In this document: positions 1-64,000 of the stretch, one piece after another | Layout: every line of letters begins with the position of its first letter | Numbering within the stretch: position 1 is the first letter of the stretch | Origin: Thiobacillus denitrificans | GTDB taxonomy: Bacteria; Pseudomonadota; Gammaproteobacteria; Burkholderiales; Thiobacillaceae | NCBI GenBank assembly: GCA_020723405.1 | Contig: DYIY01000011.1 | Coordinates: 1-64,000 of the forward strand | Length of the DNA: 64,000 nucleotides | Direction of reading: 5' to 3' | Notes under the pieces: model-generated | What the model saw: only the letters and a program-made list of their open reading frames with translations | The model's database searches: none | Told to the model about the DNA's origin: nothing | Translations under genes and position numbers: made by a program

Positions 1-152
1 CATGATTAGAAAGCAAAGAACTATGGCCGCTTCTGCCGTGTCATGCTCGACCTCACCCCCTGAGGTGTCCTCGCACTCACTGTCACAGACACGAGCCGCT
101 CTCAATATAGGAAAACTTTCATCTTCGGGGGCGAGCCTCGGGATCATGATTG

Positions 153-159
153 GTTAGGC
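153..159 (+). other. Integron recombination core GTTAGGC upstream of first cassette
   Basis: This perfect GTTRRRY core lies 8 bases before the first cassette gene. In the preceding 150 bases I see no matching RYYYAAC inverse core and no convincing hairpin, so it is either the attI side of the platform or a poorly conserved attC. Bases 1-152 otherwise hold no gene that can be supported. Confidence 0.5.
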
Positions 160-167
160 CTCACAGA

Positions 168-677
168 GTGACCGTCACTGCCGACCAACTTCTAAGCATC
201 GTCGCAGCCGAGCTTGCTGAGCTGAATGACGCCCGCGTCTCCGCACACGTCCAGTCGCTTCTCGTCGCCCCCGTGCCTATCCTCCGCGGGTGGGATTACG
301 GGTCTCCGGATGAAGCGTACCCGTGTTGGTCCGTTCTTGAGCACGAGCCGTCCAACTCTGGCATCGCATACTGTGAAAGCGGGTTCGGCCCAAGCGATCC
401 TTGGGGCTTGGTCTTCCTCACGGGCACGGAGCAAATGTCAATGGGCATGGATTCAGGCTGGTTCCCGAGATTTCTCGACGCGTACTTCGAGTCCATGGCC
501 GCATCTGCGTTGCCAATCTGGCGCGTTTATCAACAGGGTGAAGGCAACTACCCGGGGCGGCCACTGTCAGCCGAGGGCCCCTGGCAAGCTACGTGGGCCG
601 AGGTTGAGCGCCTGCGCGCTCTTCATCCGAACACTCGCTACCACTGCGCTCAGAGCATCTACCGCAGCGAGGCCTAA
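168..677 (+). CDS. Cassette-encoded hypothetical protein (169 aa)
   Basis: No family recognised. The product is a soluble-looking protein of about 169 residues without signal peptide or membrane segment, rich in aromatic residues (for example the region near residues 45-110 with several Trp, Tyr and Cys). I start it at the GTG at 168 because this lies inside the cassette; a TTG at 150 is also in frame but precedes the recombination core. The TAA stop lies within the inverse core of the following attC, which is typical of integron cassettes. Base composition is lower in GC than the chromosomal genes to the right. Function unknown; many cassettes encode such orphan proteins. Confidence 0.65.
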   Translation: MTVTADQLLSIVAAELAELNDARVSAHVQSLLVAPVPILRGWDYGSPDEAYPCWSVLEHEPSNSGIAYCESGFGPSDPWGLVFLTGTEQMSMGMDSGWFPRFLDAYFESMAASALPIWRVYQQGEGNYPGRPLSAEGPWQATWAEVERLRALHPNTRYHCAQSIYRSEA

Positions 678-797
678 CCCTTCGCTCGAGTGGACGCGCT
701 CCGGCATGGCACTTGGCCCGCGCGGCGCTTGTTCATATCATGCACCGCGCGGGCCAAGCGCCATGCCTGCGCGCGCCCCTCAGCTCAAACGTTAGCC
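672..797 (+). repeat. attC site 1 (126 bp)
   Basis: The site starts with GCCTAAC (672-678, fits RYYYAAC) and ends with GTTAGCC (791-797, fits GTTRRRY). Between them lies a strong imperfect inverted repeat whose central arms read GGCCCGCGCGG and CCGCGCGGGCC. It separates the first and second cassette genes and contains the stop codon of the first. Confidence 0.85.
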
Positions 798-800
798 AAA

Positions 801-1346
801 ATGGATACCCAGCGTCGTCGCCTTCTGGCCAACCTTACGGTAACCGCCGTCACCACACAGTTGTTTGGTTGTGGCGTGCTGTCCGGTGGCGCAATGAAAC
901 CCTCGAACTCCGCTGAAAAACTACGGGAGTTTCTTGCAGCACGAGGCTTTGATCAGAGCCAAGCAATGGCTCCCCAGCTAGTTTCTAATGGCATCGAATT
1001 CTATAAATCCGTTCGCTGCTCAGGCCTAGCCGCCGATCCCCAGGCTGACATGCTACTTGTCCAATGGGGCGTTTTTAATTGGGGCAAGGGCGAGCACTTC
1101 GAGTTTGACCTTACACGCCAATTCATCCGTTCAGGTGCCTTCGGCGACGACGCCATTAGTCAGCTTCGTTTCACCGCATATTACCCACCTACACAAGCAC
1201 TTCGCTTAATAGAGGCAGAAAACCTTTGGTGCCGTTCGCTTGCTGATGTTGCGGTATTTGAGAGCTTCATCCGGGGTAGTGCCGCATTCAGGGCGGTGAG
1301 TTTATTGCCGCCATTACGGCTGGCTATCGAATGGGGGCAGGTGTAA
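801..1346 (+). CDS. Cassette-encoded putative lipoprotein (181 aa)
   Basis: The protein begins with a signal sequence: residues 5-8 are QRRR, followed by a hydrophobic stretch and a lipobox-like LFGC near residue 24, so an exported lipoprotein is likely. The RRR-L-L start resembles a Tat signal, but this is not certain. The mature part of about 155 residues has no motif I recognise. The start ATG at 801 lies 4 bases after the attC core, as usual for cassettes, and an upstream in-frame extension would run through the attC site. Function unknown. Confidence 0.65.
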   Translation: MDTQRRRLLANLTVTAVTTQLFGCGVLSGGAMKPSNSAEKLREFLAARGFDQSQAMAPQLVSNGIEFYKSVRCSGLAADPQADMLLVQWGVFNWGKGEHFEFDLTRQFIRSGAFGDDAISQLRFTAYYPPTQALRLIEAENLWCRSLADVAVFESFIRGSAAFRAVSLLPPLRLAIEWGQV

Positions 1347-1347
1347 T

Positions 1348-1428
1348 GGCTAACAATCGCTTCGAGCGGGACGCTCCAACAGCCGGCTTCGCCGCCTGTT
1401 TCCGCGCCCCTCAAGCAAAACGTTGGGC
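1348..1428 (+). repeat. attC site 2 (81 bp)
   Basis: GGCTAAC (1348-1354, one mismatch to RYYYAAC) pairs with GTTGGGC (1422-1428). The outer arms, including TCGCTTCGAGCGGGACGC on the left and GCGCCCCTCAAGC on the right, can fold together, with a short stem GCCGGCTTCGCCG-like centre. The site lies 1 base after the stop of the second cassette gene. Confidence 0.8.
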
Positions 1429-1431
1429 GTC

Positions 1432-1833
1432 ATGAGCATGAAGCACAATTCAGCCGCACTTGCCTTTCTTGTCGCTGGTTGTTCCCAGCTTGCTCCTTAT
1501 TCTCAAACTGTCGTTGGCAGTCTGGTGCAATCCGGCGCTCCCCTTGTAGGTGTCCCGGTTCGTCTCGTTGTCTCGCCCTCCGGCCAAAGCCAGCCGTGTT
1601 CCCCCGCTGTTGCCGAGTCTGTCACTGACCAAGAAGGCAATTTCTCGCTTTCCGCCCAATACTCGCCACGCTGGTCGGAGAACTTTGCTGTTCTCATTCA
1701 GCATCATGCCGTGTGTGTTCAACTCGGTGCCGGCTGGTCGCCCGCTTGGGAACTCACTACAGGCCCAGCCCTTCGCAGTCTTTCTCTGCGGTGCGCGCTC
1801 GGTGAAAACAAAAAGGTGGTATGTGAGGCGTAA
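1432..1833 (+). CDS. Cassette-encoded putative lipoprotein (133 aa)
   Basis: A short protein with an N-terminal signal (MSMKHNS then a hydrophobic run) ending in the lipobox-like LVAGC, so probably a lipoprotein. The remaining ~110 residues look like a small beta-rich domain (segment VGVPVRLVVSPSG and a later DQEGNFSLSAQYSP), reminiscent of carboxypeptidase-regulatory-like or SpaA-like folds, which bind no known ligand here. Two ATGs (1432 and 1438) are possible starts. The stop is 3 bases before the next attC. Family not firmly recognised. Confidence 0.6.
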   Translation: MSMKHNSAALAFLVAGCSQLAPYSQTVVGSLVQSGAPLVGVPVRLVVSPSGQSQPCSPAVAESVTDQEGNFSLSAQYSPRWSENFAVLIQHHAVCVQLGAGWSPAWELTTGPALRSLSLRCALGENKKVVCEA

Positions 1834-1836
1834 GTC

Positions 1837-1925
1837 GCCCAACCCTGCGCTCAACCCGGACGCCCAAAGGCTGCGCTTTAGGTTCCCTCCGTTGCGCTCC
1901 GGCGCAGATTAGCTCCACGTAAGGC
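1837..1925 (+). repeat. attC site 3, degenerate (89 bp)
   Basis: The left end GCCCAACCCTGCGCTCAACC (1837-1856) is a classic attC left arm. The right end reads AGCTCCACGTAAGGC, one or two changes from the usual AGCTCAACGTTAGGC, so the recombination core is GTAAGGC instead of GTTAGGC. It probably recombines poorly. Confidence 0.65.
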
Positions 1926-1930
1926 GGCTC

Positions 1931-2329
1931 ATGTCCACCACTGCAATAGTCATCGCCTGTGTAGTCGCCTTCGTCGGGGGCGCAGTGATCCTTCTTCGCA
2001 TTGCTGGCAGCAACGCCGCGCCTGACGTTGCAGTCTTGTCGCTGCTTCGGCAGGCGGGCTCAGACCTGAACAAGCCACACGAGATCGAGTTCTTCCTTTA
2101 CTTGCCAAACCAGGCGGCGGCGGAGCGCGTGGCCACGAAGTTGGTACATCAGGGGTTCGGCACAAGCGTAAGTGCTGCGGCCAGCGGCAAGCCAGGTTGG
2201 CTGCTTCTTGCCACTCGAACAATGGTTCCCGGCGTTGCCGAACTGGTGCGTCTGCGCGCGCCCCTTTCCGCGCACGCCTCGGCCGAGCAGGGCGAGTACG
2301 ACGGATGGGGCACTCCAGCCGTCAAATGA
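1931..2329 (+). CDS. RraB-like (RNase E regulator family) protein with N-terminal membrane helix
   Basis: Residues 4-25 form one hydrophobic helix. The part after about residue 45 carries the RraB signature: a charged turn NKPHEIEFFLYLP, then the A-A-A-ERVATKL helix and GWLLLATRTMVP. RraB proteins bind the C-terminal half of RNase E and inhibit mRNA decay; cassette- or membrane-anchored relatives of this domain are common and untested. Start ATG at 1931 is 5 bases behind the degenerate attC 3. Length (132 aa) fits a single domain plus anchor. The role in this organism is unknown; assignment to the family is by motif recognition only. Confidence 0.7.
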   Translation: MSTTAIVIACVVAFVGGAVILLRIAGSNAAPDVAVLSLLRQAGSDLNKPHEIEFFLYLPNQAAAERVATKLVHQGFGTSVSAAASGKPGWLLLATRTMVPGVAELVRLRAPLSAHASAEQGEYDGWGTPAVK

Positions 2330-2380
2330 GCCAGTCCGCTTCGCGGCCTGTCGCCCGCGCGTAAGTTCAAATGTTGTCGC
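2330..2380 (+). repeat. Possible remnant attC after the RraB-like gene
   Basis: The stretch ends in AGTTCAAATGTTGTC, which resembles a decayed attC right arm (AGCTCAAACGTTAGG). No intact inverse core is visible on the left side. This may mark the right end of the array. Confidence 0.3.
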
Positions 2381-2817
2381 TTGGCAACACCACCACAAAT
2401 CAGCGGACGCCGAGATGACGCCCAATCGTGCATCTGCTCCCCGCCCTTCTAACGCGGCGATCCCATCCTCAACAGGCTGGTGAGACTCCCCTGGCCACCC
2501 GTTTGCCAACCGAGCGGATAAAGAGGATAGTGCCGGGCTGCACCAAGTCCCCGTCCCGACGGGCACATCCAGCGTCCACCCCACTTGCGGTGGACTCGCA
2601 CTCACCCTCCCCTCGCCGACTTGAGCTTTTCCAGCACGGGGCTTTTGGAAAGTTCAAGCATGATCACCCGCCTCAAGGGCTTGTGGGGCAGCGGTAACCG
2701 CTCCGAGGACTGAGTCAGCTCCGCCCCGGCCTGCCGGGTCTGAAGTCTGTCAGGTAGGCCCGCTTGTCGGGGGGCCGCCCTCGATCACACCAATCACCTA
2801 TTTCTCGGAGGCATCCC
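2381..2817. other. Gene-free spacer between cassette array and infA
   Basis: I see no supported gene here. A short hairpin GTCCACC/GGTGGAC lies at 2574-2595. Bases 2806-2811 (CGGAGG) are the ribosome-binding site of the following gene. The stretch may be residual cassette DNA. Confidence 0.4.
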
Positions 2818-3090
2818 ATGGCCAAGGAAGAACTACTCGAAATGCAGGGCGTCGTCACGGAAGTCCTGCCCGACGCCCGTTACCTCGTCGCCCTGGAGAA
2901 CGGCCACTCTCTGGTGGCCTACAGCGCTGGGAAAATGCGCAAGCACCATATCCGGATTCTTACCGGCGACAAGGTTTCCCTGGAGCTTTCCCCGTACGAT
3001 TTGAGCAAGGGGCGCATCACTTTCCGGCATATTGAAAACCGCAACGCGAGCGCCGCCCCCCAACCCAACTATCGGGCGAAGAAGCACTGA
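2818..3090 (+). CDS. infA: Translation initiation factor IF-1 (long form)
   Basis: IF-1 binds the 30S A site during initiation. The N-terminal 72 residues are a complete S1/OB-fold IF-1: [11 protein letters not shown], then [16 protein letters not shown] and [13 protein letters not shown] with RITFRH at the end. The protein is 90 aa instead of the usual 72 because of a basic tail (residues 73-90). Betaproteobacteria often have a second, slightly longer IF-1 gene away from the ribosomal operon; this fits that class. ATG at 2818 has a good Shine-Dalgarno CGGAGG. It stands alone between the cassettes and the nif genes. Confidence 0.93.
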
Positions 3091-3289
3091 AATCCCGTAT
3101 CCCCCGCCGGGCTGCCACCGCAGGGGCTGGGTAGACGATGGGCCGGTGCGGTGTGCTTTCGGGGGAGGTGGAGAGAAGGCCCATACTCTGCCTGGCTTTG
3201 TCCGGGGAGGCGCGCCGCCAAAGACGCTCCATCATCTTCGCCCGATCAGCGCGGTGGCCTACACCGCCATCACTTCCCGTTCGGCGGGC

Positions 3290-3781
3290 TCACGGCGGCT
3301 GGCCATCTCCGTCCAGGGATTCGACCAGGGCCGAGAGCACCGATGCGCCGCTGCCATCCTCGCTATCCAATGCATTCAGGATGGCAAGGTATTGGTTGGC
3401 CACAACCGGGTGATTGCGACGCAGGGCGATGAAGGCCATGGCCTTCAGGGCGAGTAGCGCTTGGCTCGCCTGGGGGGTGTTCCAGGCGGGAAGCAGGTTC
3501 CGCTGCCATAGGGCGGCATCGGGAGGCAGGCCGCATTGGCGAGCGGCTTCCGCCAGGGACCGGGCGGCGAAATCCTGGGCCTGATCAAAGCGCCGCTGGC
3601 GGTTGTAGAACTTGATGATGGCCCGGTACAGAGGCAGGGGGTCGGCCGCCTGGGTGCAGGCGTACTCGAGCAGAAAATCGCCTCTGTGGGGGTCCTGCCG
3701 GTAGCCGGCCATGGCCTGGTTGAGCAGGGCCTGGGCTTCGCTTTCGAGTTCCAGTTCGGCCGGGTCTGCCAGGTCAGTCAT
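3290..3781 (-). CDS. Uncharacterised helical protein, last gene of the nifN-nifX operon (163 aa)
   Basis: The product is soluble, acidic and almost wholly alpha-helical, with helix pairs that look like degenerate tetratricopeptide repeats (for example around residues 45-75, ADPLPLYRAIIKFYNRQRRF, and around 105-135). Its ATG at 3781 overlaps the 3' end of the SagB-type gene by 8 bases, which indicates translational coupling in the same operon. No catalytic motif is visible. It could be a partner or assembly protein for the flavin enzyme upstream, but this is inference from the overlap only. Confidence 0.7.
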   Translation of the reverse strand: MTDLADPAELELESEAQALLNQAMAGYRQDPHRGDFLLEYACTQAADPLPLYRAIIKFYNRQRRFDQAQDFAARSLAEAARQCGLPPDAALWQRNLLPAWNTPQASQALLALKAMAFIALRRNHPVVANQYLAILNALDSEDGSGASVLSALVESLDGDGQPP

Positions 3782-5387
3782 AAGCGGGGCGGGTGAGCAG
3801 GCGGGGATCTTCCACCGGCATCCCGACGGCGATGTGGTAGAGCACCTGGAAGCGTTGGTCGGTGAGGCCAAGTATTTCGTGCATGGCGTCGTCGAAGAAA
3901 CAGCCGATGCCGGTGGCCCGCCAGCCCCGGGCTTCCGCCTCCAGGTAGAACTGATGGCCCAGCATGCCCGCCTCCCAGTGCAGGTGCCGGTAGGCGGCCG
4001 GGTTCTCGCCCAGGGGGCCGTCGAATTCGGCCACGAACATGGCTGCCACGGCGCACTGGGCGGCGATGTCCTGGTGGCAGGACACGGTGCGGGCAGCGTT
4101 GGCGCATTTGGCCCGGATGAGGTGGATGAGGGGTAGGTCCGCCATACCCTGCGCCCGTTCCCAGGCCAGGTCCTGGCGCAAGGCCTGCCTAAGGGCGCCT
4201 TCGCCGTGGGCCGAACGGGGCAGGATATAGACCCCGGGGGCCAGGCCGCTGACCCGGTGGACCATCAGCACCGGGTGGACCCGGGGTGCGAGGGACCAGA
4301 GCCGCCAGGCAGGTGAGCCACCGGGCAGCAGGGCCGCGATCAGGGCGGCAAAGCTGGCCAGGGGCATTTCCGAGCGGCCATCGAAGGCCTGGGCGCTACG
4401 GCGCTTGAGGATGACGGCGGTGGCGGAGGGAGGGGCGGGATCCCGCCCGGGGGTTCCCTCTCCCTCCGCGCCCCTGCCGGGGGAGGGGGGGCGGGCCGTG
4501 GGGAGAAGGGGGGGTAGAACACCCCGGCTGGCCTGGGCCACTTCATCGATGACTGGCCACTGGTACAAGGGTTTGGGGTCCAGCAGACCGGGGCGGCCGT
4601 ACCACTGGCCCCAACCGCCGGGGACGGGGGCCCCAGGGGCGGGATGGAGGGCCAACAGGCATTCCGGTTCTTCTGCTTCCACGCCCTGGTAGTCGTCGTC
4701 GCGATCCAGGCCCAGGACCTGGGCAAGCCGTTCCGGTTCCAGGTTCTGCAGACGGGGGGCCCAGCCCAGCACGGCAGCGGCCGCCGCCACGGCGGCCAGC
4801 AGATGCCCCATGTCTAGTTGGCAGTAGCGGAAGGCCCGTTCGCCGTACTTCCAGGCTTCCCGCCAGGGGATGCTGCTGAAGCCGAGCCAGAGGGCGGTCT
4901 CCCCGGGTTGCCCCCCCAGCCCCGGACCCTCTCCCGCCGGGGTGTGGGGGGTGTCGGCGCGCAGTTCCAGGCTGTGGTCCCGGGGTTGATAGTGATACAG
5001 GCCGTCAGCCATTCCGGCCACTCCCCGGGCCATGACCCAGGTTTCGGTGGGATGCAGGTTGCCGGAGGACGGATTGGCACGCAGGGCCCAGCGGCTGCCG
5101 GCGTATTCCTTCCAGGCGGTGAGGGCGGCGCAGAGGCGGAGGAGAACGGCCAGGTTGTCCAGGGTCAGGGCTGCCGGCTCCCGGTCGGCATCCAGTTCGT
5201 CCCAGGCCACGGCCAAGTCAGGCAGCGCCCGGGGCAAGGCCAGACGGGGGCTGCCGGTCCAGTGGCGGAAGGGGTCCGGCTGGGCATCCCAGTCCAGGCT
5301 CCCGGGTCCGGCGGCGTAACGATCCAGGCGGTGCTTGGTGCGCTCGTGGTAGGCGCGGACCCGGGCCGTCGCCTCGCCAGGCGTCAT
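3774..5387 (-). CDS. SagB/ThcOx-type nitroreductase-family oxidoreductase, two-domain (537 aa)
   Basis: Two nitroreductase-like domains are joined by a Pro-rich linker at about residues 290-320. The N-terminal half contains the SagB landmark RANPSSGNLHPTETW and DGLYHYQPRDHSLE. The C-terminal half contains ILKRRSAQAF and a C-terminal segment HWEAGMLGHQFYLEAEARG followed by GIGCFFDD. Members use FMN and oxidise peptide azolines or do unknown redox chemistry. No YcaO cyclase or precursor peptide is visible nearby, so a RiPP role is unlikely; the gene sits in the nif operon with nifZ and ferredoxins. Start ATG at 5387 overlaps the nifZ stop (ATGA). The substrate is unknown. Confidence 0.8.
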   Translation of the reverse strand: MTPGEATARVRAYHERTKHRLDRYAAGPGSLDWDAQPDPFRHWTGSPRLALPRALPDLAVAWDELDADREPAALTLDNLAVLLRLCAALTAWKEYAGSRWALRANPSSGNLHPTETWVMARGVAGMADGLYHYQPRDHSLELRADTPHTPAGEGPGLGGQPGETALWLGFSSIPWREAWKYGERAFRYCQLDMGHLLAAVAAAAAVLGWAPRLQNLEPERLAQVLGLDRDDDYQGVEAEEPECLLALHPAPGAPVPGGWGQWYGRPGLLDPKPLYQWPVIDEVAQASRGVLPPLLPTARPPSPGRGAEGEGTPGRDPAPPSATAVILKRRSAQAFDGRSEMPLASFAALIAALLPGGSPAWRLWSLAPRVHPVLMVHRVSGLAPGVYILPRSAHGEGALRQALRQDLAWERAQGMADLPLIHLIRAKCANAARTVSCHQDIAAQCAVAAMFVAEFDGPLGENPAAYRHLHWEAGMLGHQFYLEAEARGWRATGIGCFFDDAMHEILGLTDQRFQVLYHIAVGMPVEDPRLLTRPAYD

Positions 5388-5668
5388 GCCGCCACCGGCT
5401 CCTCGCCGTATTTCAGTTCTTCGGCCAGGCAGCCGATGGGTTCCCCCAGGTTGCCGTCGGGGCCGGTCTCGAAGCGCACCAGGTAGATTTCCTCCTCAGG
5501 CAGGGCTTCGGCGTGGCCCACGTTGACCACCACGCCCCGGGTGCCGGCGGCGACCAGCAGGGCGTCGGGTTCCCGTCCGGGGATGGCGCTCTCGCCGGTT
5601 TCCTCAACGGCTTCGTTGTAGAGATCCTGGGCGGCATAGACCAGGTCACCCATGGCATAGCGGTTCAT
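5384..5668 (-). CDS. nifZ: NifZ-family nitrogen fixation protein
   Basis: NifZ assists maturation of the P-cluster of the MoFe protein. The 94-residue protein begins MNRYAMGDLVYAAQDLYN, the NifZ start (RY..GD.V), and continues with the AAGTRGVVVNVGHAE strand segment and an EIYLVRFET strand that end the small SH3-like domain. It is shorter than the ~150-residue NifZ of Azotobacter and has only the core domain. ATG at 5668 has AAAGGA upstream. It overlaps the following SagB-type gene by 4 bases. Confidence 0.85.
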   Translation of the reverse strand: MNRYAMGDLVYAAQDLYNEAVEETGESAIPGREPDALLVAAGTRGVVVNVGHAEALPEEEIYLVRFETGPDGNLGEPIGCLAEELKYGEEPVAA

Positions 5669-5679
5669 GTTCCGTTCCT

Positions 5680-6108
5680 TTATCCGATGACCACCGTGTA
5701 GGCACGGCGCAACAATTCCAGTTCCACCGGGGTGCAGTCCCGGGCTTCGGTGATGGCGATGAAGCGGCAACCCGCCGCTTCGGCCTCGGCAAAGGGCGGG
5801 TCCACGTAGTTGATGGTGGCCAGTTGCACCGTCACCGGTCCGTCGGGAGTCTGCACCGTGGCATGGTATTCCGTCTCGGCCTTGAGACTGCCGTTGTCCA
5901 ATTTGAGCCGTTGTTCGGCGGCACGCAACCAGGCGTTGGGATGCAGGGCCACCGACGGCTCCCCTTCGCCTTCCTCTTCCACCACCGACAGGGTGGGCAA
6001 GGGCATGAAGGCAGTCATGCCATGGGGAAACCGCAGGAAGCGCAGGCGAGCGCTGGTTTTCTGCTTGTGGGCCAGGATGAGGCGCAGGTTGGTGGGAAAG
6101 TCGGGCAT
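5680..6108 (-). CDS. Uncharacterised nif-operon protein (142 aa)
   Basis: I do not recognise the family. The protein starts MPDFPTNLRLILAHKQKTSA and appears to be a small alpha/beta protein: a beta-rich middle (residues 20-60, with FLRFPHGMTAFMPLPT), a region with LKAETEYHATVQTPDG and a C-terminal AEAAGCRFIAITEARDC followed by a helix. One Cys pair is too far apart to be an obvious metal site. It lies 23 bases after the 119-residue gene and 11 bases before nifZ, inside the same operon, so it is very likely co-expressed with the nif genes. The ATG at 6108 has AAGGAACG upstream. Confidence 0.7.
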   Translation of the reverse strand: MPDFPTNLRLILAHKQKTSARLRFLRFPHGMTAFMPLPTLSVVEEEGEGEPSVALHPNAWLRAAEQRLKLDNGSLKAETEYHATVQTPDGPVTVQLATINYVDPPFAEAEAAGCRFIAITEARDCTPVELELLRRAYTVVIG

Positions 6109-6131
6109 GGGGCGTTCCTTGTACGTCCCGT

Positions 6132-6491
6132 TCACATGGCGGCCAGCACCCTGGGCTCGGCCTTCATCACCCCGTCCCGCCCCCAGGCGGTGATGGCTTC
6201 GATGAACAAGCCGGGCTTGCGGGGATGGCGCACGCACAGGTCGAATTCGGCGTAGTAGCTGCCGTCGCTGTTGACGATGAGCTTGCCCACCCGCTCGCCG
6301 TATTGGTTCCGCCAGATGCCTTCGTAGCCGGGCTGGCCATTGGCCGGGTCGGTGACCGTGGCCAGGATGGCGTTTTCCAGGCGGATGTCCGGCAGCTTGT
6401 CGGCGGGCAGGTACTTGGTGGCTTCGGCGCGCAGCATGTCCACCAGGTGGTGGGCGATGCGCTCGACCTCGGGGGGCAACTGGCTGGCCAT
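6132..6491 (-). CDS. Uncharacterised nif-operon protein (119 aa)
   Basis: A 119-residue soluble protein of unknown family. The N-terminal 35 residues are a long amphipathic helix (PPEVERIAHHLVDMLRAEA). The remainder reads as antiparallel strands: GIWRNQYGERVGKLIVNSDG, then SYYAEFDLCVRHPRKPGLF and FIEAITAWGRDG. It lies 10 bases behind the 2Fe-2S ferredoxin gene in the nif operon. Tightly packed position suggests a role connected with the neighbouring ferredoxins or nifZ, but nothing in the sequence shows it. Confidence 0.7.
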   Translation of the reverse strand: MASQLPPEVERIAHHLVDMLRAEATKYLPADKLPDIRLENAILATVTDPANGQPGYEGIWRNQYGERVGKLIVNSDGSYYAEFDLCVRHPRKPGLFIEAITAWGRDGVMKAEPRVLAAM

Positions 6492-6501
6492 GGCGTTCGG
6501 C

Positions 6502-6825
6502 TTACCAGACTTCCGCCGGTACCTTCAGGCGCTCCACGGGCGTGCCGCCGAGAAGGTGTTCGTCGAAGATGGCGGAAACGTCTTCCTTGGTCACGGCGCC
6601 GTACATCACCCCTTCCGGATAGACCAGCACGCTGGGACCCATGCCGCAGGGGCCCAGACAGCCGGTGGTGGTGATGGCCACCTTGTCGAAGCACTGGCGC
6701 TGTTGGAACTGGAACAGGAATTCGTCCAGCGTCTCCCGGCAGCCCCGCTCGGCACAGGAGCCCCGGGGATGGCCGGGCGGCCGGGCCTGGCCGCAGATGA
6801 AGACGTGTTTGGGCGGTCTGGGCAT
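6502..6825 (-). CDS. Thioredoxin-like [2Fe-2S] ferredoxin (Shethna FeSI type)
   Basis: Four cysteines are arranged as C11, C24, C56 and C60, the spacing of thioredoxin-fold 2Fe-2S ferredoxins such as Azotobacter FeSI and the NuoE-like domain. The motif KHVFICGQ and TGCLGPCGMGPS are characteristic. Such proteins carry low-potential electrons and in diazotrophs are encoded within nif clusters. The gene lies 10 bases downstream of fdxB in the nifN-nifX operon. The exact partner (nitrogenase reductase, or cofactor assembly) is not deducible. Confidence 0.88.
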   Translation of the reverse strand: MPRPPKHVFICGQARPPGHPRGSCAERGCRETLDEFLFQFQQRQCFDKVAITTTGCLGPCGMGPSVLVYPEGVMYGAVTKEDVSAIFDEHLLGGTPVERLKVPAEVW

Positions 6826-6835
6826 GATGGGTTCC

Positions 6836-7129
6836 TCAGTTGGCCACCGGCATGGCCAGGTGGGTATGGCATTGCTTCGGACAGACCCGGCCGCAGGCGC
6901 CGCAGCCGATGCAGTCCATGACGTTCTTCAGGGACATGACGCTCATCTGGTCTTCGTCCAGGTCCTCGTCCATCTCGTCTTCTTCACGATCCACCAGTTC
7001 GAACACGTCCCGGGGGCAGACCTTGTAGCAGCGGCCACAGCCGATGCAGGTCTTCTGGTTGAGTTCGGTGACGAAGGTGGGAGTCCAGCTCACTCCCCCA
7101 CGGGTCAGGGCGGTATAGGCGTCCATCAT
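6836..7129 (-). CDS. fdxB: Ferredoxin III, nif-specific, 2[4Fe-4S]
   Basis: The protein carries two CxxCxxCxxxCP motifs: CIGCGRCYKVCP at about residues 28-39 and CIGCGACGRVCP near 73-84, separated by an acidic insertion (EEDEMDEDLDEDQ) typical of the nif-specific ferredoxin III group. Such ferredoxins are found next to nifX and its partner and donate electrons to nitrogenase or its cofactor-assembly proteins. ATG at 7129 overlaps the stop of the upstream DUF683-type gene, so translation is coupled. Confidence 0.92.
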   Translation of the reverse strand: MMDAYTALTRGGVSWTPTFVTELNQKTCIGCGRCYKVCPRDVFELVDREEDEMDEDLDEDQMSVMSLKNVMDCIGCGACGRVCPKQCHTHLAMPVAN

Positions 7130-7341
7130 GCAGCTTCCTTTTGTGCGGCTTGCAGGCGGGCGTTGGCATCGGCCCAGGCCTTGCAGGCGTCGTAGGTGGA
7201 TTGGGCAATGCCCGGAATTTCCTGGTAGCCGGCCGGCAGTTTGTCTTCCACCAGGTCATGCAGCTGGGAAGCCCACTCGCTGGCCAGCCGCTTGAGTTTC
7301 TTCACTTCCTTGTCGAGGTTCTTGATGTCGTCTTCAGTCAT
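7126..7341 (-). CDS. Small nif-associated helical protein (CCE_0567/DUF683 family)
   Basis: A 71-residue protein beginning MTEDDIKNLDKEVKKLKRLA, the typical start of the CCE_0567 family that forms a helical hairpin and is encoded beside nifX and the NifX-associated protein in many diazotrophs. Cyanobacterial members have been described as metal-binding; the sequence here has few candidate ligands. Its reading frame could extend upstream to 7398, but the family start and an upstream purine-rich site favour 7341. It overlaps fdxB by 4 bases. Confidence 0.85.
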   Translation of the reverse strand: MTEDDIKNLDKEVKKLKRLASEWASQLHDLVEDKLPAGYQEIPGIAQSTYDACKAWADANARLQAAQKEAA

Positions 7342-7424
7342 GTTCCTTACTCCGCAAAATGGTGAGAAACCGGGTGCACCCCCAGGCTTTCTCCTCACTC
7401 TTCATTCCTCGTTCCTCGCCTCTT

Positions 7425-7886
7425 TTACAGTCCGGCCACGTCCGGATATTTGCCGACGATTTCCAGGGCCACGGAGAGCAGCTTGTCGGCCTCGTCCTTC
7501 ATCTTCGACAGGCTGTCGAAGCTGAAGCGGTGTACGTCGCGCAGGGTACGATCCAGCACCACCAGCTTGCCCACGGTGATGAGGACCCGGCCGAAGCCTT
7601 CGTGGGTCAGGTTGAGCATGGGCACGGCCATCAGCTTGCATTCCTTCTCGATCAGCACGGCGATGGCGTTGTAGAAGCATTTCACCCGGGCCAGGGTTTC
7701 CTCGTCGGGATCGCCGATCACCGGGATCTCGCGGCGCTGTTCCTTGGTCTTCACGTAGGGGGCCAGGATCTTTTCCACCGGCCAGCCGTCGTAGGTGCCA
7801 TAGCTGTCGATGGCGCGCATCTGCTTGACCATTTCCTTGACGAAGTCGGTGGTCAGGATGGGGTCGAGTTCGGCAGTGGCAGTCAT
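7425..7886 (-). CDS. NifX-associated nitrogen fixation protein (DUF269)
   Basis: This is the conserved partner found behind nifX in most proteobacteria. Recognisable parts are TTDFVKEMVKQMRAIDSYG near residues 12-30, a GTYDGWP motif, and LTHEGFGRVLITVGKLVVL in the C-terminal half. Length 153 aa is typical. The function is not established; it is genetically linked to FeMo-co synthesis. The ATG at 7886 overlaps the end of the RseC-like gene by 4 bases (ATGA). Confidence 0.9.
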   Translation of the reverse strand: MTATAELDPILTTDFVKEMVKQMRAIDSYGTYDGWPVEKILAPYVKTKEQRREIPVIGDPDEETLARVKCFYNAIAVLIEKECKLMAVPMLNLTHEGFGRVLITVGKLVVLDRTLRDVHRFSFDSLSKMKDEADKLLSVALEIVGKYPDVAGL

Positions 7887-8329
7887 GGGGTTTCTCCTTG
7901 ATTCAAAGTGGGAATGGATGAAGACGCTTGGACCACCCGCAACTGGGGCGGGCGGGAAAGGATTCGGGCCAGCAGCAGGCCCAGGGCGGCACCAGCCAGG
8001 GCCCCCAGGGCGCCGCCGGCATCGTGGGCGAAACGGCCTTCGCCCAGCACGGCGCCGAACACGGCCAGCAGGGCGGGTAACAGGTAGGCCAGCAGGCCGG
8101 CCCGCAGGAGGTCGCCCTCCGGAACGGCCAGGACCCGTTCTTCGCCGGCCTGGATCTGTCCCTCACAGGCGATGGCAATGGGTTGCCGGCGGCCGGAGAA
8201 GTAGCGGCCAAGGCCGGATATGCCGCAGGTATCCCTGGAGTGGCAGGCAGTGCAGCCGCCCGCCTCGGTGGGCTCCACCAACAGGTTGCCATCCCGGGCG
8301 GAAAGCACGCGCACGCGGGTTTCGATCAT
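7883..8329 (-). CDS. RseC/RnfH-linked SoxR-reducing-system family membrane protein
   Basis: RseC-family proteins are small inner-membrane proteins with a Cys-rich N-terminal domain, associated with the Rnf/Rsx electron-transfer complex. Here residues 1-60 contain GGCTACHSRDTCGIS, the C-x2-C-x5-C signature, followed by a basic patch; two membrane helices follow (about residues 75-95 and 100-120). The position in the nifX operon suggests a role in membrane-coupled electron supply to nitrogenase, as Rnf has in other diazotrophs; no rnf genes are in this window. Start ATG at 8329 overlaps the small gene upstream by 4 bases. Confidence 0.82.
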   Translation of the reverse strand: MIETRVRVLSARDGNLLVEPTEAGGCTACHSRDTCGISGLGRYFSGRRQPIAIACEGQIQAGEERVLAVPEGDLLRAGLLAYLLPALLAVFGAVLGEGRFAHDAGGALGALAGAALGLLLARILSRPPQLRVVQASSSIPTLNQGETP

Positions 8330-8508
8330 GGCTGCATCCCGACAGGCTGGCTTCGGCCCAGCAGACGGTGAATGCCGACGGTCCATCCGCCCCATGCACG
8401 AAGGGAGGGTACGGGGGAGGCGGACCGGGGGACCGGGGCCCGAAGGGCCTCCGGCACAACCCGGCACCACTGCTCCCGGCGCGCTTCCCTGAGCCTGCTG
8501 CTCATCAT
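8326..8508 (-). CDS. Small uncharacterised protein between nifX and the RseC-like gene (60 aa)
   Basis: A reading frame of 60 codons exactly fills the 175-base gap between nifX and the RseC-like gene. Its ATG overlaps the nifX stop (the ATGATGAG junction at 8503-8508) and its TGA overlaps the next ATG (ATGA at 8326-8329). Overlaps on both sides are hard to explain by chance and suggest a real, translationally coupled gene. The product is Arg-rich and contains three Trp (segment RAWGGWTVGIHRLLG) and one Cys. No family is recognised and no membrane helix is clear. Confidence 0.55.
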   Translation of the reverse strand: MMSSRLREARREQWCRVVPEALRAPVPRSASPVPSLRAWGGWTVGIHRLLGRSQPVGMQP

Positions 8509-8978
8509 TCCGACCACCCCTCTTCTTCCATGGCGGCGAAGCGGTCGCCGGAGACGTCGGACTTTTTCAGGTATTTGGCCATCCAGGCCGGCGGGGTGCC
8601 CAGCATGGCCTGATTGAGGCCGCACAGCAGTTCGTCGATGACCGCCCCTTCTTCCACCTTCATGGGTTGGATGCCGGCGGCCAGGAGCTGTTTGATGGCT
8701 GATGCGCCGACAGCGTTGCAGTACACGGCCGCGCACCCCGCCAGCAGACTGATCTTGCTGGCCAGCTTGCCCTCGTGGCCATCCATGGCGGTGTCGCTGT
8801 CGGTGAATTCGGCCACTTCGACGAGCTTGGCCTCCTCCTCGGAAAGCTCGTAGATGGCGAAGGCCTCGGCGGCGCCGAAATGCTGGTCCACCAGCTTGCG
8901 GTCGCTGCTGGCAAAGGCGACTTTCAGGCTCATGGCAGCCCCCTCCTCAGTGGACGTGACCAGACGCAGATGACGCAT
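8505..8978 (-). CDS. nifX: NifX, FeMo-co precursor carrier
   Basis: NifX binds NifB-co and the VK-cluster and shuttles them between NifB and NifEN. The signature [18 protein letters not shown] is at residues 18-35, and the rest of the ~110-residue NifX/NifB-C domain follows ([14 protein letters not shown], then [20 protein letters not shown]). ATG at 8978 gives the N-terminal tail [13 protein letters not shown] seen in other NifX proteins and overlaps the nifN end by 32 bases; an internal ATG at 8933 also has a strong GAGGAGGGG site, so a shorter form is possible. Confidence 0.93.
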
Positions 8979-10338
8979 GGACGGCCTCCCCCCGGACGGC
9001 ATAGACGGACACGTAGGGCTCGGCCTCGTGATGGGCGTTGTCCACCATCAGGTTGGCCAGGTCGAACAAGGCCTGGCGGGTGCCCCGGTAACCGATCCAC
9101 AGGCGCTGGTAGCCGCCGATCAGGTCGTATTGGGGGAAGCCCGCGCGGAACAGGGGCACCCCCAGGCGCCGGGCCGTTTCCGCCGCGTGGGAATTGCAGA
9201 TGACCAGGTCCACGCCATTCTCGATGGCCGCCTTTTCCATGTCCTCCAGGTCCCCCAGCTTGACCTGGGCGGCGGGCACCTTTTCCAGGATGGGCGATTT
9301 GGAGGGCGCCACGGCAGCGGTGACCCGACACCCCACGCCGTGCACCAGGCTGGCCATGCCATAGAGCAGGTCCGGATCGCCGGCAATGGCGATGCGGGCA
9401 AAGCCCAGCATGAAATGGGTGTCCACCATGGCATCCTGCAACTGGGCCCGCTGCCGCTCGATCTTCTCCGGCACGGCCTGGCCGCTGATCTCGGCCAGGG
9501 CGGCGATGAACTCGTCCACCGCCTCCAGCCCCATGAGACTGTCGAAACGCCGGTCGGGCACGCCGCTGCGCTCCTTGAGAAGATCGGCGGCGTCGTGGAG
9601 GGCGCGGCCCACCACCAGGGTGGCCACGGATTCGTTCATGGTGAGGATTTCCGCCACCGGAGTGCCGCCCACGCTCACCGGGCTGGACTCCTGGTCGGTC
9701 AGGTGGCCGTCCAGGGAATCGGCCAGGTCGGGCATGACCACGGGCCGCAGCCCGAACATCTCGATGAGATCCTTCAGATGCTCCAGATCGCCGGGGGTGA
9801 GATGGGCGCCGGCCAGCACGTTGACCTGCTTCTTGCGCCGCCCCACCCGGCTGGTGTCTTCCGGCACCAGCACGTCGATGATGCCCTTTACCGCCAGGGC
9901 GAAGCCGGATTCCAGGCAGCCCACGTAGTCCGGGGTGATCACCGGCACCACGGGGATATCGGCGAATTCGGGAAACTCTTCCTTGAAGCGCCTGGCCAGG
10001 CGCTTGATGTCGGCACCCTGGGTTTCCGACAGGCCGGTGGTGGGCAGGCCGATGAGGGCCGGCTTGCTCTTCTCGGAAATGGTCTTGAGGCCCTCGATCA
10101 CGCTGTCGTCCGCCCCCATGACGGTGCTGGACTGGTCCATGGCCGTGGTTTGCAAGGGGATGGGCTCGCGGAAATGGCGCACGAAGAACACCTTGCCGAA
10201 GGCGGTGCACCCCTGGGAACCGTGCATCATGGGAATGGCGCGGTTGATGCCCAGGAAAGCCAGGGAAGCTCCCACCGGCTGGCTCACCTTCAGGGGATTC
10301 ACCGACAGGGCCTTGCTGCGCTTGATGATCTCGGCCAT
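8947..10338 (-). CDS. nifN: Nitrogenase FeMo-co scaffold protein NifN
   Basis: NifN is the beta-like subunit of the NifEN scaffold on which FeMo-co matures. The start [17 protein letters not shown] and the [20 protein letters not shown] motif near residue 40 (with the conserved Cys ligand) are typical, as is [12 protein letters not shown]. Length 463 aa is normal. The gene is not directly behind nifE: an inverted TPR gene and its own promoter lie between. It is preceded by a sigma-54 promoter at 10447-10462 and a NifA site at 10505-10520, and heads an operon of about 13 genes reaching to 3290. Confidence 0.96.
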
Positions 10339-10339
10339 G

Positions 10340-10408
10340 TCAGCGCACCTCAAGGACCTTGCCCCGGCGGGCGGTCCGGCTGGATTCGTAGTGGGGATGG
10401 GGCAACAT
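10340..10408 (-). CDS. Possible small leader ORF directly before nifN (22 aa)
   Basis: A 22-codon frame (starting [12 protein letters not shown], ending VLEVR) ends one base before the nifN ATG (TGACATG). It lies inside the predicted 98-base nifN leader; the frame continues upstream to an ATG at 10441 that would precede the expected transcription start. The ribosome-binding site is weak. It could couple to nifN translation or be a remnant of a lost gene. Confidence 0.25.
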
Positions 10409-10446
10409 GGCGTTATCCAGGTCGATGACAGGGTTGGGCATACCCC

Positions 10447-10462
10447 TGCAATCGGCATGCCA
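10447..10462 (-). promoter_or_regulatory. Sigma-54 promoter of nifN operon
   Basis: Minus strand reads TGGCATG CCGA TTGCA, an exact -24/-12 layout. The predicted transcription start is near 10436, about 98 bases before nifN. Confidence 0.85.
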
Positions 10463-10504
10463 GCGACAACTGCATGTTTATTTTGGATATTTTCCCTCCG
10501 GGCC

Positions 10505-10520
10505 TGTCTTGAAGACGACA
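10505..10520 (-). promoter_or_regulatory. NifA upstream activator sequence for nifN
   Basis: Perfect TGT-N10-ACA on the minus strand (TGTCGTCTTCAAGACA), centred about 77 bases upstream of the predicted start. Confidence 0.8.
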
Positions 10521-10683
10521 AGACCCGGAACCAGTGAAGGAAGTGCGACACAGTTGGAAGGGGCGGGCCGGAACCCCCGGGGGTTGGGCCCGCAAGGTCC
10601 GCGTAAACAGTCCTGCGGAATGCCATTTTTCACCATAGAATCAAGGCATCTCCCAGCGGAGCAGAAGACGAGGAGGACACGCC

Positions 10684-11868
10684 ATGGCCACCGTGAACCT
10701 ATTGACCCCATCGGGGCTGTTCGCCTATACCGGCCCCCAGACGGCCAACCTGGAGGCCCAGGCCACCAACGCGGTCAATTACGGCATTTCCCGGTTCACG
10801 GACGGTGACTACGAAGGCGCCATCCGGGAGTACAAACGGGCCGTGGCCCTGGCCCCCAATTCCAGCCTGGCGGTGGACGCCTACAACTCCATGGGCCAGG
10901 CCTACACCCAGAACGGCCAGAACGACGAAGCCATCAAGGCCTACCAGGAGGCCCTGCGCCGGGATCCGAACCGCTCCGACATCCGCATCTCCCTGGGCAA
11001 CATCCACTTCTACAACAGCGACTACGACGCTGCCGTGGCCCAATACGAGGAAGCCGTCCGGGTGGACCCGGGCTCGGCCAACCGCTTTTCCCTGGCCCAG
11101 GGCTATCTGGCCCAGGGCAACCTCACGGAAGCGGAGTTCCAGTTCAGCCGGGTGCGCGACATGGCCCCCGACGAGCCCAGCGGCCATTACGGCCTGGGCC
11201 AGTTGTACGCCAAGCAGGGAGACAAGGAACGGGCCATCGAGGAATTCCGCGCCGCCATCGACGTGCAGTGGGACTTCTGGGATGCCTACGTGGAACTGGG
11301 CTACGCCCTGGTGGACACGGGCGAGACCGCAGAGGCGGAAGGCCTGGCCACCTACATCTACGACTTCGACGCAACCAAGTCCGCCACCCTGTTCGAGTAC
11401 ATCGACCAGCAGAAACCGGCCACCATGTCCCTGGCCCTGAGCGGCGGCAGCTTCGTTTCCACTTTGGGTCCGGGCACGCCAGTCTCCTTCCTGGGCAACT
11501 ACACCCCCGACTCCAGCCAGACCCTGTCCATGGTCTTCCAGTTCGATAAGCCCATGAACACCAGCTCGGTCCAGGACATCACCAACTGGACCATCAGCCG
11601 CAGCACCAACACGGGCCTGGGGGATGGCTACAACTACGGGCTGCCGGTACCGGAAACGGAAGCAACCCTGTCCCCCCATCCATTGGCCGTGTACTACAAC
11701 CCATCGGACTACACCGCCACGGTGTACTTCTCCATCAACCAGAACGCCGACATCAGCGCCACCATCGACCCGTCCCACATCCAGTTCACCTTCTCCGGCG
11801 TGGATGGTTACGGCATTTCGGTGGACCCGGCCACGGACCAGTACGCTGGATTCTCCGGTTTCGCCTGA
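10684..11868 (+). CDS. TPR-repeat protein inserted between nifE and nifN (394 aa)
   Basis: Residues ~30-235 contain at least five tetratricopeptide repeats (for example GDYEGAIREYKRAVALAPN, then NDEAIKAYQEALRRDPN and DYDAAVAQYEEAVRVDPG). The C-terminal ~150 residues form a different, beta-rich domain of unknown family that includes SMVFQFDKPMNTSSVQDITN, similar in feel to bacterial Ig-like modules. No signal peptide is obvious, so location is unclear. ATG at 10684 has a strong GAGGAG. It is transcribed against nifE and nifN and has no recognisable nif promoter. It could be an adaptor for an unknown complex. Confidence 0.8.
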   Translation: MATVNLLTPSGLFAYTGPQTANLEAQATNAVNYGISRFTDGDYEGAIREYKRAVALAPNSSLAVDAYNSMGQAYTQNGQNDEAIKAYQEALRRDPNRSDIRISLGNIHFYNSDYDAAVAQYEEAVRVDPGSANRFSLAQGYLAQGNLTEAEFQFSRVRDMAPDEPSGHYGLGQLYAKQGDKERAIEEFRAAIDVQWDFWDAYVELGYALVDTGETAEAEGLATYIYDFDATKSATLFEYIDQQKPATMSLALSGGSFVSTLGPGTPVSFLGNYTPDSSQTLSMVFQFDKPMNTSSVQDITNWTISRSTNTGLGDGYNYGLPVPETEATLSPHPLAVYYNPSDYTATVYFSINQNADISATIDPSHIQFTFSGVDGYGISVDPATDQYAGFSGFA

Positions 11869-11882
11869 GGGGGGGAACGCCC

Positions 11883-13289
11883 TCAGGCGGCCACTTCCAC
11901 CCCAGGCGCCACGCTGGTCTTCCATGGGGCCGGCTTGCGCACCGAGGGCCACACCGGGCTTTCCATGGTGAGGGCCAGTTGCCGGGCCAGTTCCAGCATG
12001 CCGCTGTAGCCCTCGTAGCCGAATTCCCGTTCCTGATTGATGTCCAGGAAGGGGATGCGGGCCTTCAGGGCGGTGTACATGTTGCGGCCGCCAGCGATGA
12101 GGATGTCGGCCTGATATTCCTTGACGATGCCCAGCAGGGCCTTGGGGCTGCCGTCGGTGATCATCTTGGTGTTCTCGCCCATGATCTCGCGGATGCGGGC
12201 CTTGTCCTCTTCCGTGGACTTGTTGGTGCCCGTGGCCACCACGGTGAGGCCCAGATCCTGGAGGGCCGAGACGATGGACCAGGACTTCACCCCGCCGGTG
12301 TAGAGCAGCACCCGCTTGCCGCGCAGGCGCTGGCGCCAGGGCTCCAGGTCGGCGTGGATCTTCGCTTCTTCCCGGGCGATCATGGCTTCCACCCGGGCGC
12401 TCAGGTCCGGGTCGTCGATAAGCTTGGCGAAGTCCCGGAAGGCGTTGGAGGTGTCGGTGACGCCGTAGAAACTGCCCTCGAAGAAGGGCACGTTGTAGGT
12501 GGTCTGCATCTTGCGCGCCACGTTGAGCAGGGCCTTGGCGCACACCACCATGTTCACTTCCGCCCGGTGCATGGTCTGCACTTCGTGGAAACGGGCATCG
12601 CCGGACAGGGTGCAGAGGATGCGCAGACCCAGTTCGTCGAACAGGGGCAGCACGTTCCAGAATTCGCCGGCGATGTTGTATTCGCCGATCAGGTTCACGT
12701 CGTGAACCTTGACGCCGGGCCGCTGGGCTTCCGGGGGCACCGGGTCGGGTTCCCGGGTGCCGATGACGTGTTTGAACATGGACTCCCCGGCGATGCGGTT
12801 GCCCAGGTTCTTGGTGCCGTAGAAGCCGGCGCAGTCCACCGGCACCACGGGGGTGCCCCAGCGCTCGGTGGCGGCCCGGCAGACCGCTTCGAAATCGTCG
12901 CCCACCAGGGCCGGCACGCAGGTGTTGTAAACGAACACGGCAGCGGGGGAATAGCTGTCGAGGGCCTGCTTGATGGCGTGGAACAGGCGTTTCTCGCCCC
13001 GCCCCATGATCACGTCCTGTTCGGTGAGATCCGTGGTCATGCCGATCTTGTAGAGGGTGGGCCCGGACGACCGGGTGCCCCGGTTGTCCCAACTGGAGCC
13101 GGCGCAGGCGATGGGGCCGTGGACGATGTGGGCCACGTCGGCGATGGGCAGCAGGGCGATCTGGGCCCCGTCGAAGGAACAGCCCCCGGCCGTGGCGCCC
13201 GGCTTGGGCTTGGCACAGCCGGATTTGGACTTGGCGTTGTGGGAGCAGGCGGGCTCGTTGAGCAGTTCGGCGACTTGCTTGGCTTGCAT
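11883..13289 (-). CDS. nifE: Nitrogenase FeMo-co scaffold protein NifE
   Basis: NifE is the alpha-like subunit of the NifEN scaffold. Conserved features include [19 protein letters not shown] near residue 85, [15 protein letters not shown] near 140, and the glycine-rich [16 protein letters not shown] in the second half; the C-terminus [19 protein letters not shown] is typical. The start is set at ATG 13289 (468 aa): the longer frame to 13325 runs through the promoter. It is monocistronic here, since the next gene downstream is inverted and nifN has its own promoter. Confidence 0.96.
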
Positions 13290-13320
13290 GGCAGGGACCC
13301 GAGGTGGTTTGCCTGACTGT

Positions 13321-13336
13321 TGCAAGCCCCGTGCCA
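13321..13336 (-). promoter_or_regulatory. Sigma-54 promoter of nifE
   Basis: Minus strand TGGCACG GGGC TTGCA is a perfect -24/-12 element; the expected transcript starts near 13310, 21 bases before nifE. Confidence 0.9.
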
Positions 13337-13376
13337 GTCATCAACCCATTGTTTTATATGGAATCGACCCCGTCCT

Positions 13377-13392
13377 TGTAGGCAACCCGACA
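13377..13392 (-). promoter_or_regulatory. NifA upstream activator sequence for nifE
   Basis: TGT-N10-ACA (plus strand TGTAGGCAACCCGACA), centred about 75 bases upstream of the predicted nifE start. It lies 40 bases upstream of the promoter. Confidence 0.8.
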
Positions 13393-13432
13393 GACACCGG
13401 GGCAGGATGCCAACAAGGCGCGGGTTGGAACC

Positions 13433-14398
13433 TCAGACGGAATAGGGCGAATCGATCCAGCGTTCCAGCAGGACCGCATCGGGCTCCGGCAGATAGTGGA
13501 AATCCTCCACGATGTCCTGCATCACCCCCTGGGCGATCTCCCTGGGCACCAGGGCACCGGCCACCAGGTGGAAGTACCAGGCAGCGGAATAGCCGGCGGC
13601 CCGGTCGAAGGCATGCAACTGCTCCGACAAATCCACGCCGCGCACGTCGGTGCGCCAATGGAAGGGCTTGAGACGGCGGGCCAGCAGGGACACCGGCGTG
13701 GCCGACATGACCGTATTGCGGTAGCGGTCCTTGTGTTCCCGCAGGGCCAGGATCCAGTAATCGCTGAAGTGTCCCCGGGCGGCGGCGCTGCTGGCCGCCC
13801 ACTCGGCCATGAAACGGCCGGCGGGCGCCAGTTCCCCCATGCCGGCGGGCAGCCGGGCGGCCACCAGGCGGATGTCGGTGAGGCGGCGGAAAAGATATCG
13901 GGGCGCGCCCACCGGCTGGGCATCCACCAGAGCCGGGACCAGGGGGTCGGTGAGTTCCTCCAGGTCGTTGGGTGGGGTGTCCGGATGGATCAGGCGGCGG
14001 TCCAGCACCTCTTGCAGTTCCTCCACCTCCAGTTGCAGGAAATCGGCCGGAGCCCGGCCGTAGGCGGCGACGAAATAATGGGTGCGGCCGGAATGGCGAG
14101 TGGTGAGCAGGTCGTCGCCGCCGTGGCGGTCCAGGAACTCGCCCATGTCGTCCTGGCAATCGGCCAGTTCAGCGTCGCACCAGGACACCAGATCTTCGGC
14201 CAGGCGGGTGCCGTCGGGGCGGATCACGCCGCCGGGCCGGTACCAGCCCCCCCGGGTCAGGGCGAAACGGAAGGTCTGGCCCGGCAGGATCCGCGCCACG
14301 GCTTCCATGAGGGCACTGTGGTGGGGCCGTGGCGGAGCGGCCTCGATCTCGGCTTGCAGCCGGCTCAGGGAAGCATCGTCGATGGGGCAGCCATTCAT
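13433..14398 (-). CDS. Uncharacterised protein paired with the LRV 4Fe-4S protein (321 aa)
   Basis: Family not recognised. The 321-residue soluble protein begins MNGCPIDDASLSRLQAEIEA and shows a mixed alpha/beta plan; noticeable stretches are LTRGGWYRPGGVIRPDG at about 50-65, LVPALVDAQPVGAPRYLFRR in the middle, and FHLVAGALVPREIAQGV near the end. There are two conserved-looking Cys near residues 74 and 80 (WCDAELADC). It starts 3 bases after the LRV gene, so both are probably translated together under the same NifA promoter. Role in nitrogen fixation is inferred only from regulation. Confidence 0.75.
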   Translation of the reverse strand: MNGCPIDDASLSRLQAEIEAAPPRPHHSALMEAVARILPGQTFRFALTRGGWYRPGGVIRPDGTRLAEDLVSWCDAELADCQDDMGEFLDRHGGDDLLTTRHSGRTHYFVAAYGRAPADFLQLEVEELQEVLDRRLIHPDTPPNDLEELTDPLVPALVDAQPVGAPRYLFRRLTDIRLVAARLPAGMGELAPAGRFMAEWAASSAAARGHFSDYWILALREHKDRYRNTVMSATPVSLLARRLKPFHWRTDVRGVDLSEQLHAFDRAAGYSAAWYFHLVAGALVPREIAQGVMQDIVEDFHYLPEPDAVLLERWIDSPYSV

Positions 14399-14401
14399 GG
14401 C

Positions 14402-15172
14402 CTAGTCCTCTGTTTGCAGAAATTCGGTCAAGCGCGCCCGGGCCCGTTCCCGGACATCCGGGTCCGAATCCTCCACCAGGGCGGCCACGGCATCAATAGG
14501 GGCATTGCCCGCCGCCCCCAACCGGACCCGCCACTCGGGATCGTGGAGCAGGGCGGCGGCATCTTCGGGCAACATGCGGGCGGCGACGATGGCCCGCACT
14601 TCCGGATCCGCATCGGCGGCCATGCGCTTCAGGGCAAAACCGGGCAGGCGGCGGGCCACTTCCTTGCGCACCTCCCGTTCCGGATCGTCGGTCATCCGGG
14701 TCAGCCGGCCGTGGGGCAGACGCTCGGCCACCCGCTGGCGGACCATGTAGTCCGGGTCGCTGATCAGCACTTCCAACTGCTCCGCCGGCAGGCGCGAAGC
14801 CACGGTGATGCGCACTTCCCGGTCCTGGTCCCGGGCCAGGGCGGCCAGGGCCTCGGGGGGCAGGCGCAGGGCAACCGCCCGGCGCACCACCTCGTCCGTA
14901 TCCCGGGCCAGGCTCAGGATGGCCTGCATGGGGGCATAGCGCACCGCGATGGCGCGCCGCTCCCAGAAATCGTCCTCCAGGCAGGATTCGGCGAACTCCG
15001 GATTGCGGCGCAGGAAGCGGTCGATCTGCCGGCCGCTCTGGGCCACCAGGCAGACGTCGCCGGGCACGCAACGGCCCGCCACCTTCAAGGTGTCCCGATG
15101 GGGACAGACGGTGCAATCGGCAAGGGGCACCTGGGTCAGATGGGTTCCGGGCCGGCGGCGATGGTCAGACAT
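14402..15172 (-). CDS. 4Fe-4S leucine-rich-repeat-variant (LRV) protein
   Basis: This matches the Azotobacter LRV protein, whose structure is a superhelix of 24-residue LRV repeats with an N-terminal 4Fe-4S cluster. The N-terminal ~65 residues contain four cysteines (DCTVCPHRDTLK, GRCVPGDVCLV) for the cluster; after that at least six ~24-residue repeats with VR..VA.RLP follow (for example EVRITVASRLPAEQLEVLI). In Azotobacter the gene lies near nif genes but has no known function. Start ATG at 15172 fits the family; the frame upstream is not supported. Confidence 0.88.
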   Translation of the reverse strand: MSDHRRRPGTHLTQVPLADCTVCPHRDTLKVAGRCVPGDVCLVAQSGRQIDRFLRRNPEFAESCLEDDFWERRAIAVRYAPMQAILSLARDTDEVVRRAVALRLPPEALAALARDQDREVRITVASRLPAEQLEVLISDPDYMVRQRVAERLPHGRLTRMTDDPEREVRKEVARRLPGFALKRMAADADPEVRAIVAARMLPEDAAALLHDPEWRVRLGAAGNAPIDAVAALVEDSDPDVRERARARLTEFLQTED

Positions 15173-15366
15173 GCCCCATGCCTCCTTCCGGGGTCCGGCG
15201 GCCGGCCCCCGGGAGCCGGCCGGACTTGGCCGGCGCAATCGTCAAAAACCGTCCGCGACGGGGACGAGTTTCGCTTTCGACGAGCAAAGTCCGACAAGCT
15301 CCAAGCATCGTGATCTCCATGAACTGAAGGCCCTCCGCCATGGACGAGCCAACCCGGAGGAGTCTC

Positions 15367-15382
15367 TGCAAGCCCCATGCCA
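15367..15382 (-). promoter_or_regulatory. Sigma-54 promoter of LRV operon
   Basis: Minus strand TGGCATG GGGC TTGCA, exact -24/-12 spacing. It implies a leader of about 180 bases before the LRV start, longer than in the other nif units. The leader (15173-15356) holds a possible 58-codon frame starting at 15341 that overlaps the LRV start by 8 bases, but its ribosome-binding site is weak. Confidence 0.82.
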
Positions 15383-15477
15383 GTTGACGGGAAAGCCGCA
15401 AACCGCTGATTTCACTCGGCTTGGCAGTGGCCAAAGGAGCAACCCCGGGAGAATGGCTACGCAAGCGAAAGGGCTTT

Positions 15478-15493
15478 TGTCACAAAAGCGACA
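15478..15493 (-). promoter_or_regulatory. NifA upstream activator sequence for LRV operon
   Basis: TGT-N10-ACA (TGTCACAAAAGCGACA on the plus strand) about 130 bases upstream of the predicted start. It overlaps the last codons of the acetyltransferase gene. Confidence 0.75.
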
Positions 15494-15965
15494 GACTCCC
15501 AGGTTCCTCCAGGGTCTTGCGCAGCACCACCATGGCCGACGACTGGAATCCCAGGTGACGGTAGAAATCCAGGGCTGGCCGGTTGTCCTTGTCGGCCAGC
15601 AGGGTCACCCGGCTGAAACCCTGCTGTGCCGCCCAGGCCAGCACTTCCTCCACCAGCAGGCGGCCCAACCCCCGCCCCCGGGCGGTGCCGGAGACGATGA
15701 CGTCTTCCAGCAGCAGAACCCGGCCGCCCCGGGCCGTGCTGACGGTGATCAGGGCATTGGCCATGCCCAGGATCCCCTGCCCTTCCCGCAGCACGAACAA
15801 CTGTCCCAGGGCGGGGGTATCCAGGATCAGGGCCAACCCGGCCAACTGCCTGTCCCGGTCTGGAACGAAATCACTCTCCAGGGTGAACAGTTCGCTGAGC
15901 AGATCCGCCATGGCGGACAGGTCTTCGGGCCGGGCGGGCTCCACGCGTACCGATTCGCTCATCAT
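15480..15965 (-). CDS. GNAT-family N-acetyltransferase, NifA-regulon member
   Basis: The 161-residue protein is a complete GNAT domain. The acetyl-CoA loop is at about 96-107, GTARGRGLGRLL (Q/RxxGxG/A), after the strand GRVLLLEDVIVSG; the C-terminal part NRPALDFYRHLGFQSS is the usual last motif. Substrates of GNATs range from small molecules to protein amino groups and cannot be told here. The ATG at 15965 overlaps the stop of the AAA+ ATPase (ATGA), so both are one operon. The NifA site of the next unit lies in its 3' end. Confidence 0.85.
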   Translation of the reverse strand: MMSESVRVEPARPEDLSAMADLLSELFTLESDFVPDRDRQLAGLALILDTPALGQLFVLREGQGILGMANALITVSTARGGRVLLLEDVIVSGTARGRGLGRLLVEEVLAWAAQQGFSRVTLLADKDNRPALDFYRHLGFQSSAMVVLRKTLEEPGSLSLL

Positions 15966-17689
15966 GCCTCCCCATGGGCAAGAACCGGATTCTCCACGGG
16001 CAGACCCATGTCCAGCCCCCGGAAGATGGCGCAGCGGCGAAAGGCCTCCAGATCCGGCACCACGCCCTTCTGATGGCAGTATTTGCCCACCAGTTTGGCC
16101 AGGCCCTTGATGTCCCGGCCCGTGGCGCCGGGGAACAGTTCGGGCAAGCGGTCCAGCAGGTCCGCCGCCACGGGCAGGCCGAACTGTTCCGTCATCACCT
16201 GCCAGATGCGTTTTCGGGCCTCGGGGCCCGGGGGCTGGTATTTGATGAGGGCGATGCAGCGGGAGACGATGGCTTCGTCGATGTCGTCCACCCGGTTGGT
16301 GGTGAGGAACAGCAGACCGTTGAAGTATTCCAGCACCCGCAGGAACACGCCCACCACTGCGTTGGTGGTGATATTGTCGTCGCGGCGGCGGATGTACACG
16401 TCAGCCTCGTCGATGAGCATCACCGCGCCCCAGCGCTGGGCCCGGGTGAGCACCTCCTTGAGGGCGGTTTCCATGGTCGCCACGTTGAGGCCCAACTGGC
16501 CCGAGTGCACCCGGTACAGGGGCCGGCGGATGATCTCCGCGTAGACCTCGGCGGTGAGGGTCTTGCCCACCCCGGCGGGCCCGGCGCAGAGCACCGTGGT
16601 GCCACCGGACTTGCCGGCCACGATGTCGTCCATGAGCACGTCCATCTCGGCGGTGAGGATGTCGATGAGGTCCGTCTGTTCCTCCGGCAGCACCAGTTTC
16701 TGCTTGAGTTCCGGCTGATAGACGTAAGGCTCCAGGTCATGGACGTGGACCCACACGTAGTGGTGCAGGTCCATGTGGAACATGAGGATGTGGAAATGCA
16801 CCGGCAACTGGCTGAACAGGCCCTTGGGCAGTTCCGCCTGGACCGCCTCCGCCATTTCCTCCCCCTTGTAGCGCAGGCTCTTGGCGGCCCGGCGCAGGTA
16901 GCCGGCCAGGATGTCGCCGCTGGCCTCCAGGGCCAGGACCCGATCGCCCAGGATGGTTTCGTCGTTCACCAGCCGGGCCTGGCCGCCGCTGGAGGAGAGC
17001 ACCACCACCTCCTTGCGGGACCAGTCGGTATCGCGATGGGAGGCGGCCGGATTCTCCGCGTAGATACCGGTGCCCCGGCCCAGGAACTGGGCGCCGTAGC
17101 GGGCCCGCCAGTCGTAATAGCGTTCCGCCGTGGCATCGTAGCTTTGCAGCAACGCCGGCGTTTCCTTCAGGTAGCCCTTGGCCGCCAGGATCTGCCCCAG
17201 GGTGCGCCCGCCCAAGTCCCGGGGCAGGATCATCACGGTCACGTGGGCCAGGCGCCCCCGGGCATTGGCCTTGAGTTCGATGAGCACCCGGCCGGCTTCT
17301 TCCTCGGAGGCCGGGGTGAAGTCCAGACGGGTCACCACCCAGGCCATGGGTTTGCCGCTCACCGCCGCCGAAAACAGCCAACCCCGCCGGGTCCCCTCGG
17401 CCAGATAACGGGCCAGGGCCGGCACCAGGGGCTCCAGATCGTCGCCCGCGAAGCGCTGGCCGTCTTCCTTGAGGGCATTGTTCAGCGCCCGCAACTGGAT
17501 GGCCCGGACCTGCTGGTCCGCGTCGCCCTGGTCATACAGACTGCTGAGGAAGGCCAGTTCCGCATCGCCCATGCGGGCCAGGGACAACTCGGCGGCATTG
17601 CCCAGGCGCAACTGGGACTGGAGCTCGGCCAGGTGGGGAAAGGAGCCCACCAGGGCTTCCACGTGGGATCGTTCAATGCGCAACTTCAT
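15962..17689 (-). CDS. AAA+ ATPase in a NifA/sigma-54 operon (575 aa)
   Basis: The N-terminal ~330 residues are an unknown region with no known domain. The C-terminal third is a AAA+ module: Walker A GPAGVGKTLTAE near residue 370, Walker B AVMLIDEADVYI near 426, and sensor-1-like LLFLTTNRVDDIDEAIVSR. The domain resembles the FtsH/CDC48/Rubisco-activase class more than NtrC-type activators. Such ATPases remodel or activate protein complexes. Start is ATG 17689 (27 bases behind a sigma-54 start). Its regulation implies a role in fixation, perhaps remodelling a Nif protein; the target is unknown. Confidence 0.85.
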   Translation of the reverse strand: MKLRIERSHVEALVGSFPHLAELQSQLRLGNAAELSLARMGDAELAFLSSLYDQGDADQQVRAIQLRALNNALKEDGQRFAGDDLEPLVPALARYLAEGTRRGWLFSAAVSGKPMAWVVTRLDFTPASEEEAGRVLIELKANARGRLAHVTVMILPRDLGGRTLGQILAAKGYLKETPALLQSYDATAERYYDWRARYGAQFLGRGTGIYAENPAASHRDTDWSRKEVVVLSSSGGQARLVNDETILGDRVLALEASGDILAGYLRRAAKSLRYKGEEMAEAVQAELPKGLFSQLPVHFHILMFHMDLHHYVWVHVHDLEPYVYQPELKQKLVLPEEQTDLIDILTAEMDVLMDDIVAGKSGGTTVLCAGPAGVGKTLTAEVYAEIIRRPLYRVHSGQLGLNVATMETALKEVLTRAQRWGAVMLIDEADVYIRRRDDNITTNAVVGVFLRVLEYFNGLLFLTTNRVDDIDEAIVSRCIALIKYQPPGPEARKRIWQVMTEQFGLPVAADLLDRLPELFPGATGRDIKGLAKLVGKYCHQKGVVPDLEAFRRCAIFRGLDMGLPVENPVLAHGEA

Positions 17690-17726
17690 GGGGAATGGCT
17701 CCCGGACAGGCAGATTGGCCAGATAC

Positions 17727-17742
17727 AGCAAGATGCGGGCCA
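17727..17742 (-). promoter_or_regulatory. Sigma-54 promoter of AAA+ ATPase-GNAT operon
   Basis: Minus strand TGGCCCG CATC TTGCT. One base (C for A) differs from the best consensus; the -24 GG and -12 GC are intact. Predicted start near 17716, 27 bases before the ATG. Confidence 0.75.
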
Positions 17743-17815
17743 GACTTGCCGGGCGCGATCTCCCCTGGAAATACCGCCCAACCCCGGGTCAATCGCGCGG
17801 AAGGGAGGCCCTCCC

Positions 17816-17831
17816 TGTGGGTTTTGCGACA
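17816..17831 (-). promoter_or_regulatory. NifA upstream activator sequence for AAA+ ATPase-GNAT operon
   Basis: Perfect TGT-N10-ACA (plus strand TGTGGGTTTTGCGACA) about 108 bases upstream of the predicted transcription start. Confidence 0.75.
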
Positions 17832-18042
17832 ACCGTGTCGCACACGGCCACGCCGCCTGCCTGGCCAGACAGCTCCGGGAACAGCCGGCCGGTGAACCGA
17901 GCCGGCCCGGGTCTCCCAGACGCAAGAGGGGACGGACAGTCATGTCGCGGCAATGGATCAGTGCAACCCGGATGGTACTTGCCCGGCTTCCCGGCCAGCC
18001 ACGGCCGGAACCGGCGATCTGTCGCGAATACACATTCCTTTA

Positions 18043-18071
18043 TTGACGTGGAATTTTTTCACTCGTATTCT
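18043..18071 (+). promoter_or_regulatory. Sigma-70 promoter before secreted protein gene
   Basis: TTGACG and TATTCT separated by exactly 17 bases in an AT-rich patch unusual for this region. It reads toward the gene at 18159. The stretch between it and the NifA site (17832-18042) shows no gene. Confidence 0.7.
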
Positions 18072-18158
18072 GCCCCTACCCGGCCCACCGCCCACGGACC
18101 CGGCACCCATCGTGCCCGCCACGTGCACGGGCCAATCATGACTCATCAGGAGAAACCC

Positions 18159-18866
18159 ATGGAAGCTCATCACATCCCGGCCTGGAAAACGGCCTCCCTC
18201 GTCGCCCTCCTGGCCCTGGCCGCACCCGCTTGGGCCGCCACGGGCACCCAGGTGGGTGCCAGCGGCAAGACCTTTGCCTCCAGCGGAGTGGATTGCGCCA
18301 TGCATCCGACCAACGGCATGGCACCCCACGTCCTGGCCGGCTTGTACAACCCGACCACCAGGGCCAAGGCCAACGTGTCGCTGAATGGCGCGCTGGTGGC
18401 GAAGGTCAGTTTCGCCAGCCCGGACGCCGACGTGTGGCTGGCCAATGGCAGCAACACCGTGACGGTTGCCCTGACGAAGCGCATCACCGACAGCTACGTG
18501 TTCGATGCCACTCCCACCGATCCCAACCTGCCCAACGTCTGCATTCCGGACACCAGCGGCAACACCATCGGTGCCGACCTGGAATACGCCGCCAGCAACA
18601 AGTCCTATGCCGTCGTCACCCCGGGCTGCGCCTGGAACCCTCTGACCGGCCGGGGCCAACCCTTCGTCAACCTGTTCGTCAACGGCGACTACCTGCTGAA
18701 CGTATCCGTGAACAACGTGGCCCTCACCCAGTTGAACGGCACCAGCCTGCCCCACACCGCCGTGTTCCTGAGCCCGGGCCTCAACGTGATCTCGGCCGCC
18801 AACGCCGCGCTGTCCACCGACTACTACGTCCGGGACGGCGGCGACGGCACCTGCACCCTGCCCTGA
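18159..18866 (+). CDS. Secreted protein of unknown function (235 aa)
   Basis: A classical signal peptide covers residues 1-26 (KTASLVALLALAAPAWA, cut after AWA). The mature part has a regular beta character with two similar halves, each with CAMHPTNG- or CAWNPLTG-like starts and a VSLNGALVAKVSF- or LFVNGDYLLNVSV-like strand pair, so it is probably a tandem of two beta modules. Four Cys could form two disulphides. ATG at 18159 has CAGGAG 6 bases upstream. A dedicated sigma-70 promoter and a terminator make it a single-gene unit. Function unknown. Confidence 0.7.
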   Translation: MEAHHIPAWKTASLVALLALAAPAWAATGTQVGASGKTFASSGVDCAMHPTNGMAPHVLAGLYNPTTRAKANVSLNGALVAKVSFASPDADVWLANGSNTVTVALTKRITDSYVFDATPTDPNLPNVCIPDTSGNTIGADLEYAASNKSYAVVTPGCAWNPLTGRGQPFVNLFVNGDYLLNVSVNNVALTQLNGTSLPHTAVFLSPGLNVISAANAALSTDYYVRDGGDGTCTLP

Positions 18867-18873
18867 CCCGTGA

Positions 18874-18897
18874 AACCCCATCCTGCCGGATGGGGTT
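18874..18897 (+). terminator. Hairpin terminator after secreted protein gene
   Basis: Stem AACCCCATCC / GGATGGGGTT with a TGCC loop, 8 bases after the stop. There is no strong U run, so efficiency is uncertain. Confidence 0.7.
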
Positions 18898-18965
18898 ACC
18901 GCATTGGCCGGATCAGACTGCGTGGAGCCGATGGCAGTCTGTTCGGGCAGCGATTGCCCGGGTTT

Positions 18966-19439
18966 TCAGGCCAGCTTCGCAACCGGGAAAAACCTCCCCA
19001 GCATCCGGTCCATCCAGGATGCCTCACGACGATCCATGAGCCGGGCAGCCAGGGCTGCCTTCACCTCCGGCACGTAGGCCATGTCATCCCGCTGGATGTG
19101 ATGGACCAGCCAACTGTAGAGCATGCCGTGGACCTGGGCCCCCACGTCTTCCCCGGCGTCATGCCGTTGCCGGTACTTCTCGACGCGCCGGGCGAACTGA
19201 TCGTGGACCGCTTTGTGGGGCACGGCCATGGAATAGCGGGCCTCCTCCTGCAAGGCTTCCTCGAAAGCCAGGTGGGAGAGGGTGTAATCAACCAGTTCAT
19301 CGAGTACCAGGCCCACGAAGTACCGATCTTGGCTGCCGATGGCTCCCTCCAGTTGATTGATGTAATCGGCGATGCGCCGGTGTTGCAGGTCGATGATTTC
19401 AATGCCGGTGTCGAAACTGCTGCGCCAGGTGAAGCTCAT
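18966..19439 (-). CDS. Bacteriohemerythrin (157 aa)
   Basis: A single hemerythrin domain with all di-iron ligands visible: DLQH near residue 19, HLAFEE (HxxxE), HKAVHDQF (HxxxH) and HHIQRDD (HxxxxD). Such proteins bind oxygen and in diazotrophs or methanotrophs may deliver or buffer it. Start is ATG 19439 with AAAAGGA upstream; the C-terminal tail beyond the domain (residues ~125-157) is basic. It is encoded downstream (by orientation) of the unassigned stretch 19440-19776 and is close to the NifA regulon genes, but I see no nif promoter. Confidence 0.9.
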   Translation of the reverse strand: MSFTWRSSFDTGIEIIDLQHRRIADYINQLEGAIGSQDRYFVGLVLDELVDYTLSHLAFEEALQEEARYSMAVPHKAVHDQFARRVEKYRQRHDAGEDVGAQVHGMLYSWLVHHIQRDDMAYVPEVKAALAARLMDRREASWMDRMLGRFFPVAKLA

Positions 19440-19776
19440 GTTCGCGGTCCTTTTCCCATACCCATGCCGCCCAGGGTTCGGGCTGGAACGTCCGTGGCCT
19501 CCCGTGGCGCCGCCAGGCATGCCTGGCACGGTGGGCCGGCATGGCTTTGACAGGACACACCTCCCCGGTGTGTGCGGCAAAATCGTTGTCGGCGGCCAGC
19601 TTATCGAGCCCGTGTTTCGCCAATGTGTCGGCGATCTGGAAAAACGGGCCCCCGCCCCGGGGCAGGGGGGCCCGGGACACGGCACCCGGGTACCTGTCGG
19701 ACTTGAAGGGAAATCGGCAGCAAATTCGCCGGCGCGGTCGATTCCCGGCCGATGCCCCTGCAATTCCGACATGCTT
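19440..19776. other. Intergenic stretch without confident gene
   Basis: About 337 bases between the hemerythrin and the TRAP genes. A 93-codon minus-strand frame (19399-19680) overlaps the hemerythrin start and has Lys/Ala-rich, protein-like segments (IADTLAKHGLDKLAADNDF) but no homologue I know; it may be a gene remnant. A perfect 7-bp stem ACACACC/GGTGTGT lies at 19555-19573. Confidence 0.35.
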
Positions 19777-21591
19777 CTAGTTCTGGAACAGACCAGGCAG
19801 CCAGGTGGACAGACCGGGCAGCAGGGCAATGCACAGGGCCCCGAGAATCATGGCCCCCACGGCGGGCAGGACCGAGGCGGCCACTTCCCCCAGGGGCTTC
19901 CTGAACAGGGCCGAGGCGAAATAAATGTTGAGACCGGCCGGGGGAAACAGGAAGGCGATCTCCAGGCTGGCCAGGAAGATCACTCCGAAGTGGACCGGGT
20001 CGATGCCGTAGGACAGGGCCACGGGCAACAGCAAGGGAACCAGCACCACCAACGCCGCGTAGATCTCCATGAGGGCGCCGGCCAGTAACAGAAACAGGGT
20101 GAGGGCCGACAGGAACACGTAGCGGTTGGGCAGCACCGCCCGGACCCACTCCACCATCTGGTCCGGAATGCCTGCATCCACCAGGAAGTTGGTGAGCCCC
20201 AGGGCCATGCCCAGGATGAGCATGATGCCGCCGATGATCTGGGCGGTTTCCACCAGGCTGGCCCCCAGCCCCTTCAGGTCCAGTTCCCGATGGGCCAGGG
20301 TCTGGGTGAGGATGGCGTAGGCGGCGGTCAGGGCCGCACTTTCCATGGGGGTGGCCAGGCCGCTCACCATGGCGCCGATGGCCACCGCCGGCGCCAGGAT
20401 CTCCCACTTGGCGGCCAGGATGGCCTGGCGACGGGAAACCACCGGCGCCGGCACCACCGGTCGTCCGGCAACGGCGCCGTTCCGGCCCAGGAATCCCCCG
20501 GCCAGGAGCAGGAAAGCCACCATCACCAGGGCCGGCAGCAGACCGGCCAGGAACATGGTGTTGATGGGAACCCGAGCGATGATGGCGTACATGATGAGGG
20601 GCACCGAAGGGGCCAGCAGCACCCCCAGGGCGCTGGCGCTGGTCACCAGGCCGATGCCCCGCCTTTCCGGGAATCCCGCCCGGGTGAGGAGGGGCAGCAA
20701 CAGGCCGCCCAGGGCCAGGATGGTGACCCCGCTGCCCCCGGTCAGGGCGGTGAAAAAGGAACACAACAGGGCGCCGGCCACGGCCGTGCCCAGGGCTCCG
20801 CCGCCGAACAGGGCGGTGAACAGGGTGCCCAGGCGGCCGGCCGCCCCGGTGCGGGAAAACACCAGACCCGCCAGGGTGAACAGGGGCAGGGCCGGCAGGG
20901 AGGGGTTCACGGTGATCTGGTAATGGCTCAGTGGCACCGCCGCCAGGGGCTGGCCCTCCATCCAGAACAGGGCCAGGGCCAGCCCGCCCAGCACGGCGAA
21001 GATGGGGGCGCCGCACAGCAGGATGACGCCCAACCCCAGGGCAAAGGGGAAGATGGGCAGGGTCGCGCCATCGAAATGGGCGGCGAACAGCCAGCCCGCC
21101 AGGGGCAGGGCCAGGGCGGTCAGACCACGCCAGGGCAGGGCGTCCACCAGGCGCCAACCCAGGCGGAACCCCAGAAGCAGGAATCCGGCCGGCATGGCCG
21201 CCTCCATGACCCAGCCGGGGAGGCCATAGGCCAGGGGACTCGCCATGGCCATTTCGCTGGCCACGAAGACCCAACTGGCCTGGGCCAGCATGCCGCTGAT
21301 CAGGGCCGAACCGGCCAGCGCCAGAAGCCGGGCGGATCGGGCCAGGGCCGGGTGGCCGGCGGCGGCCAGGCCGGCCCCCAGGGAGGTCAGGTGCCCGCCC
21401 CGCTCGGCCACCAGGGCGCCGAACATGGCCAGGATCAGGCCCAGGTGCTGCACCAGGGCCGGCCCGTTCTCCACCCCCCGGCCCAACAGGGGACGCGCCA
21501 CGATCTCGAGCAGGGGAATGAGGAGCATCAACGCCAGGGCCCCGCCGGCCAGACAGGCATCGAAACGAAGAAGGGCGCGCAAGGGGGCCAT
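19777..21591 (-). CDS. TRAP transporter fused small/large permease (DctQM)
   Basis: A ~604-residue membrane protein with about 16 hydrophobic helices. The first ~160 residues correspond to the small DctQ subunit (IPLLEIVARPLLGRG... ), the rest to the large DctM subunit with ALTGGSGVTILALGG and GIGLVTSASALGVLLAPSVP. The DctM half would translocate the solute, using Na+ gradients in known TRAP systems. Fusions of Q and M are known. Start chosen at ATG 21591 (an upstream TTG is also in frame). Solute is unknown. Confidence 0.9.
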   Translation of the reverse strand: MAPLRALLRFDACLAGGALALMLLIPLLEIVARPLLGRGVENGPALVQHLGLILAMFGALVAERGGHLTSLGAGLAAAGHPALARSARLLALAGSALISGMLAQASWVFVASEMAMASPLAYGLPGWVMEAAMPAGFLLLGFRLGWRLVDALPWRGLTALALPLAGWLFAAHFDGATLPIFPFALGLGVILLCGAPIFAVLGGLALALFWMEGQPLAAVPLSHYQITVNPSLPALPLFTLAGLVFSRTGAAGRLGTLFTALFGGGALGTAVAGALLCSFFTALTGGSGVTILALGGLLLPLLTRAGFPERRGIGLVTSASALGVLLAPSVPLIMYAIIARVPINTMFLAGLLPALVMVAFLLLAGGFLGRNGAVAGRPVVPAPVVSRRQAILAAKWEILAPAVAIGAMVSGLATPMESAALTAAYAILTQTLAHRELDLKGLGASLVETAQIIGGIMLILGMALGLTNFLVDAGIPDQMVEWVRAVLPNRYVFLSALTLFLLLAGALMEIYAALVVLVPLLLPVALSYGIDPVHFGVIFLASLEIAFLFPPAGLNIYFASALFRKPLGEVAASVLPAVGAMILGALCIALLPGLSTWLPGLFQN

Positions 21592-21649
21592 CAGCAACAA
21601 AACCTGCAGGGCGTGGACACGGATTCCCGGGACAGGGGCGGGGCGATCC

Positions 21650-22648
21650 TCAGGATTTGCCCTTGGCCGAACGATAGGTTTCCAGATGGCGCACCACTTC
21701 GTCGAAGGTGTCCGCCGGCACCAGGCGGCCGCGAATGCGCGGATACAGATCGTCGGCCAGCTTGCGCCAGGCCTTCATCTGCTCGGGGGTGGGCCGGGTC
21801 ACGGTGAGGCCCCGCTTCTTCATGGCCTCCACCGCCTCATCCACTTCCCTGCGGGCCTGGGCGCGCATGTTGTCGCCGGCCCGGGCGCCGGCCGCCTTCA
21901 CCGCCGCCTGGGCGGCCGGGTTCATCTCCTCCCAGGCCTTGCGGGTGATCACCAGGGCGCCCACCACCGGCGCCCAATTCAGGTCCAGCATGTGGGGCGC
22001 GCTGCTGTAGATCTGGGTGGCCAGGGCGAAATAGGGGGTGGAAGGTACGGCATTGATCATGCCCGTCTGGATGGCCGGCAGGATGTCCGCCACTTCCAGA
22101 GGAACGGGGGTGTAGCCCAGGCTTTTCATGATTTCGTGCTGGGCCGGCTCGGCGCCCCAGGCAAAGAACTTCATGCCGCGGAAATCGCCGGGAGTGGCCG
22201 CCGGCTGCTTGCTGAAGAAGCGCACCCAGCCCGCATCGCCCCAGGCCAGGATGACGAAGCCCTTGTCGAAGAATTTCTGCTCCATGTCGGCCCGCAGTTT
22301 CTCGCGGACGTGGTCCACCTCCTCCCAGTTGCGGAACATGAGGGGCATGAGTTGCAGGGCCGAAATACTGGGCTCGATGGTTTCCAGTCCGGCCACCGAC
22401 AACAGCCCGCCCTGCAACTGGCCGATGCGCATGCGCCGCACCATGTCCACTTCCCCCCCCTGGCTGCCATCGGGATAGATCAGCACCTTGCCGCCCCCCT
22501 GGGCCGTGCGCCAGGCCTCCCCCACCTCCAGCAACTGCCGGTGATAGAGGGAGTTCTTCGGCGCCAGGGTGCCGATGCGCAACGGGCCAGCGGCCAGAGC
22601 GGAGACGGAAAGCAGCACGAGGGAAAACAGCAGGACGATGGCACGCAT
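21650..22648 (-). CDS. TRAP transporter solute-binding protein (DctP family)
   Basis: Periplasmic partner of the TRAP permease. A signal peptide occupies residues ~1-20 (MRAIVLLFSLVLLSVSALAA). The mature protein shows DctP landmarks: PLRIGTLAPKNSLYHRQLLE, GEVDMVRRMRIGQLQGGLLS, the conserved Arg/Trp region PGDFRGMKFFAWGAEPAQH and AVPSTPYFALATQIY. DctP proteins of this group bind organic acids; the real ligand is not deducible. Coding order DctP-DctQM fits an operon together with the TatT-like gene upstream. Confidence 0.9.
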   Translation of the reverse strand: MRAIVLLFSLVLLSVSALAAGPLRIGTLAPKNSLYHRQLLEVGEAWRTAQGGGKVLIYPDGSQGGEVDMVRRMRIGQLQGGLLSVAGLETIEPSISALQLMPLMFRNWEEVDHVREKLRADMEQKFFDKGFVILAWGDAGWVRFFSKQPAATPGDFRGMKFFAWGAEPAQHEIMKSLGYTPVPLEVADILPAIQTGMINAVPSTPYFALATQIYSSAPHMLDLNWAPVVGALVITRKAWEEMNPAAQAAVKAAGARAGDNMRAQARREVDEAVEAMKKRGLTVTRPTPEQMKAWRKLADDLYPRIRGRLVPADTFDEVVRHLETYRSAKGKS

Positions 22649-22673
22649 GGCGTCAGGTTCCAGGAGAAAGTGT

Positions 22674-23558
22674 TCAGAACAGGTCGGCGGATTTTTCCAG
22701 CAGCCAGGCCGCCCGGCGGCGCATCACCTGGTCTTGCAGGGACAGGGGGGCGTCGGTCACGGGCAGGGACAGGGCCTGGTTCAGCAGGCCTTCAAAGGCA
22801 TCCCGATCCCCTGCCGGCAAGGCCACGCCTTCGGCCTTGGCCACCAGGGCCCCGGGGCTCCGGCCGCCGGATTGGGCGATGGCCTGGTCGAACCAGGCCA
22901 GGGCCTGGGCTCGGCTGCCTCCGGGCCGGGCCCCTTCGAAGGTGGCCAGCAGGCCGGTGAGGCTGCCTCGGCCCCAGGCCGGGTCCGACTGCCAGGCCAG
23001 TCTGGCCAGCCGGGCAGCCAGGGGCAGGTCGGCCACCACCTCCGGATTGTCCTTGCTGAGGGAAATCCAGCCACCCCAGGCGGCGGCCGCCCAATAGGCC
23101 AGACCCACTTCGCTTTGCCCCAGGGCTGGCCAGCCCTCGGGGGGGCCGGCCAGGGCCCGGAGCAGACCCGGGTGGGCCTGCTCCAGCGCCCCCATGGCGT
23201 GGTTCCGGGCCCGTCGATAGAGCCGGGCCGCCCGCTGGCGCAGGCGTTCCGCCTCGGCCAGGTTCCGTTCCTCCACCCGCTCGGCCTCAAAGGCCACGAA
23301 GGCATAGGCGTACTGGGTGAAACCGGCGGCCACCGATTCCGCCAGGGCCAGATGGCCGGGTTGTTCTCCCAGCACCGATTCCGAAAGCTTGAGATAGAAG
23401 GCGCTGGCCTCCCGGGCCAGCTCCAGATCCTCTTCCGTGGACTGGCCCTGGGCCGCCAGGCCATCCGCCAGGCGTTCCATGACCATCTGACGCGGCGAAC
23501 AACCGGCCAGGGCCATCATGCCCAGGACGCACGCCGCACCACCCAGCCCAACTTTCAT
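22674..23558 (-). CDS. TRAP-associated lipoprotein (TatT family)
   Basis: 294-residue protein with a lipoprotein signal (MKVGLGGAACVLGMMALAGC, Cys about residue 20). The rest is an all-helical TPR-like domain (segments AAGFTQYAYAFVAFEAERVEER, AERLRQRAARLYRRAR). This is the T component (TatT) that forms a trimeric chamber in some bacterial TRAP systems and hands ligand to the DctP protein. Start ATG at 23558, with a GTG one codon before. First gene of the TRAP operon; downstream order T-P-QM. Confidence 0.82.
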   Translation of the reverse strand: MKVGLGGAACVLGMMALAGCSPRQMVMERLADGLAAQGQSTEEDLELAREASAFYLKLSESVLGEQPGHLALAESVAAGFTQYAYAFVAFEAERVEERNLAEAERLRQRAARLYRRARNHAMGALEQAHPGLLRALAGPPEGWPALGQSEVGLAYWAAAAWGGWISLSKDNPEVVADLPLAARLARLAWQSDPAWGRGSLTGLLATFEGARPGGSRAQALAWFDQAIAQSGGRSPGALVAKAEGVALPAGDRDAFEGLLNQALSLPVTDAPLSLQDQVMRRRAAWLLEKSADLF

Positions 23559-23790
23559 CACGCCCTTCCCCGCCGGATAAACCGGCCATTCTGGGGAGGA
23601 CGTGTTACAAGCCCATGGCAGGCACCCTGCCGAGAACAATGGAGCGGTCAACTGAGGGATCAAGGATGAGTACCCGTTCGGCCCAGTGCTGGACTCGATC
23701 CTGGCCCGGTATGGCAAGCGGCAGGGGTCAACGGGTCGGGAGGGAGCGCCCGGCGTAAGATGGCCGGCCCCGCCACCGCTGTTCCATGCC

Positions 23791-24027
23791 ATGACCGATC
23801 TGCCCATTTCCCGGCCCCAGGACCTGTTGCTGCTGGTAACCCGGGAAATGCCCTTCGGCAAACACAAGGGCTGCCTCATCGCCGACCTGCCCGGCAACTA
23901 CCTCAACTGGTTCGCCCGGGAAGGCTTTCCGCCGGGTGAGATCGGCCGCCTGCTGGCACTGATGCATGAAATCGACCACAACGGCTTGACGGGGATGCTG
24001 GACCCGTTGCGGCAGCCGGGACGCTGA
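23791..24027 (+). CDS. DUF3820-family small protein (78 aa)
   Basis: Recognised by MPFGKHKGCLIADLPGNYL followed by NWFAREGFPPGEIGRLLALM, the family's conserved helix-strand pattern. Members are small proteins of unknown function, sometimes annotated as quorum-sensing-regulated. ATG at 23791 (MTDLPISRP) is chosen since the longer frame upstream is not family-like. It lies alone and convergent with modC, ending 28 bases from its stop. Confidence 0.85.
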   Translation: MTDLPISRPQDLLLLVTREMPFGKHKGCLIADLPGNYLNWFAREGFPPGEIGRLLALMHEIDHNGLTGMLDPLRQPGR

Positions 24028-24055
24028 GCGTTGCCGGAAAAATCCGGCCTCAGCC

Positions 24056-25129
24056 TCAGCCCACCAGCGCCACCGCCTTGATCTGGGCGTACACCAGTTG
24101 TCCCGGGGCCAGGGCCAGAGTCTGGGCCGAACGCCTGGTGAGCCGGGCCACCAGGGGCGAGCCGCCCACGTTGAGGCGCACCAGGGCCAGGGCCGGGTGG
24201 GCGTCGTCGGCGATTTCCGCCACGGCGGCGGGCAGGGTGTTGAGGATGCTGGTGCCGCTGTGCCGGGTGAGGGCCAGGCTCACGTCCCGGGCCAGGATGC
24301 GCACCCGGACGTGGTGGCCGACGGCGTGCCCGCCATCGCGTACCCAGACGCTGCCCCCGGGGAAGGCCACCCGGGCCAGATGCCAGGCCGGGTCCCGTTC
24401 TTCCACCACGGCATCGAGCACCACCCCGGCGTCTTCCCCCAGACGGATGGGCAGGTCCAGGCGGGCCAGGGTATCGGTGATGGGGCCGGCGGCCACCACC
24501 CGGCCAGCGTCCATGACCACGATGTGATCGGCCAGGCGGGCCACTTCGTCGGGTGCGTGGCTGACGTAGAGGATGGGGATGTCCAGTTCGTCGTGGAGCC
24601 GCTCCAGATAGGGCAGGATTTCCTGCTTGCGGGCCAGATCCAGGGCGGAAAGGGGCTCGTCCATGAGCAGAATGCGGGGGCTCACGGCCAGGGCCCGGGC
24701 CATGCCGACCCGTTGCCGCTCACCGCCGGACAGGCGGTCCGGCTTGCGTTCCAGCAGGTGGCCGATGCCCAGGAGTTCGATGGCCTGGTCCAGGCTCACC
24801 CGGCGCGTTGGGGCGGCCACCCGCTTCAGGCCGAATTGCAGGTTGCGCCGCACCGTGAGGTGGGGGAACAGGTTCGCTTCCTGGAACACGTAGCCCAATG
24901 GGCGGCGGTGAGTGGGCAGAAAGTCGCCGCCCGACTGCCAGGTGTCGCCATTGACGCGCAACTGGCCGCCGGGGGCCCGCTCCAGGCCGGCGATGAGACG
25001 CAGCAGGGTGGTCTTGCCGCTGCCCGAGGCGCCGAACAGGGCGGTGACGCCCCGGCCGGGCAGCTCCAGATCCACGTCCAGGCTGAAGCCGGAGCGGACC
25101 AGGTGAAAGCGGGCCTGGATGCCGGTCAC
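24056..25129 (-). CDS. modC: Molybdate ABC transporter ATP-binding protein
   Basis: ModC energises molybdate import. ABC motifs: Walker [13 protein letters not shown] near residue 40, signature [15 protein letters not shown] near 135, Walker [13 protein letters not shown], and the H-loop [13 protein letters not shown]-terminal Mo-binding TOBE domain follows ([15 protein letters not shown]). Start is GTG 25129, overlapping the modB stop (GTGA), so 357 aa. Molybdate supply is needed for FeMo-co. Part of the order modE-modA-modB-modC. Confidence 0.95.
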
Positions 25130-25800
25130 TTGCGCCTCCCCGTGGGATTGAGGGTGTAGAGCACCAGCAGCACCAGGAAGGAGAACACCACCATGCCCGC
25201 CGCCAGACCGTGGGCCTGGGCGTATTCCATGGCCTCCACGTGGTCGTAGATCTGCACCGAGACCACCCGGGTTTCGTTGGGGATGTTGCCGCCGATCATC
25301 AGCACCACGCCGAATTCCCCCACGGTGTGGGCGAAGCCCAGGACGGTGGCGGTGAGATAGCCGGGCCGGGCCAGGGGCAGAACCACGCTGAAGAAGGCAT
25401 CCAGGGGAGAAGCCCGCAGAGTGGCGGCCGCCTCCAGGGGCTTGTCGCCCATGGCCTCGAAGGCGTTCTGCAGGGGCTGCACCACGAAGGGCAGGGAATA
25501 GAACACCGAGGCCACCACCAGGCCGGCGAAGGTGAAGGGCAACAGGCCCAGGCCCAGGGCCTGGGTGAGCTGGCCGCCCGGACCGTTGGGCCCCAGGGCC
25601 ACCAGCAGATAGAAGCCGATGACCGTGGGGGGCAGGACGATGGGCAGGGCCACCAGGGCGCCCACCGGCCCCTTCCACCAGGAGCGGGTGCGGGCCAGCC
25701 ACCAGGCGATGGGGGTGCCCAGCACCAGCAGCAGGGACGTGGTGACGCCGGCCAGCTTCAGGGTGAGCCAGACGGCGGCGAGATCGGTGCTTTCAAGCAT
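25126..25800 (-). CDS. modB: Molybdate ABC transporter permease
   Basis: 224-residue inner-membrane protein with five helices. Typical ModB elements are [21 protein letters not shown] near the start, [15 protein letters not shown], and the EAA loop [20 protein letters not shown]. It forms the channel for molybdate with ModC and receives the ion from ModA. Overlaps modC by 4 bases; 12 bases separate it from modA. Confidence 0.95.
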
Positions 25801-25812
25801 GGCGGGCGCGAA

Positions 25813-26604
<792 letters not shown>

Positions 26605-27399
26605 TCAGGCGTTGACGGCCAGGATGATATGGGAAGCCTTGATCAGGGCGCACGCCCGGCTGCCCGGTTGCAGCCCCATTTCCTGGGTGCTGGCATGGGT
26701 GACGATGGCGGCCACGGTCTTGCCGCCGGGCAGTTCGATGATGACTTCGTCGTTGACGGCGCCTTCCAGGCAGCGCACCACGGTGCCGCACAGGCGGTTG
26801 CGGGCACTGGTTTTCAAGGGGGTGTCGTTGGTGAGGATGACCCAGGGGGCCTTGATCAGGGCATAGGCCTCAATGCCGGGCTTGAGACCCAGGTGCTCCA
26901 CGCTGTCCTGGGTGATCATGGCCACGAGTTCGTCGCCTCCGCCGATGTCGAGCACCACTTCGGCGTTGACGGGGCCGCTCTTGACGGCCTTCACCTGGCC
27001 GAGGAACTGGTTGCGGGCACTGGTCTGCATATCAAATCTCCTGATGACACGGTAATACTGATCGAAGTCGTCCATGATGCGGTTCAGGTGGGACAGCACC
27101 CTTTCACGTTCCTTTTCCAGACGACGGTAGGCGGCCACGATGCGCCGGCCGTATTCGGTGAGCAGCGTGCCGCCGCCATGCCTGCCGCCGGGCTGGCGGG
27201 CCACCACCGCCTGTTCGGACAGGTTGTTGATGGCTTCCACCGCCTGCCAGGCGGCCTTGTAGCTCATGCCCATGGCATTGGCGGCGGCACTGATGGAACC
27301 GGAGGCGTCGATGCGCTCCAGCAGTTCCAGATGGTCCCAGCGTCGGCCCCGGCCCAGGGCGGCCAGGGGCAGGCTGTTGGCAGTGGCGGATGGGGTCAT
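26605..27399 (-). CDS. modE: Molybdate-responsive regulator ModE
   Basis: The N-terminal ~115 residues are a winged-helix DNA-binding domain (RRWDHLELLERIDASGSISAAA, MGMSYKAAWQAVEAINNL). The C-terminal part contains two TOBE/Mop domains (TSARNQFLGQVKAVKSGPVN and TSARNRLCGTVVRCLEGAVN), each able to bind molybdate. When molybdate-bound, ModE represses mod transport genes. ATG at 27399 gives the usual start; the frame beyond overlaps its own operator. First gene of the modEABC unit. Confidence 0.95.
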   Translation of the reverse strand: MTPSATANSLPLAALGRGRRWDHLELLERIDASGSISAAANAMGMSYKAAWQAVEAINNLSEQAVVARQPGGRHGGGTLLTEYGRRIVAAYRRLEKERERVLSHLNRIMDDFDQYYRVIRRFDMQTSARNQFLGQVKAVKSGPVNAEVVLDIGGGDELVAMITQDSVEHLGLKPGIEAYALIKAPWVILTNDTPLKTSARNRLCGTVVRCLEGAVNDEVIIELPGGKTVAAIVTHASTQEMGLQPGSRACALIKASHIILAVNA

Positions 27400-27437
27400 G
27401 GGTTCACTCCTGGTTCGGATATTCGGCATCGATATGT

Positions 27438-27462
27438 CGATATGTGCCATGACGACATATCG
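27438..27462. promoter_or_regulatory. ModE-type operator upstream of modE
   Basis: Palindrome CGATATGT-N9-ACATATCG, close to the known ModE consensus of CG-rich ends around TATA arms. A third copy CGATATGT directly precedes it (27430-27437). It lies about 40 bases upstream of modE, fitting autoregulation of modEABC by molybdate. Confidence 0.75.
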
Positions 27463-27499
27463 CATTGGAAAAAAAAGGCCAGGTGCTTGCCATGGCCGT

Positions 27500-27769
27500 T
27501 CAGTCTTCCGACACCCAGGCCAGAACCACGCCGATGGCCACGTCCGGATCGTTGGTCAGGGTCAGGCAGTGTTCGCTGCCGTTGACCAGGTACAGGTTGA
27601 AACCGGGCCGTTCCAGCACCGCCGGGAGGCGGGCCGGCACGTCGTCGTCGCCGCACAGGGTCAGGTGCAGACTGGGGAAGCGGCCTTTCAGGTCGGCCAG
27701 CAGGGCCTCGTCCAGGGGGCGGCCGGCCACGGCATCGGCCACGGCGGTGAGGGTCTCCCGATCGATCAC
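27500..27769 (-). CDS. Small protein following nifY (89 aa)
   Basis: An 89-residue reading frame starting at GTG 27769, overlapping the nifY stop (GTGA), so translationally coupled. The product has an alpha/beta plan: helix ETLTAVADAV, then PSLHLTLCGDDDVPARLPA and FNLYLVNGSEHCLTLTNDPD, ending in IGVVLAWVSED. Similar small proteins are encoded behind nifY in some betaproteobacteria (DUF6129-like), function unknown. Last gene of the nifHDKT operon by orientation; the ModE operator of modE follows about 40 bases on. Confidence 0.72.
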   Translation of the reverse strand: MIDRETLTAVADAVAGRPLDEALLADLKGRFPSLHLTLCGDDDVPARLPAVLERPGFNLYLVNGSEHCLTLTNDPDVAIGVVLAWVSED

Positions 27770-28476
27770 CCTTCCAACTCCTCTTCTTCCTGGCCGAAGC
27801 GGGACAGGGATTTGGCTTCCACCCCCATGATCTTGGCCAGCCAGGGGGGTGGCGCATCGAGCACCGACTGGAGCCGGGCCAGGGTATCCCGGGCCGGACC
27901 GGCAGAGGGGATCTTCACCGGATGCACGCCGGCCCGGACCACCTTGGCGGCGGCGGGGCCGCCGATGGACTGCACGTAGACGAGCTGGCAGTCGTTGATG
28001 AGTTCGGAACGGGCGACGTTCTTGTCTTCGGCTTCGTCGGCAATGAGTGTGGGCCGCACGTCCACCAGCTTGAGGGCGGTCTTGCCCACCTGGTAGACCA
28101 GGAAGCGGGGGGCGGAACCGAAGTGGCCGTCCAGGTTGTCGGCGGTGTTGGAGGCCACGGCCACCCGCAGGCTGTCGGGAATCTCGCCGTCGCTGTAGGT
28201 CTCGGGCTTGGGGATGTTGGAGTCGTCGCCGTTCTCCCCCCACAGGTAGCGCACGGCCAGCTTGATGGAGGCCATGTCGGCGTCGGGCTCCACGCTCTCC
28301 TCACCGGTGAGCAGGGCCTTCAGGTCGGCCACGGTGAAGCTGGTCAGCTTGTCTTCGGTGATGGGCAGGCCCAGCTTTTCCGCCAGCCGCAAGGTCAGGG
28401 CACGGGGATCCACCTCGGCCAGGGTCTTGGCAGCCAGGGCGATGCGCAGGGCGGCGCCTTTGGTGATGGTGGTCAT
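27766..28476 (-). CDS. nifY: NifY/NafY, nitrogenase apo-protein and FeMo-co-binding factor
   Basis: NifY-type proteins bind apo-NifDK and FeMo-co. The protein has an N-terminal domain (~100 residues, AALRIALAAKTLAEVDPRAL) and a C-terminal NifX/NifB-like domain beginning LRVAVASNTADNLDGHFGSA near residue 125 and continuing RFLVYQVGKTALKLV. Such two-domain architecture fits NifY/NafY. Start ATG 28476; a longer frame upstream is in the repeat element and not credible. Located between the ferredoxin gene and the small GTG-started gene. Confidence 0.9.
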   Translation of the reverse strand: MTTITKGAALRIALAAKTLAEVDPRALTLRLAEKLGLPITEDKLTSFTVADLKALLTGEESVEPDADMASIKLAVRYLWGENGDDSNIPKPETYSDGEIPDSLRVAVASNTADNLDGHFGSAPRFLVYQVGKTALKLVDVRPTLIADEAEDKNVARSELINDCQLVYVQSIGGPAAAKVVRAGVHPVKIPSAGPARDTLARLQSVLDAPPPWLAKIMGVEAKSLSRFGQEEEELEG

Positions 28477-28486
28477 GGGTTGCTCC

Positions 28487-28565
28487 GGTGATGGGGGATG
28501 GGGGATGGGCGATGGGGAGACAAGCCGGGGTTCACATTCCCCATTCCCCATCACCCATCCCCGCC
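28487..28565. repeat. Intergenic inverted repeat (GGGATG/CATCCC type) between fdx and nifY
   Basis: Left arm consists of repeated GATGGGGGATGGGGG; the right arm is TTCCCCATTCCCCATCACCC. The arms can form a long stem of mostly G-C pairs and fill the whole gap between two nif genes. It resembles the purine-rich repeats at 29022, 30741 and 56767. Confidence 0.75.
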
Positions 28566-28566
28566 C

Positions 28567-28767
28567 TTATGCAGCCAAGGGGATGATGCAGTCGTCGATG
28601 GGGCAGAGCTTCACGCACTGGGGCTTGTCGAAGTCGCCCTCACACTCCGTGCAGCTTTCGGCGTCGATGACGTAGACGCCCTTCTTGGCCTTGATGGAGG
28701 TGGTGGGGCATTCGGGTTCGCAGTCACCGCAGGCGGTGCACAGGTCGGCAACGATCTTGAGTGCCAT
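28567..28767 (-). CDS. 2[4Fe-4S] ferredoxin of the nif operon
   Basis: 66 residues with two cluster motifs: [12 protein letters not shown] in the first half and [18 protein letters not shown], whose C-x2-C-x8-C spacing has the extended loop of the nif/FdxN group. Such ferredoxins donate electrons in diazotrophs. The gene lies between nifT and nifY (17 bases from nifT), hence is co-transcribed with nifHDK. It resembles fdxN at 59991 but is shorter. Confidence 0.92.
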
Positions 28768-28784
28768 GATGATTTCCTTTCAGT

Positions 28785-29009
28785 TCATTCCGCCGCGTCC
28801 AGGCGCTTGGCGCGCACGGAGTAGGGCAGACGTTCAGGCGCGGTCTGGGGCTCGATGAAATACGAACCGCCGTTGTTCAGCTTGATCTCGCCACCCCATT
28901 TTTCAGGGGTGTCGAACTCCATCGAAACGATGGTGTCCTCGAGGTCGCGCTTGGGCAGGTAGAAGACGTATTCGCCCTTGTCGCCGCGCCGGATCATGAT
29001 GTTGGCCAT
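28785..29009 (-). CDS. nifT: NifT/FixU protein
   Basis: 74-residue protein beginning MANIMIRRGDKGEYVFYLPK, with KWGGEIKLNNGGSYFIEP in the middle, diagnostic of NifT/FixU. Function is unknown; NifT is usually co-transcribed with nifHDK and is dispensable in some bacteria. Located between nifK and the ferredoxin gene. Confidence 0.95.
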   Translation of the reverse strand: MANIMIRRGDKGEYVFYLPKRDLEDTIVSMEFDTPEKWGGEIKLNNGGSYFIEPQTAPERLPYSVRAKRLDAAE

Positions 29010-29021
29010 GGTAGTACCCCG

Positions 29022-29104
29022 GTCAGGAGTGAGGGGTGAGGAGTGAGGAGGAAGGCGAAACCCCGGGGGGGTGACTCCTCACTCCTCTCTCCTTCCTCCT
29101 CACC
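29022..29104. repeat. Intergenic purine-rich inverted repeat between nifK and nifT
   Basis: Left arm AGGAGTGAGGGGTGAGGAG, right arm ACTCCTCACTCCTCTCTCC; both fill most of the 109-base gap. They can pair into a long imperfect hairpin. Confidence 0.8.
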
Positions 29105-29118
29105 GACCTCGGTCGCGA

Positions 29119-30684
29119 TCAGCGAACGAGGTCGTAGTTGTAGTCCGTGGTACCCATGCCGCGGGTTTCCTCGTCCAGCCGCTCCAGCACCGCGTTCACC
29201 AGGGTGGTGAGCATCTGCATGGCGCCTTCGTAGCCCAGGGTGGTCTGGCGGTGCAGGTGGTGGCGGTCGAAGATGGGGAAGCCCAGACGGATCAGGGGCA
29301 CTTCGAAGGCCTTGCCCTTGTGCAGGGTGTCACGCTGGATGAACTTGCCGTAGGAGTTGCCGATCAGGAAGTCAGGCTTGTCGGTGAACACCAGGGAACG
29401 CATGTGCCACAGGTCGGCGCCGGGGTAGGTCTTGCAGTTCACGCCGTAGGGCGAGTCGGCCAGCAGCTTCTTCATGGCCTTGTCCCACTTCTTGGAACCG
29501 TTGTTGCACAGGATGTGGATGGGTTCGGCACCCAGTTCCAGGAGGAACTTGGTCAGGCCCATGACGAAGTCGGGGTCGCCGTAGAGGGCGAACTTCTTGC
29601 CGTGCAGCCAGGTGTGGCTGTCCATCATCATGTCCAGCAGGCGGCCGCGTTCCTTGACCAGGGAGTCGGGGATGGGCTTGCCGGTGACTTCGGAGACCTT
29701 CATCAGCCACTCGTCGGTCCACTCCAGGCCCATGGGGATTTGCAGCTTGGGCACTTCCTGGGTCCAGGTGGTCTCGACCAGTTTCTTGGTCTTTTCCAGT
29801 TGCATGGGTTGCAGCAGGAAAGTGGTCTTGGCGTTGGGGGCGTCCTTCACCTCGTCCATGGTGGTGCCGCCGGCGTACATGCGGAACTGGCCGTCGGCCG
29901 GGGTGTCCAGCACTTCCGTGGGGTCGCACAGGAAGGAGTAGTCCACGCCCATCTCGGTGAGCATGCGCTTGATGACCTTGTAGTTGCCCAGGTAGGTCTC
30001 GAAGCCCGGCACGATGTTGATCTTGCCGTTGCTGCCCACCGCCTTGCCTTCCATGAAGTTCAGGGTGAAGTAGCGGGCGATGCCTTCGAACATGTTGTCC
30101 CAGCCGGTCACGTGGCTGCCCACGAAGGACGGGGTGTGGGCGTAGGGGATCGGGAAGTCCTTGTCGATGTGGCCTTCCTTCTTGGAGTTGTTGATGAAGG
30201 CGTTCAGGTCGTCACCGATGACTTCCGCCATGCAGGTGGTGGACACGGCGATCATGTCGGGCTTGTACAGGGCCTTGGCGTTGGGCAGGCCGTCGAACAT
30301 GTTCTTCTGGCCGCCGAACACGGCTGCGTCTTCCGTCATGGAGTCGGACACGCAGGCGATGGGCTCTTTGAAGTGGCGGTTGAAGTAGGTGCGGAAGTAG
30401 GCCACGCAACCTTGGGAACCGTGCACGTAGGGCAGGGTCTTTTCAAAGCCCAGGGCGCAGAGCACGGCGCCCAGGGGCTGGCAGGCCTTGGCCGGGTTGA
30501 TGGTCAGGGCCTCGCGCTTGAAGTTGAGGTCCTTGTATTCGACGCTGGTGGTCCACTGGAAGGTCTCTTCGATCTTGGCCTGGTCGTGCTTGGCTTCGAA
30601 CAGCTTCTTGGCATCCAGGGAGGCCTTGTACTCGTCCTGGCGGAACAGGGGATAGGACGGGACGATCTTTTCTGCGACTTGCAT
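29119..30684 (-). CDS. nifK: Nitrogenase MoFe protein beta subunit
   Basis: NifK of the Mo nitrogenase (521 aa); with NifD it carries the P-cluster. P-cluster cysteine regions are visible: KACQPLGAVLCALGFE, HGSQGCVAYFRTYFNRHF, and STTCMAEVIGDDLN. The N-terminal extension is normal. Two ATGs compete (30690 and 30684); the AAGGAG directly precedes the first, giving the second a 6-base spacer, so 30684 is preferred. It is separated from nifD by a 147-base gap with a large inverted repeat. Confidence 0.98.
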   Translation of the reverse strand: MQVAEKIVPSYPLFRQDEYKASLDAKKLFEAKHDQAKIEETFQWTTSVEYKDLNFKREALTINPAKACQPLGAVLCALGFEKTLPYVHGSQGCVAYFRTYFNRHFKEPIACVSDSMTEDAAVFGGQKNMFDGLPNAKALYKPDMIAVSTTCMAEVIGDDLNAFINNSKKEGHIDKDFPIPYAHTPSFVGSHVTGWDNMFEGIARYFTLNFMEGKAVGSNGKINIVPGFETYLGNYKVIKRMLTEMGVDYSFLCDPTEVLDTPADGQFRMYAGGTTMDEVKDAPNAKTTFLLQPMQLEKTKKLVETTWTQEVPKLQIPMGLEWTDEWLMKVSEVTGKPIPDSLVKERGRLLDMMMDSHTWLHGKKFALYGDPDFVMGLTKFLLELGAEPIHILCNNGSKKWDKAMKKLLADSPYGVNCKTYPGADLWHMRSLVFTDKPDFLIGNSYGKFIQRDTLHKGKAFEVPLIRLGFPIFDRHHLHRQTTLGYEGAMQMLTTLVNAVLERLDEETRGMGTTDYNYDLVR

Positions 30685-30740
30685 GTTCATCTCCTTACCC
30701 GCGCCGCCAATCTGCGGACACAGGCATAAGGTTTTTAACC

Positions 30741-30829
30741 GGTGAGGAGGGAGGGGTGAGGAGTGAGGAGAAAAATCTCCCACCACTCCACTTCCCGCTC
30801 TTCTCCCCTTACTCCTTACTCCTCACTGC
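30741..30829. repeat. Intergenic purine-rich inverted repeat between nifD and nifK
   Basis: Left arm GGTGAGGAGGGAGGGGTGAG and GAGTGAGGAG; right arm CTTACTCCTTACTCCTCACT. It occupies most of the nifD-nifK gap and could fold into an extended stem in the transcript. Confidence 0.8.
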
Positions 30830-30831
30830 AA

Positions 30832-32313
30832 TCACGCGGCCTTGGCCATATCCTCGCCCTCGGCGGCAGGCTTCTTCCAGGGCGGAATCAGCTTGTTCCA
30901 GCAGGGGTTGTTGAGGGTCATGTCCATGTCACGGGCGAAGATGGCGAAGCCGTCATAGCCGTGATAGGGGCCGGAGTAGTCCCAGGAGTGCATCTGGCGG
31001 AAGGGGATGCCCATCTTCTGGAAGATGTACTTCTCCTTGATGCCGGAGCCGATCAGGTCGGGCTTGACCTTCTTCACGAATTCCTCGAATTCGAAACCGG
31101 TAACGTCGTCGTACAGCAGGGTGGCGTTGCCCATCTCCTTGATGGTCCGGTCGTAGTCGTCGCCGTGGGCGAACTCGTAGCCGGTGCCCACCACTTCCAT
31201 GCCCAGGTCCTCGTAGGAGCCGATCACGTGCCGGGGACGCAGACCGCCCACGTAGAGCATGACCCGCTTGCCGGTGAGGCGCGGCTTGTACTTGGCCACC
31301 ACGGCATCCACCATGGGCTGGTACTTGGCGATCACTTCCTCGCACTTCTTCTGGATGCTCTCGTCGAAGAAGGCGGCGATCTTGCGCAGGGACTCGGCGA
31401 TCTTGGTGGGGCCGAAGAAGTTGTATTCCATCCAGGGAATACCGTACTTCTCTTCCATGTGCCGGCTGATGTAGTTCATGGAACGGTAGCAGTGCAGCAG
31501 GTTCAGCTTGGCCTTGGGGGTCAGCTCCATTTCCGCCAGGCTGCCGTCGCCGGACCACTGGGCGATGACGCGCAGGCCCATTTCTTCCAGCAGGATGCGG
31601 GAGGACCAGGCATCGCCGCCGATGTTGTAGTCGCCGATCACGGTGACGTCATAGGGAGAGGGCACGAAGCTGGTGTCTTCCTTCTTCACGTCCAGGACCC
31701 AGTCACGGATCGCGTCGTTGGCGATGTGGTGGCCCAGGGACTGGGACACGCCGCGGAAGCCTTCGCAGCGCACGGGCACCACGGGCTTGTTGATGGCGGC
31801 GGAAGCCTTCTTGGAGACGGCCTCGATGTCGTCGCCGATCAGGCCGATGGGGCACTCGGATTGCACGGAGATGCCCTTGACCAGGGGGAACAGTTCCTCG
31901 ATCTCGGTGATGATCTTGGCCAGCTTCTTGTCGCCGCCGAAGACGATGTCCTTCTCCTGGAAATCGGAGGTGAAGTTCATCGTCACGAAAGTGTTCACAC
32001 CGGTGGTGCCGATGTAGTAGTTACGACGCCCGGCGCGGCTGTACTGGCCGCAACCCACGGGGCCGTGGGAAATGTGGATCATGTCCTTGATGGGACCCCA
32101 GACCACGCCGCGGGAACCGGCGTAGGCGCAACCACGAATGGTCATGACGCCGGGCAGGGATTTGCGGTTGGAGGTGATGCACTTCTTGGACTGCTCGATG
32201 CTCTGGTCGTTGACGGCCAGGTGCTTGGCGCGGTCCTTCTTGGCCTTGTCGGGATAAACCTCCAGCACCTCGGCGATGAGGGCTTCGGTTTCTTCACGGG
32301 TCAGGTTCGACAT
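30832..32313 (-). CDS. nifD: Nitrogenase MoFe protein alpha subunit
   Basis: NifD (493 aa), which holds FeMo-co. Conserved elements: [36 protein letters not shown] (P-cluster Cys), [16 protein letters not shown], the FeMo-co region [20 protein letters not shown] (the cofactor cysteine) and the downstream [22 protein letters not shown] at 32313 with AAAGGAG upstream. It follows nifH after 94 bases with two hairpins. Confidence 0.98.
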
Positions 32314-32327
32314 TTGCTTCTCCTTTC

Positions 32328-32396
32328 ACGCCGCCACCCATCTGTGGACGGCGTGTTCAGGTTGATCGGTTTGACCTCCTCCCCCGCCGGGGGAGG
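32328..32396 (-). terminator. Two hairpins in the nifH-nifD gap
   Basis: First stem ACGCCG-CCAC/GTGG-CGGCGT (32328-32337/32344-32354), close to the nifD start. Second stem CCTCCCCC/GGGGGAGG (32378-32385/32389-32396), just behind the nifH stop. Such structures behind nifH commonly stabilise nifH mRNA and reduce read-through. Confidence 0.7.
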
Positions 32397-32407
32397 GGCT
32401 TGCAACA

Positions 32408-33391
<984 letters not shown>

Positions 33392-33412
33392 CTATCTTGT
33401 TGTTTCTATTGA

Positions 33413-33428
33413 TGTACAAAACAGGACA
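33413..33428 (-). promoter_or_regulatory. Proximal NifA upstream activator sequence of nifH
   Basis: TGT-N10-ACA (TGTACAAAACAGGACA on the plus strand), centred about 72 bases upstream of the predicted start. Confidence 0.8.
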
Positions 33429-33472
33429 CCAAGATCATGAAGGCGTTTCTGTCACGACAATGACCCTGGCTT

Positions 33473-33488
33473 TGTCGGGGTGGCTACA
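33473..33488 (-). promoter_or_regulatory. Distal NifA upstream activator sequence of nifH
   Basis: TGT-N10-ACA (TGTCGGGGTGGCTACA), centred about 132 bases upstream of the predicted start, so two sites lie on approximately the same helix face spacing (60 bases). Confidence 0.75.
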
Positions 33489-33543
33489 AGCTTTTGTCGG
33501 GTCGTGCCGGTCCGGATGGGGACCGCTGATGGCGCAGACGTGG

Positions 33544-34455
33544 CTAGCCTTGCCCCAGGTTTCCGCCTTCTCGTCCGCTCACATCCATCCAGCAGTGGGG
33601 CAGGCCCAGGTCGGCCAGCCAGGCCGGGCCGTTGGCCTCCATGAGCAGGGCGATGGTGGCCGCGCTGCCCGCCACCAGACAGTGGGGTGCAGCCACGCTG
33701 ACGCTGGCCAGGTGGCGCACCGGCCAGCCGGTACGGGGATTGAGGATGTGGCCGTAGCGCACCCCGTCCACCACCAGGCAGCGTTCGTAGTCGCCGCTGC
33801 TGGCCAGGCCCCCGTCGGCCATGGCCTGGGTGCGCCACAGGCCGTGGGCCTGGCGGGGATGGCGGATGCCGATGCGCCAGGCACCCCCGTCCGGCCGGGG
33901 CCCCAAGATGCGGATGTCGCCCCCCAGATTGATCATGCCGCCTTCCACGCCCATGTCCCGGGCCAGGGCGGCGATGCGGTCGGCGGCGTATTCCTTCACC
34001 ACGCCCCCCAGGTCCAGTTCCAGACCCGCCCGGGGAAAGCTCAGCACCGGGTTGGACCAGCGCAGGCGTTGCCAGCCCACCCGCTCCAGCAAGGCTTCGA
34101 CCCGCTCCCCGGGGGGCAGGCGGCCGGACTTGAAATCCCAGGCCTGGCGCAGCACGCCGGAGGTGATGTCGAACAGGCCGTCGCTTTCCCGCCAACAGGT
34201 GTCGGCATAGTGGAGCAGGCCGGCGGTTTCCCCATCGACACTCAGGCTGCCGCCACTGGCGGCCACCCGGTTGATGTGGGCCACGATGCTGTCGTCCCGG
34301 TAGCGGGAATAGCGGCTTTCCAGACGCAGCACCTCGGCCCGGGCTGCCCCCAGGGCCGCTTCGGCCGCCTCCTGGTCCCGCGCCCAGAACTGGAGTTCGC
34401 AGGGCGAGCCCATGGCTGGGAAGGCCTGGTGCACGAGACAGGAGGCCCGGGCCAT
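33544..34455 (-). CDS. apbE: FAD:protein FMN transferase (ApbE family)
   Basis: ApbE-type flavinyltransferase that covalently attaches FMN to Thr/Ser of partner proteins such as RnfG/RnfD, NqrB/C and extracellular reductases. Core motifs: YRDDSIVAHINRVAASGG (residues ~50-70), LDLGGVVKEYAADRI, and NLGGDIRILG, with the Mg-binding GHILNPRTGWPV later. Unlike many ApbE proteins it lacks an obvious signal peptide; the ATG at 34455 was chosen by family start. It follows the DUF3570 gene by 7 bases, in one operon with it and the DUF4266 lipoprotein. Confidence 0.88.
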   Translation of the reverse strand: MARASCLVHQAFPAMGSPCELQFWARDQEAAEAALGAARAEVLRLESRYSRYRDDSIVAHINRVAASGGSLSVDGETAGLLHYADTCWRESDGLFDITSGVLRQAWDFKSGRLPPGERVEALLERVGWQRLRWSNPVLSFPRAGLELDLGGVVKEYAADRIAALARDMGVEGGMINLGGDIRILGPRPDGGAWRIGIRHPRQAHGLWRTQAMADGGLASSGDYERCLVVDGVRYGHILNPRTGWPVRHLASVSVAAPHCLVAGSAATIALLMEANGPAWLADLGLPHCWMDVSGREGGNLGQG

Positions 34456-34462
34456 GGGGACG

Positions 34463-37036
34463 TCAGAAATGGTGTTGCCAGGACAGGGACAAAGCCCCCG
34501 TGCGGCCCGCCTGATAGCCGTTGTAGTCGCCGGCGAGGGGTTGCAGCCACTCGGCGGCGAACTGCTCCTTGCCATTGCGGTAGGTGAAGCCCAGGCCCCC
34601 GTCCCAGAAACGGCCACCGTAATTGCCCGGGAAGTCCGCCGTGTTGGTCAGGGGATGGGTGTCGTCGAACTCGCCCTGGATCATGCCCTGCTCCGAATAC
34701 AGCAGGCGGGCCGAGATGGACCAGCGCCGGCTCAAGGCCAGGCTGGCCCAGGTGCTGGCGTGGAACTGGTCCCCCAGGGCATAGCCCTGGTCGTTGCTCT
34801 TTTCCAGATGGCGAACCAGGCCCGCCTGGGCGCCCCAGGTCCAGCCATCGAAATGGTTCAGCCAGGTGAGGCTGGCGGACAGGTCCCAGGTGCCGCTGCC
34901 CAGTTGCATGCCGTAGTCCAGGAAACCGGACTCCTGCTGGTGGGTGCGGCGGAAGGTGAGATCCGTGGCCCCGGTGGGAATACCCAGGCCCAGGGCGCCG
35001 ATCAGTTCGTGGCGGGGCGTGGCCAGCCAGCGCATGAGCAGGCCGGCTTCGCTGTCCCCCAGGCCGCCGCTGCCATGGTCGCCATGGGCCGAGTGGGGGT
35101 CGAAGACGGCGCCGTCCAGGGTGCGCACTCCCATGGACATGTCGTGGTAGTGGGTCATCACCATGACATTGAGCCAGTCGGCGGGGGCATACATCAACTC
35201 CAGCATGTGCATGCCCATGTGCATCTTGCCAGGCACGCTGGAACAGTCCCCGGCGGGCCGGCAGCCCCGGGCCAGCACCTGGGCGTCACCCACCGTATCC
35301 GAGCCGTGGCGGATGTTGCCGTCCTGGCGGCTGAAGTCGTAGCGGTAGCCGAGCATGAGGGCGCCTGGCCGGGCCATGAAGTGGGCGTTATCCACCCCGG
35401 CCGGGGCCGGCTGTCCAACTCGGGCGCCATGGTCATGGTCCGTGTGATGTTCGTGGTCCCCCCCCGGGTCTGCATCGGCCCCGTCTCCTTCCAGGCTGGT
35501 GCGCAGGGTGACGGAGAACATGAGGGCCTTCTGGTCGGCAAAGGACGCTTCGCCGCCCCCGCCCCATTTCAGATTGCCGCCCTGGCGGGTGTAGTCCAGC
35601 CCCGCTTCCAACACCAGGTTGTCATCGAGCCGCTTGCTCAGGGACAGGCCGGCGCTGAGGGCGCCGTAGGCGGCCAGGCGGGCATCGCTGGAGAAGTTGG
35701 CCGGGAGCAGGCCAGGGTCGAAGTAGGTGGTGCCCAGGTAATCGCCGGTGTCTGGATCGAAATGGTTGGTCACATAGGCCTGGTTGGAGATCAGATAGGG
35801 GACATAGAAGTCCGCTGCACTCTGACTGTAGTAGCGAACCCGCGGGGTCAGCCGCCAGCCGCCGCCCAGATTCTGGCGCCACTCTCCTTCCAAGGTATGG
35901 GCCCGGATGCCCCAGTCATCCCGATTGTGCCGATAACCCAAGCTCACGGCCGCCTTCAAACCGGGCAGATATTGCAGGTAGCGATTGTCCCAAACCCATT
36001 GCCGGCGCTTGTCCGGCCGCTGTTCCAGGAAGGCCCGCACCTCGCCGTAGTAGCCACCTGGAGGTGCCAGGGATTGCTGCTCCGGATCGAGGAAGGCGAT
36101 CTCCACCGCCTTGTAGGGATTCTCCAGATAGCCGCTGCTACGCACCATGCTCAGGCTGGTCTGGAAGCGGGACTGGCGGTTGAGCACCTGGGTCAGGCTC
36201 ACACCGGGATTCCAGTCACGACGCTCCCCGTCCAGACGGGCCCCACCGGACGGCAGTAGGGTGAGCTGATCCTGGAATAGGGCCCGATAGACGTAGCCCT
36301 GGGTGTCATGGTCCAAAAGGGCAGCGATGTCGGAACGGGTGTGGGACAACCCCAGCCCCAAGGTGGTGAGCCGGTTGTTCATATCCCAGCGCCCCCCCAC
36401 GCTCAGCCAGCGGGACCCGAAATCCCGTTCGTCGGAAACGCCCAGGCCCACATCCAGGCTGAAGGCTTCCCAGTCCCGGGTCAGGCGGGTATCGAACTGG
36501 CGGCGGGTCTCCGGCGAGGCGGATGACAGGGTGTGCACCAGCTTGTTGTCCAGGCCCCCGGTCAGGGTGCCGTACTGATCCACATTCAGGGGGCGCATCT
36601 GGCTGTCGAAATATAGCCCCCCCGTCACGTAGGGCGAGGCGCTGGACACCCCGTCCAGCGCAGAAGATCGGTTGCCATACAGGGACGAGGGTGCCGTGGC
36701 GATGGGCGTTGCCCCCGACCAGGTGTCCTGGCTGAAGCCCAGACGCAGCTTCAGACGGTCCCCCAGGCCCAGGTTGGCCTCGGCGGACAGGCTGTCGGCA
36801 TGGAGAGGGTCATAGGCGCTCAACACGCTGCCCAGATCCCGCACGGCCTCCTGATACCAGCCGTAGTGCAGGGCCATCTCGCCCACCTCCTCCGCCTGGG
36901 CCGGCCCCGCCAGGCCCGGCAGGGCCAGAGCGGCGGTGGCCAGGGCCCGCAGACGGGGCGAAGCGGTCGGCACGGCCCGGGCCGGTCGGCCGGGAAACAC
37001 ATAGCGGACCAGGAGTCGCCGGGCCAGGCGGCCCAT
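34463..37036 (-). CDS. DUF3570-type outer-membrane beta-barrel protein, double domain (857 aa)
   Basis: A signal region ends around residue 45 (ATAALALPGLAGPAQA). Residues ~50-540 match DUF3570, a barrel with long alternating aromatic strands (for example YGNRSSALDGVSSASPYVTG). A His-rich linker follows (DHEHHTDHDHG) and a second barrel-like domain of about 280 residues with MHMGMHMLELMYAPADW, THYHDMSMGV, and a final aromatic strand ending LSWQHHF, typical of outer-membrane proteins. Start is uncertain: ATG 37036, or GTG 37069. DUF3570 genes usually sit with DUF4266 and ApbE genes, as here. Confidence 0.8.
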   Translation of the reverse strand: MGRLARRLLVRYVFPGRPARAVPTASPRLRALATAALALPGLAGPAQAEEVGEMALHYGWYQEAVRDLGSVLSAYDPLHADSLSAEANLGLGDRLKLRLGFSQDTWSGATPIATAPSSLYGNRSSALDGVSSASPYVTGGLYFDSQMRPLNVDQYGTLTGGLDNKLVHTLSSASPETRRQFDTRLTRDWEAFSLDVGLGVSDERDFGSRWLSVGGRWDMNNRLTTLGLGLSHTRSDIAALLDHDTQGYVYRALFQDQLTLLPSGGARLDGERRDWNPGVSLTQVLNRQSRFQTSLSMVRSSGYLENPYKAVEIAFLDPEQQSLAPPGGYYGEVRAFLEQRPDKRRQWVWDNRYLQYLPGLKAAVSLGYRHNRDDWGIRAHTLEGEWRQNLGGGWRLTPRVRYYSQSAADFYVPYLISNQAYVTNHFDPDTGDYLGTTYFDPGLLPANFSSDARLAAYGALSAGLSLSKRLDDNLVLEAGLDYTRQGGNLKWGGGGEASFADQKALMFSVTLRTSLEGDGADADPGGDHEHHTDHDHGARVGQPAPAGVDNAHFMARPGALMLGYRYDFSRQDGNIRHGSDTVGDAQVLARGCRPAGDCSSVPGKMHMGMHMLELMYAPADWLNVMVMTHYHDMSMGVRTLDGAVFDPHSAHGDHGSGGLGDSEAGLLMRWLATPRHELIGALGLGIPTGATDLTFRRTHQQESGFLDYGMQLGSGTWDLSASLTWLNHFDGWTWGAQAGLVRHLEKSNDQGYALGDQFHASTWASLALSRRWSISARLLYSEQGMIQGEFDDTHPLTNTADFPGNYGGRFWDGGLGFTYRNGKEQFAAEWLQPLAGDYNGYQAGRTGALSLSWQHHF

Positions 37037-37070
37037 GGCGTACCACAAGCCAGCGCAGAGTCGATTCACG

Positions 37071-37343
37071 TCAGTAGCAGCCACAGCCGGACACCTCCGC
37101 ACCCGCGCCACTGGCGGTGGCTTCCCGACTCATGCGTACGTGATCCCGCCAGGCCCTATCCTGGGGATTGCTTTCCAGGGCCATCTCCGGACGGGCCAGG
37201 TCGCCCCTTTGCCAGGGCTCCACGCTGCTGCATCCGGTGAGAAGCGCCAGGAGCACGCTCCCCGCCAGCCAGGTGCGGCCGCACCAGGAAAACGACGCGA
37301 AAAATGACGCGCGAGTCCCTTCACACACGCCGTCAAACGTCAT
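37071..37343 (-). CDS. DUF4266 small lipoprotein
   Basis: 90-residue protein with a lipoprotein signal (LAGSVLLALLTGC at residues ~25-37) and the DUF4266 core SVEPWQRGDLARPEMALESN, ending with the Cys-Gly-Cys tail SGCGCY. Such lipoproteins are encoded with DUF3570 barrels and ApbE, suggesting one envelope complex; possible role in metal or redox handling at the surface is inference. It precedes the barrel gene with only a few bases between. Confidence 0.88.
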   Translation of the reverse strand: MTFDGVCEGTRASFFASFSWCGRTWLAGSVLLALLTGCSSVEPWQRGDLARPEMALESNPQDRAWRDHVRMSREATASGAGAEVSGCGCY

Positions 37344-37440
37344 GGATTGACCTCTCCTTTGCCCAGCAGGGGCCACCCGATGGACCGCTGAACAGCCCTG
37401 CCGACCCACGGCCCCTGCCTCCTCCCCGCCAGGCACGGGA

Positions 37441-37887
37441 TTACTTGTTCTGTTTGGTGACGATGGTGGTGCCGGTATGGGCGCCGGCGCCGTTGTTGCC
37501 GGTCATGCAGTGATAGGACAGGGTGTAGTTCTCGGTGCCGGTAGCCGATTTCAGCACGAACACGTCGTACACGCCGGCACCGCCGTTCACATACACCAGG
37601 GGACTGTAGGTGGTGTCGCCGTCCACCGCGTCGGTACTGGCCGTGGCTGCCGAGCCCTTCTTCACCGAGACACTGACCAGGGGGCTGGCCACCGGGCTGT
37701 TGTCCTTGACCTGAGCGGTCAGGGAAAGGGGTGCACCGTTGCCGTCATCGGAACAGGTCACCTGGTAGTAATCGACGGCGGAAGCGGCGGAGCCCAGGGA
37801 ATCGGTCTTGTCATGGGCCCCGGCGGCGCCGGCCAGGATGAGGGAGAACACGCCAAGCAAGGCGGGGCGTTTCAGGGAAACAGACAT
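37441..37887 (-). CDS. Secreted protein of unknown function (148 aa)
   Basis: Signal peptide to about residue 24 (SLILAGAAGA). The predicted mature chain begins HDKTDSLGSAA, giving an N-terminal His. The rest resembles a small beta domain (PLSLTAQVKDNSPVASPL, GAGVYDVFVLKSATGTENYTL), with two Cys likely in a disulphide. Together with the next gene it is transcribed leftwards towards the lipoprotein and barrel genes. No known family. Confidence 0.72.
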   Translation of the reverse strand: MSVSLKRPALLGVFSLILAGAAGAHDKTDSLGSAASAVDYYQVTCSDDGNGAPLSLTAQVKDNSPVASPLVSVSVKKGSAATASTDAVDGDTTYSPLVYVNGGAGVYDVFVLKSATGTENYTLSYHCMTGNNGAGAHTGTTIVTKQNK

Positions 37888-37956
37888 GGGGGGTTCCTTT
37901 CTGAACAGAAATGGCGAAGTCGATCTGAATCGAGGAGGTCCGGAAAATCCGGGCCT

Positions 37957-38697
37957 TCAACGCCACACGTCCGGAATGGGCAGATTGGCATCAATATCCG
38001 CCGCCGAGGGCGAAACCGTCAGATCCAGGCCATTGCCGCAGGTAATGGGCAGGGGGTTCAGGGACTGATCCCGGTTGACGAACATGACGGCGGGATCGCC
38101 CACACCCTGGACACCGTATTGAATGCCCTTGGAGGCATAGCGGGAACCATTGTTGGGTATCCACAGGCTCACTTTGGACTTGCGCAAGGTGGGCACTTGC
38201 AGATTGCAGATGTCGGCGATGGCGATTTCCACCACCAGGCGTTTCACGCAACTGTCGGCCACAAAGTTGGGCGCGGTCATCTCGAAGCTCACCCGGCCCT
38301 GGAGCTTGGCGTCCAGGTAGCCTTCGTGGCCGCTGAAGCCCACGGTGTTGCCGTCAGTGTCCTTCTTGTCCTGCTGGACCTGGAAGATGTGCCGGTCCTG
38401 GATGGCATGCATCAGGCCCGCCAGGCCGCCCTGCTCGACGGCCTCGCTCAGGTCGCCGATGGACGAACCGTCCGACAGGGTCAGCACGGGGGATTGGGTA
38501 GGGAAGACCACGCTCTGGGCGATCACGGGGAGGACCTGGCCTTCGCCCGCCTCACAACCGTGTTCGATCTTCACTGCGTTGTCGTCGGTGCGTCCTTCGG
38601 TGATGGCCGACCTGACAGTGGTGTGGGCCAGGGCAGCGGGCGTCAGAACCAGGGCGGAGACCAGGATCAAGGGACGAAACAGGGGCGGGACGTGCAT
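37957..38697 (-). CDS. Secreted YcnI/DUF1775-like protein (246 aa)
   Basis: Signal peptide residues 1-24 (VSALVLTPAALA). Cleavage would leave HTTVRSAITEG at the N-terminus, as in YcnI-type copper-binding proteins where a mature N-terminal His helps coordinate Cu. The segment EHGCEAGEGQVLPVIAQSVVF near 45-60 fits the family's conserved HGC turn. The rest is a beta-rich domain with three Cys. Copper binding is a family-based inference; not all ligands of characterised YcnI could be confirmed by eye. Confidence 0.62.
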   Translation of the reverse strand: MHVPPLFRPLILVSALVLTPAALAHTTVRSAITEGRTDDNAVKIEHGCEAGEGQVLPVIAQSVVFPTQSPVLTLSDGSSIGDLSEAVEQGGLAGLMHAIQDRHIFQVQQDKKDTDGNTVGFSGHEGYLDAKLQGRVSFEMTAPNFVADSCVKRLVVEIAIADICNLQVPTLRKSKVSLWIPNNGSRYASKGIQYGVQGVGDPAVMFVNRDQSLNPLPITCGNGLDLTVSPSAADIDANLPIPDVWR

Positions 38698-38748
38698 GGC
38701 GTACTCCTCTCGGTGGGGTGGGTTGACGAACCATCGGTCCGTCGCCGA

Positions 38749-38787
38749 CGCGACGATCGCGCCGGTTCAGGCGCCGCGATCGTCGCG
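38749..38787. repeat. Perfect 13-bp inverted repeat
   Basis: CGCGACGATCGCG (38749-38761) and CGCGATCGTCGCG (38775-38787). It sits between the sulfotransferase gene end and the secreted YcnI-like gene start and may terminate the first. A second palindrome TAAATGCGACATTTA lies at 38805-38819. Confidence 0.65.
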
Positions 38788-38834
38788 GCCCCCTCCACTC
38801 CGAGTAAATGCGACATTTAGCCGCATGCCCAGCC

Positions 38835-40373
38835 TCAGCCGTAGCCGAAGCCCGCCACATGGGGCGCCAGGAAGCCCTCGACGGGCGCAAAGAAGGGGGC
38901 GTAGGCCTGCCAGCGACCCACGGCATGACCATAGATCGGCCGGACCGCTTCGGCAAAACTCGGCGTGACGATCTCTCCAGCCCGGGCCTGCTCGTGGAAG
39001 CGGGCCTGGGCCCCCTCCCAGGCCAGACCCAACCAGTCCAGAAGGGGTTCCAGGGTGCCCCGGGGATCGGCGGTCAGGGACTCGTATCGCAGGGGCCGCC
39101 AATCCGGCGTCAGTTCCTGGCTCAGGACATTCCAATGGTCCATGACCGCTGCGTAGAAGCGCACTCCCTCCTGCCAGTCGAGAAAATGATCGGTGAGGGG
39201 CCCCGGCGCAAAGGCCTGCATGAAGCAACTCAGACAGACATCCCGGGGGTCGCGCAGGGCAAACAGGATGGGGGCCCGGGGAAACAGGGCACGGATGAAG
39301 CCCAGGTTCACGGTGTTGAGGGTGGTCTTGTCCAGCAAGCGCGTGTCCGCCGTACAGCCCGGAAACCAGGCCCGGGCCAGGCGCCAGTAATGGCGGCGCA
39401 GATGCCGCCGGCCGTCGGCCCCCAGCCCCCCCATCCGCTCGCTCCAGTGGCGGCCGTCGGGCGGCGCCAGACGATCCAGTTCCGCCATGGTCTGGGGAAT
39501 GAGGCCGGCTTCGCCGCTGCTGACGATGGTGGAGTGGGCCGCCAGCATCTGCTCCATGAGGGTGGTGCCGGAGCGGTAGAAGCCCATGAGGAAGATCGGA
39601 TCGGCTTGGTCCTCCTCCGGTGGATCGGTCAGGCCGGCGAGCCAGGAGCGGCGGCAATGGGCCTGTTCCCTGAGCATCCAGGCGGCCACCTGGCCTTCTG
39701 TCCGCCGTCCCGGCCGGGCCCTTTGCAGGGCCCCGGCACGGACGAACAAGGGGAATGCCCCCTGGGCATCGCCCTGTTTGTCGAGGACCCGTCCCAATTC
39801 CAGCACAGCCCGGGAATGGACCGCCCCGTGCCGGCTGGCGACAATGCCTTGCAGACGCCTGCGGGCCCCCTCCAGATCCCCGCAACGGGCTTCCAGGCTG
39901 GCCAGCAGGACAGCCGCATTCAGTTCCCCCGGCGCCAGGGCCAGAGCCCGGCCGGCGGACAGGCGGGCGGCCTTGAAGTCGCCGCAGCGCTCCAGGGCCA
40001 GGGCCTTGAGGTGGTGGGCCCGGGCCAGCACCGGCCGGCGGCGCAGGGCCTGTTCGATGGGCGCCAGGGAATCCCGGGCCGCCCCCACCTGCTGCAACTC
40101 CCAGGCCAGATCCAGCAAGGGTGCCGGATCATCCTTGCTGCCCAGGCGCCGCCCCACCAGGCTGGCCGCCTGACGCAGGGTGGCGACGGCCTCCCGTTCC
40201 CGTCCCAGGCGCCCCAGGCAATGGCCCAGACCGGCCAGGGCCGCATCGGCCCCCGGCTCCCGCTCCAGCACCTGCCGGAACAAGGCCGAGGCAGCGCTCA
40301 GATCGCCCTGAAGCAGACATTCGCGGGCCTGGCGAAGCAGGGGTGAGGGCGGGGTTGAAGCCGGTGAGGCCAT
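38835..40373 (-). CDS. TPR-containing sulfotransferase-family protein (512 aa)
   Basis: The N-terminal ~210 residues form TPR-type helix pairs (LLQGDLSAASALFRQVLERE). The C-terminal half is a sulfotransferase fold: PAPS-binding 5' phosphosulfate loop GFYRSGTTLMEQMLAAHS near 265, and the later ALRDPRDVCLSCFMQAF (3'-phosphate loop). Such fusion proteins are common in bacteria making surface polysaccharide, but the acceptor is unknown. Start ATG 40373. It has its own transcription direction toward the secreted proteins. Confidence 0.85.
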   Translation of the reverse strand: MASPASTPPSPLLRQARECLLQGDLSAASALFRQVLEREPGADAALAGLGHCLGRLGREREAVATLRQAASLVGRRLGSKDDPAPLLDLAWELQQVGAARDSLAPIEQALRRRPVLARAHHLKALALERCGDFKAARLSAGRALALAPGELNAAVLLASLEARCGDLEGARRRLQGIVASRHGAVHSRAVLELGRVLDKQGDAQGAFPLFVRAGALQRARPGRRTEGQVAAWMLREQAHCRRSWLAGLTDPPEEDQADPIFLMGFYRSGTTLMEQMLAAHSTIVSSGEAGLIPQTMAELDRLAPPDGRHWSERMGGLGADGRRHLRRHYWRLARAWFPGCTADTRLLDKTTLNTVNLGFIRALFPRAPILFALRDPRDVCLSCFMQAFAPGPLTDHFLDWQEGVRFYAAVMDHWNVLSQELTPDWRPLRYESLTADPRGTLEPLLDWLGLAWEGAQARFHEQARAGEIVTPSFAEAVRPIYGHAVGRWQAYAPFFAPVEGFLAPHVAGFGYG

Positions 40374-40541
40374 GGCGATGAACCTTGCTGGAAGGGGCCA
40401 GGGGATTCTGCCAGCAAGGCCCATCCCGGCGGGAGCTGCGACCTTATGCCGCATTTACCAGCGCGCGCCGCAAGCCGTAGTTTCTGCCCCGCCTGTCAGG
40501 TCTCGGCAATTCTGCCTTCCCCCCTTTTCTGGAGAATCCCA

Positions 40542-41372
40542 GTGGCTATCAATCTGTCCCGCTCCCTGCTTTTCACCGCCCTCGCCGGCATCGGTTTCGC
40601 CGCCCACGCTGACGATGCCATCGACTTCCGCGACTGGGATGCCGGTGGCAGCGCCCCCGTCCTGAGTGCCGGAGACACGCTCACCGTCTCCGACCACAGC
40701 GTGCTGCGCAGCAACTTCGGCGGCAACCCCGCCCTGCTGGATTCCGCCTGGGCCCACGCCGGTGGCACCCCCTGGTGGAACTTCTACCTGGACGGCAGTG
40801 CGGACGTGACCATCACCGTATCCCAGGCCGATGCCACCCTGGCCTTCGCCCCCGGCATCACCGTGTGGACCTCCGGTGCGGAGCAGTTCAATGGCGGCAC
40901 TTCCAACCATAGCGAGGTTTCCAGCGCGGGTTTCAACGCACCCCACTCCTTCAACGCAGTGGGCCAGATCGGCGATTTCGGCACCTACTGGATGAGCGAC
41001 CCGGGCATGGGCAACATGGTGGAAACCCTGGCCTACGGCTACACCGGCGCCTCCCGTGACGCCAGCGAAACCGGCTGGGGCGAGACCATCGTCCAGGGCG
41101 TCAACGACGTCAGCATCACCGACCTGTACGAACAAGGCATCAGCGGCAGCTGGGGCACCGATGCCAACGGCCTGAGTTTCGTTACCCTCACCTTCAGCGG
41201 CATGCAGGAGGGCTGGTACACCCTCTTCGTCGGCGGCACCGACAACGATCTGGTCAAGAACACCCTGTTCGACATGACCGTGAGCGCCGCCCCGGTGCCC
41301 GAGCCGGAAACCTGGGCCATGTTGCTGGCCGGCCTGGGCCTGCTCGGCCTGCGTGCCCGTCGCCGGGCCTGA
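40542..41372 (+). CDS. PEP-CTERM sorting-domain secreted protein (276 aa)
   Basis: Signal peptide residues ~1-23 (LLFTALAGIGFAAHA). The C-terminus has the sorting signal: PVPEPETWAMLLAGLGLLGL then basic RARRRA, recognised by exosortase (XrtA/EpsH). The mature part is a beta-rich surface domain of unknown type. Start is GTG 40542 with GGAG 7 bases upstream. PEP-CTERM proteins are typical of exopolysaccharide-producing Rhodocyclales. Confidence 0.9.
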   Translation: MAINLSRSLLFTALAGIGFAAHADDAIDFRDWDAGGSAPVLSAGDTLTVSDHSVLRSNFGGNPALLDSAWAHAGGTPWWNFYLDGSADVTITVSQADATLAFAPGITVWTSGAEQFNGGTSNHSEVSSAGFNAPHSFNAVGQIGDFGTYWMSDPGMGNMVETLAYGYTGASRDASETGWGETIVQGVNDVSITDLYEQGISGSWGTDANGLSFVTLTFSGMQEGWYTLFVGGTDNDLVKNTLFDMTVSAAPVPEPETWAMLLAGLGLLGLRARRRA

Positions 41373-41384
41373 TCGCCCGGTATT

Positions 41385-41412
41385 CCGGCAACCGGCCTGG
41401 GCCGGTTGCCGG
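41385..41412 (+). terminator. Hairpin between PEP-CTERM and MauG-like gene
   Basis: Perfect stem CCGGCAACCGGC / GCCGGTTGCCGG with CTGG loop, 12 bases after the stop. No U run follows. Confidence 0.65.
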
Positions 41413-41448
41413 TGATCCGTCCCCCAGCCTGATCCTGCGGAGCCCGTC

Positions 41449-43665
41449 ATGACACGTTGTTCCTCCCCCCGGACCGTTCTGGCCCGGTTGTTCACGCCCC
41501 TTGCCATTTTTCTGACCGGTCTGGCGGCCCCCTCTGCCCTGGCCCATCTGGGCCCCGTGCCCCCCACCCTGAGCGGCGTCGCCACGCCCCCGGTACCAGG
41601 CTTGATCGATGGGGACGATCCCATCGTGGTGGATCTGGGCAAGGCCCTGGTGCTCGGCAAGGCCCTGTTCTGGGATACGGCCGTGGGCAGTGACGGCGTG
41701 GCCTGTGCCACCTGCCACTTCCATGCGGGGGTGGACGCCCGAACCAAGCATCAGGTGGTGCCGGCCGGCCATGCCAGTGCCCTGGCGGGGGCCACGTTCG
41801 AGGGAAGCGACGGGCAGACCCGGGGCTACAACTACGAACTCAAGCGCAGTGATTTCCCCTTGAACCAGACCACCAGCCCCTTGCTGGATACGGTCATGAC
41901 CCGCACCTCAAACGACGTGGTCGGGTCTTCGGGTACCTTCAGCGGCACCTTCATCGACCAGCCGCCCAAGGGCAGCGCCATCGACGACTGTTCCCGGGCC
42001 ATCGACCCGGTCTTCCACGTGGGCTCGGTGGGAACCCGCCGGGTGACCCAGCGCAACGCCCCCACGGTGATCAACGCCGTATTCAATCACCGCCAGTTCT
42101 GGGACGGCCGGGCCAACAACGTGTTCAACGGCAGCAGCGGCTGGGGCGATCGGGACCCCAACGCCGGCGTGTGGGTCAAGAACAGCGACGGCACGGTCAG
42201 CAAGCAACGCCTGAACCTCATCAACTCCGCCCTGGCGTCCCAGGCTCTGGCCCCCCCGGTGAACCCGGTGGAAATGGGCTGCGAAGGCCGGGTCCACGCC
42301 GACCTGGGCCGCAAACTGCTGACCCGGCGCGCCCTGGCCAACCAGGAAGTGCACTGGAACGACAGCGTGCTGGGCTTCTATGCCCGGAGCAAACCCGACA
42401 AACCGATGAACGGCCTCAACACCGACTACTACAGCCTGGTTCGCCAGGCCTTTAACAAGAAATACTGGAATTCCACGGCTCGGGGCCAGTTCGGTTCACC
42501 CAAGACGGTGAACGGCGCGCCGGCACCCCAGCCCTACAGCCAGATGGAAGCCAATTTCGGCATGTTCTTCGCCCTGGCCCTGCAACTCTATGAGACCTCC
42601 CTGGTGTCCTACGAGTCACCCTTCGACCTGAGCGAGCGGGACGAAACCGGTACCCCCATCAGCCTCAGCGCCTCCCAGATCCGCGGCCTGGAGCAATTCG
42701 AAAACGCCCACTGCAATCTGTGCCACCTGGGCCCGGTCTTCACGGCTGCCGCTCTGGACACCAATGCCTCCTTGGTAGAGCAGGACCCCCTGGCCTTCGG
42801 CAGCGACACCTTCTCGGTGGCGGTGTCGCGCAACGTGGTCACCCGCCTGGCCGGCAACAAGGGGGTGGGCATCATCGACACCGGCTTCGCCGCCACCAGC
42901 GTGGCCATGGACGAATGGGACCCGGGTCTGGGCAACGTGGACGATTTCGGCAATCCCCTCTCCTTTGCCGTGCAGTACCTGCAACTGCTGGCCGGCAATA
43001 CCAGCGCCGTGGTGGATGCCACCGTGGCCGACGTGCGGCCCTGCGACTTGCAGACGCCCATCGCCCTGAACCAGAGCCGGACCAATCCGACCATCTTCAC
43101 CCAGACCGACGGCATCCAGCCCCAGAGCCAGTCCAGCGACCATTGCTTCAACAGTCTGGCCGCCTTCGTTCCCACCCCGGCCGCTGCCGCAGCGGAACTG
43201 GCCAAGCCGGAGACCAAGAAGATGCTGCACATCATCGACAGCGCCTTCAAGATTCCCACCCTGCGCAACATCGAACTGACCGGACCCTACATGCACAACG
43301 GCAGCATGGCCTCCCTGGAGGAAGTGGTGGAGTTCTACACCCGGGGCGGCAATTTCGAAGGGGCCAGCAAACAGTTCGGCTTCGTGTTTCCCCAGTCGCA
43401 ACTGGCCTTCGACGAGCAGGGCCGGACGGACATCATCAATTTCCTGAAATCCCTGACCGACGAGCGGGTCCGCTACCAGCGTGCGCCCTTCGACCACCCG
43501 GCCATCCGCATCCCCTACGGCCATGTGGGCGACCATACTGCGCTGGAAGCCGGCAATGGCCTGGGTTCGGATCTGGCTCAGGACGAGTTTCTGGACATTG
43601 CCGCCGTGGGTGCCGATGGTATGCCGACCCCCCTGGCCCCCTTCGCGGATCTTCTCGACCCCTGA
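41449..43665 (+). CDS. Dihaem cytochrome c peroxidase / MauG-like protein (738 aa)
   Basis: Signal peptide residues ~1-32 (TGLAAPSALA), mature chain beginning HLGPVPPTL. Two haem motifs are visible: ACATCHFHAG near residue 84 and CNLCHLGPVF near 425, fitting the cytochrome c peroxidase/MauG family; the second haem region AFKIPTLRNIELTGPYMHNGS carries the family's C-terminal motif. It is longer than typical (about 330-400 aa) because of large insertions. Activity (H2O2 reduction or protein modification) cannot be told. Confidence 0.88.
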   Translation: MTRCSSPRTVLARLFTPLAIFLTGLAAPSALAHLGPVPPTLSGVATPPVPGLIDGDDPIVVDLGKALVLGKALFWDTAVGSDGVACATCHFHAGVDARTKHQVVPAGHASALAGATFEGSDGQTRGYNYELKRSDFPLNQTTSPLLDTVMTRTSNDVVGSSGTFSGTFIDQPPKGSAIDDCSRAIDPVFHVGSVGTRRVTQRNAPTVINAVFNHRQFWDGRANNVFNGSSGWGDRDPNAGVWVKNSDGTVSKQRLNLINSALASQALAPPVNPVEMGCEGRVHADLGRKLLTRRALANQEVHWNDSVLGFYARSKPDKPMNGLNTDYYSLVRQAFNKKYWNSTARGQFGSPKTVNGAPAPQPYSQMEANFGMFFALALQLYETSLVSYESPFDLSERDETGTPISLSASQIRGLEQFENAHCNLCHLGPVFTAAALDTNASLVEQDPLAFGSDTFSVAVSRNVVTRLAGNKGVGIIDTGFAATSVAMDEWDPGLGNVDDFGNPLSFAVQYLQLLAGNTSAVVDATVADVRPCDLQTPIALNQSRTNPTIFTQTDGIQPQSQSSDHCFNSLAAFVPTPAAAAAELAKPETKKMLHIIDSAFKIPTLRNIELTGPYMHNGSMASLEEVVEFYTRGGNFEGASKQFGFVFPQSQLAFDEQGRTDIINFLKSLTDERVRYQRAPFDHPAIRIPYGHVGDHTALEAGNGLGSDLAQDEFLDIAAVGADGMPTPLAPFADLLDP

Positions 43666-43732
43666 CATCACTCCGGACGCGGGGGGCGCCAGCCGCGTGG
43701 ACAAATCAGGCGCCAGGGGCTAGAAAGCGCCT

Positions 43733-44554
43733 GTGTCCACTCCATCACCCACCCTGCCCCGCACCGCCCGGCTGCCCATCAACCGCTGCAACCTGCCGGC
43801 GGTGATCCTGGGCAGCCTGACCTACCAACGCCACCCGGTTCCCCTCCACCTGGACGGGGTGGCCGACTTGCACCGGGGGCTGTTTGCCCTGTTGGCGGAT
43901 CTGGCCACCCCCGAGGAACGGGCCCAGGCGTTCCAGGCCCACATGGACGCGGCCTTCAGCCTCACCCATCCGGAGGATGCCGGCTACAGCGCCACCTGGC
44001 CCCGGGGCCGGCCCAAGGCCAATTACCTGATGGTGCTGCGCGGCTGGGCCTTCGACCCCGACGGCCGGGAAGGCGCCGTGCTGAAGGGTTGGGTGGAATC
44101 CCGTTTCGGCTTGTTGCCCCGCCACCACGGCGGCCCCATCCGCGACTTTTCCGACCCCACCTACCGGCATTACCTGGAGCAACGCAGCGGCGGCCTGTAC
44201 AACACCAACAGCCTGGAAGCCCAGTTGGACCTGCTCTACGCTTACTGCCAGGCCGAACTGGCCCGGCGCCGGAACGGCGACAGCCATCTCATCCTGTACC
44301 GGGGCGTGAACCGCATGAACGGTTACGAAGTGCTGGCGGATGCCCCCCGGCACCGGGTGTTGCTGTTCAACAGCCTCAACTCTTTCACCCGGGAAAGGGA
44401 GCGGGCCTGCGAGTTCGGCGACACCATCCTGGAAGTGCGGGTGCCCCTGGCCAAAGTCTTTTTCTTCCATGGCCTGCTGCCCGGCAAGCTGCGCGGGGAG
44501 GAGGAGTTCGGGGTCATCGGCGGGGTGTACGAGGTGGCCGAGGCCACCCTCTGA
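43733..44554 (+). CDS. draT: NAD+-dinitrogen-reductase ADP-D-ribosyltransferase
   Basis: DraT inactivates NifH by ADP-ribosylating its Arg near residue 100 when ammonium or darkness signals arrive. The protein begins LPINRCNLPAVILGSLTYQR and has the YRGVNRMNGYEV (R of the R-S-E triad), NSLNSFTRERERAC and EFGDTILEVRVPL segments of ADP-ribosyltransferases. Start is GTG 43733. Unlike Rhodospirillum, where draG follows directly, draG is 11 kb away on the other strand. Confidence 0.95.
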   Translation: MSTPSPTLPRTARLPINRCNLPAVILGSLTYQRHPVPLHLDGVADLHRGLFALLADLATPEERAQAFQAHMDAAFSLTHPEDAGYSATWPRGRPKANYLMVLRGWAFDPDGREGAVLKGWVESRFGLLPRHHGGPIRDFSDPTYRHYLEQRSGGLYNTNSLEAQLDLLYAYCQAELARRRNGDSHLILYRGVNRMNGYEVLADAPRHRVLLFNSLNSFTRERERACEFGDTILEVRVPLAKVFFFHGLLPGKLRGEEEFGVIGGVYEVAEATL

Positions 44555-44656
44555 GATGGGCGGCCACCCCGGGCTGGCGAGACATCGGTTCTTTCCTGAA
44601 ACTGTCCGATAATCCAACCTGCTTACCGCGTCATTCCCATTTCCCGACCCCACTTC

Positions 44657-45415
44657 ATGATTTCCGATTCCAAGCGCTGGATGACCCTTCTGCTCCTGCT
44701 GGCGGCGGGCCTGGCCCACGCCGGAGAACGCCTGGTCATCGGCGTGGAGGACATTTACTACCTGCCCTTGGCCAACTACGAGAAAGGCACCTACCAGGGC
44801 TTTGCCCGGGAATTGTTCGACGCCTTCGCCAGGGACCGGGGTTACACGGTGGAATATCGGGCCCTGCCCGTGCCCCGCCTGTATGCCACCTTCTTTGCCG
44901 GCCAGGTGGACTTCAAGTTTCCCGACAATGCCTACTGGAAGAAGGAGCAGCGGACCAGGCTGACCATCCACTACAGCGAACCGGTGGCCAGTTTCGTCGA
45001 TGGCACCAGCGTCCTGCCCGCCTTGCGCCACGCGGCAGCGGAAGATATCCGCCAACTGGGCACCCTGGCCGGCTTCACCCCCTGGGCCTGGCTGGACCGG
45101 ATCAAGGCCGGTGGCGTCAAGCTGTCCGAGAACACCCAACTGGAAGCCCTGGTCCGCCAGGCCCTCACCGGCCGGGTGGATGGCGTGTACGCCAGCGTGG
45201 CGGTCATCACTTACCAATTGGACAAGGTGCTGGGGATGCCCGGCGCCCTGGTATTCAACGCCGCCCTGCCCCATACCCGGGACACCTACCATCTGGCCAC
45301 CCTGACCAAACCCCGGGTGATCAGCGAGTTCAACGACTGGCTGCGCCGCAACCGGGACCGGGTGGCCGCCCTGAAGCTCAGGCACGGCGTCGAGAAAGGG
45401 GTGCCCGGCCGCTGA
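44657..45415 (+). CDS. Periplasmic solute-binding protein (family 3 type)
   Basis: Signal peptide residues 1-22 ([14 protein letters not shown]). The mature protein starts [19 protein letters not shown] and follows the type-3 (amino-acid-like) binding protein pattern: [37 protein letters not shown] and [18 protein letters not shown]. It directly precedes a hybrid sensor kinase and may serve as its sensor partner rather than for transport, since no ABC genes are adjacent. Ligand unknown. Confidence 0.75.
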
Positions 45416-45437
45416 GCCGGCACCGGCCCGCCCTTCC

Positions 45438-47894
<2,457 letters not shown>

Positions 47895-47938
47895 TTTCCA
47901 CCCTGTCGGACAACTGCCTCCCAACCCCCTCCCCTGCC

Positions 47939-48889
47939 ATGAACCCCACCCTGCAAACCGCCATCCAGCGCCAGCGCAAGATCCTGGCCGGCTGGCTGGG
48001 CACCGCCCTGGCCAGCCTGGCCGCCGAATGCCGGACCGCCTGGCCCGACCGGAACGAATTGGAAAGCCGCCTGCGCCACGGCCTGGACGAGCTGCCCTAC
48101 TGCAAATATCTCTACCTGCTGGACAACCGGGCCCGGCAGATCACCGCCAACGTGACCCGCGCCGGGCTGCTGGCCGACCAGCATGGCCGGGACCGCTCCG
48201 ACCGGCCCTACCTGGCCGAAGCCCTGGCCGGCGCGCCCTTCTCCCTGTCCGAGGCGTACATCAGCCGCAACGCCAAGCGTCCCTCACTCACCGCCGTGGC
48301 ACGGATCAGCGACGACCAGGGCACCTTGCTGGGCTACCTGGGAGCCGACTTCGACCTGCGTGAACTGCCCGCTACCCAGGCCCTCTACCAGCAGCCGGAA
48401 CAATGGTTGCAAATGAAGGGCGACCCGGCCATCCGCGCCGGCCTGTTCCACCAGGAGCGGGTCAACAGCGCCCTGGACCAGCACATGGACGAGGCCCTGG
48501 CCCTGGTCAACGAGCTGATGACCGTGCACGGGGTGTTCCACGCCAAGCTGCACTTTTCCAGTTCCCGGGCCACCTTGTGGGTCATGGACGATCCCTACCG
48601 CTACCGGCTCCACGGCGCCGCCGATCTGGCCGATCCCAACCTGTGCCTGGCCTACCCCCGCCGCGCCTATCCCGCCGACGCCAGCGTGCCGGCCGAACGG
48701 GTGCGGGAGGTGCTGGCCGGCTTCAAGGCCCTGCGCTTCATGGACGAGACCCTCTACCTGCGCTCCGGGTCCCTCAACCTGTTCAACGGCATGGTGGGGC
48801 TGACCTTCTCCTGCGACGGCTCCCACTACATGCCCTGGGACGAATTCCTGGAGAAGAGCCTGTCCTTCTGGACGGGGACGGCGGGCTGA
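47939..48889 (+). CDS. PDC/Cache-type sensor-domain protein (316 aa)
   Basis: Contains a soluble PDC sensor module: LRHGLDELPYCKYLYLLDNRARQ and ARISDDQGTLLGYLGADFDL with the DRSDRPYLAEALAG motif common to Cache/PDC domains. It has no predicted membrane helix, which is unusual for Cache sensors that are normally extracellular. The second half (residues ~180-316) is of unknown fold. ATG 47939 or GTG 47891 overlapping the kinase stop are possible starts. Possibly a soluble partner of the preceding hybrid kinase. Confidence 0.7.
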   Translation: MNPTLQTAIQRQRKILAGWLGTALASLAAECRTAWPDRNELESRLRHGLDELPYCKYLYLLDNRARQITANVTRAGLLADQHGRDRSDRPYLAEALAGAPFSLSEAYISRNAKRPSLTAVARISDDQGTLLGYLGADFDLRELPATQALYQQPEQWLQMKGDPAIRAGLFHQERVNSALDQHMDEALALVNELMTVHGVFHAKLHFSSSRATLWVMDDPYRYRLHGAADLADPNLCLAYPRRAYPADASVPAERVREVLAGFKALRFMDETLYLRSGSLNLFNGMVGLTFSCDGSHYMPWDEFLEKSLSFWTGTAG

Positions 48890-48896
48890 GGACCGC

Positions 48897-48916
48897 CCCC
48901 GTCCCCCCCGACGGGG
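48897..48916. terminator. Bidirectional hairpin terminator
   Basis: Stem CCCCGTC / GACGGGG with a C-rich loop between converging genes (ends 48889 and 48945). Confidence 0.65.
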
Positions 48917-48944
48917 CTGATCCCAGGCTGCGGGGCGGGGTGGC

Positions 48945-49508
48945 TTACACCGGCCCCCGGGCTTCCCGCTTGGCGTCGTTGACGCGGGTCATGGCCTCGG
49001 CCAGGGGCAGGGTCTCGTACTTGGGCTTGTAGTCCTTGCAGGCCTCGAAGACGGTCAGCACCTTGTCGGCGCTGGACTGGCCCTTGAAGTCGCTCTTTTC
49101 CAGCTTGAGCTCGTCCATCAACTCGTTCCACACCAGGCCGTCGGTCATGGGGATGAGCACGAACTTCATGCCGTCCTGCTCGGCCACCAGGGGTTTGACC
49201 ACGTTGACCACGTAGAGCACCACGGCGCTGTCGGGGGTCAGGGCGGAACCGTACTTCTCCAGAAAGGCGGGCATGTCGGCCAACTGATCCATGGAACCGG
49301 CCACCAGTTTGAGCTGGTCGGCGTCGGCCAACACCACGGCGGCCTTTAGGGTGACCACCGGGGGCATGCGCCGGCCCTGGGCGTCGGCGATCTCGCCGTC
49401 CACCAGGACCAGGTCGCCCCGGTAGGCCGTGAGGCCGCCCTTGGTGCAGGCCTCCCTGAAGTTCGTGTTGTAGAAGAGTTGCTGTTGTTCGTAGGTGTCG
49501 AGCAGCAT
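48945..49508 (-). CDS. Uncharacterised protein downstream of a sigma-54-like promoter (187 aa)
   Basis: Unknown family. Begins MLLDTYEQQQLFYNTNFREA and contains a strand-helix pattern: LVLVDGEIADAQGRRMPPVV, AVVLADADQLKLVAGSMDQL, then AVVLYVVNVVKPLV and MKFVLIPMTDGLVWNEL. There are two Cys. It is fully soluble. Start ATG 49508 has AAGGA 7 bases upstream. A candidate sigma-54 promoter (49563-49578) ends 44 bases before the start, so NifA or another activator may control it. The last gene of its strand before the convergent PDC gene. Confidence 0.7.
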   Translation of the reverse strand: MLLDTYEQQQLFYNTNFREACTKGGLTAYRGDLVLVDGEIADAQGRRMPPVVTLKAAVVLADADQLKLVAGSMDQLADMPAFLEKYGSALTPDSAVVLYVVNVVKPLVAEQDGMKFVLIPMTDGLVWNELMDELKLEKSDFKGQSSADKVLTVFEACKDYKPKYETLPLAEAMTRVNDAKREARGPV

Positions 49509-49562
49509 GGCCATATCCTTGAAGGGTTGGGAAAGGGGTTTCACACGGGTTTCAATCAGGAC

Positions 49563-49578
49563 AGCAATATCCGTACCA
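49563..49578 (-). promoter_or_regulatory. Sigma-54-like promoter of the 187-residue protein gene
   Basis: Minus strand TGGTACG GATA TTGCT; one base (T for C) differs from consensus, -24 GG and -12 GC intact. No TGT-N10-ACA site is present in the 312-base gap, so the activator may not be NifA. Confidence 0.5.
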
Positions 49579-49771
49579 CTCTTCACGGCCTGCCCCGGCG
49601 AATGCCCCTTTTCCCACTGTGGACAGGGCTTTAGCGGGTTTGCCGCCCCACCGGCAAAAGGGTCGGCAGGGCTCCAACCCGGGCGGAAAAATCCGACAAT
49701 GCGGGGGGTTTGGCGCAAATGCGACATACACCGCCCAACGGGAGGCCCCGTATTTGCTGGGGAAGGCCGGC

Positions 49772-49787
49772 GGGCCCGATTCTTGCG
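49772..49787 (+). promoter_or_regulatory. Sigma-54-like promoter of SIR2-like gene
   Basis: GGGCCCG ATTC TTGCG, with intact -24 GG and -12 GC; two positions are off consensus. Predicted start near 49798, 23 bases before the SIR2-like ATG. The rest of the gap (49509-49771) holds no gene I can support. Confidence 0.4.
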
Positions 49788-49820
49788 ATGCATGCCGGGA
49801 ACCCACCCGAGGAGCCAAGC

Positions 49821-50699
49821 ATGCATCCCGAATTCGAATCCATCCTCTCCGGCCTGGCCGAAGGCAGCGTGGCGCCCTACCTGGGTGCCGGCGCCCTGGC
49901 CGGCGTCATCGACACCGCCAGCGGCAAGGCCATGCCGGCCGACAGCGACAGCCTCATCCTGGCCATGAACGACGGCCGGCCCATGGCCCCCAAACTCATG
50001 TACGAGTTTCCCCGGGCCGCCATGAACGTGGAGTTGAAGCGGGGCCGTTCCACCCTGCAACGCTTCCTCAACACCACCTACCGGGACACGGCCTGGAGCG
50101 CCTCGGCCCTGCACACCTGGCTGGCCGGCCAGGAACTGCCCTACATCGTGGATGCCAACCGGGATGCCCTGCTGCAGAAATGCTATGCCCAGACCCCCCA
50201 CACCCTGATCGTGGGCCTGGCCCGCATCGCCGGCACCGAATACCGCTTCAAGCTCTTCCACCACGATGGCAGCGACTACCGGGCCATCGACCAGGAAGAG
50301 GTGGACGTGACCCTGCCGGTGTTGTTCAAGCCCCTGGGCACCCCCTTTCCGGAGCCCCATTACATCGCCTCCGATGCCGATTTCGTCGACTACATCACCG
50401 AGCTGATGGGGGGCTTCGCCATCCCCGGCTTCCTGAAACGCCGCCGCCAGGGATTGCGCTACCTGCTGCTGGGCATGCGCCTGAACCGGGACACGGAGCG
50501 CATGGTGCTGTCCGACGTGATGTTCGGCGCCGCCCGGCCCTCCGGCTGGGCCCTGATCCCCAACGCCAACGACAAGGAAAAGCGCTTCCTGGACAAGCTG
50601 GGCATGGAATGGGTGAACGCCGACGTGGCCGATTTCCTGGCCGCTGCCGAAGCCTGGAAGGCGGACCGCCTGGCCGGTGCCGAGGTGGAGGGATGCTGA
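49821..50699 (+). CDS. SIR2-like protein (292 aa)
   Basis: The N-terminal VAPYLGAGALAGV fits the GAG loop of SIR2/SIR2-like NAD-binding proteins, and TLPVLFKPLGTPFPEPHYIA plus SDADFVDYI fit the later HG...DY core. Members with this divergent SIR2 fold are found in phage-defence NADases, but also as free proteins; a deacetylase histidine is not evident. Start ATG 49821 with GAGGAG. The following hemerythrin gene overlaps by 7 bases, which suggests that the two proteins work together, perhaps sensing oxygen and consuming NAD+; this is inference. Confidence 0.65.
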   Translation: MHPEFESILSGLAEGSVAPYLGAGALAGVIDTASGKAMPADSDSLILAMNDGRPMAPKLMYEFPRAAMNVELKRGRSTLQRFLNTTYRDTAWSASALHTWLAGQELPYIVDANRDALLQKCYAQTPHTLIVGLARIAGTEYRFKLFHHDGSDYRAIDQEEVDVTLPVLFKPLGTPFPEPHYIASDADFVDYITELMGGFAIPGFLKRRRQGLRYLLLGMRLNRDTERMVLSDVMFGAARPSGWALIPNANDKEKRFLDKLGMEWVNADVADFLAAAEAWKADRLAGAEVEGC

Positions 50700-51121
50700 A
50701 CTGGGACGAGGCAAGCCATCCCCTGGGGGTGGCGGAGATGGATGCCACCCACCGGGAATTCACCGCCCTGGTGAATCTGCTGGCAGACAGCGACGACGCG
50801 GACTTCGCCGCCCTCTTCGAGCGCCTGCTCGAACATTGCCGCAAGCACTTCACCAGCGAAGGCCGGCTCATGCGCATTTCCCGCTTTCCCGCCCTGGGCG
50901 AGCACGAAGCGGAACACCACCGCATCTACGGCGATCTGGTGCAGATGCAGCGGGCCGTGCAGCGGGGCCGCCTGGCCCTGCCCCGGGCCTTCGTGCGCAA
51001 CGGACTGGCGGAATGGTTTCCCCTGCATCTGGGGTCCATGGACGCGGCCCTGGCGGCCCATCTGAAAAAGGTGGGCGAAGCGCCGGCCCTGTCCGGCAAC
51101 GCCCTGCCCGTTCTGGGCTGA
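50693..51121 (+). CDS. Bacteriohemerythrin (142 aa)
   Basis: A second, different hemerythrin domain. Ligand motifs: DATHREF near residue 23, CRKHFTSEG (HxxxE), EHEAEHHRIY (HxxxH) and LHLGSMDAAL (HxxxxD). It starts within the SIR2-like gene's last codons (ATGCTGA) and should be co-translated. Binds O2 in related proteins; likely serves oxygen sensing or buffering for the diazotroph. Confidence 0.9.
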   Translation: MLNWDEASHPLGVAEMDATHREFTALVNLLADSDDADFAALFERLLEHCRKHFTSEGRLMRISRFPALGEHEAEHHRIYGDLVQMQRAVQRGRLALPRAFVRNGLAEWFPLHLGSMDAALAAHLKKVGEAPALSGNALPVLG

Positions 51122-51134
51122 GGGTTCGGCCCCG

Positions 51135-54100
51135 TCAGGAGGGGGAGGCGGGCCGGCTGATCCGGTCGGCCACTTCACCGAGCAGCCGTTCCATGGCGGC
51201 GGCCAAGGGTTCCACCAGGGCGGCCGTGGGGTGCTGGCCGGCCCCCAGAGCCTTTTCCAGGGCCATGGCTTCCGCGCGCACCCCGGCCGCCTGGAGATTG
51301 CCGGCCATGCCCTTGATGTTGTGGGCCAGCCGGGACAGTTCGCCGGCCTGGCCGGTTTCCCCCAGGCCCCGCAATTGGGCGGGAGTGGCGGCGTGGTTGT
51401 CCAGGAGCAGGGCGCAGCCCTTGCGGATCAAGTCTTCCCGCCCCAGGAAATTGGCGGACAGGGTGGGCCAATCCACGGCCCCCTCCCCCAGCGGGTCGGC
51501 CTGGGGGACGGCGGCGGGGAGGGCCTCCGCTGCTGGCGGCAGCCCTGGCTCCGTGCCCTCCCGGTGGGGCAGATGCTCCCGGATGGCGGCCACCAGCACG
51601 TCAAGCTGGGTGGGCTTGCCCACGTGGGCGACCATGCCGCTCTTCAGGCAGCGCTCCCGCTCCTCGCCCAGCACGTGGGCGGTCAGGCCGATGACCGGCA
51701 ACCCGGGAGCGATCCCGGCGATCAACCGGGTGGCCGCATAGCCATCCATCTCCGGCATCTGCACGTCGGTGATCACCATGTCCCAGGCATCGGGAGCCTG
51801 GCGTACCCGCTCCACCAACTGCCGGCCGTTTTCCACGCTCTCCACCCGGGCGCCCTCGTGGCTGAGCAGTTCCTCCAGGATCATCCGGTTCAGGTCGTTG
51901 TCCTCCGCCACCAGCAGGCCCAGGCCGGCCAGGCGGCGACGGGTGGTCTGGACGCCCGACGGCGCCGGCGCCACCGGCCCGGCCAGCAAGCGGCAAACGT
52001 GCCGGGAACGGGGTGGCCAGGCCAGGTGTTCCAGCCGTTCCAACAGGTCCGCAGGAATGGCGTGCATACCGCCCGGGGGCAGGATCACCGCCACCCGGCG
52101 GCCCCGGGCCAGGGCCAGGCGCACCCCGTCCAGGCTGGCCTGGTGGGTGAGCACGGAGTAGGGAAACAGCAGCACGCCTTCCGCCCCGGCCAGGGCCTCC
52201 TGCAAGCCGCCGATGCACACTTCCACCCCCCAATCGTGCAGTTCCTCGGTCAATTCCAGGGCGCAGCCCGGCCCGGTGAGCCAGACCCGCCCGGCGGGAG
52301 GCAGGTCCGGGGGGGAGGTTTCCCCGCCCAGGGGAATGCGGACCCGGAAAGCCATGCCCTGCCCCAGGCGGCCCCGGGCAGCGATCCGGCCTCCCATCAG
52401 GTCCACCAGCCGCTTGCTGATGGCCAGGCCCAGGCCGGTGCCGCCGAAGCGCCGGGTGGTGGAGCCGTCGGCCTGTTCGAAGGGGATGAACAACCGGTCG
52501 ATCTGTTCCTCGCTCATGCCGATGCCCGTGTCAGCCACCTCGAACACCAGCCCATCCCCATCCCGCGACACGGCCAGGGACACGCCCCCCGCCTCGGTGA
52601 ACTTCACCGCGTTGGCCAGCAGGTTCACCAGCACCTGGGAAAGACGCAGGGGGTCGCCGGAGAAGCGCTCGGGCAGATCCGGGCCCTCGCTCACGGCAAA
52701 GTCCAGTCCCTTGGCATAGGCCCGGGGTGCGGTCATGTCCACCACCCGGTCGATGAGCTGGCCGGTGTCCACGCTGCCCTCTTCCAGGCTCAGGCGGCCG
52801 GCTTCGATCTTGGAAAAGTCCAGGATGTCGTCCACCAGGCCCAGGAGCAGTTGGCCGGCGTCCAGGATGGCGGCAAACTGGGACTGGACGCGCCGCCCCC
52901 GGCTGGCCCGCATGCCCAGTTGGGCCATGCCCAGCACGGCGTTGAGGGGTGTGCGGATCTCATGGCTCATGTTGGCCAGGAATTCGCTCTTCACCTGGGC
53001 CAACCGCTCGGCCTCGGCAAGGGCGGACTCCCGGGCCTGTTCCAGTTGCTTGCGCACGGAAATGTCCCGGCCCAGAGCCAGGTCGTAGCCCTTGCCCTCC
53101 ACCTCGAAATAGGTGGCGTTCACCTCCACCTGGATTTCCCGCCCGTCCCGGTGCCGGTTCACCGCTTCGTAGACCAGGTTGCCCAGGATGCGCAGTTCGT
53201 TCCAGTGGGCCGCCCAGCGGAGCGGATCGAAATCCGTGCGGATGTCGGCCATGTTCCTGCCGATCAGGTATTCCGGGGCGTACCCCAGGGTGCCCCCCGC
53301 ACCTTTGTTGGCGTAGATGATGTTGGCCTCCTCGTCGATGAGCAGGGCGGCCTCGGTCACCTGGTTCATGGCGAAACTCATGAGGGCCAGGCGGGCCTCG
53401 CCTTCCCGGCGCTCGGTGATGTCCATGCCCACCCCCAGCACCCCGCACACCTGGCCCGCCTGGTTGCGCTCGGCCACCATGCGCAACTGGTGGATGCGCA
53501 TGCCCTGGGGCGTCTCCAGGCGCACGTCCAGTTCACTGGGATGCCCGGTGGCCAGCACCGTGCCGACCCGTTGCGCGAGGTCCGCCGCCACCGGGCTGCC
53601 GTCCCGGGCCAGATCCTGAAGGCGGTTGCCCAGCAGACGATCGGCCGGGATGCCGGTCTGGGCCTGGAAATTCGGGCTCAGGTAGATCACCCGGCCATCG
53701 GCGTCATAGCGCACGATGTTCACCGGCATGTTTTCCAGCAGGGTGCGCAATTCCCGGCCTGCCCCTTCCAGGGCCTCCGTGCGTTCCGCCACCTGGCTTT
53801 CCAGGCGCTGCCGTTCGTCCTCCTCCCGGGCCTGGAGCAGGCTTTTGTAGTCTTCCTCCAGCCGCTGGTCGCGCAGCAGTTGCCGGGACATGGCATTGAA
53901 GGCCTGCACCGCCCCGGCCAACTCGTCATGGCCGCGCACCGCCACCTGGTGCCCCAGTTCACCCCGGCTGATGCGCTCGGCGGCCTCGCGCAATTCCTTG
54001 AGCTGTCGCGTGAGATAGACGCCCAGCATGAAGGAGAACAGCGCCACCAGGCCCATTTCCACCCCGGCCAGCAACCAGCTTTGTTCCCGCACCCGTTCGA

Positions 54101-54530
54101 AAGTGCGGCCCAGGCGGGCCATGCTGATGCCCAGTTCCACCCGTCCCCGGGGTTGGCCATCGATGACGACCTCGGCCCCCACGTGGGAGATGCCGCCTTC
54201 CGGGATTTCCTCCCCCCCGGTTTGGGGCAGATCGGGAGGAACCCGCCCCGCCACCGCCACTTCCACGCCCCGGACGTCCAACACCCGGGCATAGACGATG
54301 TCCGGATTTTCTTCCATGTCGGTGACGAAGCGTTGCAGATGGGCCGTCTCACCATGGCCCAAGTCGTGGCGGGCCATGGCCGCGAAGTTGGCCAGGGTCA
54401 CCCGGGCGTAGTCTTCCTGCTGGGCCTGGCTGAAGGTATATAGCTGGCTGAAGACGCTGCCGATGAGGATGGCCAGCAGGACCCCCTCGATGAGGGCCAC
54501 CCCCAGGATGGTCTTCAAGCGGAACGACAT
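51135..54530 (-). CDS. Large hybrid sensor kinase with PAS domains, receiver and Hpt (1131 aa)
   Basis: Order: membrane helix ~7-30, periplasmic domain to ~150, second helix ~155-175, HAMP, coiled coil, two PAS domains (LLENMPVNIVRYDADGRVI and LMSFAMNQVTEAALLIDEEA), HisKA with [19 protein letters not shown] (His 523), HATPase (LLANAVKFTEAGG, FGGTGLGLAISKRLVDL), receiver (LLVAEDNDLNRMILEELL, MVITDVQMPEMDG) and C-terminal Hpt with LAHNIKGMAGNLQ. The complete phosphorelay is in one protein; target probably a separate regulator. Signal unknown. Confidence 0.92.
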   Translation of the reverse strand: MSFRLKTILGVALIEGVLLAILIGSVFSQLYTFSQAQQEDYARVTLANFAAMARHDLGHGETAHLQRFVTDMEENPDIVYARVLDVRGVEVAVAGRVPPDLPQTGGEEIPEGGISHVGAEVVIDGQPRGRVELGISMARLGRTFERVREQSWLLAGVEMGLVALFSFMLGVYLTRQLKELREAAERISRGELGHQVAVRGHDELAGAVQAFNAMSRQLLRDQRLEEDYKSLLQAREEDERQRLESQVAERTEALEGAGRELRTLLENMPVNIVRYDADGRVIYLSPNFQAQTGIPADRLLGNRLQDLARDGSPVAADLAQRVGTVLATGHPSELDVRLETPQGMRIHQLRMVAERNQAGQVCGVLGVGMDITERREGEARLALMSFAMNQVTEAALLIDEEANIIYANKGAGGTLGYAPEYLIGRNMADIRTDFDPLRWAAHWNELRILGNLVYEAVNRHRDGREIQVEVNATYFEVEGKGYDLALGRDISVRKQLEQARESALAEAERLAQVKSEFLANMSHEIRTPLNAVLGMAQLGMRASRGRRVQSQFAAILDAGQLLLGLVDDILDFSKIEAGRLSLEEGSVDTGQLIDRVVDMTAPRAYAKGLDFAVSEGPDLPERFSGDPLRLSQVLVNLLANAVKFTEAGGVSLAVSRDGDGLVFEVADTGIGMSEEQIDRLFIPFEQADGSTTRRFGGTGLGLAISKRLVDLMGGRIAARGRLGQGMAFRVRIPLGGETSPPDLPPAGRVWLTGPGCALELTEELHDWGVEVCIGGLQEALAGAEGVLLFPYSVLTHQASLDGVRLALARGRRVAVILPPGGMHAIPADLLERLEHLAWPPRSRHVCRLLAGPVAPAPSGVQTTRRRLAGLGLLVAEDNDLNRMILEELLSHEGARVESVENGRQLVERVRQAPDAWDMVITDVQMPEMDGYAATRLIAGIAPGLPVIGLTAHVLGEERERCLKSGMVAHVGKPTQLDVLVAAIREHLPHREGTEPGLPPAAEALPAAVPQADPLGEGAVDWPTLSANFLGREDLIRKGCALLLDNHAATPAQLRGLGETGQAGELSRLAHNIKGMAGNLQAAGVRAEAMALEKALGAGQHPTAALVEPLAAAMERLLGEVADRISRPASPS

Positions 54531-54729
54531 GGCGTCAGGCCGGCAGTCCGGAGCAGGGCCCGGACAGGACGTGGCAGGGAGGCGAGGGCCTGGGATGGTC
54601 AGTCATCCGGGATCGGTACTGGTGGGGTGGCGGGAATGATAGGTGATTCCCCAGCCGCCTTGGTACAAAATGCCTATGATGAAGCCAAGGGGGGCGGCCC
54701 CCGAACACCAGCAAACAGCGGAGGTTGTC

Positions 54730-55887
54730 GTGAACGATACGAACGAACGGGCGAGGGTGCTCGTGGTGGATGACGAACCCGTCAGTCTGGCCCTGGTGGC
54801 CGGCATCCTGGAGGAGGATTACCAAGTGCTGGCGGGCGCGGGGGACGGAGAGGAGGCCCTGGGCCGCATCCGCGCGGAAAAACCCGATCTGGTGCTGACC
54901 GACATCGTCATGCCCGGCATGTCGGGTTTCGATCTGTGCCGGGCCCTCAAGGAGGATGGGCAGACCCGGGACATCCCCGTGCTCTTCCTGTCCGGCGCCA
55001 TGACCCTGGAGGAATACCTCAACGGCCATGACGCGGGGGGAGACGATTTCCTGGCCAAGCCCTTCCAGCCCGGTGCCCTGCGCCTCACCGTGGCCCACAC
55101 CCTGCGCCATGCGGCGGAACGCCGGCGCCTGGCCCAGGATGCGCAAAGCGCATTCAGCACCGCCATGGTGGCCATGTCCTCGGCCGCCGAAATCGGCGTG
55201 GTGCTCAATTTCATCCGTTCCAGCTACGCCTGCCGGGAATACGTGCAACTGGCGGACGCCATCGTCACCGCCTGCGGCGAATTCGGCCTGTCCGCCTGCG
55301 TCCGCCTGCACGGCCGCATGGGGGGATTGGCGCGCAACCGCAGCGGCGCCTCGTCGGCCCTGGAACGCAGCATCCTGGAACGTCTGGCGGGCTTCGGCCG
55401 CATCGTGGACTTCAGCCACCGCACCGCCATCAGCTACGATCACGTGACCCTGATGATCACCGACATGCCCCGGGACAACGAGGAACGCTACGGCAGGCTG
55501 CGGGACCACCTGGCCATGCTGGTGGAAAGCGCCGATGCCCGGGTGCAGGCCCTGGACGACAGCCTGGAGATCACCGCCAAGCACCGCACCCTCACCGGTC
55601 TGGTGCGCCAGACCCAGGCCGCCCTGGCGGATATCGACCGGCGCCACCGGGACAATCAGAACGACACCCGGCTGATCATGCACGCAATGCTCGGCACGGT
55701 GGAGCAGAGCTTCGCCCAACTGGGCCTCACCACCGCCCAGGAGGATTACCTGGCCGGGGTGCTGCGCGGCGCGGTGGAGCAGGTCATGGATCTGTTCAAT
55801 CAGGGCCTGGCCATCGATGACCACCTGACCGCCGTGAAGAACATGCTGGACAAGGAGGACGGCGCAGCCACGGCCCCCCTTCACTGA
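54730..55887 (+). CDS. Response regulator with C-terminal output region of unknown type (385 aa)
   Basis: Receiver domain residues ~6-125: RVLVVDDEPVSLALVAGILE, LVLTDIVMPGMSGFDLC, and DDFLAKPFQP. The C-terminal ~250 residues are not a DNA-binding domain; they contain a segment with AFSTAMVAMSSAAEIGVVLN and a GAF-like part (LSACVRLHGRMGG), followed by a long coiled coil (RQTQAALADIDRRHRDNQND). Start set at GTG 54730 with GGAGG; longer frames are possible. Divergent from the large kinase; probably its partner. Confidence 0.8.
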   Translation: MNDTNERARVLVVDDEPVSLALVAGILEEDYQVLAGAGDGEEALGRIRAEKPDLVLTDIVMPGMSGFDLCRALKEDGQTRDIPVLFLSGAMTLEEYLNGHDAGGDDFLAKPFQPGALRLTVAHTLRHAAERRRLAQDAQSAFSTAMVAMSSAAEIGVVLNFIRSSYACREYVQLADAIVTACGEFGLSACVRLHGRMGGLARNRSGASSALERSILERLAGFGRIVDFSHRTAISYDHVTLMITDMPRDNEERYGRLRDHLAMLVESADARVQALDDSLEITAKHRTLTGLVRQTQAALADIDRRHRDNQNDTRLIMHAMLGTVEQSFAQLGLTTAQEDYLAGVLRGAVEQVMDLFNQGLAIDDHLTAVKNMLDKEDGAATAPLH

Positions 55888-56840
55888 GGGCTGGAGCGGA
55901 CGGCCAGATCGAGCAGGGCCCGGGCCTGATCGGCACAGGCGCTGCGGACCTGGGGGTCCAGGGCGTGCAGCCAGTGCCGGGGCAGGGCCTCCATGCCGTA
56001 GAGGGCACCGGCCAGCATGCCGGCGATGGCTCCCGTGGTATCCGCGTCGCCACCCCGGTTCACCACGTCCACCAGACATTCCGCGAAGCTGTCGGTATCG
56101 AAGAAGGCCTGGAACACCGCCACCAGGGTATCGGCCACGTATCCGCTGGGGTTGCCCACCTGTTTCACTGCCCGGAAGGTGAATTGGGGATGGCGGGCCG
56201 CCAGGGGATGGGCCCGACCGTGCAGGAGGGCGTTCTTGTCGAACCCGGCCAGGGCGTCCTGGACCATCAGGGCCAGGGTCACGCAGGCTGCATCCGACAA
56301 GGCATTGTGGTGGGTCACGTGGGCCTGGGCCCGGCAAGCGGCAGCCACTTCCGCCTCGGAACGGCCGAAGGTGGCCAGGGCCACGGGCAGGAGGCGCATG
56401 GCCGCGCCGTTGCCCGCATCGTGTTCCGACTCCGGCATGACCGGGCAGCCGGTCTTGCGGAAGGTCAACAGCCCCCGTCGCACCGTGTTGCCGATATCCA
56501 CCGGCTTGCCGCGCATCCATGCATCGAAGGCCCGGGCGGCGGCGTGGGCATCCACGCCCCCCGCCTCCAGGATGGAACGGCCCAGGGCCAGGGCCATGGT
56601 GGTGTCGTCGGTGACCTGGCCGGCCGGCAGGTTGAGCCAGCCGCCGCCGACGATGCGATCGTGGACCCGGTGGCGGGCGGCGATCTCCCGGGGGGTCATG
56701 AATTCCACCGTGGCCCCCAGGGCGTCACCGAGGGCCAGGCCCAGGTAGGCAGCGACGGCGCGGGAAAGGAGTGAGGAGTCAGGGGTGAGGGGTGAGGAGT
56801 AAGCTCCCCCATCACCCGGGCCGGTCTCCTGACTCCTCAC
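55881..56840 (-). CDS. draG: ADP-ribosyl-[dinitrogen reductase] hydrolase
   Basis: DraG removes ADP-ribose from NifH and reactivates it. Conserved Mn-binding motifs: VTDDTTMALALGRS, NGAAMRLLPVALATF and GGDADTTGAIAGMLAGALYG near the C-terminus; the N-terminal AAYLGLALGDALGATVEFM is typical. No ATG is present at the usual place; the only plausible initiator in frame is GTG 56840, lying in a purine-rich intergenic repeat (56767-56854), so the first ~25 residues are repeat-derived. It lies behind nifQ in the nifB-type operon, far from draT. Confidence 0.92.
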   Translation of the reverse strand: MRSQETGPGDGGAYSSPLTPDSSLLSRAVAAYLGLALGDALGATVEFMTPREIAARHRVHDRIVGGGWLNLPAGQVTDDTTMALALGRSILEAGGVDAHAAARAFDAWMRGKPVDIGNTVRRGLLTFRKTGCPVMPESEHDAGNGAAMRLLPVALATFGRSEAEVAAACRAQAHVTHHNALSDAACVTLALMVQDALAGFDKNALLHGRAHPLAARHPQFTFRAVKQVGNPSGYVADTLVAVFQAFFDTDSFAECLVDVVNRGGDADTTGAIAGMLAGALYGMEALPRHWLHALDPQVRSACADQARALLDLAVRSSPQ

Positions 56841-56854
56841 TCCTCACCCCTCAC
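56767..56854. repeat. Purine-rich inverted repeat at nifQ-draG junction
   Basis: Left arm GGAGTGAGGAGTCAGGGGTG plus further GGGGTGAGGAG units; right arm GACTCCTCACTCCTCACCCC. Same family as the repeats in the nifK-nifT and nifD-nifK gaps. It overlaps the start of draG. Confidence 0.8.
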
Positions 56855-56860
56855 TGAACT

Positions 56861-57445
56861 TCACTCCTCAGGCCCGAAGCACACTGCGTAATCCACGCAG
56901 ACCTCGCAGGAAGGGGAACGGCAGACGTAGATGCCTTCCTGCTGGCAAAGTTGTTTGTAGAGGAACTTCTTCCACTTCATGTTGCGGTCGTTCCTGGCCG
57001 CCAGGGCCGGGAAGTTCTCCAGCATGAGGCGGGTCAGGTCGGCCCGGGACCAGAGGCCCAGGTCCTGCCAGAGGTGGTCGTTGGCCATGCAGGCGGCGGT
57101 GACGATCTCCGCCATCCAGAGTTCGGAAAGGTCCTGGCCGGCCCGGCTTTCCAGGAGCAGGGCCAGCAGGTCGTCCCGCTCGGCCCGGCGTTCGCCGTCC
57201 AGGCCCGGATCCGCCAGGGCGGCGGGCAGATGGAAGCCGGGAAAGTGGCGCTTCACCAGGGTGGGAAAGACGGCGGGACCCAGGCCCAGGCCCGGGGGCA
57301 GTGCCCCCTGGCCGGCAGTCTGGCTCACCAGCATGCGGGCGAACAGGTCGTCATTGGGCAGGCCGGCGGCCCGCCCCATGAGCAGACCATAGAGGCCGGC
57401 CCCGGGACCGCCGGGACCGGCGGAAGCGTGGCCGGTCGGGTTCAT
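56861..57445 (-). CDS. nifQ: NifQ, molybdenum donor for FeMo-co
   Basis: NifQ carries a Mo-Fe-S cluster and passes Mo to NifEN/NifH. Its C-terminal cysteine signature is clear: CRSPSCEVCVDYAVCFG (Cx4Cx2Cx5C), preceded by MKWKKFLYKQLCQQEGIYV. The N-terminal half is variable (LFARMLVSQTAGQGALPPGL). Start ATG 57445 overlaps the ferredoxin stop (ATGA), 194 aa. In the nifB-fdxN-nifO-FDP-fdx-fdx-nifQ-draG series. Confidence 0.93.
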   Translation of the reverse strand: MNPTGHASAGPGGPGAGLYGLLMGRAAGLPNDDLFARMLVSQTAGQGALPPGLGLGPAVFPTLVKRHFPGFHLPAALADPGLDGERRAERDDLLALLLESRAGQDLSELWMAEIVTAACMANDHLWQDLGLWSRADLTRLMLENFPALAARNDRNMKWKKFLYKQLCQQEGIYVCRSPSCEVCVDYAVCFGPEE

Positions 57446-57801
57446 TTGCTCGGGTACTCCACGACGATGTCCTCGTCCCGCAACACCATCTGGCAGGCCA
57501 GCCGCCAGGCGGTATGGGGCACGTCGTCCACGTGCATGGCGTCGATCTCGGCCTGGGTGATCTTGCCCAGGTCCTTGAGGACGGTGATTTCCCGGTCGGT
57601 GATGGGACCACCCATGGGGCCCTTCTTGGTCACGTTGGTGACCTTGATGAGACAGGTGCCGCATTCCCCATCCTGACAACTGAAGTCGATGGGGATGTGG
57701 TTTTCCTTGGCCAGTTCCAGGATGCTCTTGGTAAAACTTCCGGCCACCGCATAGACGGTCTTGTCCTTGTGCAGGGGGCTGGAGAAGGTGACGACGGGCA
57801 T
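57442..57801 (-). CDS. [2Fe-2S] ferredoxin, plant type, long form (119 aa)
   Basis: One 2Fe-2S motif FSCQDGECGTCLIKV (C-x4-C-x2-C) and a last Cys near residue 103 (RLACQMV) form the plant-type site. The 119-residue length includes an insertion between them (TKKGPMGGPITDREITVLKD) that makes it larger than the neighbour at 57908. Likely electron donor in Fe-S or FeMo-co maturation; not a classic nif ferredoxin. It overlaps nifQ by 4 bases. Confidence 0.88.
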   Translation of the reverse strand: MPVVTFSSPLHKDKTVYAVAGSFTKSILELAKENHIPIDFSCQDGECGTCLIKVTNVTKKGPMGGPITDREITVLKDLGKITQAEIDAMHVDDVPHTAWRLACQMVLRDEDIVVEYPSK

Positions 57802-57849
57802 AATTCACTCCATTCAGGTTGATGAGGGTTACTGCATCCTCGCTCTCGT

Positions 57850-57869
57850 GGCGGGCCGTTCGGCCCGCC
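57850..57869. terminator. Hairpin between the two 2Fe-2S ferredoxin genes
   Basis: Stem GGCGGGCC/GGCCCGCC with GTTC loop. It may attenuate the operon between the two ferredoxins (orientation minus). Confidence 0.6.
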
Positions 57870-57907
57870 TGTTATCCCGGTCGCACCACCACCTCGCCGC
57901 CCAGGAC

Positions 57908-59416
<1,509 letters not shown>

Positions 59417-59420
<4 letters not shown>

Positions 59421-59872
59421 CCCGGTTGCTCCGGGCCGGGCTGGCCGCAGGCCACCGGGTGCAGGCGCCCCACCTGACGGGGACAGGTTTCCAGATCCTG
59501 GCGGGGTTGGCCCACCTTGCGTCCCAGGCCGATCCAGCGGTCCACCGCCGCCTCGTCGAAACCCACCCGGCACTGGCCATCCACTTCCATGAGGGGCCGG
59601 CGGATCAGCAAAGGTTCTTCCAGCATGAGAGCGATGGCTTCCTCGCCGCTCAGGCGGTGGGGCCAGACCTCCCCGTCCCGCACCCGGGGGGCGCTGTGGT
59701 TGAACCACTCGGCCACCGGCAGATCGCCGAAGAAGGCGCGCAGGCGCTGGGCCGTCCACTTTTCGGTGAGCAGGTTCTTCGCCTGGACCGTGTGCCCGGC
59801 GGCGGCCAACAGCACCTTCTGTTTGGTGTTGTTGATGCAGCCGGGTTTTTCATAGAAGAGGACGATGGCCAT
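59417..59872 (-). CDS. nifO: NifO-type nitrogenase-associated protein (ArsC/Spx fold)
   Basis: Thioredoxin-fold protein of the ArsC/Spx type: IVLFYEKPGCINNTKQKVLL at residues 3-22, then LLTEKWTAQRLRAFFG, and RLSGEEAIALMLEEPLLIRRP. In Azotobacter nifO affects nitrate/Mo use linked to FeMo-co. A single Cys in the CxxC position suggests a non-reductase role. The C-terminal ~35 residues are an additional tail (QDLETCPRQVGRLHPVAC). Start ATG 59872. Confidence 0.85.
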
Positions 59873-59990
59873 GGCTTATTTCCCCGCTGGGTCCAGGGCG
59901 GGGCGGGGCAGGGCGGAAAGGCGAATCCCCCCCGGCCCCCCTTGTTCAAAGGCGGGAGTGGCGGGGGGAATATGCGGGGCCATGGCCAAC

Positions 59991-60299
59991 CTATCCTGTC
60001 TTGGCCTCCAGGGCCGCCTGGTAGGTGGCTTCCACCGCGGCCTGGTACTGGGCCAGCAATTCCAGGGGAATGCCGGTCAGGGAACCGATGGGGTTCAGGG
60101 GGGTGCCCACTTCATCCAGGATGGCCCCTTCGATGGGACAGATGCTGGCGCACTGGGCGTCTTCGAAGTCGCCGATGCATTCCGTGCACTTGTCCGGATC
60201 GATGAGGAAATGGGGGGACGCCTGGTAAATGGCCTTGTTGGGGCACAGGGGCTCGCAGGCGTAGCAATTGACGCAGGATTCGATGATTTCCAGGGCCAT
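59991..60299 (-). CDS. fdxN: FdxN-type 2[4Fe-4S] ferredoxin behind nifB
   Basis: Two cluster motifs: CVNCYACEPLCP and the extended CTECIGDFEDAQCASICP (C-x2-C-x8-C-x3-C), the FdxN pattern. Longer than the nifT-linked ferredoxin (102 vs 66 aa) by a C-terminal helix (LLAQYQAAVEATYQAALEA). It is 10 bases downstream of nifB, as in many proteobacteria, and supplies electrons for the NifB reaction. Confidence 0.94.
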   Translation of the reverse strand: MALEIIESCVNCYACEPLCPNKAIYQASPHFLIDPDKCTECIGDFEDAQCASICPIEGAILDEVGTPLNPIGSLTGIPLELLAQYQAAVEATYQAALEAKTG

Positions 60300-60309
60300 G
60301 GCGTGCTCC

Positions 60310-61827
60310 TCAGGCGACCTTCTGGGCCGCGTCGGCCCGGGGTTCCAGTTTTCCGGCGGCGCGCATTTCCTCGTACACCGCCAGGATGGCTTCCTCGATG
60401 GGCTCCATGGCGTGCTCGCCGTTGGGCTGCATGCCGGCGGCTTCCAGGGGGCCCCAGGGCTCGTAACCCACCTTGGAACAGAGCACGACTTCGCAGCCGG
60501 CCAGTTCCCGGATGGTCACGTCCAGAGCCGATTCGCCGTCGCCGCAGGTGTCCCCGCCTTCGCAGTAGGGGATGGTCTTGCGGTGGCTGATGAAGCGCAC
60601 GCCGTTGGCGGAGGCCTCATAGACCAGGAATTCCCGGGCGTGGCCGAAGTGCTCGTTGATCACCCCGCCGCCCTTGGTGGCCACGGCCATCAACACCGGC
60701 CGGGTTTCCGCCTTGGGCTTGCCGCCCTCGATGGACACCAGTTGGGCCTTCACCTGGGCCACGGCGGCCCGGGCCTTGTCCTTTTCTTCCAGTTCCCTGG
60801 CGATCTGGGCATGGACCTCGGCCCGCTTCACCATGGCGGCGGCGTAGTCGATATCCATCTCCTCGATCTTGTCCATGGTGAATTCCTGGCCCCGGTCCTC
60901 GCCCAGCAGGCCCACGGCGTCGGCCCGGCACTGGCGGCAGTGGCGCATCATGTTCATGTCGCCGGCGCAGGCGTCCTGGAGCTTCTGCAAATCTTCGTGG
61001 CTGGGGCTGGGCTGGCCCATCAGACCGTAGAAGGTGCCGTGCTCCGGCTCGGCGATGAGGGGCATGACGTTGTGCAGGAAGGCGCCCTTGGACTTGACCA
61101 CCTTGGAGACTTCCACCAGGTGCTCGTCGTTGACTCCGGGGATCATCACCGAGTTGACCTTCACCAGGATGCCCCGGGCGGTGAGCATCTCCAGGCCCTT
61201 CTGCTGCTGCTCGATGAGGATGGCAGCGCCTTCCCGGCCCATGATGCGTTTGTTGTTCCAGAAGATCCACGGGTAGATCTTGGCGCCCACGTCCGGGTCC
61301 ACGCAGTTGATGGTGATGGTGACGTGGTCGATGTTGTGTTTGGACAGTTCCTCCACCGACTCGGGCAGGGCCAGGCCGTTGGTGGACACGCACAGCTTGA
61401 TGTCCGGGGCTTTTTCGGAGAGTTCGCGGAAGGTGGCGAAGGTGCGCTCCGGGTTGGCCAGCGGGTCTCCGGGTCCGGCAATGCCCAGCACCGTCATCTG
61501 GGGAATGTTGGCGGCCACGGCCATGACCTTCTTCACCGCCTGGTCCGGCGTCAGCACTTCCGACACCACGCCGGGGCGGGACTCGTTGGAGCAGTCGTAC
61601 TTGCGGTTGCAGTAGTGGCACTGGATGTTGCAGGCCGGGGCCACCGCCACGTGCATGCGGGCGAAGTAGTGGTGGGCCTGTTCCGAATAGCAGGGGTGGT
61701 TGTGCACCTTGGCCCGGATGTGTTCGGGCAGATGACCCAACTGGTCATCGGTGGAACCGCAGGAGTGGGAAGCACAGCCGCCGGAAGCCGAGGCTTCAGG
61801 GGCGGAATTGAAGACGGGTAGTTCCAC
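60310..61827 (-). CDS. nifB: FeMo cofactor biosynthesis radical-SAM protein NifB
   Basis: NifB makes NifB-co. The radical SAM motif CNIQCHYCNRKYDC (CxxxCxxC with the extra Cys) is near residue 70, followed by LGIAGPGDPLANPE and a second radical-SAM region. The C-terminus has a NifX-like domain (LMAVATKGGGVINEHFGHA) and the basic tail. Start is GTG 61827 with GGAGG 7 bases upstream; an ATG at 61866 is in frame but within the promoter and is not used. 505 aa. Confidence 0.96.
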   Translation of the reverse strand: MELPVFNSAPEASASGGCASHSCGSTDDQLGHLPEHIRAKVHNHPCYSEQAHHYFARMHVAVAPACNIQCHYCNRKYDCSNESRPGVVSEVLTPDQAVKKVMAVAANIPQMTVLGIAGPGDPLANPERTFATFRELSEKAPDIKLCVSTNGLALPESVEELSKHNIDHVTITINCVDPDVGAKIYPWIFWNNKRIMGREGAAILIEQQQKGLEMLTARGILVKVNSVMIPGVNDEHLVEVSKVVKSKGAFLHNVMPLIAEPEHGTFYGLMGQPSPSHEDLQKLQDACAGDMNMMRHCRQCRADAVGLLGEDRGQEFTMDKIEEMDIDYAAAMVKRAEVHAQIARELEEKDKARAAVAQVKAQLVSIEGGKPKAETRPVLMAVATKGGGVINEHFGHAREFLVYEASANGVRFISHRKTIPYCEGGDTCGDGESALDVTIRELAGCEVVLCSKVGYEPWGPLEAAGMQPNGEHAMEPIEEAILAVYEEMRAAGKLEPRADAAQKVA

Positions 61828-61861
61828 GGGGCATCCTCCAGACTTGTTACGCCCTTCTCTC

Positions 61862-61877
61862 TGCAAGCCCCGTGCCT
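61862..61877 (-). promoter_or_regulatory. Sigma-54 promoter of nifB operon
   Basis: Minus strand AGGCACG GGGC TTGCA; one base (A for T at the outermost position) off, otherwise as in the other nif promoters. Predicted start near 61851, 24 bases before the nifB GTG. Confidence 0.85.
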
Positions 61878-61941
61878 GCCCGGCTTGCCGGTCCTATCCC
61901 ACTGTTTTTTCATGCATTACCCTCAAGCTCACGGCGCTCCC

Positions 61942-61957
61942 TGTCACAAAGCGCACA
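61942..61957 (-). promoter_or_regulatory. Proximal NifA upstream activator sequence of nifB
   Basis: TGT-N10-ACA (TGTCACAAAGCGCACA), about 99 bases upstream of the predicted start. Confidence 0.78.
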
Positions 61958-61974
61958 GGCCCGCCGACGCGGCT

Positions 61975-61990
61975 TGTGGCTAAGACGACA
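61975..61990 (-). promoter_or_regulatory. Distal NifA upstream activator sequence of nifB
   Basis: TGT-N10-ACA (TGTGGCTAAGACGACA), 33 bases farther from the promoter, about 132 bases from the start. Bases 61991-62075 contain no further site I recognise. Confidence 0.78.
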
Positions 61991-62075
61991 AAGGACTCCG
62001 GGCTCCGCAATCTCTTTCTTGACTGATTTACTCAAGAAAGAGCACAGTCAAGTCCCCCCGGTTCACGGAGTGCCC

Positions 62076-63212
62076 ATGTCATCCGTCACCGCAGCAACGC
62101 CCCTGGACGAGCGCTTCCGCAGCGTGCTGGAAGCGGCCCCCGACGCCGTCGTCATTGCCGACGCGGGTGGACGCATGGTGCTGGTCAACGCCCAGACCGA
62201 GGCTTTGTTCGGCTATCGGCGGGAGGAGATGCTGGGGGAACCGGTGGAGATGCTGCTGCCCGAACGCCTGCGGCCGGGCCACACCGGGCTGCGCCGGGGC
62301 TATGCCGCCGCGCCCCGGCCCCGGCCCATGGGCTCGGGGCTGGACCTGTTCGGCCGGCGCCGGGACGGCAGCGAGTTCCCCGTCTCCATCAGCCTGAGCC
62401 CCCTGGTGGTGGGGGAAGCCCGCTACGTGTTCAGCGACATCCGCGACATCACCGAGCAGCGGGAGGCCCGACAGCGCATCCAGGACCTGAACGACAGTCT
62501 GGCCCGGCGCAACGCGGAACTGGCCATCCTCAACCAGGAACTGGAAGCCTTCAGTTATTCCGTGTCCCACGACCTGCGCGCGCCCTTGCGGGCCATCGAC
62601 GGCTTCAGCCAGATCCTGCTCAAGGACAACGCCGCGCAACTGGACGAGGCGGGCCAGGACCGCCTGGGGCGGGTGCGGCGGGCTGCCCAGCACATGGGAG
62701 CCCTCATCGACGACCTGCTCAAGCTGTCCCGGGTGAGCCGGGCCGAACTGAGCTTCCAGCCCCTGGATCTGGCCGATCTGGCCCGGGAAAGCGTGGAGAC
62801 CCTGCGCCGCCAGGAGCCCGACCGCCGGGTGGAAGTGGACATCGCCGCCCCGCTGCCGGCCCGGGGCGACCCCAAACTGCTGCGCATCGCCCTGGACAAT
62901 CTCCTGGGCAACGCCTGGAAGTTCACCGGACGGCGGGCCGACGCCCGCATCGAAATGGGCGTGGCCCCGTCTCCCCAGGGCCCGGTGTTCCACGTCCGGG
63001 ACAACGGCGCCGGTTTCGACATGGCCTACGCCGACAAGCTGTTCGGCGCCTTCCAGCGCCTCCACGACGCCGGCCAGTTCCCCGGCACCGGCATCGGCCT
63101 GGCCACGGTGCAGCGCATCGTGCACAAACACGGCGGGCGCATCTGGGCGGAGAGTGCCCCCGAAGCCGGCGCCACCTTCCGTTTCTCTCTGGGCGGAGCA
63201 GGCCATGACTGA
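62076..63212 (+). CDS. PAS-domain sensor histidine kinase, cytoplasmic (378 aa)
   Basis: One PAS domain at residues ~10-125 (FRSVLEAAPDAVVIADAGGR), then a coiled coil and HisKA with EAFSYSVSHDLRAPLRAIDG (phytochrome-type H box), and HATPase with LDNLLGNAWKFTGRRAD and TGIGLATVQRIV. There are no membrane helices. ATG 62076 with CGGAG. The two following receivers overlap or adjoin it, so this is probably one signalling operon at the right end of the nif island. Confidence 0.9.
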   Translation: MSSVTAATPLDERFRSVLEAAPDAVVIADAGGRMVLVNAQTEALFGYRREEMLGEPVEMLLPERLRPGHTGLRRGYAAAPRPRPMGSGLDLFGRRRDGSEFPVSISLSPLVVGEARYVFSDIRDITEQREARQRIQDLNDSLARRNAELAILNQELEAFSYSVSHDLRAPLRAIDGFSQILLKDNAAQLDEAGQDRLGRVRRAAQHMGALIDDLLKLSRVSRAELSFQPLDLADLARESVETLRRQEPDRRVEVDIAAPLPARGDPKLLRIALDNLLGNAWKFTGRRADARIEMGVAPSPQGPVFHVRDNGAGFDMAYADKLFGAFQRLHDAGQFPGTGIGLATVQRIVHKHGGRIWAESAPEAGATFRFSLGGAGHD

Positions 63213-63627
63213 GAAGCGCATCCTGCTGGTGGAGGACAACCCGGACGACGAGGCCCTCACCCTGCACGCCCTGGAAAGCAACAAGATCGGCAACGCCGTC
63301 CACGTGGCGCGCAACGGCGTGGAGGCCCTGGACTACCTGTTCGGCCCCGCCGCCCCGGCGGAACTGCCCACCGTGGTGCTGCTGGACATCAAGCTGCCCA
63401 AGATCGACGGCCTGGAAGTGCTGCGCCGCATCCGCGCCGAGGAGCGCACCCGCTTGCTGCCGGTGGTGCTGCTCACCTCCTCCGACGAGGAGGAGGACCG
63501 GCTGCGGGGCTACGCCCTGGGGGCCAACAGCTACGTGCGCAAGCCGGTGGATTTCGACGCCTTCGTCCAGGCGGCAGGGCAACTGGGCCTTTACTGGCTC
63601 CTTCTCAACCAGCCCCCGAAGAACTGA
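63205..63627 (+). CDS. Single-domain response regulator (Rcp1 type)
   Basis: 140-residue receiver: RILLVEDNPDDEALTLHALE, VVLLDIKLPKIDGLEVL, and GANSYVRKPVDFDAF, with the insertion common to Rcp1/CheY-like partners of phytochrome-type kinases. Starts inside the kinase's last codons (8-base overlap), so is translated with it. No output domain. Confidence 0.9.
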   Translation: MTEKRILLVEDNPDDEALTLHALESNKIGNAVHVARNGVEALDYLFGPAAPAELPTVVLLDIKLPKIDGLEVLRRIRAEERTRLLPVVLLTSSDEEEDRLRGYALGANSYVRKPVDFDAFVQAAGQLGLYWLLLNQPPKN

Positions 63628-63629
63628 CC

Positions 63630-64000
63630 ATGGCTGCAACCCCCGACTCCCCCCCCGACCTGGGCCGCATCCCCCTCCACGCCCTCATCGTGGAGGATGT
63701 GGAGGACGACGCCCTGCTCCTGGCCCACTGCCTGGCCAACGCCGGCTTCGACTTGGCCTGGCGGCGGGTGGACAACGAAGCCGACATGCTGGCGGCCCTG
63801 GACGGGACGGCCTGGGAAATCGTCTTCTCCGACTACTCCATGCCCCGCTTCCGGGGCGACCGGGCCCTGGAACTGGTGCGGGCCCGGGACCCGGACCTGC
63901 CCTTCATCTTCGTCTCCGGCACCATCGGCGAGGAAGCCGCCGTGGCCGGCATGCGGGCCGGCGCCCAGGACTACGTGATGAAACACAACCTGGCCCGCCT
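63630..64000 (+). CDS. Response regulator receiver domain, cut by window edge
   Basis: A receiver of at least 123 residues: LHALIVEDVEDDALLLAHCL, IVFSDYSMPRFRGDRALELV, and PFIFVSGTIGEEAAVAGMRA. It runs to the right edge without a stop, so the output domain is unknown; similar proteins carry PAS and histidine-kinase or GGDEF/EAL parts. Two bases after the preceding receiver gene. Confidence 0.85.
   Translation, partial: MAATPDSPPDLGRIPLHALIVEDVEDDALLLAHCLANAGFDLAWRRVDNEADMLAALDGTAWEIVFSDYSMPRFRGDRALELVRARDPDLPFIFVSGTIGEEAAVAGMRAGAQDYVMKHNLAR

Follow-up and report, generated by a model that had tools for sequence, protein, structure and literature searches.

Rubisco activase/CbbX and NorQ/CbbQ are AAA ATPases that are each dedicated to one metabolic enzyme, and in Azotobacter an AAA+ protein, ClpX-nif, is found in the nif region. 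Engineering of nitrogen fixation relies on nif gene lists drawn from a few model organisms, and to our knowledge the AAA ATPase analyzed here is absent from the usual lists. A potentially related gene has been recorded in Azoarcus sp. BH72, where azo3791 responds to N2 and to NifA by microarray and has NifA and RpoN sites while lying outside the nif cluster (PMC3916325). The part of that report available to us calls azo3791 just a conserved hypothetical ATPase and gives no family, nif co-occurrence or mutant (PMC3916325). We recognized no other relevant report in the literature searched, which yielded no azo3791 mutant, and "azo379" is absent from the main text of PMC9769520. Here we describe an ATPase of this kind encoded in a 64,000-nucleotide stretch of Thiobacillus denitrificans DNA (contig DYIY01000011.1, positions 1 to 64,000; hereafter the window). 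The window ATPase belongs to a distinct clade that is almost restricted to genomes with nif genes; what is new is this nif-dedicated clade, while the AAA fold itself is known.

The window contains a nif cluster comprised of nifE, nifN, nifD, nifZ, DUF269, ferredoxin genes and mod-type genes, along with genes that we take from their position to be nifH and nifK. The ATPase gene (15962-17689, minus strand) starts at an ATG at 17689 and encodes 575 residues; a mechanically called open reading frame (15962-17731) opens at a TTG that falls within the promoter. Upstream are a sigma-54 -24/-12 box, TGGCCCGCATCTTGCT (17727-17742, minus strand, strict box search), that begins 53 bp before the ATG and, 73 bp away from the box, a NifA upstream activating sequence (UAS) of the form TGT-N10-ACA (17816-17831, minus strand). 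The gene thus has the arrangement that defines the NifA regulon, and TGGCCCGCATCTTGC precedes it as well as the orthologues L026 and L028. A gene for a 161-residue GNAT N-acetyltransferase (15480-15965, minus strand; PF00583, E 3.3e-17) follows on the same strand, with its ATG overlapping the ATPase stop codon (ATGA). The original prediction that these two genes overlap behind a sigma-54 box and a NifA site was therefore correct. A gene for an LRV repeat protein with an LRV_FeS domain (14402-15172, minus strand) constitutes a separate unit with its own sigma-54 box (15367-15382, minus strand) and NifA site (15478-15493, minus strand), the latter overlapping the end of the GNAT gene. By itself TGT-N10-ACA is weak evidence for NifA control, with 11 occurrences in the window versus 6.5 expected and 8 of 100 shuffles reaching 11, and the strict sigma-54 box occurs five times versus 0.21 expected. 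The combination of the two is strong evidence: the window has four pairs with a gap of 25-200 bp, whereas 300 Markov-1 sequences averaged 0.007 and never contained as many as four. The pair of the ATPase gene is one of these four; the remainder stand before the LRV gene, nifE and nifN.

Similar promoters precede many of the orthologues. From 80 loci that contain the ATPase gene, 76 were kept for promoter and tree analysis (L027 is truncated by the start of its contig; L048, L053 and L058 are short or have broken frames) and 75 for the promoter count, as L072 has fewer than 260 bases upstream. A UAS plus sigma-54 box is present before 33 of these 75 orthologues compared to 28 of 1101 control genes, which come from the same loci, encode at least 100 aa, lie more than 400 bp from the ATPase start and include nif genes; all of these values count sequences rather than independent events. 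By the strict test, the pair is found before 32 of 63 copies outside nif flanks, with the remaining 31 lacking it, and before one of 12 copies inside. The same test found no pair in 14 of 15 Methylococcaceae, six of eight Zoogloeaceae, three of three Gallionellaceae, two of two Ferrovaceae and five of five Alphaproteobacteria copies. The pair also precedes the copies in L147/L148, L149, L153 and L154, and was not found before those in L150-L152. The ATPase gene is thus not one that in most relatives lies outside nif loci without NifA sites, as about half of the outlying copies have the pair and nearly all carriers have nif genes.

Association with nitrogen fixation is evident in several overlapping genome samples. 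Leaving out its own genome, the ATPase is present among relatives in five of the 11 genomes whose nifD match exceeds the cut-off (one copy being a remnant) versus 0 of 49 others, and in a class sample in seven of 31 nifD-positive genomes versus 0 of 337 nifD-negative ones. In the family of G074, where 108 of 249 genomes are nifD-positive, 27 of 29 carriers, two of which are fragments (G543 and G593), match nifD at 1e-120, with weaker nifD-family matches in the remaining two. Five further genomes of that sample (G539, G545, G596, G600 and G637) were set aside as having a paralogue that matches only over approximately residues 287-562 at 54-57%, and none of the five has a nifD-family match at 1e-3. 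Among 79 named carrier genomes, 78 have a nifD-family match at 1e-3, 66 of them over cut-off; the sole exception to restriction of the clade to genomes with nif genes is G139, a metagenome-assembled genome of unknown completeness that gave no nifD match. The ATPase nevertheless does not belong to the nif core: in the class sample, own genome included, it is missing from 24 of 32 nifD-positive genomes, and the G033 copy is a remnant that lacks the Walker A motif. There is also no clear association with NifU-type Fe-S assembly, as NifU is over cut-off in 20 of these 32 genomes, among them six of eight ATPase carriers.

The protein contains an N-terminal region (residues 1 to ~330) followed by an AAA module (~340-560). 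Residues 366-479 match Pfam AAA PF00004 (E 9e-16; 59 bits versus a gathering score of 21.2), and GPAGVGKT (370-377) and MLIDEAD (424-430) represent the Walker A and Walker B motifs. Residues K376, D427, E428, N465, R477 and R525, to which we assign Walker A, Walker B, sensor Asn and Arg finger roles, are conserved at frequencies of at least 97% within the clade and 80% among distant relatives, so that all hallmarks of a classical AAA ATPase are present. Residues 1-330 match no Pfam or NCBIfam family above the curated cut-off. In a full-length structure model, residues 1-200 have pLDDT values of mostly 80-93, while the AAA core is poorly modelled (pLDDT below 50 at 324-403 and 409-485). A single structure comparison linked the N-terminal region to no solved fold, with all matches falling to the AAA lid (484-560), which in the model appears to resemble FtsH/Vps4/RuvBL-type lids. 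A PDB sequence search likewise gave matches to the AAA module only, where the core is similar in sequence to that of Cdc48/VAT, Rix7 and Drg1/AFG2. Unlike these proteins and FtsH, the window ATPase combines a single AAA module with no HExxH and no aromatic pore-loop residue. Classical AAA unfoldases have an aromatic-hydrophobic-Gly pore loop 1. A profile alignment sets LNVA (401-404) against KWVG of VAT D2, and because position 402 is Asn where aligned Cdc48-type proteins have the aromatic residue, classical threading is doubtful and the protein does not qualify as a classical unfoldase. An FtsH metalloprotease can also be dismissed, with HExxH missing and the chain ending 15 residues after position 560. 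Nor is it an IteA/IetA anti-phage ATPase (34 bits over residues 329-556 versus an NCBIfam equivalog cut-off of 510 bits; matches to PADLOC IetA models are confined to the AAA part), and its ClpX score is 10 bits versus a cut-off of 359.

Homology over both the N-terminal region and the AAA module extends to ATPases of plasmids and of phages AR9 and PBS1 (PHROG 29662; E 3.4e-98, residues 43-559), mostly at 33-42% identity. Residues R102, D123, W194, P214, H218, K226 and V403 of the nif clade differ at the aligned place in 11 of 11 distant sequences. No nif genes are named in nine annotated regions around full-length plasmid and jumbo-phage relatives, indicating that the underlying biochemical activity is not specific to nif.

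Genomic settings of the gene are varied, and neighbor counts are approximate given that gene calling is weak in GC-rich loci, missed the ATPase gene in five of 80 and placed some genes on the wrong strand. In seven Methylococcaceae loci the gene follows nif genes in the same orientation, in three genomes it separates nifHDK from nifEN, and on a Methylococcus plasmid it belongs to an isc-nifV-nifW-grxD-bolA run. An Azoarcus-like genome (G532, A. olearius-like) has an orthologue with 69% identity to the window protein, a UAS at -157 and a sigma-54 box at -68. Its location inside a hydrogenase gene cluster, together with a primer match in this genome, is circumstantial evidence that azo3791, which is 16 locus numbers from hoxB (azo3807) and like the window gene has NifA and RpoN/sigma-54 sites, is very probably the Azoarcus orthologue. 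Through this probable orthologue, N2- and NifA-dependent expression of the ATPase is supported by what is available of the microarray report (PMC3916325).

The original prediction also held that the ATPase and the acetyltransferase form a joint module for post-translational control or repair, a proposal that we regard as highly improbable. The two genes do overlap behind one upstream NifA/sigma-54 pair in the window, and in G010 and G033 both are on the nifD-bearing contig. However, tblastn at 1e-8 detected no GNAT homologue in the 80 ATPase loci, which were covered with at most 10 kb of flank and with less where the contig was short. The GNAT gene of relatives instead travels with modC, directly after it in G060, G030 and G033 and 2.3 kb away on the same strand in G010. 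Furthermore, G060 has GNAT in its nif region, followed by LRV-p321-nifE, and no ATPase orthologue. The likely ancestral neighbors of the GNAT gene are therefore the molybdate uptake genes that we name modC, modB, modA and modE-like from domain matches (24056-27399, minus strand). The window ATPase has its nearest counterparts in Gallionellaceae and Parasulfuritortus (79-80% identity, compared to 70-73% within its own genus), so the gene probably arrived separately; judging from these sequences, it probably came in on the stretch that splits modC from GNAT, leaving GNAT as a chance partner by accident of insertion. Of the proposed nif-linked regulatory or protective role, the tie to nitrogen fixation with its NifA/sigma-54 sites is thus retained while the GNAT partnership is not.

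We favor, with a probability of roughly 0.6, a nif-dedicated accessory AAA protein under NifA/sigma-54 control that would act as a ring remodelling nitrogenase or a protein of its assembly line. When NifA and sigma-54 turn on nitrogen fixation the ATPase would be made, either from its own promoter or within a run of nif genes; its one AAA module, joined to its own conserved N-terminal region, would form a ring that spends ATP to remodel, disassemble or reactivate its substrate, most likely a Nif protein, presumably as an activase or chaperone rather than a protease. A possible but tentative version of this, argued by analogy, is a nitrogenase activase that restores activity after Fe, Mo or oxygen stress. 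Such an activase would have taken its motor from the plasmid/phage ATPase family, been kept by Beta-, Gamma- and Alphaproteobacteria, and act on a nitrogenase component or assembly scaffold as Rubisco activase does on Rubisco, a likeness of idea only with no homology claimed for either Rubisco activase/CbbX or NorQ/CbbQ. The ATPase could alternatively be induced with nitrogenase and serve a neighboring diazotrophic low-oxygen process such as uptake hydrogenase maturation or metal/sulfur supply. This would suit the hydrogenase cluster of G532, the one genome searched by name for such genes, as well as the rhodanese, glutaredoxin, BolA and presumed Mop-like (cluster c97) genes that adjoin the ATPase in other lineages, but is unlikely given that other copies sit within runs of nif genes or separate nifHDK from nifEN. 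(Homology of the three c97 sequences to the small neighbor family c24 found no support.) It is rather improbable that the protein is the unfoldase of a degradation route that clears damaged Nif proteins with a separate peptidase: absence of HExxH, the short C-terminal tail and the missing aromatic pore-loop residue stand against the Cdc48-type AAA module, the FtsH/Vps4/RuvBL-type lid and annotation of the PBS1 and AR9 relatives as FtsH-like or ATP-dependent protease. We give little credence to a mobile-element function, nucleoprotein disassembly or counter-defence, that was captured by the NifA regulon and targets DNA-bound complexes rather than Nif enzymes. The plasmid and jumbo-phage relatives, one of them next to ParA/ParB genes, and a weak similarity to IetA defence ATPases are in its favor, yet the clade is tied to nif genomes and NifA-type sites and has its own conserved residues missing from these relatives.

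A NifA-controlled motor in many proteobacterial diazotrophs, methanotrophs included, would point to a maintenance or assembly step in nitrogen fixation of a kind that we did not find described in the literature searched. Some of the model organisms behind current nif gene lists may lack the ATPase gene. The gene consequently offers a single-gene way to ask whether nitrogenase, or the line that assembles it, depends on ATP-driven remodelling.

The ATPase gene of the window (15962-17689, minus strand) opens with ATG and encodes a 575-aa protein that matches the Pfam AAA family (PF00004) over residues 366-479, with no Pfam or NCBIfam family above its curated cut-off in residues 1-330. Immediately downstream, and overlapping the ATPase stop codon with its own ATG, lies the GNAT acetyltransferase gene (15480-15965, minus strand), which matches Acetyltransf_1 and other GNAT models of Pfam. 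A motif search of the window places a strict sigma-54 box (17727-17742) and a NifA site of the form TGT-N10-ACA (17816-17831) upstream of the ATPase gene, 73 bp apart. The number of NifA sites alone in the window is not significant while that of sigma-54 boxes alone is significant, and four pairs of both elements are observed against 0.007 expected, a count reached in 0 of 300 simulated sequences. Given the gene overlap, the Pfam domains and this excess of pairs, the gene pair, sigma-54 promoter and NifA site of the original prediction are real. The remaining three pairs lie upstream of the LRV gene, nifE and nifN; the nifN gene has a pair of its own (10447-10520) besides that of nifE.

When one genome per species was scanned for the ATPase, 255 relatives were confirmed and the best 80 of them (65-80% identity) were retained; these include Dechloromonas, Azonexus, Zoogloea, Methylococcus, Methylobacter, Derxia, Ferrovum and Methylocella, among others. 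When 79 of these carrier genomes were analyzed for nifD (locus L088 being left out), 66 exceeded the curated nifD cut-off, and all but one (G139) matched the nifD family at 1e-3 (78 genomes). Among 61 relatives of the window's genome, that genome included, the ATPase is present in six, one of them a remnant (G033), and all six fall within the 12 genomes with nifD over the cut-off. A class-wide sample of 369 genomes contains a full-length orthologue (E < 1e-200) in eight, all within the 32 nifD-positive genomes; excluding the window's own genome, this is 7 of 31 nifD-positive versus 0 of 337 nifD-negative genomes (Fisher p 1.5e-8, ignoring kinship). The ninth match of this sample, in G299, is to a partial paralogue (48%), and that genome has no nifD match. 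In the family of Zoogloea oleivorans, 29 of 249 genomes have a nif-clade gene, and nifD is found at 1e-120 in 27 of these 29 versus 108 of the 249 overall (p 3.4e-9, kinship ignored), with weaker nifD matches in the other two. These samples overlap; for example, loci L033, L034, L036 and L051 correspond to genomes G002, G021, G007 and G010. Since 24 of the 32 nifD-positive genomes of the class sample are without it, the ATPase is an accessory gene.

Plasmids (291 matching records) and the jumbo phages AR9 and PBS1 (PHROG 29662) carry distant relatives, mostly with 33-42% identity to the window's ATPase. At least 80% of the query is covered by 146 of the 291 plasmid matches, one of which is a 70% nif-clade copy. 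In a quick tree of 116 rows (108 different sequences, outgroups on long branches) the 105 nif-clade rows separate with a branch length of 4.08 and SH-aLRT of 100, which indicates that the ATPases of the nif clade are a distinct clade at the sequence level. Catalytic residues are common to the nif clade and its distant relatives, and 44 positions are kept at 97% or more in the clade and at 20% or less in 11 distant rows, including R102, D123, W194, P214, H218, K226 and V403.

The acetyltransferase has a different distribution. The ATPase and GNAT genes had been proposed to constitute a module, which is contradicted by the absence of a GNAT homologue at 1e-8 from all 80 ATPase loci and by the location of GNAT directly after modC in three relatives (G060, G030 and G033; loci L162, L163 and L025). 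GNAT matches at 1e-12 are present in 12 of the 61 relatives, own genome included, with the closest in G010 (68%), G030 (66%), G060 (58%) and G033 (broken, 60-62%) and seven others at 41-47% (G004, G007, G017, G019, G021, G037 and G059); G007 has its match and nifD on one contig. The gene order in G060 is modA-modB-modC-GNAT-LRV-p321-nifE, and G030 retains nif-cluster gene fragments with no nifD match. In G033 (L025, 10264-13142) the ATPase remnant has lost Walker A to an internal deletion that keeps the reading frame, and GNAT is in broken frames. In the window, modEABC (24056-27399) is split from GNAT by the ATPase and by hemerythrin and TRAP transporter genes (DctQM, DctP, TAtT; 18966-23486) located between modC and the ATPase gene. 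The closest copies to the window's ATPase are those of Gallionellaceae and Parasulfuritortus, with which it has a TGGCCCGCATCTTGC box in common, and not those of its own genus. Because GNAT follows modC in relatives and the ATPase is nearest to other lineages, the pair most likely arose by insertion. The modC-GNAT adjacency also ties an N-acetyltransferase to molybdate uptake genes. The 321-aa protein p321 (13433-14398) has no Pfam or NCBIfam match above cut-off; it is kept beside the LRV gene near nifE in G060, with additional homologues in L049 and L084.

Control by NifA was assessed in 75 orthologues with sufficient upstream sequence, with 1101 further genes from these loci serving as controls, with a NifA site sought from -260 to -90 and a sigma-54-like box requiring at least 9 of 12 matches with GG and GC fixed. 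NifA sites occur upstream of 38 of the 75 orthologues versus 62 of 1101 controls, sigma-54-like boxes upstream of 41 versus 98, and both together upstream of 33 versus 28. A telling contrast is that only 1 of 12 copies in nif flanks (nifE, nifN, nifH, nifD, nifK, nifB or a DUF269 gene found in flanks of up to 10 kb) has its own pair versus 32 of 63 copies elsewhere. The same test detected no pair in the other 31 of these 63 copies. Pairs also vary by lineage, with 11 of 11 in Azonexaceae, 2 of 8 in Zoogloeaceae, 1 of 15 in Methylococcaceae, 0 of 5 in Alphaproteobacteria and 0 of 3 in Gallionellaceae, where sigma-54 boxes are strong and an exact NifA site was not found. In all four full congeneric orthologues a TGGC-N8-TGC box is located between -96 and -107, with TGT-N10-ACA between -200 and -225.

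A published experiment bears on this regulation. The study by Sarkar and Reinhold-Hurek (PMC3916325) describes azo3791 of Azoarcus sp. BH72 as a conserved hypothetical ATPase, one of eight genes that have both RpoN and NifA sites and change expression in response to N2 fixation and NifA, and lists hoxB as azo3807, 16 numbers beyond. The azo0804 primer of that study matches only the A. olearius-like genome G532 among seven genomes tested; the match is at 901,870 and has one mismatch. The G532 orthologue at 4.238 Mb has a NifA site at -157 and TGGCACCAATTCTGCT at -68, and is flanked by uptake hydrogenase genes on one side and by hypA, hypB, hypF, hypD and an NtrC-type regulator on the other; a further homologue of the hydrogenase small subunit, scoring under the family cut-off, is located where hoxB is expected. 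Based on the primer match and the position in a hydrogenase cluster, azo3791 is very probably the G532 orthologue.

In 68 of the 80 ATPase loci, flanks of up to 10 kb yielded no hit to any of the seven strict nif genes. In seven Methylococcaceae loci (L083-L086, L094, L098 and L099) the ATPase is co-stranded with and downstream of nif-cluster genes, preceded by nifX, DUF269, ferredoxin and other genes, with nifN and nifE further upstream in most; several have rhodanese, ankyrin and DIMCO_N/Nitro_FeMo-Co genes downstream. A single operon with these nif genes is not proved, as 136-423 bp separate the ATPase from the next called gene. In three genomes (G511, G705 and G684) the ATPase is encoded on the opposite strand with nifHDK on one side and nifENX on the other, and on a Methylococcus plasmid it ends the run iscS, iscU, iscA, hscBA, fdx, nifV, nifW, grxD, bolA. 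A small family near the ATPase gene, c24 (95-187 aa, motif LKILD.KCKM), is a candidate partner; it has matches in 14 of the 80 loci, nine of them within 200 bp (L094 being a weak match), and also in L142. Loci with c24 include L026, L029, L032, L033, L039, L040, L042, L043, L071, L093, L104 and L142, and the single member searched against Pfam gave no match. A nif-cluster protein of the window (3290-3781) also has no Pfam match, and one homologue has a sub-threshold TPR match; its homologues occur in the flanks of 25 of the 80 ATPase loci, many outside nif clusters.

The window's ATPase contains no HExxH, and its pore loop 1 sequence LNVA aligns in a profile alignment with KWVG of VAT, so the aromatic pore residue is absent. 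The missing protease motif and aromatic residue favor disassembly or activation over degradation. In the structural model of the N-terminal region, most of residues 1-200 have a pLDDT of 80-93. The ATPase most likely forms an AAA ring in which the N-terminal region would recognize a Nif protein or complex that is then remodeled by the ATPase activity, with the recurrent neighbors, a TPR-like protein, the small KCKM-motif protein c24 and rhodanese, as candidate substrates. The gene itself has AAA motifs, regulatory sites and a co-occurrence with nif, and its N2- and NifA-dependent expression is supported by the published response of its probable orthologue azo3791 (PMC3916325).
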